Virus record (IMG/VR): IMGVR_UViG_3300029448_000571
Coordinates: 1 to 20,400 of that record
Reading direction: 5' to 3' (one strand)
DNA from: a virus
DNA: 20,400 bases
Shown here: positions 1 to 20,400 of the stretch, piece after piece
How positions within the stretch are numbered: position 1 is the stretch's first letter
Layout: every line of letters starts with the position of its first letter
Translations under genes and position numbers: made by a program
Notes under the pieces: model-generated
What the model was told of the DNA's origin: nothing
Databases searched by the model: none
The model's input: only the letters and a program-made list of their open reading frames with translations

Positions 1-3000
1 TTCTTTTGCGGCGATGTCGAACATAGGGTCAAAATTTAATTTTTGCTTTTCACCTATAAGCCCTTGAGGTTGTTTATATGTCCCGCTTTTAGGGTCGTAG
101 TAGCCCTTATGCCCAAAAAGATGTTGAGTCATTAAAGTGGTTAGCATCATATTCGTGGTAGCCATTCCCCACTCATGGGCGGCACCCCTAGAATTACCTT
201 CTTGATAGAGCTTAAAAGTTTGATTAGCATGAGAGTAGCTATGCCTACCGGTTTCATAACTAAAATAAGTTAAACCGGTGTATTTAATAGTCTTAAATGT
301 TTTCATAAGCTTCCCTACTGTAAGGAGCTCCCCTACAGCATAAGGCGATGTAAAAGGCTTAACACCTTTATACATACCATCAATAAAAGAAAGTGTTCCT
401 TGTACAAATCGCTGGTTCATCCACTCATAATTCGTACCTTTTATAGCTTTTGCGTAATCCTCATCACTTAAGTTAGCCATATCAGCTAATGGGTTACCCC
501 AATTAAAATAATCGGCTATAGGCATCTCTATAAACATACTCAAACCATCTTTTACTCCGTATCCGAGACCGTGTACATCATGATACTCCTTTGTAAACAT
601 ATAGTGGTTAACATAGTCATCAAGCTGTTTATCCATATCCATACCTACTTCAACAAGAGACTCATATTGTTCTTGGTTTATAGTACCCTCATCACGCATA
701 GTATTAAGTTTTCTACGCCATCTTGTATCCGTCCCCCCAAGTGTTCCAGCTCTCCTACTTATATTAAAAAAGTTAGCTTCTTCTGGATACCTTTTGACAC
801 CCTCATCATCATAGTAAGCCAGCTCTGGGAACATTAATCTTTTTTTCCATTCCTTATAATAATCATTAAGTAGCTTATCATCAAATATCTTATCCCAATC
901 GCTATGAGATTGAGCCTCTTCAAACTTCTTCTGTAACATACTTGGGTCGTTTGACAACTTCTCTATATTTTCGATATTTTCATCGTAAGGTCGAGTCCTC
1001 ATAAAGTTATACAGCTTAACATTAGCATCAAAAAGCTGAGCTTGGTCCGCTAAGGTTTGGAGCTCTGTAGCACGATAAACAGACAAGGTTAAGTTATCTA
1101 TCTCTTCTTCGCTAAAATGTTCTTTTAATGCGTCTACTCCATGTAGCTCTATAAATGCTTGTATATCCTTAATACTCTTATCTACGCCTTGATGCATATC
1201 GCTATCAATAGAGTATATCTCCCAATCTCTCCCAAAATATCGCCTTAAAACTTGTTCTCTTACTGCTGGGTCTTCAGAGGCTATAAGACTTATATCATTC
1301 TCTCCAACACTTAAAAAATCTTCGTTATAATATCTGTTTATACGCCATTTGTTAGCATATGAACCGCTTGCTTCTAAGGGGTCTATAACACTGAAAGGTG
1401 TACCAGAAGCTATCCAGTTTATAACCTTACTTTTCATAGCGTGTTCATCTGGTAAACCGCTAACCTGCTTATATAGATTAGCTATAAACATCCTCCACTG
1501 CTTAGGGTTATTCCTAACCCACTCAACATTATAATCTAAGTTAAACCCTCCATCTCCAAAAAACGAGCGACTTCCCCCCAGCTGATTACCCGGATGTAAA
1601 GCATGCTCATCAGAAACATTATTGAAACCAAATATCTCTTGGTGCATACCGTTCCAGCTAAACCAGTTATCTGTCATAGGGTCATCGCTGTCATCAAAAA
1701 CTTCTGGGAAATTAGTGTTATATAAGTCGTATATAGCCCGATTCCTTACAATTTTTCTACTCCCTCTTTTTTCAAGAACAGAGTTGATACCTAAATCAGC
1801 TGACAAAGCATTAAGAAACTTATCATCTAGGTTAGGTCTAGAGTTATAGTGATTTGAATATACCAACCCAACCGGAACATCAACGTTTATGGTGAACCTA
1901 CCCTCTTCTCTTTCTATGTGTCTAATCTTGCTTAGATACTGGTGATAACCCGCTTTCCAGCCTCCATATGTCTCGCTAAGATTAGAGTGGTCTCTTATAT
2001 GCGTGTCTATATGGTCGAAATCTATAACACCGCCAAAAGGCATAGGTATCTTCATACCTTTCTCTAATAACGCTTCTAATGAGACATGACCGCCAGTAGA
2101 GCCCAGTTCTCCATTAAAGCCTTCTGGTGTTAGCCATGGTATATATATATCGCTTTGAAATAAGCTGTCTGGTGCCTCTGTAATCCTATATGCGTTAACA
2201 GCCCATCTATTCTCTTCCAATGCTTCACGCTCAGCATCATTAAACTTAAAGTGAGCATCCCAGTATATAAGCCTTTCTGCGTATGTCTGTAGATGCTGGT
2301 ATCTACTGTCAAGCTCTTCTGTTCCCCCACCTTCTTTTGGAGCTGTGACATCTTCAGATTCTACATCAATAAACTTATCTCCAGATGGCTTCAGATATTT
2401 ACCGCTCTTAAACTCATCTATAACAAAGTCAACAACATCTTGTCTTATATCGTTAGCCTTGATAACATCTCCGGGGTCAGATACATATGTACCCAGAAAA
2501 GGTACCTCTCCAAGCTCTTTGTATACAGCTGGTCTAAGCTCTCCCCTCTTAGCACCACTGGCTAACCACGACCTTATAGATAGCTCGTTAACTAATTTTT
2601 GATACTCATAGTTAGCACTCTCTGGGTCCATTTTTGATAATTTATTAATAGATGCTAACCTTTGTATATAAGCGTTATCTATCTTAGCTTTTAAAAATTT
2701 TGAGTTAAACTGGTCTATATCTGGGTCAAACCCTTGAGTAACAAAAGCTAATGTTTCTTCTAGGATAGACACCTTTTGTATTGATTCCACTCCTTGAAAA
2801 GCTGAATATTTTTTATCAAACGATGCTAGATAGCTGTCCTTAGCTGGTGGGTCTATAAAGTCTCCTACTACCCTACTAGAGCTAAGCAAGTCTGTGTTTA
2901 ACTTAGGTTCCTCTGGTTTTACTTTAGATTTTTTCTCAATTTCTCTTCGTTTTTTTTCTACTTCTATTTGAGTAGGAATCTCTTGTTTTATAGTTTCTTC

Positions 3001-3204
3001 ATATTCTTTTGGATAAGCAAAACTAGGGTCAACATCTTCAGCTGTAACCTCTAGACTGATATTTTTAGGGCTCGCATCTTCTTTAAAGACCTTAGACTGA
3101 GTTACATCACCTATATTTAAGATACCTTTCTTTTTACCTTCTTCAGACAAAGCTATCTTTAGTTTTTCAGAAGTAGAAAGCTCTTTCTTTTTTTTATCTG
3201 CCAT
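1..3204 (-). CDS. Giant virion protein, N-terminal 1068 residues (3' end outside window)
   Basis: The reading frame starts at the ATG at 3204 (MADKKKKELSTSEK), with AAGGA seven bases upstream, and stays open to position 1, so at least 1068 residues are encoded. Residues 1-110 are charged and low-complexity (Lys/Glu-rich). Later parts are mixed helical with many aromatic residues. Near the visible end is a mildly hydrophobic segment, SPYAVGELLTVGKLMKTF, then SYSHANQTFKLYQEGNSRGA and TTNMMLTTLMTQHLFGHKG. No lysozyme, transglycosylase or protease motif was recognised; HEWG occurs but not HExxH. Size, position after two candidate ejection proteins and lack of fibre motifs suggest a T7 gp16-like internal virion protein. 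This is inference from gene order. Confidence 0.7.
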   Translation of the reverse strand, partial: MADKKKKELSTSEKLKIALSEEGKKKGILNIGDVTQSKVFKEDASPKNISLEVTAEDVDPSFAYPKEYEETIKQEIPTQIEVEKKRREIEKKSKVKPEEPKLNTDLLSSSRVVGDFIDPPAKDSYLASFDKKYSAFQGVESIQKVSILEETLAFVTQGFDPDIDQFNSKFLKAKIDNAYIQRLASINKLSKMDPESANYEYQKLVNELSIRSWLASGAKRGELRPAVYKELGEVPFLGTYVSDPGDVIKANDIRQDVVDFVIDEFKSGKYLKPSGDKFIDVESEDVTAPKEGGGTEELDSRYQHLQTYAERLIYWDAHFKFNDAEREALEENRWAVNAYRITEAPDSLFQSDIYIPWLTPEGFNGELGSTGGHVSLEALLEKGMKIPMPFGGVIDFDHIDTHIRDHSNLSETYGGWKAGYHQYLSKIRHIEREEGRFTINVDVPVGLVYSNHYNSRPNLDDKFLNALSADLGINSVLEKRGSRKIVRNRAIYDLYNTNFPEVFDDSDDPMTDNWFSWNGMHQEIFGFNNVSDEHALHPGNQLGGSRSFFGDGGFNLDYNVEWVRNNPKQWRMFIANLYKQVSGLPDEHAMKSKVINWIASGTPFSVIDPLEASGSYANKWRINRYYNEDFLSVGENDISLIASEDPAVREQVLRRYFGRDWEIYSIDSDMHQGVDKSIKDIQAFIELHGVDALKEHFSEEEIDNLTLSVYRATELQTLADQAQLFDANVKLYNFMRTRPYDENIENIEKLSNDPSMLQKKFEEAQSHSDWDKIFDDKLLNDYYKEWKKRLMFPELAYYDDEGVKRYPEEANFFNISRRAGTLGGTDTRWRRKLNTMRDEGTINQEQYESLVEVGMDMDKQLDDYVNHYMFTKEYHDVHGLGYGVKDGLSMFIEMPIADYFNWGNPLADMANLSDEDYAKAIKGTNYEWMNQRFVQGTLSFIDGMYKGVKPFTSPYAVGELLTVGKLMKTFKTIKYTGLTYFSYETGRHSYSHANQTFKLYQEGNSRGAAHEWGMATTNMMLTTLMTQHLFGHKGYYDPKSGTYKQPQGLIGEKQKLNFDPMFDIAAKE

Positions 3205-3216
3205 TTAAAATCCTTG

Positions 3217-4326
3217 TTATTTGTAGTATATGCTACCCAATAAATTCTCTAAATCTTTTTTAAGCTGAGTTACTTTTTTGGTATATGAAGCCTTAGCCAT
3301 ATCAGTAGATATACCAGCTACATATTGCTCTATTATTTGCTCATCCATATCATCCCAAGCATTAGGGCTAAACGTAACACTCTGCTCAAGACCAGCTTCA
3401 TCCACAACCGTATACTCCTCGTTTAGTGGTATATCAGATATATCTACACCAGCTAGCTTATACTGCTCTCTATAAAAAGCTAGACTTTGGTCCTTATCAT
3501 TAAACTCAGATAAATTAGATATATCTACACCGGTTAAAGTCGAATAATCTTGTTTATATTGATTTATATCTTTTGTTAAACTAGCTGACTCAAATCTACC
3601 GGTATCCTTATTATAAACCGTGTCACCGGAATACATAAGAATAGCCTCAGATACCTTACTCATCTGACCGGTTTTCTGTAATACTTTTTTAAGTCGCTCA
3701 TCAAGATTTGTTATACTAGAGGCTAGAGCTCCTTCGTCTAATGCTTTCTTTTCAGCATCGGTTAGTGTAGACCTAAGAGTTGTCCATGTAGAGTTTAACA
3801 CAGCCTCGTAATCTAAGGAGTCCTTAACATTTTTTGTAGCTATCTCTACCGGAACTTTTTTAGCGGAGATATCAGCTTTTGCTGATGCTATATTAGCCGC
3901 TTTTTTTGCTTTAATGTTAGCTATACTAGTCTCCATCTCAACTTTAGCACCTTGTATACCGCTTGATAAGTCTTTTACACCTACAGTAGCCGCCCTAGTC
4001 TCATCTCCTTGTGTTGTTGGGTCATCAACTCTGGCTGGCAACCCATCATAAAGACTAGCAACCTCATCAGCTGTTTTAATTTTTTGACTACCAAAAACCT
4101 CTGGGTCTTTTTGAGCCATTAATTCTATTTGTCTTCTTTTAGCTAATACATATTCCTTAGAAGGCGTTTCGCTACCTTTTGGCTTTAAGGCGTTTACGCT
4201 TTTTGTTATAGAGGTAAGCTCGTCATCTATAATCTCTCTCTGTGTGTCTTTTGACTTGCTTATTGTACTCTGATACCCGGCTTGCATACCAGCATTAAAA
4301 CCTTTTATAAATCTCTGATTACTCAT
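3217..4326 (-). CDS. Helical, probable internal virion protein
   Basis: 369 residues, not recognised. It is largely helical and charged. It begins with RFIKGFNAGMQAGYQST, which shares an F-x-x-G-F-x-x-G-M-x-A pattern with the end of the preceding protein. Residues about 105-180 are Lys/Ala-rich (VEMETSIANIKAKKAANIAS) and probably coiled coil. The C-terminus, VTQLKKDLENLLGSIYYK, is an amphipathic helix. No membrane segment or enzyme motif is seen. Its position between the glycine-zipper protein and a giant virion protein, and its length, fit the middle member of a three-gene ejection set like T7 gp14-gp15-gp16, but there is no sequence match that I recognise. AAGGATATAT precedes the ATG. Confidence 0.65.
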   Translation of the reverse strand: MSNQRFIKGFNAGMQAGYQSTISKSKDTQREIIDDELTSITKSVNALKPKGSETPSKEYVLAKRRQIELMAQKDPEVFGSQKIKTADEVASLYDGLPARVDDPTTQGDETRAATVGVKDLSSGIQGAKVEMETSIANIKAKKAANIASAKADISAKKVPVEIATKNVKDSLDYEAVLNSTWTTLRSTLTDAEKKALDEGALASSITNLDERLKKVLQKTGQMSKVSEAILMYSGDTVYNKDTGRFESASLTKDINQYKQDYSTLTGVDISNLSEFNDKDQSLAFYREQYKLAGVDISDIPLNEEYTVVDEAGLEQSVTFSPNAWDDMDEQIIEQYVAGISTDMAKASYTKKVTQLKKDLENLLGSIYYK

Positions 4327-4334
4327 ATATATCC

Positions 4335-5333
4335 TTATTTAAAATAGTTGATAAGCATACCGCCATCTCTTTTCTTATCCTCATTTTTTTTAGTTTTATC
4401 TTCTTTGGGCTTCATAGATGAATCCATTTCTTTTGCCATTATCGCAGATGCTTTCATTCCTTCAACAAAACCAGATTGAAAACCACCTTTCCTATATTTA
4501 GCTGGTTCAACCTCACCGCCATGTTTATACTTATCTACATCCCCACCTCTTCTCATCCCAGCTACTTTCTGACCTAAGCCTCCCATCATAGAACCAGTAA
4601 ACATCCCAGCCATACCGCCTAATACATCTCCCCAGCCGGTTTTAGCTTGGTCTTTTTGAAAAGCCATCTGTTGAGCAAATTGGTTATCTTGTGTGGTCAT
4701 CTGTCTAAGTTGATTTTGCAGTTGGCTTGAAGAGGTTATCTTACCGACATCCATACCAGCCATATTAGCCTCTACCCCAGCTTGTTGAGCGGCTACTTGT
4801 TGTTGAACTTGAGCGGCTCCCCTTTGAATAGACTCAGTTCCACCAGAAGATATCTGAGAAGCTTCTTCTGGGGTATACCCCTGCTGTAATAAAGCGTTTT
4901 GTATTTGTTGCATCTGAGCTCCTCCGGCTTGTGCTTGCAACGTTTGTTGCATTTTACCAGCTTGCTCTATGGATTGTTTTTGTTTAAACTCTGATTTTTT
5001 AAGAGCCTCATCATAATCCGCTGTAAACTTCTCGGTTTGCTGGAAGTCTTTATACTCAGCTTCATCCATAAGCCCAGCGGCAGTATGTCCATCACTTACA
5101 GCTCTCTCCTCCATCCATGATTTAGCTTTATTGTAGCTGTTTTTTGAATTTTCCCATGTATTCTTAGTTTCAATTAACGAACCACTTGCATCATATACCT
5201 TGACTATATACCCATCTCTGTTATCTTGATTCAATCCATGAGCTCTTTCCCTTATCTCAATTAGCTCATAAGAACTCCCATCTTGTGCGTATTTTCTTCC
5301 TTTTGATTTTTCATATTGATTTCCCGACGCCAT
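4335..5333 (-). CDS. Gln-rich protein with glycine zipper, probable internal virion / ejection protein
   Basis: 332 residues. Residues 1-80 are mixed alpha/beta (DGYIVKVYDASGSLIETK). Residues about 100-232 are a Gln/Ala-rich coiled-coil-like region. Residues 235-254, GDVLGGMAGMFTGSMMGGLG, form a hydrophobic segment with Gly at 235, 239, 243, 247 and 251, a perfect GxxxG zipper typical of membrane-inserting helices. The tail has three [RK]xGG repeats (MRRGGD, KHGGE, RKGGF), then FQSGFVEGMKASA and a Lys-rich end. In T7-like phages the gp14 class of internal virion proteins inserts into the host membrane during DNA ejection; the zipper, size and position after the tail genes suggest a comparable role (inference). 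AAGGAGAAATT precedes the ATG. Confidence 0.7.
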   Translation of the reverse strand: MASGNQYEKSKGRKYAQDGSSYELIEIRERAHGLNQDNRDGYIVKVYDASGSLIETKNTWENSKNSYNKAKSWMEERAVSDGHTAAGLMDEAEYKDFQQTEKFTADYDEALKKSEFKQKQSIEQAGKMQQTLQAQAGGAQMQQIQNALLQQGYTPEEASQISSGGTESIQRGAAQVQQQVAAQQAGVEANMAGMDVGKITSSSQLQNQLRQMTTQDNQFAQQMAFQKDQAKTGWGDVLGGMAGMFTGSMMGGLGQKVAGMRRGGDVDKYKHGGEVEPAKYRKGGFQSGFVEGMKASAIMAKEMDSSMKPKEDKTKKNEDKKRDGGMLINYFK

Positions 5334-5342
5334 AATTTCTCC

Positions 5343-6650
5343 TTAAAAGTTTGATGCGGATATCATATCCCCATAAATTGGTGTGTCTACTAATATATAC
5401 GGGTCTCTACTTGTACCGGTATACTCATTAAAATAACTTCTTCTGATACTCGATATCCCAAACCCAGTTCCGGGGTCAGCGTTTAGGTAGTCATATGTGT
5501 AATCTATACAAGCTATATTAAACGTGCTACCGCTGTTTATATCTGATACAGCTGTGTTATTTAAAGCTGTCTTATTATAACCCCCCGACCATACTCCGGC
5601 TATTACATGAGGTGATGAGTATGGAGTGGTATAATCTAGCTGATTATAGTCAGTAAACGCTACGCTTCCACTTTGCGTGCTTTTAACTATTATATGGGTA
5701 CCCCACCCATTATGGTGGTACTCCCCATAACACGCACTGGTAATATTGCTTATACTAGATGTATCAAACTCTAAAAAAAAACGCCTACAAGAATATGTTA
5801 TATTCCCAAATGACGAGCTTCCATCAGCTACAATTGACTCAGTATAACTAGAAGATGAGCCCCCGTTTATAGTGTTACCGTTAATAGCTCCTCTAACAGC
5901 TGACCAAGTCATAGAAGGAGTACTAGCTAAAAACCTTGGAGCCCCGTCATAGTCGTTGTATTGTGTAGTAGCATCCAAGTAGGCAACATCGTCAAATTGA
6001 GTAAAATCAAAACTATCCACGTGCTTAATATATCTGTAAACTCCTTCAGATTCAAGACTTAAATCATGGGATACATCAATATTTAGTATATTACAGCTAG
6101 AATCCATAACGCACGGTTTGCCTATTTTAAATCTATATACACCACTTTGGTTGCTAAAATGATACTCTCCATCAACCTCAGAAACAACTAAGCCTCTAGT
6201 ATTCAATACATATTCAATCCTAAAGCTGTTAGATATACTAGATTCGGGAACCTTAAAAAGCTGTCTATATCCATTCTTATTTTTTAGTATTCTCATGCTA
6301 ACGAAATCTATATGCTCATCAGTGACCTCTTGCTGCGTTAGGTCAATGCTAACATTAGCACCATCAATTAGCACCGTGCTAATCGTAAACTCAAGTTGTT
6401 CGCTGCCTGATTGATTTTCGTCAGGACGGAAACCTATAAACTTTGTGTTGTTAGCATCAGTTCTTGTACCCATAGAAAAAGGTGTAGTGCTAACTAATTT
6501 TATGTTTCCAATAGATGAAGATGAGTCAATAGAAGCGGTGCTAACATCCCTATAGCTACCAGAAGAATCTTTGTAAAACTGAGGACCAGAATATATCCTT
6601 TTCTGTGTTCCGTTTTGAGTTATACTCCTAGATATAGCAGAAAAAGCCAC
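5343..6650 (-). CDS. Tail appendage-like beta-rich structural protein
   Basis: 435 residues, beta-rich, no membrane segment or enzyme motif. An N-terminal region has KRIYSGPQFYKDSSGSYRDV (18-36). The C-terminal third (about 285-425) starts with RRFFLEFDTSSISNITSACY and ends near YTGTSRDPYILVDTP, resembling DNRLRE-type beta-sandwich domains (FDxSxIs...A...; resemblance only). The start is GTG at 6650, overlapping the previous stop as TAGTG, with no Shine-Dalgarno site, so it depends on coupling to the fibre gene. The next in-frame ATG (codon 60) has no ribosome site either. It is placed among tail genes, so a fibre, baseplate-like or host-contact role is likely. Confidence 0.7.
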   Translation of the reverse strand: MAFSAISRSITQNGTQKRIYSGPQFYKDSSGSYRDVSTASIDSSSSIGNIKLVSTTPFSMGTRTDANNTKFIGFRPDENQSGSEQLEFTISTVLIDGANVSIDLTQQEVTDEHIDFVSMRILKNKNGYRQLFKVPESSISNSFRIEYVLNTRGLVVSEVDGEYHFSNQSGVYRFKIGKPCVMDSSCNILNIDVSHDLSLESEGVYRYIKHVDSFDFTQFDDVAYLDATTQYNDYDGAPRFLASTPSMTWSAVRGAINGNTINGGSSSSYTESIVADGSSSFGNITYSCRRFFLEFDTSSISNITSACYGEYHHNGWGTHIIVKSTQSGSVAFTDYNQLDYTTPYSSPHVIAGVWSGGYNKTALNNTAVSDINSGSTFNIACIDYTYDYLNADPGTGFGISSIRRSYFNEYTGTSRDPYILVDTPIYGDMISASNF

Positions 6651-7549
6651 TAAGAAGGACCATCAAAATTATTTAAAAATGTACCATAAAGAGTAGAAGG
6701 TGTAGATAAAAATGTCACGACATCTACCTTGTTATCACCAGTTGTTAATGTAGGAGCCGTACCGCCTTGCCAAGCAACTGTTTTAGTAGGGCTATCATTA
6801 GCTACATTCCAGTTTGACACTTGGTAGCCTCCTCCCCCATTTTGTTGAAAGATAACTGAAAATTTATATATCCCGTTGTTTATTATACTATTACTATTAA
6901 AATCTATGTTAAACTGCGTACAAGTCTCCCCGATAGTTACAAAGAAATTATTACCATCTCTTAGGTCTATGGTGCACACATTAGATGCCACAGTTTCTTG
7001 AACATCTGAATGATAATTAAAGGCTATAGCATTAGCTTGACAATCGAGTATACTCCCAAGTTGTGGAGTTGTGTCATGTGCTAATTCGCTTATTCTAGCA
7101 TTAAAAGCAGTTACAAAAGTAGAACTCATGCTAAGAGTTAAGTCGTTGGTGTTGCTAGCTATCTCTATCGGAGCATAAGAACCTTGACCAGAGCCCGTAG
7201 AGTTTAACATTGTATCACTACCAGCTTTAGCTGTTTTAAATTGAAGTTTCGCTCCATCCATCCCTTTATACCAACCGCTACCACTACCAACATTTTCTCC
7301 AGTATTGCTAACTCCTTCTCCATCAGTTTTTTTAACAGAAAAATTAGGTTTCTTCTTTTTTGTAGTAAGCTTAATATTTTTCTGCGAAGCTTTAATATCA
7401 TTGTCAAGAAAAGAATATATCCAACCTTCCGAATATTTAACTCCAATCATCCTCCTTCCTTGGAATATTATGCCGGTTGCGACATCTCCTATTTGACCCT
7501 CTGTTTCGAGAGGAAAAGAGCCGTTTTCTCTAAAATTTATCTGAGACAT
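6650..7549 (-). CDS. Tail fibre / receptor-binding type protein
   Basis: 299 residues. A short N-terminal domain (1-50; GIIFQGRRMIGVKYSEGWIY) is followed by a Lys-rich and Ser/Gly-rich linker (60-125). Residues 158-176, HDTTPQLGSILDCQANAIAF, match the recurrent DTxPQLGGxLDxNxxxI motif of phage tail fibres. Residues about 195-296 are a beta-rich knob with GYQVSNWNV and TVAWQGGTAPTLTTGDNKVD, a C-terminal module I recall from fibre and appendage proteins of aquatic phages. It is likely to be attached to the tail and to contact the host surface. TGGAGGG lies four bases before the ATG, inside the nozzle gene. Its TAG overlaps the GTG of the next gene. Confidence 0.8.
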   Translation of the reverse strand: MSQINFRENGSFPLETEGQIGDVATGIIFQGRRMIGVKYSEGWIYSFLDNDIKASQKNIKLTTKKKKPNFSVKKTDGEGVSNTGENVGSGSGWYKGMDGAKLQFKTAKAGSDTMLNSTGSGQGSYAPIEIASNTNDLTLSMSSTFVTAFNARISELAHDTTPQLGSILDCQANAIAFNYHSDVQETVASNVCTIDLRDGNNFFVTIGETCTQFNIDFNSNSIINNGIYKFSVIFQQNGGGGYQVSNWNVANDSPTKTVAWQGGTAPTLTTGDNKVDVVTFLSTPSTLYGTFLNNFDGPS

Positions 7550-10500
7550 ATCCCTCCAGACTTATATCTTCTAAAAGAAAATCACTTGTCCCAGATATCT
7601 TCATAGACAGACTCCTACACTCAACATTAACCTTATACAACCTACTTTTTACTATACCGGTACCATGACTAGATATATTTATTTTTTTATGGCTAGTAGA
7701 GACATTCCCATTGATATACAAATCGATATCAAAGCTACCAGATGATGTTATAATTAAGTTTGTTACACTTTTTAATCTTGCCGGAGCATCAAATACAAAT
7801 TCCTTTGTCCATAGCTCGCATCCAGAGGTTAGCCTACCAGAGCCATAGACCTCGTTTACCCTAAACTTTGTATCGCTGTTATTCCATGCACCTATACAAA
7901 GCTTTCTATCTCTAATAAAATAATTAGTAACATTATAATCAGTTGTAACTGAATCGCCTTCATATATCAAGTTTTCAGTTCTCCAAGAATTAGTTCCAAA
8001 GCTATATATATATGTAAGTGCCTCATTAGATTCCTCTGGATTAGAATTAGAGGTAACAAACAGCTCATTCCTCTCTGTGTGGTAACCTAAAACTGGGTCA
8101 GCTAAAGTTGATTCTTTTAGTGTTTCCCTTATAGGATACGATATCTCTTCCATGCTAGGTAGCATATAAACACCTTTATTATTTATGATAGCTAACCCTT
8201 TAGGGGTCTTAGCGTAGCAAGCTGATGTATAGCTACTACCAAACCCCTCAAAAAACTGAGTTACATTAAAATTGTTATTCATATCTAGAGCATAAGAGCT
8301 ATTTGTTTTTATTACATATAAAACGTTTCCTATAGCAACCAGATTGGTTATAACTCCTCCATCAATAGAGAATATTTCTTTTGAGCGTAATATGCAAAAA
8401 TCATCAAACCTATTCGGAAGAGTCCACATTATCCTACTAGCCTCTCTTACTGTTTGGTCGTTATCATCCTCAGTATCAACATTTCCAATAACAACAAAAG
8501 AACCTACAGACTCTGAACATTTCCATTTAACTGGTTTTATTCTGGTGGCACCGGTCCTACCCGTCAAACTTTGATATGTAAACAACCTCTCGCCTATATA
8601 AGGTCTATAAAACGTGCTAACAGCGTCTTTTCTTGGTGTAGCTGAAACCATCTCATATCCAGCTAGATATGGGTTATAAGCGTAAGCACTGCTGTTACCA
8701 GCTGGAGAAGCTGGCATATTTCTCATAAACTCCATCCCTATGTTCTCGCCTACCGCTATATCAGTAAGACTGCTATCAAGAAGCGTTGCTCTTATATTAT
8801 CAAACATCGTTGCTCCAAAATGATTAGTCATATCCCACCCCGGAAGCAAGATAGCTCTAAAGTCATCATCTGTCGTCCATCCAGTAGGAACCGGAGTAGT
8901 GCTGTGGTCTATAGTTAAATAATCACTAGTGTTGGCAGATATCTTAAATATTCCATACGGTGACTGCTTTGAGTTTCCTAGTTGGTTAGCACCCTCATAG
9001 TTAAAGGTATACGCACCGTCAGAATTAAAAAACTCCCCATCTGTTGTATTAGCGGGAACACCACTTTTATTTGCTATAACTATATAGTTTCCAGCAACCC
9101 AGCCATATTTATTAAACCCCTCTGTATCCATACCGGTTACATACAGCCGATAATTAGTAGAATCCCATTTCTTTTTCAATGTATCTGTGTCGCTTGTAAC
9201 GCCGTCTTGTGCCCAACCGGTAGAATGTCCCCAAGATAAGTAGTGTTGCTTTCTATGACTACCCCCACTACCATCATCATGAGTTGTTATAGATTTAATA
9301 GGTACATAATTAGTCCTTAGCTGGTTAAATTTTCCGTACTTTTTACCAAACTCAGCGTTTTCTCCCGTAGTTGTATCTGTTATAGTAGCGGCGGCTATAG
9401 GTGCGGTTAATAATAAGTCTCCTACAGAAGCCCTATCTTCCCAAGGGTTATACTGTGTTCCTCCAGATGCGGTACTACTCGTACCTTTTATAGTTCCAAG
9501 TTGGACTGTGTGAGGAACGTTATCAGCTACTGAGCTACCAAAAGGTATAGTAACCAGACCACTTGAGTTATGGGAGTTATAATGCCAAAAAGGACAATCA
9601 ATCCAAGCACCAAAATCAGAACCTATATGGGTCCCATCTGATTCCATGTATTTCCTATTATAAGCTTGCGGATAATTATTTCTTTTACCAAATTGGCTAC
9701 CGGTATAACCCTTATTTATATCGTATCTATCTACGAGAAACCAATCTGGCTCGCCTTCTGGTTGCCAATAAAGCTTAACAGCTGTTACCCTAGGGTCAAT
9801 AAGGGTAGATGTTATAGTTTGTGATGATAAGGTAATTGTCTGCTCTACTAGACTATTATTAAAAGCTCTATCTGTACCTATCATACTAGCACTAAAAATA
9901 TCTGATAAATTTAGTTTATAGTTATTGGTAACAGCTATATTATCTGATGAGCCAGATATATATCCCTCAGCATTTGTTCCGTTATTAATAAGATTCATTA
10001 AATCTTGTTTAGTTACGTTTACCGAGCTACCGTTGTGTATAGCAAACTTGATGTTTATTATAGAGCTACCGTTTCCGGCTGAGTCTAATGTATGAGCTAT
10101 CTCTTTGGTTATAGTTACAGTAGGGCTACCGCTCGCTGAGTCTGAAGACATTAAGATTTTATATTTTTCTCCGTTTGAGCCAAGAGACTTACTAGCGTAA
10201 ATAGTAATTATGTCACTAGCTGAATCGCTAGCAAAAATAGTAGTATTATTCTGTATACTAAACATAGCCTCAGTTTTTGAACCTTTATTTAAAACTAAGT
10301 TTATAGCTCTAGCTCTCTGCTGTGTGGGATACCTATAAACAAACTCTCCTTCTAACTCTGTATCTTTTAGGGGTTTAGTATTGTTTACGCCTCTATGTAC
10401 ATATACCGGAACCTTATTAGTATCAAAACCAGTGCCATCAGAGTCTAAATGAGTAACAAGCATAATCTCAGAGTTTATTTGTATATAATCTCCGGGGCTA

Positions 10501-11600
10501 ATAACCTTGTGTGCACCATAATCACCGTGGTCAGCTTTAAGTAAAAGTTTTGAGTATGCGTAGTCACCTACTTCAGTATGAGGATTTTCTACAACAGTTA
10601 CATCTATAACAGTTATATTTATATCGTTACCAGAAGAATCTTCGTATGTAGCTATCTCAACATCTCTGTCATCTGTTTCAACCACATCAAAACCAGATAT
10701 CCCTATTTCACCTTTTGAGTTTCTTGATAGCTCTGATTCTTGTACGTTATCATATTCGTATGTACAAGCATACTTATCACCTTTTTTAAATGCACCAGTT
10801 GCCTCGTTAATCGTTAAAGGAAACGATATCTCTTCATACTGGTTTCCGGCTAGACCCCTATATTTCATCGGGTCATGAACATATAAACCTATCTCATTAG
10901 CGTTTTTTACTTGCCCTAGTAAATCATGACAGGTATCCATCTTTACTATAGTCGGAGGTGCTAGATAGTGGTCTTGGGTAGACCACTCGTTATACTCCTC
11001 GTTATTTGTGGAATAGTTAGGAGCTGTAGAGTAAGGCAAAGAGTTTCCAAATTTATTTCTTTTTACATGACCAAACCACTTAGGAGATTTAGAAAAACTG
11101 CTATCAGATAAACGAACAGCGGAGTTGGCTATATATATATCGGGAATTATACTAGAAGATGTCCCCCAACCTAACTCATCAACTGTTTCTAAAAAACGAG
11201 CTTGATACCAATATCCACTGGTGCCATCAGCTTGATTATAATAAAGGATTCTCCAGTTGCTATTATTGTCCCGAGAGACAACAACCCAATACAAAGAAGG
11301 AGTCTCTGCGGGGGTGTTCCCTATGGTATAAGGAGTCCTTAGACCTATAAGACCCTTACCAGAATTAGGAGAAATTTTTGGACCCATCGTGTTATCGTCA
11401 GAACCAGCTGCGTTCTTTGCTATATTTGTACCGGTTGCGGTGCTAGCTAGCTGTTTATACGAGTTCTCGGCTCTACCTATCTTATCTGATATAATATTTA
11501 AAACTGATTGAAATTGCTCTGCGTTAATGTCTTTAGGAGACATGATAGTAACAATACCTCCGGAGAAGTTTGCTATAGTTTTCTTAAACGGTCTAGGCAT
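7530..11600 (-). CDS. Tail nozzle-type protein, very large
   Basis: 1356 residues. The N-terminus, FSGGIVTIMSPKDINAEQFQ then NIISDKIGRAENSYKQL (12-49), has the F-x-G-G and N-x-x-x-D-x-x-G pattern of tail tubular or nozzle proteins. Residues about 450-565 look like an extra domain (Ser/Ala-rich strands around NGEKYKILMSSDSASGSPTV). From about residue 1060 on, a run of beta-propeller-like blades appears: FDDFCILRSKEIFSIDG, NLVAIGNVLYVIKTNSSYAL, TPKGLAIINNKGVYMLPSME and ERNELFVTSN. These fit a protein that closes the tail tube tip below the adaptors. T7 gp12, the familiar counterpart, has roughly 790 residues, so this one is greatly enlarged. It overlaps the following gene by 20 bases. Confidence 0.78.
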   Translation of the reverse strand: MPRPFKKTIANFSGGIVTIMSPKDINAEQFQSVLNIISDKIGRAENSYKQLASTATGTNIAKNAAGSDDNTMGPKISPNSGKGLIGLRTPYTIGNTPAETPSLYWVVVSRDNNSNWRILYYNQADGTSGYWYQARFLETVDELGWGTSSSIIPDIYIANSAVRLSDSSFSKSPKWFGHVKRNKFGNSLPYSTAPNYSTNNEEYNEWSTQDHYLAPPTIVKMDTCHDLLGQVKNANEIGLYVHDPMKYRGLAGNQYEEISFPLTINEATGAFKKGDKYACTYEYDNVQESELSRNSKGEIGISGFDVVETDDRDVEIATYEDSSGNDINITVIDVTVVENPHTEVGDYAYSKLLLKADHGDYGAHKVISPGDYIQINSEIMLVTHLDSDGTGFDTNKVPVYVHRGVNNTKPLKDTELEGEFVYRYPTQQRARAINLVLNKGSKTEAMFSIQNNTTIFASDSASDIITIYASKSLGSNGEKYKILMSSDSASGSPTVTITKEIAHTLDSAGNGSSIINIKFAIHNGSSVNVTKQDLMNLINNGTNAEGYISGSSDNIAVTNNYKLNLSDIFSASMIGTDRAFNNSLVEQTITLSSQTITSTLIDPRVTAVKLYWQPEGEPDWFLVDRYDINKGYTGSQFGKRNNYPQAYNRKYMESDGTHIGSDFGAWIDCPFWHYNSHNSSGLVTIPFGSSVADNVPHTVQLGTIKGTSSTASGGTQYNPWEDRASVGDLLLTAPIAAATITDTTTGENAEFGKKYGKFNQLRTNYVPIKSITTHDDGSGGSHRKQHYLSWGHSTGWAQDGVTSDTDTLKKKWDSTNYRLYVTGMDTEGFNKYGWVAGNYIVIANKSGVPANTTDGEFFNSDGAYTFNYEGANQLGNSKQSPYGIFKISANTSDYLTIDHSTTPVPTGWTTDDDFRAILLPGWDMTNHFGATMFDNIRATLLDSSLTDIAVGENIGMEFMRNMPASPAGNSSAYAYNPYLAGYEMVSATPRKDAVSTFYRPYIGERLFTYQSLTGRTGATRIKPVKWKCSESVGSFVVIGNVDTEDDNDQTVREASRIMWTLPNRFDDFCILRSKEIFSIDGGVITNLVAIGNVLYVIKTNSSYALDMNNNFNVTQFFEGFGSSYTSACYAKTPKGLAIINNKGVYMLPSMEEISYPIRETLKESTLADPVLGYHTERNELFVTSNSNPEESNEALTYIYSFGTNSWRTENLIYEGDSVTTDYNVTNYFIRDRKLCIGAWNNSDTKFRVNEVYGSGRLTSGCELWTKEFVFDAPARLKSVTNLIITSSGSFDIDLYINGNVSTSHKKINISSHGTGIVKSRLYKVNVECRSLSMKISGTSDFLLEDISLEGYVSDKF

Positions 11601-11935
11601 TAATAGTCCCTATATGTTGCTTTAATTCTTTCTGGATAATACTTCTTGCTTCCGCTTGATGCCTTGTCTAAGGCTTGCATCCATTTCTGCTCATATAACT
11701 GAGATATCTGTGGATTTATTCTCATGCTAATCTCTTTAGCGGCGTAATACACCAAAGCCTCGTGATATTCATCATCAATCTCGGGAGCTTGGCTTACTGT
11801 TATAGTTTCGGGAGTTCTAACATAGTGTATACCCAATGTTTTTGTTTCATCTGGCGTGGGGTATATACCTATATAGTTACCCCATTGGTACACAGCTTTC
11901 CCTACGAATCCTTGTAACTTATCAAATAATTTCAT
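11600..11935 (-). CDS. Head-tail adaptor protein 2, C-terminal part (separate ORF)
   Basis: 111 residues. The sequence GKAVYQWGNYIGIYPTPDET, then LGIHYVRTPETITVS and DDEYHEALVYYAAKEISMRI, matches the usual second half of connector-type adaptors (l-y-P-x-P-d, l-x-i-x-Y, y-H-x-a-L-v-x-Y-A). The preceding ORF supplies the first half. The ATG lies one base beyond the upstream TAA in the +1 frame, with GGAG five bases upstream formed by the Trp-Ser codons of the upstream gene, so re-initiation is feasible. The stop overlaps the ATG of the nozzle gene (TAATG). The two halves probably fold together as one ring subunit. Confidence 0.75.
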   Translation of the reverse strand: MKLFDKLQGFVGKAVYQWGNYIGIYPTPDETKTLGIHYVRTPETITVSQAPEIDDEYHEALVYYAAKEISMRINPQISQLYEQKWMQALDKASSGSKKYYPERIKATYRDY

Positions 11936-11936
11936 T

Positions 11937-12704
11937 TTAACTCCAGTCTGGTGTCCAGTCGGTTGGTTCTAATTCCTCTAACTCATTATAATCTATAAAT
12001 GGTATCCTATCACCATCGTAGTCTACTCTTAGTATATACAAACAATCTGATGGCAGTTGATATCTCTCATATCCCTCTACTTCCTTGACTGAAAAAGCAT
12101 CAAAGTAAGCGACCCCATCAACCGTAGAATTGTTCTCCATTATACCGAAGTATCTGTTAGCTGTTGTACATTTCAGTATAAGCTCATACTTTTTCCACTC
12201 AGTATCAGATTTATTAAGATTAACTACAGCTACAACATCCGCTGATAGAGCTGTATCAGATGCGAACTTAATCATTATATCGCCTCCGGTACCAGAATGC
12301 TTAGCATAGAAGCTTATTTTATAAAACCTATCGACAACACATCCAACGGTTCCAGTCATATCGATGTATCCCCTATCATTATCAGCGTTACATGTGGCTA
12401 CTATCCCATAAGTCCCTTTATATGCTCCAGTTGTGCTAGAAGCTATTGTGGTGTCTACATCAGTCCACCCAGTTGTGTTATTAGCTTCATTTGTTAGGCT
12501 AGCGGCGTTAGCACTGGTATGAAGCTCTGTGTTAGCACCGGTTTTAGTCATGGTTTGCTTAAACTTCCTTAGTAACGCACCCTCCTTAACCATCTTAATC
12601 TGTGCATCGTTTATAAGTAAATCAATCTCTTTATTAGGAACAACCTGCTTACTTGGGTTACCTAGAGACATCCTAACCCTTGCCCTTATCTCATTTAAAT
12701 CCAT
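11937..12704 (-). CDS. Head-tail adaptor protein 2, N-terminal part, with CBM-like insert
   Basis: 255 residues. The N-terminus, NEIRARVRMSLGNPSKQ then EIDLLINDAQIKMVKEG (4-42), and the C-terminus, YQLPSDCLYILRVDYDGDRI (215-234), correspond to the first half of a connector adaptor. Between them, residues about 58-210 form a beta-sandwich of the carbohydrate-binding-module (CBM4/9-like) type: TGWTDVDT, AYKGTYGIVAT, DRFYKISFYAKHSGTGGDI, SDTEWKKYELIL and AYFDAFSVKEV. The protein stops after DWTPDWS where an adaptor should continue with its central strands and C-terminal helices; these are encoded by the next ORF. The ATG overlaps the stop of adaptor 1 (TAATG). This is either a genuine two-gene split or the result of a one-base insertion. 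Confidence 0.75.
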   Translation of the reverse strand: MDLNEIRARVRMSLGNPSKQVVPNKEIDLLINDAQIKMVKEGALLRKFKQTMTKTGANTELHTSANAASLTNEANNTTGWTDVDTTIASSTTGAYKGTYGIVATCNADNDRGYIDMTGTVGCVVDRFYKISFYAKHSGTGGDIMIKFASDTALSADVVAVVNLNKSDTEWKKYELILKCTTANRYFGIMENNSTVDGVAYFDAFSVKEVEGYERYQLPSDCLYILRVDYDGDRIPFIDYNELEELEPTDWTPDWS

Positions 12705-13708
12705 TATTCTACCTCAAATTGGTTTTCTTCGTGACTATCTTTAAATTGTTGACCATATTTACCGAGCATCATCTGAAGCTCTTGCATATACTCTTGGTAA
12801 TATGTCATGCCCTCTTGTGCTCTACCTAAGCTGTTTAAAGCTTTAGAACATGCGTATAATATAAGTAGGTTATGCGTATTATAAGGCAAACCAACTTTAT
12901 CTGTTCTATCTGAACTCGGTTCTTGTATATATACAACCTTAGCGTTAACACTCGCACTTGTTGGAGCTGTTGACGGGAGGTGTATAGTGTTATTCATTAT
13001 TGTGTAATACCTATCACCCGCATTAGTGGGGTCATATAAAGCACGAGCATCGTTATAATCATTATCAGCGTTATCTATCTGCTGAAATAAGTCAGCTGGA
13101 ATCCTTTCAGCTGGACCTATTATATCATTGCTATTCTTCTGGTATGAGAACACCAACATCCTTAAGAAATCAGCTGGTAGAGGTAACTCGTCTGAGAGAC
13201 CGCTTGTCGTTATCTCTTGATATCGAACAGCTGAATCAACGGCTGGTATATCAGATATAGACGCTATAAAAGCTGAGTCTGGTAGCTTGGTTAACACATC
13301 ATACTGAGCGTCAATAAGCCATTGGTCTATATCAGATGTAAGAGGTGGCTCATCGTTTGTAGATGTCTGTGTAACCGTGAAAGCTGTTGTGTTAGACACC
13401 TCAACATTTCTGGCACCGGTTATAGTAGCAAAACTACCTCCATCCGTTGCTATAACTCCGGTAGCATCTCCGAACACAGCGTTTATCGATGCTACTATAT
13501 GGTCAATCTGAGTAGCTTCCGTATCGCTTTGGGTTACAGAGTTCTCGTTGTTTACCGTTGTGGTATTAATCTTAAATATAATATCGTTTATGGTAAATGT
13601 ATCATTATCAGCTGGGTTGCCAGAGTTCGCTGTTAGTGTATGCGAACCCTCTCCTAACCCAAGCCTTCTTCTTACTCTGTTCTCTAAATCAGCTAGTGTT
13701 GTAGCCAT
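12704..13708 (-). CDS. Head-tail adaptor protein 1, with inserted beta domain
   Basis: 334 residues. Flanking parts look like a connector-type adaptor: an N-terminal helix, LADLENRVRRRLG (6-17), a second helix, DIDQWLIDAQYDVLTKLP (126-143), a LPLPADFLRML segment, a strand pair around YYTIMNNTIHLPST and VNAKVVYIQEP, and a C-terminal helical bundle, THNLLILYACSKALNSLGRA then MTYYQEYMQELQMM. Residues about 25-122 form an inserted beta-rich domain with FTINDIIFKIN and HIVASINAVFGDATGVIAT, reminiscent of the IN-type repeats in flagellin or hook proteins (a resemblance, not a proven match). AAGGAGATTTA precedes the ATG, and the TAA overlaps the ATG of the next gene (TAATG). It probably forms the ring beneath the portal. 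Confidence 0.75.
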   Translation of the reverse strand: MATTLADLENRVRRRLGLGEGSHTLTANSGNPADNDTFTINDIIFKINTTTVNNENSVTQSDTEATQIDHIVASINAVFGDATGVIATDGGSFATITGARNVEVSNTTAFTVTQTSTNDEPPLTSDIDQWLIDAQYDVLTKLPDSAFIASISDIPAVDSAVRYQEITTSGLSDELPLPADFLRMLVFSYQKNSNDIIGPAERIPADLFQQIDNADNDYNDARALYDPTNAGDRYYTIMNNTIHLPSTAPTSASVNAKVVYIQEPSSDRTDKVGLPYNTHNLLILYACSKALNSLGRAQEGMTYYQEYMQELQMMLGKYGQQFKDSHEENQFEVE

Positions 13709-13727
13709 TAAATCTCCTTAATTGTGC

Positions 13728-13751
13728 TGAGGGGGTTTTTACGCCCCCTCA
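13728..13751 (-). terminator. GC-rich hairpin after the capsid gene (terminator or stabiliser)
   Basis: A perfect 8-bp stem, TGAGGGGG paired with CCCCCTCA, closes an 8-base loop, CGTAAAAA, in the 63-base gap between capsid and adaptor genes, the largest gap in the window. It is far more GC-rich than the surrounding DNA. No T-run follows on either strand, so it is not a textbook intrinsic terminator. It may attenuate transcription or protect the abundant capsid mRNA. Confidence 0.5.
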
Positions 13752-13771
13752 ACATTACTTATAACCGCTTA

Positions 13772-14794
13772 TTAGTATAAGCTTGTAGCCGCACATGGAA
13801 CAACCATAGTAGCGAAATCGTTACTATTGAAGTTACATCTAGCCATCTCATATATGATGGACGCAGATAAACTCAGCTTATTACCTCTATCAACAGTTTC
13901 CTCATGCCATTGATGGTCACCACCAAAAGCAACAACCCCAGCTTGAGCACCTAAGAATAGGTTCAAGTTAGCGTTAACGCTGTTAACAGATGACACATGG
14001 ATTTGGTCGTGTTCATGAATGACCACGCCGTCCCACATACCTAACGCACCACTGAATAGTGGGTTCTCAGGTCCTCTAGGCATAGCATACTGCTGTGCAC
14101 TCAACCATGTAGAGTTCTGCTTCAATACATGAGCAGACTCGGGATGGATAATCATCACGAAGTGGTCTTTTCCATCAACTCTAATCGGTCTGAACTTAGG
14201 GTTCTTAAGCAAAGCTCTCGCTTTAGCCGCACTGATAAGCTCTGGTGTTATCACATCAGCCGTTGCCATAGCAGAAGCCGGTGTAGTAGTTAGTATGCTA
14301 CCACCATCATTCCATATAGTGTTCGTGTTATTACCAAACGCATATGTTGATATGTTACCAGTTGAGCCAGCTACAGATGTAGCACCCGTCAAGACATCAA
14401 TCATGTCTTTTTCCATAGTCTCAGCGAACCAGATTTTAAGTGAATCCAGAGCCTCTTTACGGAAATTAACTAATGTCTTCTTATCAGCCATTTTACCACT
14501 AGATAATACACCTTGTCTTAATTGGTCAAGGGTTACCTCTTGGTAGTATGTATCAAGAGCTACTTCGTTACCAGCAAGCGTGTTGTCGCCAGTAATTCCA
14601 CCGCCCTCTATCTTCATTTTAAGTCCGAAGCGGACCTTATGTCCTTTTGCACCTTTAAGGTCTGTCAGTACTTGTATAGCAGAATCAGAACCCCCAAAAA
14701 AACGAGAGAAATATGTATCATTCTTCGCTTGGGTGAACAATTCTTTACGCCATCGAGTTACCTCTAAACCGGCATTGAATAATGTTTCAGCCAT
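13772..14794 (-). CDS. Major capsid protein, N4-gp56 family
   Basis: 340 residues. The N-terminal part has the signature of the N4 gp56-type coat protein: KGHKVRFGLKMKIEGGGI (about 50-67), GDNTLAGNEVALDTYYQEV and DQLRQGV, then a long helix, KEALDSLKIWFAETMEKDM, typical of the HK97-fold spine. Later segments, FVMIIHPESAHVLK and NPLFSGALGMWDGVVIHEHD (about 213-261), match the conserved core of the family. Length is slightly below many members. AAAGGAGATAAATA precedes the ATG. The first 11 residues resemble those of the 131-aa protein upstream of the portal. The gene is followed by a GC-rich hairpin and the adaptor genes. Confidence 0.92.
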   Translation of the reverse strand: MAETLFNAGLEVTRWRKELFTQAKNDTYFSRFFGGSDSAIQVLTDLKGAKGHKVRFGLKMKIEGGGITGDNTLAGNEVALDTYYQEVTLDQLRQGVLSSGKMADKKTLVNFRKEALDSLKIWFAETMEKDMIDVLTGATSVAGSTGNISTYAFGNNTNTIWNDGGSILTTTPASAMATADVITPELISAAKARALLKNPKFRPIRVDGKDHFVMIIHPESAHVLKQNSTWLSAQQYAMPRGPENPLFSGALGMWDGVVIHEHDQIHVSSVNSVNANLNLFLGAQAGVVAFGGDHQWHEETVDRGNKLSLSASIIYEMARCNFNSNDFATMVVPCAATSLY

Positions 14795-14810
14795 TATTTA
14801 TCTCCTTTAA

Positions 14811-15275
14811 TTAGAGTGCTTCCAAGTACTCAACAACTAGAGTTCCTTCTCCAGCTGCCTGAGCACCAGCACAGGTTATTGTTACGTGGCTATCTGTTAT
14901 GCACAGATGTCCAGCATAGTTATTACTTGCGTGTGTAGATGCATCAGCTCTAGAGATTCCAACTACTTTAGAATCCTTAACTGAGCCATCTATCAGTATG
15001 TCCGCATTGCCATCAGTTCCTTCAGCTCCAGCAACATTGGTTATCCCAATATCAACAAGATTAGCAAAAGCAGAGCTTACAATCCAATATGCGTTTGTAA
15101 CCGCACATCCGACTGGTAGCTTAGCTACCACATAAGTATCTCCACTCGTGGGTATATCAGTACCCAGAACCTTAACAGCAATACGAGACAAACCTCTTTC
15201 ACTTGATGATATTTTTCCTACCATTCCTTGCTTAGGATTCACACCATCAGATGATAGTAAACTATTATTTGCCAT
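14811..15275 (-). CDS. Head decoration-type protein
   Basis: 154 residues, beta-rich with no Cys cluster or membrane span. Seen: a short N-terminal arm, then TYVVAKLPVGCAVTNAYWIV, a segment with VDIGITN, and a C-terminal strand series, HVTITCAGAQAAGEGTLVVE, ending in VEYLEAL. This layout (P-x-G turn, asymmetric beta-sandwich, closing VxVxY strand) is what I associate with small head-decoration or minor capsid proteins encoded beside the capsid gene. The ATG is preceded by AAGGAGATAAACT, and MCP follows after 16 bases. The high-quality ribosome site suggests high expression, consistent with a shell component. Function is assigned from fold-like pattern and position, not from a catalytic or binding motif. 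Confidence 0.7.
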   Translation of the reverse strand: MANNSLLSSDGVNPKQGMVGKISSSERGLSRIAVKVLGTDIPTSGDTYVVAKLPVGCAVTNAYWIVSSAFANLVDIGITNVAGAEGTDGNADILIDGSVKDSKVVGISRADASTHASNNYAGHLCITDSHVTITCAGAQAAGEGTLVVEYLEAL

Positions 15276-15299
15276 AGTTTATCTCCTTATCGTTTATTA

Positions 15300-16205
15300 T
15301 TATATTCCTAACAACTCATTACGTTTTTCAACCGGTAGCTTCTCCCATTCAGCTTCGTCAAGAGCATCGTAATCGATTCCATCTTCTTCAGAACTGTGCA
15401 CGTTGCCGAGTCCAGCCTTCACTTTCTGTCCCTCTCTTACCTTCTCAACAACTTTGCTTACTTTGGTTGACTGACTACCAGCCTCTTTGTTGGTGAAATA
15501 CCCATAGTCCCCAGTTTTCTGAGAGTGAACACTCTCAAGATAGTTGTGAACTTGGTCTGCGTTTGTCACCTGACCGAGGGCTAACCCTTGGTTTTGACCG
15601 TAGTTTACTAAATCAAGCATATCATCATCGGAGTATGTTGGATGGTTTTTTAAAAATTCAGACTTAGCGTCTTCTATATTTTTATTAAAACTATCCTCAG
15701 TTTTATTAGACTGCATCTCTTCTTGCTTAGCTTGTAACTTTTTTTCAGCCATATCCTCAGCAAGCTTAGCGATTCCTTGGGGACTATAGATATCATAGTT
15801 ATCATAGTTAACACCCTTATCATCACTGCTTTCTGGTTTACTAGCTTCGGTTAAGTTATCTTCAAGCTCAGATATCTGACTCTTATACTCACCAATCTTT
15901 TCGGCTTGTCTACCCGTATGAGAAACAAGATTTTTATAATCTCGTATCATCCTTGTATCAAGCTCGTTCTTTGCATAAGTAGTCCCATTGATTTCGTAAC
16001 TTTCACCATTGGAGCTGTCCTCTGGAATACTTTCTGGAGTTTCGGTTTCTGATTGCTCAGCCTTGACCTCTGCCTCTGTAGTCTCTTCCTTGGCTTCTTC
16101 TGGTGTACTGCTATCAGGATTTAAATCCTCGTCAGTTAGGTGATTAAACCCCTCAACTATCTCAGATTCTTCCTGCTTAACTTCTATTTTATTTGTTTCA
16201 CTCAT
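15300..16205 (-). CDS. Capsid scaffolding protein
   Basis: 301 residues, strongly acidic and predicted to be helical and disordered. The first 70 residues are almost entirely Glu, Ser, Thr and Asp. A short SYEINGTTYAKNEL segment follows (about 68-81), then a coiled-coil-like stretch (YKSQISELEDNLTEA, near 107-121) and a second helical region, LAEDMAEKKLQAKQEEMQ. The C-terminus, YDALDEAEWEKLPVEKRNEL, is charged and helical, as in other scaffold C-termini that bind the coat protein. Composition, length and the position between portal and capsid genes are the basis for the call; no sequence motif is diagnostic. There is no protease domain, and no prohead protease gene is visible in the window. 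Confidence 0.82.
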   Translation of the reverse strand: MSETNKIEVKQEESEIVEGFNHLTDEDLNPDSSTPEEAKEETTEAEVKAEQSETETPESIPEDSSNGESYEINGTTYAKNELDTRMIRDYKNLVSHTGRQAEKIGEYKSQISELEDNLTEASKPESSDDKGVNYDNYDIYSPQGIAKLAEDMAEKKLQAKQEEMQSNKTEDSFNKNIEDAKSEFLKNHPTYSDDDMLDLVNYGQNQGLALGQVTNADQVHNYLESVHSQKTGDYGYFTNKEAGSQSTKVSKVVEKVREGQKVKAGLGNVHSSEEDGIDYDALDEAEWEKLPVEKRNELLGI

Positions 16206-16207
16206 TA

Positions 16208-18130
16208 TTATCTCCTAGGTTTGCGTTTTTGTCCGCCCTGACCTTCTTGCTCTCCAGCCGCTTGTTGCATCATCATCGCTTCCTCAGCAGAACTTAAATC
16301 TGCTAACATATCTTGCTTGTTAGGAAGCCTTGACATCTCAACTATACTCTTGACAATCGTCATCACTGCCGCTGGAGGCATTGCCTGAGCATACTGTAAT
16401 AATTCTGTTGCTGATTGTACAGCCGCTATCCTAGCTGTTGGTGATGTCTCACCCTCATCGATAGCTATATCATACTTGATATCATAAAAACTTTCTATTA
16501 ACTGAGGTATCGCTTGGATTGTATCATCCGGATTATCTCTGTTAACCACTCCTACAATTTTCTTAATTTTATTTGGGTCATAAAACTGCTGTATATTAGA
16601 TAGTATCTGATTTATAACAAGTTTCTTGCCCGTGTTCAAGTTATCAAAAAGCTCTTGAAGACTTGTGACACCTTGCTGTATCCTTTGCTGTGCCGCTACT
16701 CCACTCTCTCTTGAGCCGGTTGGTATCCCGATGAGGGAATCATTAATCCCGCTAATTTCTTTAACATCGTTTTCGGCTGATTGTTCAAGCCACTGGTAGT
16801 GACCCAGTATTCCAATATAATTAGCGTTAGATGGCATAACCTTGTCTTTAATAGAGCCTCGTACTCCAACCCATGTTCCGGGTGAGGATAGGTTTTGTAT
16901 CTGTTCGGCATCCACGGCACTTTGCTGATAGAAACCACCTCCTTTCGGTGCTCTGTTAAGAATGTCCGTAAACTGACTGTGCCTCTTATTTTTCTCATCT
17001 TGGGGGTCGATAAGATTTTTAACAATTCCAAAGTTTTCAATTTTATCTCCAGTGTCTTCTAAGTAAGCGTATATAGGTACAATAGGGAACTGCTGATGGT
17101 TATAAGGTAGAATTTCTTCTCTTCTAAGTAACATATTTCCAGAAAAAACATCTTGATAAACCTTACACTCCGGAGTTTTTACAATAGAAAACATTTCTTG
17201 AGGGGTCTGACCTTGTTGCATCTGCATCTGAGAAGCTTGCTGATTAAGTTGTACAACTTTTTCATCAGCTTCTCTTTTGTTTTTAGCTGGTATCATGTTA
17301 CCATCTATTCCCATTATATACCACTGATACTCTACTTTTTTGGTGTATAACTCTATAATTTTAGCACGCCTTCTCTCGTTATCTACATAAGCAGTCCAAT
17401 CATTTATATTTGGATTTGTTGGGTAGTCATTAACAAACTCAACCGCTCTTGTTTTATATCTAGGGTCTGGAGAGAAGTTTAACATCTTATGCATCTCGTC
17501 TGTAGACTTATTCATAAATAAATCTGGGTATAACATTTTTAGTTGTGGGGTGCTAAGCCATTTGAATCTAGCTAGATATCTAGAATCAGATAAATCAAAT
17601 TCTTTTCCATCTGGGTCAGAGTAAACATTATAAACAGATTCGTTTTTAACCTTATTACTCATCGTTAACTCACCCATCTGTTGCTCAACACTTACATCAA
17701 TCCATGCTCTCCCGCATGTTATAGCTGTTTTAAACGCTCTGGAGAACACTTTTTGAAGTTTTTTATTATAATCCTCGTAGTATAATAGATGTGTAGCGAG
17801 TTTAGCGAGTTCTTCATCCTCAACACCTATAGGAATAGCCCTAAATCCGCTTCTTATCTGTTGCTCAACTCCAGAAACAACGTTAACCTTACTAAAAACA
17901 AGGTTAAAAACTAGAGGAGGTCTACCTTCTCCCTCTAATTTTAAGCGTTCTTCATCTGTCCATTGTTTGCTACCAGTATAATAACCGGCGTATTGCCTAA
18001 ATTTATCTATAAGATTACGGTTACCATGTTCTAAAAAACCAAAAACCTCAAGATTTCTGCTTAACCTCCCAGAAGAAGTGCTTAACGCAGTATTTTTAAA
18101 ACCATCTCTATATGTATCTTTTGATGACAT
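16208..18130 (-). CDS. Portal protein, P22-like family
   Basis: 640 residues. This is the dodecameric ring at the capsid vertex through which DNA is packaged and ejected. Seen: an N-terminal helical part, then GRPPLVFNLV and VSGVEQQIRSGFRAIPIG (residues 69-102), the hallmark of P22-type portals, followed by AFKTAITCGRAWIDV (132-146), which matches the conserved clip/wing-entry segment. The central region has DPQDEKNKRHSQFTDILNRAPKGGG and SGINDSLIGIPTG, also typical of this family. The C-terminus is helical, Met/Gln-rich and ends in KRKPRR, a plausible barrel or tail region. Length is within the usual range (about 600-750). The terminal Arg-Arg codons AGG AGA double as the ribosome site of the scaffold gene. 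It is followed directly by scaffold and capsid genes, as expected. Confidence 0.92.
   Translation of the reverse strand: MSSKDTYRDGFKNTALSTSSGRLSRNLEVFGFLEHGNRNLIDKFRQYAGYYTGSKQWTDEERLKLEGEGRPPLVFNLVFSKVNVVSGVEQQIRSGFRAIPIGVEDEELAKLATHLLYYEDYNKKLQKVFSRAFKTAITCGRAWIDVSVEQQMGELTMSNKVKNESVYNVYSDPDGKEFDLSDSRYLARFKWLSTPQLKMLYPDLFMNKSTDEMHKMLNFSPDPRYKTRAVEFVNDYPTNPNINDWTAYVDNERRRAKIIELYTKKVEYQWYIMGIDGNMIPAKNKREADEKVVQLNQQASQMQMQQGQTPQEMFSIVKTPECKVYQDVFSGNMLLRREEILPYNHQQFPIVPIYAYLEDTGDKIENFGIVKNLIDPQDEKNKRHSQFTDILNRAPKGGGFYQQSAVDAEQIQNLSSPGTWVGVRGSIKDKVMPSNANYIGILGHYQWLEQSAENDVKEISGINDSLIGIPTGSRESGVAAQQRIQQGVTSLQELFDNLNTGKKLVINQILSNIQQFYDPNKIKKIVGVVNRDNPDDTIQAIPQLIESFYDIKYDIAIDEGETSPTARIAAVQSATELLQYAQAMPPAAVMTIVKSIVEMSRLPNKQDMLADLSSAEEAMMMQQAAGEQEGQGGQKRKPRR
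16211..16217 (-). promoter_or_regulatory. Scaffold ribosome binding site embedded in portal stop region
   Basis: TAGGAGA is formed by the last portal codons, just before TAA. It is six bases from the scaffold ATG and couples the two genes. Confidence 0.7.
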
Positions 18131-18310
18131 CTATCTATATATCTCCTTGTATATCTTAACGCAAATATACACAAATGTTGCTATTCCAACCAAGACTCTT
18201 ACGGCTACTGGTAAAATTTCCATCCAAGTTACCGTTAGACCTCCTACACTAGCTGTTAATGTTTTTATGCTATCTTCCACGTTTTTTGTCTGAAACAAAA
18301 GGAACTCCAT
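18131..18310 (-). CDS. Small single-span membrane protein, possible holin-like
   Basis: 59 residues (starts MEFLLFQTKNVEDSIKTLTA). A hydrophilic N-terminal half is followed by a hydrophobic stretch at about 32-54 (ILPVAVRVLVGIATFVYICV) and a short charged tail, KIYKEIYR. One Arg (38) lies near the start of the span. The TAG stop abuts the portal ATG, and the portal ribosome site lies inside this ORF. A small one-span protein with charged ends among late genes could be a holin or other lysis-accessory protein, but no endolysin is in the window and the size alone is weak evidence. It starts inside the 40-aa ORF in another frame with only a weak AAGAAG upstream. It fills an otherwise empty 260-base interval, which supports it as a real gene. 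Confidence 0.55.
   Translation of the reverse strand: MEFLLFQTKNVEDSIKTLTASVGGLTVTWMEILPVAVRVLVGIATFVYICVKIYKEIYR
18142..18148 (-). promoter_or_regulatory. Ribosome binding site of portal gene inside the 59-aa ORF
   Basis: AAGGAGATATAT lies 12 bases before the portal ATG and within the last codons of the upstream ORF. The spacing is longer than usual, but the sequence resembles the strong AAGGAGATAT leader known from T7 gene 10. It supports the portal start at 18130. Confidence 0.7.
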
Positions 18311-18392
18311 ACTTATGCTTCTTTTTGCCGTTTAATGTTTTTTTCTTTTTTTTATAGCCCCAAGATGGCTGACTCATTAATCCTAGATTCAT
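18270..18392 (-). CDS. 40-aa Lys-rich ORF, function unknown
   Basis: The ATG lies one base after the TAA of the 106-aa gene, the same spacing as between the two genes before it, with GGGGGAA as a partial ribosome site. The product starts MNLGLMSQPSWGYKKKKK and ends GVPFVSDKKRGR, so 15 of 40 residues are Lys, Arg or His. It contains runs of eight and seven A, including an in-frame A AAA AAG, but the -1 frame stops after about ten codons and offers no longer product. It overlaps the start of the 59-aa ORF by 41 bases. It is too short to judge by composition alone; position and spacing are the main support. Confidence 0.5.
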   Translation of the reverse strand: MNLGLMSQPSWGYKKKKKTLNGKKKHKYGVPFVSDKKRGR

Positions 18393-18393
18393 A

Positions 18394-18714
18394 TTATTCC
18401 CCCATACCTGAATATTTTTTAGAAAATTTAGAGAAGCGTCTCACAGAACCACCATGGCGTTTCTTTTTTACTTCTTCCTTGTGTTTGGTTGTGTATTCCT
18501 TTCCTCTCCAAGTAAAAGTGCTATCACTTCCTTTTTCTTTTCTTTTCTTCTTAAAAGCTTCACCAAACGACTTTTTATCTGTTACTCTTTGCCTTACCTT
18601 TTTTTTCCTTACCTCCCACCTCTCGGCGTCTTCAGCAGCTTTTTTTTCAGCAGCTAATCTATCTGCTTTATAGCGATACCACCTACCCTCAAAATATCTA
18701 CTTTCTTTTGGCAT
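18394..18714 (-). CDS. Basic protein with FGEAF...FxWxGKxYxT motif and C-terminal tag
   Basis: 106 residues. Residues about 1-45 form a charged helix after RYFEGRWYRY. Residues about 49-75 read SFGEAFKKKRKEKGSDSTF then TWRGKEYTT, a short motif (SFxxAF...FxWxGKxYxT) that I recall at the ends of virion proteins in several phage groups; its function is not known to me. The C-terminus, GGSVRRFSKFSKKYSGMGE, is the third copy of the tag. The ATG lies one base after the upstream stop, and GGGAGGA inside the upstream tag codons is its ribosome site. It is probably a virion-associated or assembly protein given the neighbours, terminase on one side and portal on the other. The first motif, RYFEGRWYRY, loosely echoes the later FTWRGKEYTT. 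Confidence 0.85.
   Translation of the reverse strand: MPKESRYFEGRWYRYKADRLAAEKKAAEDAERWEVRKKKVRQRVTDKKSFGEAFKKKRKEKGSDSTFTWRGKEYTTKHKEEVKKKRHGGSVRRFSKFSKKYSGMGE
18397..18453 (-). repeat. C-terminal tag, copy 3 (106-aa protein)
   Basis: Nineteen codons for GGSVRRFSKFSKKYSGMGE before TAA. Its relation to the copy at 19143-19199 is protein-level conservation with many synonymous changes. The GGGG run at its end is the only ribosome-site candidate for the 40-aa ORF that follows. Confidence 0.85.
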
Positions 18715-18715
18715 A

Positions 18716-19126
18716 TTATCCTCCCATTCCCGGATATTTTTTAGAGTAACTTCTCACAGAACCAGAGCCATAAGAAATTGAACCGCCTTTACGCATTTTT
18801 GAGCTTAGCTTCTTTCTTCTTGTTTTTTTTGGCTTGCCTTTGTTTCTCTCTTTTCTTTTTCTTTCTTTTATCTCGTATTCTTTCTCTGCTCTTTTAACAG
18901 CTTCGTCTGCGGGATTTCCTTGTGGAGAAACTGGTTTAACACCTTTCTTTGCTTTTCTAGCACCATACATAGCGGGTCTAGCACCTTTCTTACTTAGATG
19001 TGCTTCATACATCTCGTCTGCCATTTTTCGCCTATATTTCCCTAAGCTGTCTAGCGTACCCTCCTTAGCTGCTTTATCTGTTTTTGCTTTAAATTTCCGT
19101 GCGGAATCTATATCTCGTCTTGCCAT
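18716..19126 (-). CDS. Highly basic helical protein with C-terminal tag, function unknown
   Basis: 136 residues, not recognised. It is predicted helical and extremely rich in Lys and Arg (for example KERKRKERNKGKPKKTRRKK near residues 87-106), with a central segment around ARPAMYGARKAKKGVKP. The C-terminus, RKGGSISYGSGSVRSYSKKYPGMGG, is an expanded version of the tag in the neighbouring genes, with a short SYGSG insertion. A strong AAGGAGGG overlaps the previous stop and precedes the ATG. Only 1-13 bases separate it from its neighbours, so the three tagged genes form one translational block. The charge suggests DNA or RNA binding, perhaps a protein packaged with the genome; that is inference. 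No membrane segment or enzyme motif is present. Confidence 0.82.
   Translation of the reverse strand: MARRDIDSARKFKAKTDKAAKEGTLDSLGKYRRKMADEMYEAHLSKKGARPAMYGARKAKKGVKPVSPQGNPADEAVKRAEKEYEIKERKRKERNKGKPKKTRRKKLSSKMRKGGSISYGSGSVRSYSKKYPGMGG
18719..18787 (-). repeat. C-terminal tag, copy 2 (136-aa protein)
   Basis: Twenty-three codons ending SVRSYSKKYPGMGG before TAA. It matches the other two tags in GGS, SVR, SKKY and GMG, with an inserted SYGSG-type spacer. The last codons (GGA ATG GGA GGA TAA) also supply the Shine-Dalgarno site of the next gene. Confidence 0.8.
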
Positions 19127-19139
19127 AATACTGCCCTCC

Positions 19140-19535
19140 TTACTCCCCTACTCCGGGATATTTTTTTGAATACTTAGTGAAACGCCTAACTGAGCCACCC
19201 ATCCTATACGTAGACTCATGTCTTTTCTTTTTTTTACCAGTTTTAGGGTTTTTAGCTACATTAGTTGTACCACCCTTCCGAAGAGGTTTAAGTTTTGCTT
19301 GAGCTTCTGGGTCGTTGTTTATAGCCCTAACAAGTGGACCATGTTTCTTCATAGACTCCTTATTAACTATAAACTCACCGCCCTCAGCCTCTATAGGAGC
19401 CCCATTCTTAACTTTTATGGGTATCCCCCCCTTCTCATGGGATGGACCCATAAGCTTACCACCTCTGTTATACTTTTTTTTATCATCTTTCATTTTAACC
19501 GGCTCCATCCCTTTATTAAACATTGTCTCAGCCAT
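19140..19535 (-). CDS. Basic protein with GPSHExGGI...EAEGGE motif and C-terminal tag
   Basis: 131 residues. Three parts are visible. Residues 1-11 (MAETMFNKGME) resemble the first 11 residues of the major capsid protein (MAETLFNAGLE). Residues about 26-75 contain GPSHEKGGIPI, then PIEAEGGEFIVNKES and a helical LVRAINNDPEA; I recall this GGI/EAEGGE pattern from many phage virion-associated proteins of unknown function. The Lys/Arg-rich tail ends in GGSVRRFTKYSKKYPGVGE, a tag repeated in the next two genes. The ATG comes one base after the upstream stop and has no clear Shine-Dalgarno site, so translation is probably coupled to the preceding gene. A virion or assembly role is likely from location, but the molecular function is unknown. 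Confidence 0.85.
   Translation of the reverse strand: MAETMFNKGMEPVKMKDDKKKYNRGGKLMGPSHEKGGIPIKVKNGAPIEAEGGEFIVNKESMKKHGPLVRAINNDPEAQAKLKPLRKGGTTNVAKNPKTGKKKKRHESTYRMGGSVRRFTKYSKKYPGVGE
19143..19199 (-). repeat. C-terminal tag, copy 1 (131-aa protein)
   Basis: Nineteen codons for GGSVRRFTKYSKKYPGVGE immediately before the TAA. Fifteen of 19 residues match the copy at 18397-18453. Of the 19 codons, nine differ synonymously, six are identical and four change the residue, so the peptide rather than the DNA has been conserved. Confidence 0.85.
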
Positions 19536-19536
19536 T

Positions 19537-19773
19537 TTACGGTTTTCTAGGTGGCTTGCCGCCGCCGATTGGTTTTGCTTTTCCGCTATCAGCTTTTTTA
19601 GGAGTACTCTTTACTACCTTAAAACTACTTCTCTTGCTTACTGTTTTTGATGCATATTTCTTGTTTTTACCTTTGCTTGATGGTCCCTTGTTACCAGCTG
19701 GTCCCATACCAACCTTGCCAGAGCCCTCATAAGCCATAGTCTCCTCTATTGATGTTGTGAATGTTTTTCCCAT
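19537..19773 (-). CDS. Small basic Gly/Lys/Ser-rich protein, function unknown
   Basis: 78 residues, not recognised. It is low-complexity and strongly basic from about residue 28 on (KGPSSKGKNKKYASKTVSKR) and ends in GGGKPPRKP. No hydrophobic segment or catalytic motif is visible. The first ATG has AGGAG six bases upstream, formed partly from the terminase stop. An internal ATG (codon 13, MAYEGSGK) also has GAGGAG, but only three bases upstream, so either start may be used; the longer one is chosen for its better spacing. It sits directly between terminase and three tagged basic proteins and shares their charge but lacks their C-terminal tag. A nucleic-acid-binding or internal head protein would fit, but that is inference from charge and position only. 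Confidence 0.7.
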   Translation of the reverse strand: MGKTFTTSIEETMAYEGSGKVGMGPAGNKGPSSKGKNKKYASKTVSKRSSFKVVKSTPKKADSGKAKPIGGGKPPRKP

Positions 19774-19782
19774 TCTATTCTC

Positions 19783-20400
19783 CTAAACTGTTTTCCAGTT
19801 TGATGTTTGTTGTTGTTTCTTCAGTAACCACTGAGGTATATGAGGCTTTGGGCTTATCGGTTTCGATATCTCCATATAGTTTATGAAGTATCTCAACGCA
19901 TCCATAGCGTGGTCATCTTTTTTCAGCGGTTTCTCAGGGGCATTTTTTATCCCCTCCTTATAATCCTCCCATCTATAGTTCTGAATTTCGTCTACAAATG
20001 GAATCATACAATCCTTGTCTAATACAAAAAATTTTGGTAGACCCGTTCTGTCATCTATACTCATATAGTTAGCAACCCTATCAATACCGCCTCCAACATC
20101 GTTGTCAGCCCGTTCCCAATTAATTCCGAACTCCTCGTATTGCCCTCCGATGGTTACATCTGTGCTCATACCACCCCTAACATGCCATATAGATGGGTCA
20201 GCTATCCATAGTGATATATGGTCATTCCCGACTTTTTTCCAAATTTGTTCAGCGTGGTGGTCAATCCACTCATCCGCTTGGTAGTGCATATCATACAGAA
20301 AGATGTTATTCTCATCATCCACAGCGAAGAACAAAGCCGCCGTTGGATTTCTGTGCCCGTGGTCGAGTACCACATACCTATTCCACCAATCTGGGATGTC
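19783..20400 (-). CDS. terL: Terminase large subunit, C-terminal nuclease domain (5' end outside window)
   Basis: The reading frame is open to the right edge, so the ATPase half lies outside; 205 residues are visible. It is the RNase H-like nuclease domain that cuts concatemeric phage DNA during packaging at the portal. Seen: a first acidic motif, VVLDHGHRNPTAA (Asp13 of the fragment), followed by the strand-rich FFAVDDENNIFLYDMHY; a second acid in LWIADPS (Asp68); and the classic closing motif KKDDHAMDALRYFI (Asp163 to Asp167). These three sites match the acidic catalytic triad of TerL nucleases. A GTG at 20373 could be mistaken for a start, but the codons upstream of it, encoding DWWNRY, clearly continue the protein. 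The TAG stop overlaps the AGGAG of the next gene. No small terminase gene is visible in the window. Confidence 0.95.
   Translation of the reverse strand, partial: DIPDWWNRYVVLDHGHRNPTAALFFAVDDENNIFLYDMHYQADEWIDHHAEQIWKKVGNDHISLWIADPSIWHVRGGMSTDVTIGGQYEEFGINWERADNDVGGGIDRVANYMSIDDRTGLPKFFVLDKDCMIPFVDEIQNYRWEDYKEGIKNAPEKPLKKDDHAMDALRYFINYMEISKPISPKPHIPQWLLKKQQQTSNWKTV

Follow-up and report, generated by a model that had tools for sequence, protein, structure and literature searches.

The stretch of DNA analysed here (the window) is a 20.4-kb fragment of a viral contig, with a head gene cluster on its minus strand. Along this strand, a partial gene for the terminase large subunit (19786..20400) is followed by a gene for a 78-aa basic protein and then by genes for three basic proteins of 131, 136 and 106 aa, which end in a common peptide, the tag. 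Downstream of the 106-aa gene lie a short basic 40-aa open reading frame (ORF), overlapping a 59-aa holin-like ORF, and the gene for a P22-type portal (16208..18130, minus strand; PF16510, E 9.5e-89); the terminase and the portal thus border the tagged cluster upstream and downstream. Past the portal come a 301-aa acidic protein, here regarded as the scaffold, then a 154-aa protein and the major capsid protein (PF13252), and after these the genes that we take to be tail genes. The 40-aa ORF (MNLGLMSQPSWGYKKKKK.., 18270-18392, minus strand) is very basic and untagged; it begins 1 base beyond the 106-aa stop codon and is read in a different frame from the holin-like ORF. A scan for promoters and terminators gave nothing beyond the level of shuffled sequences. 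A terminase search of bacterial and archaeal genomes returned no confirmed match, and therefore no host or prophage is proposed.

The 131-aa protein (19140..19535, minus strand), defined by its ORF and by homologs, consists of a capsid-arm-like N-terminus, a GPSH..EGGEFIVNKES..INND module, a basic linker and the first copy of the tag (GGSVRRFTKYSKKYPGVGE, 19143..19199). The 136-aa ORF (18716..19126, minus strand) ends in the second copy (SGSVRSYSKKYPGMGG, 18719..18766). The 106-aa protein (18394..18714, minus strand), recognized by its ORF and by homologous modules, contains an SFGEAF..TFTWRGKEYTTK module and ends in the third copy (GGSVRRFSKFSKKYSGMGE, 18397..18453). All copies are read from the minus strand. 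The tag core, [K]-[YF]-P-G-[MV]-G-x, lies at the extreme C-terminus. The three window proteins have pI values of 10.2-10.5, and all tagged proteins measured are lysine-rich, with pI 10.1-11.2.

The original prediction held that these proteins, unrelated over most of their length, share one C-terminal peptide, and the ends are exactly as it quoted them. A search of the window with the 19-residue peptide matched at these three sites only. The C-terminal similarity, measured on short alignments anchored by hand at the stop codon, exceeded that of whole-protein shuffles with z = 5.8, 9.0 and 4.3 (0, 0 and 1 per 20,000 shuffles attained the observed score), and shuffling of the last 30 residues attained it 0, 0 and 6 times per 20,000, which excludes chance for the three window copies. 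The bodies show no detectable relationship: no pairwise BLASTP comparison of the tag-less sequences gave a match better than E = 2.8. Comparison of copies 1 and 3 reproduced the predicted codon counts exactly, with 9 synonymous, 6 identical and 4 changed codons. Only 2.1 synonymous differences would be expected under random substitution (P = 5e-5), in agreement with the proposal that selection acts on the peptide and that the copies do not stem from recent DNA duplication. The tag is real, and what is conserved is the protein sequence.

When the 131- and 106-aa proteins were searched individually against viral contigs, no relatives were found; these were gathered instead via capsid, portal and terminase searches, giving an uncultured group whose portals are 56-65% identical. 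At least five further contig lineages in this group encode small proteins that end in [YF]PG[MV]G. The tag is present in L031 (GGSARRFAKYSKKYQGMGE and GGAVSYSSGSTKGMSKKYPGMGE), L039 (GGSVSYSSGSVKGFSKDYPGMGG, GGLISKYPGMGG and GGKLSKNYPGMGD), L005 (SYPGMGS, KYPGMGS and KFPGMGS), L004 (KFPGMG and KYPGVGCD), L035 and L141, on one to three small proteins each, in the terminase-portal interval. The homologs of the 131-aa protein in this group (131 aa in L031, 143 aa in L004, 112 aa in both L035 and L141, and 102 aa in L039) all carry it at the C-terminus, and the tail of the 136-aa protein, RKGGSISYGSGSVRSYSKKYPGMGG, is common to the 204-aa protein of L039, the 153-aa protein of L035 and the 133-aa protein of L031. 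When ~200 kb of family contigs were filtered for [PSQANI]G[MV]G at protein C-termini, the only matches were ORFs of the terminase-portal interval. The counting patterns for the motifs were composed after examples had been seen; the counts thus show how the motifs are distributed and do not serve as independent discovery tests. The evidence comes mostly from uncultured contigs, with ~7 independent tagged genomes including the window.

Within the group, small basic genes in the interval lack the tag in L006, L040, L008 and L034, which makes it an accessory feature; an end in L038 reads NGMGA. Copies are more alike within than between genomes (permutation p = 0.024), a pattern that either a shared partner co-evolving with the tags or duplication of ends would produce. 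Neither the tag peptides nor the 136-aa protein had matches in cultured phages, and the small proteins read in Paracoccus phage KLEP18-1, Ochrobactrum phage POI1126, Microcystis phage Mwe-JY25 and Pelagibacter phage HTVC104P, chosen by distant capsid, portal or terminase similarity, carry no PGMG tag. The literature search found no paper mentioning KYPGMG or DUF6321. One 479-aa protein (L035:5155-6594) has the tag-like end AGMGE, so tagged proteins are not necessarily small. In L031, a 10-codon ORF (13922-13954), MSKYPGMGNG, is nearly the tag alone; it overlaps both the tagged 133-aa gene, at its stop, and the following ORF, at its start. The coding sequence of a DUF6321-like protein in the same contig (13948-14258) changes frame at A AAA AAG, following MAETKK; the A run may be a -1 frameshift site or may contain an assembly error.

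At its other end, the 131-aa protein carries a peptide (MAETMFNKGMEPVK, 19494..19535, minus strand) that resembles the N-terminal arm of the major capsid protein (MAETLFNAGLEVTR, 14753..14794, minus strand; 7/12 identical, z 6.2). In five of the five genomes tested, a small basic protein in the terminase-portal interval begins with a copy of the N-terminal arm of the phage's own coat protein (window 19494-19535, L004:2541-2699, L005:5933-6064, L006:6479-6619 and L008:1920-2135), with 6-8 of 12 residues identical and z values of 5.0-7.3, exceeding all 173 background ORFs. Synonymous differences separate arm copy and coat arm. The arm consensus is MAExxxNxxLEVS, and in most cases a basic GDKKK-like stretch comes next. 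The copied arm links these proteins with the coat or with whatever the coat arm contacts. The 131-aa and coat proteins were modelled with AlphaFold at pLDDT 49 and 31, respectively, a quality too low for interpretation.

The main new result is that the same body modules bear different shared motifs in other phages. The module of the 131-aa protein, GPSHxxGGIPIEVEGGEFIVNKES (EGGE), is widespread, occurring in dozens of contigs and also as part of tape-measure-like proteins. Among distinct small EGGE-module proteins, six end in PGMG, every one from this phage group, and 20 others carry the motif P-x-S-D-A-R-x-R, C-terminal in 18 of them. The module of the 106-aa protein matches a 292-aa protein of L114 and gp63 of Roseobacter phage CRP-13. 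L114 has both modules side by side, its EGGE protein ending in PLSDARKRRK and the adjoining SFGKAF protein in WPSSDSRKR, that is, with one common end unlike the tag of the window. A third body, phrog_25774 (MSLYxNINKRKKAG..), makes up the tagged 133-aa protein of L031 (E = 5e-19, residues 1-40), where it ends in PGMGE; it ends in DARKRSKKS in L071, L076, L080 and L097, and in an untagged lysine run (KKKK) in Syn5 gp59, P60, HTVC019P and HTVC119P. The 131- and 106-aa proteins are therefore not orphans, having homologous modules in other phages. Since related bodies have other ends elsewhere, the label follows the phage and not the body, and the tag behaves as a phage-group-specific add-on.

The P-x-S-D-A-R-x-R motif forms a second label, shared in other uncultured phages by small basic proteins that are unrelated but encoded side by side (L093:4306-5323, L114:3453-4686, L122:327-1333, L127:2430-3471, L112:461-1245 and L071/L076/L097). 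Two C-terminal SDAR-type proteins are present in 7 of the 27 contigs surveyed, against an expectation near zero. This motif is mainly C-terminal but N-terminal or internal in some proteins, and hence not strictly a C-terminal tag.

In bacteriophage T4 the capsid-targeting sequence of internal proteins is cleaved off by the prohead protease; no protease-like gene was recognized between portal and coat in the window, where the genome is incomplete. T4 internal proteins are very diverse, and the capsid-targeting sequence, their sole conserved part, encapsidates them into the scaffolding core (PMC3012670). This system, likewise one conserved short peptide on unrelated small proteins, encoded here in the head cluster, is in our judgement the closest working analogy. 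The T4 sequence is, however, N-terminal, whereas the tag is C-terminal and unrelated in sequence, as the original prediction had stated; the N-terminal shared peptide found here is capsid-arm-like and distinct from the tag. In Family 1 encapsulins, several unrelated cargo proteins, whose genes lie next to one for an HK97-type shell, each bear a short C-terminal targeting peptide (PMC8346489); they resemble the present proteins in the position of the peptide, the variety of its carriers and the nearness of the shell gene. Yet the encapsulin peptide is of the TVGSL type and directs enzyme cargo to bacterial nanocompartments, whereas here it is KYPGMG in a tailed phage with a PF13252 capsid. Because position or sequence differs, we do not claim membership in either class. 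The phrog_25774, DUF6321 and EGGE small proteins of marine phages share bodies or modules with the tagged proteins but have SDARxR-type ends or no tag. Some DUF6582-like (PF20223) sequences, including proteins of other phages in L011, L012, L021 and L025, end in ..AKYPGMGK or ..RKYPGMGS. The tagged proteins had no matches to the DUF6582 Pfam profile and lack its ALPxSDF/YPI part, the likeness being confined to at most the last eight residues, and the resemblance to the tag core is probably a coincidence.

These observations suggest, with about even chances in our estimate, that the tag is a short C-terminal address peptide which, in this podovirus-like group, docks unrelated lysine-rich small proteins on one partner, most likely a head component, leading to their co-packaging. 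Appended to several unrelated bodies, the tag would allow all of them to dock on the same partner, presumably one per phage. With less certainty, this partner may belong to the assembling head (the coat interior, the portal or the acidic scaffold), and the basic proteins may enter the virion as internal head proteins, packaged together with the DNA. The location of the genes in the head cluster, from terminase to portal, and the capsid-arm copy on the 131-aa protein make such head targeting plausible. Of the sorting or docking signal originally proposed, the shared protein-level add-on on unrelated bodies is thus upheld, and targeting to the head is plausible.

We considered whether the shared end could have arisen by other means. 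Triplication of one gene, followed by divergence of the bodies past recognition, would fit the adjacency of the genes and the small size and basic nature of all three products. Body homology is not detectable, however, and the 131- and 106-aa bodies have separate outside homologs (EGGE and SFGxAF modules), which refutes the idea for this pair and leaves it scarcely credible for the set. The end might instead be read at the level of nucleic acid. In several copies TATG, ATG or TAATG comes right after the stop, GGGAGG or GGGAGA lies at ribosome-binding distance, and the GMG-[GE] codons include the Shine-Dalgarno site of the next gene, as they would if these codons were kept for translational coupling. 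Yet 6 of 17 copies (window 131, L039 120, L035 112, L141 112, L004 143 and L005 147) retain PG[MV]G despite a separate site or a longer gap downstream, and the upstream SVRRF.KYSKKY is left unexplained. The C-rich proline codons reflect a genome-wide habit, since 49 of 56 P-G codon pairs in the window and family contigs use CCC or CCG. Coupling is thus largely refuted and very improbable. A DNA-level signal in the CCG/CCC-GGA codons of the tag was dropped for proline on account of the same bias; a mild GGA excess in the tag remains (P = 0.01). CCT and CCA are strongly avoided in Pro-Gly pairs, though CCT is the commonest proline codon overall. Neither embedded ribosome-binding sites nor codon context accounts for the tag.

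Two further readings operate on the peptide itself. If a 3′ gene end had recombined onto neighbouring genes and persisted without a selected function, copies would be more alike within than between genomes, as they are, and the longer tail GGSxSYxSGSV, common to several proteins across genomes, suggests that ends may move as units. Such hitch-hiking is nevertheless rather improbable, given that synonymous codon differences outnumber non-synonymous ones by 9 to 4 when copies 1 and 3 are compared, and that the core is retained in lineages with portals only about 60-65% identical, a distance at which tails free of selection should have eroded. The main rival is a motif for cohesion or nucleic-acid binding, by which the basic proteins would associate mutually or with DNA or RNA without a dedicated head receptor, and which the same data would fit. 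Both the high pI of the lysine-rich tagged proteins and the composition of the tag, which has basic and aromatic residues (K, R, Y and F) as well as GG turns, are consistent with it. We nonetheless consider it unlikely, because the conserved PGMG core is non-basic, the tag is absent from very basic bodies in Syn5, P60 and Pelagibacter phages, and the exchange of motifs across phages fits a phage-varying partner better than DNA.

Returning to the address peptide, a broader and more tentative proposal is that tailed phages, largely marine, share a pool of small basic modules that are loaded into heads by interchangeable group-specific labels (PGMG here, SDARxR elsewhere), with some modules copying the capsid arm. 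Such an address code would travel with the phage rather than the cargo. The swap of PGMG for SDAR on the same two body modules makes this idea directly testable. Small basic proteins of unknown function are encoded in the head clusters of many marine phages, including those of Pelagibacter and Synechococcus. A readable label for a common destination would allow sets of internal proteins to be predicted from sequence, and would also supply a short, transplantable loading peptide.
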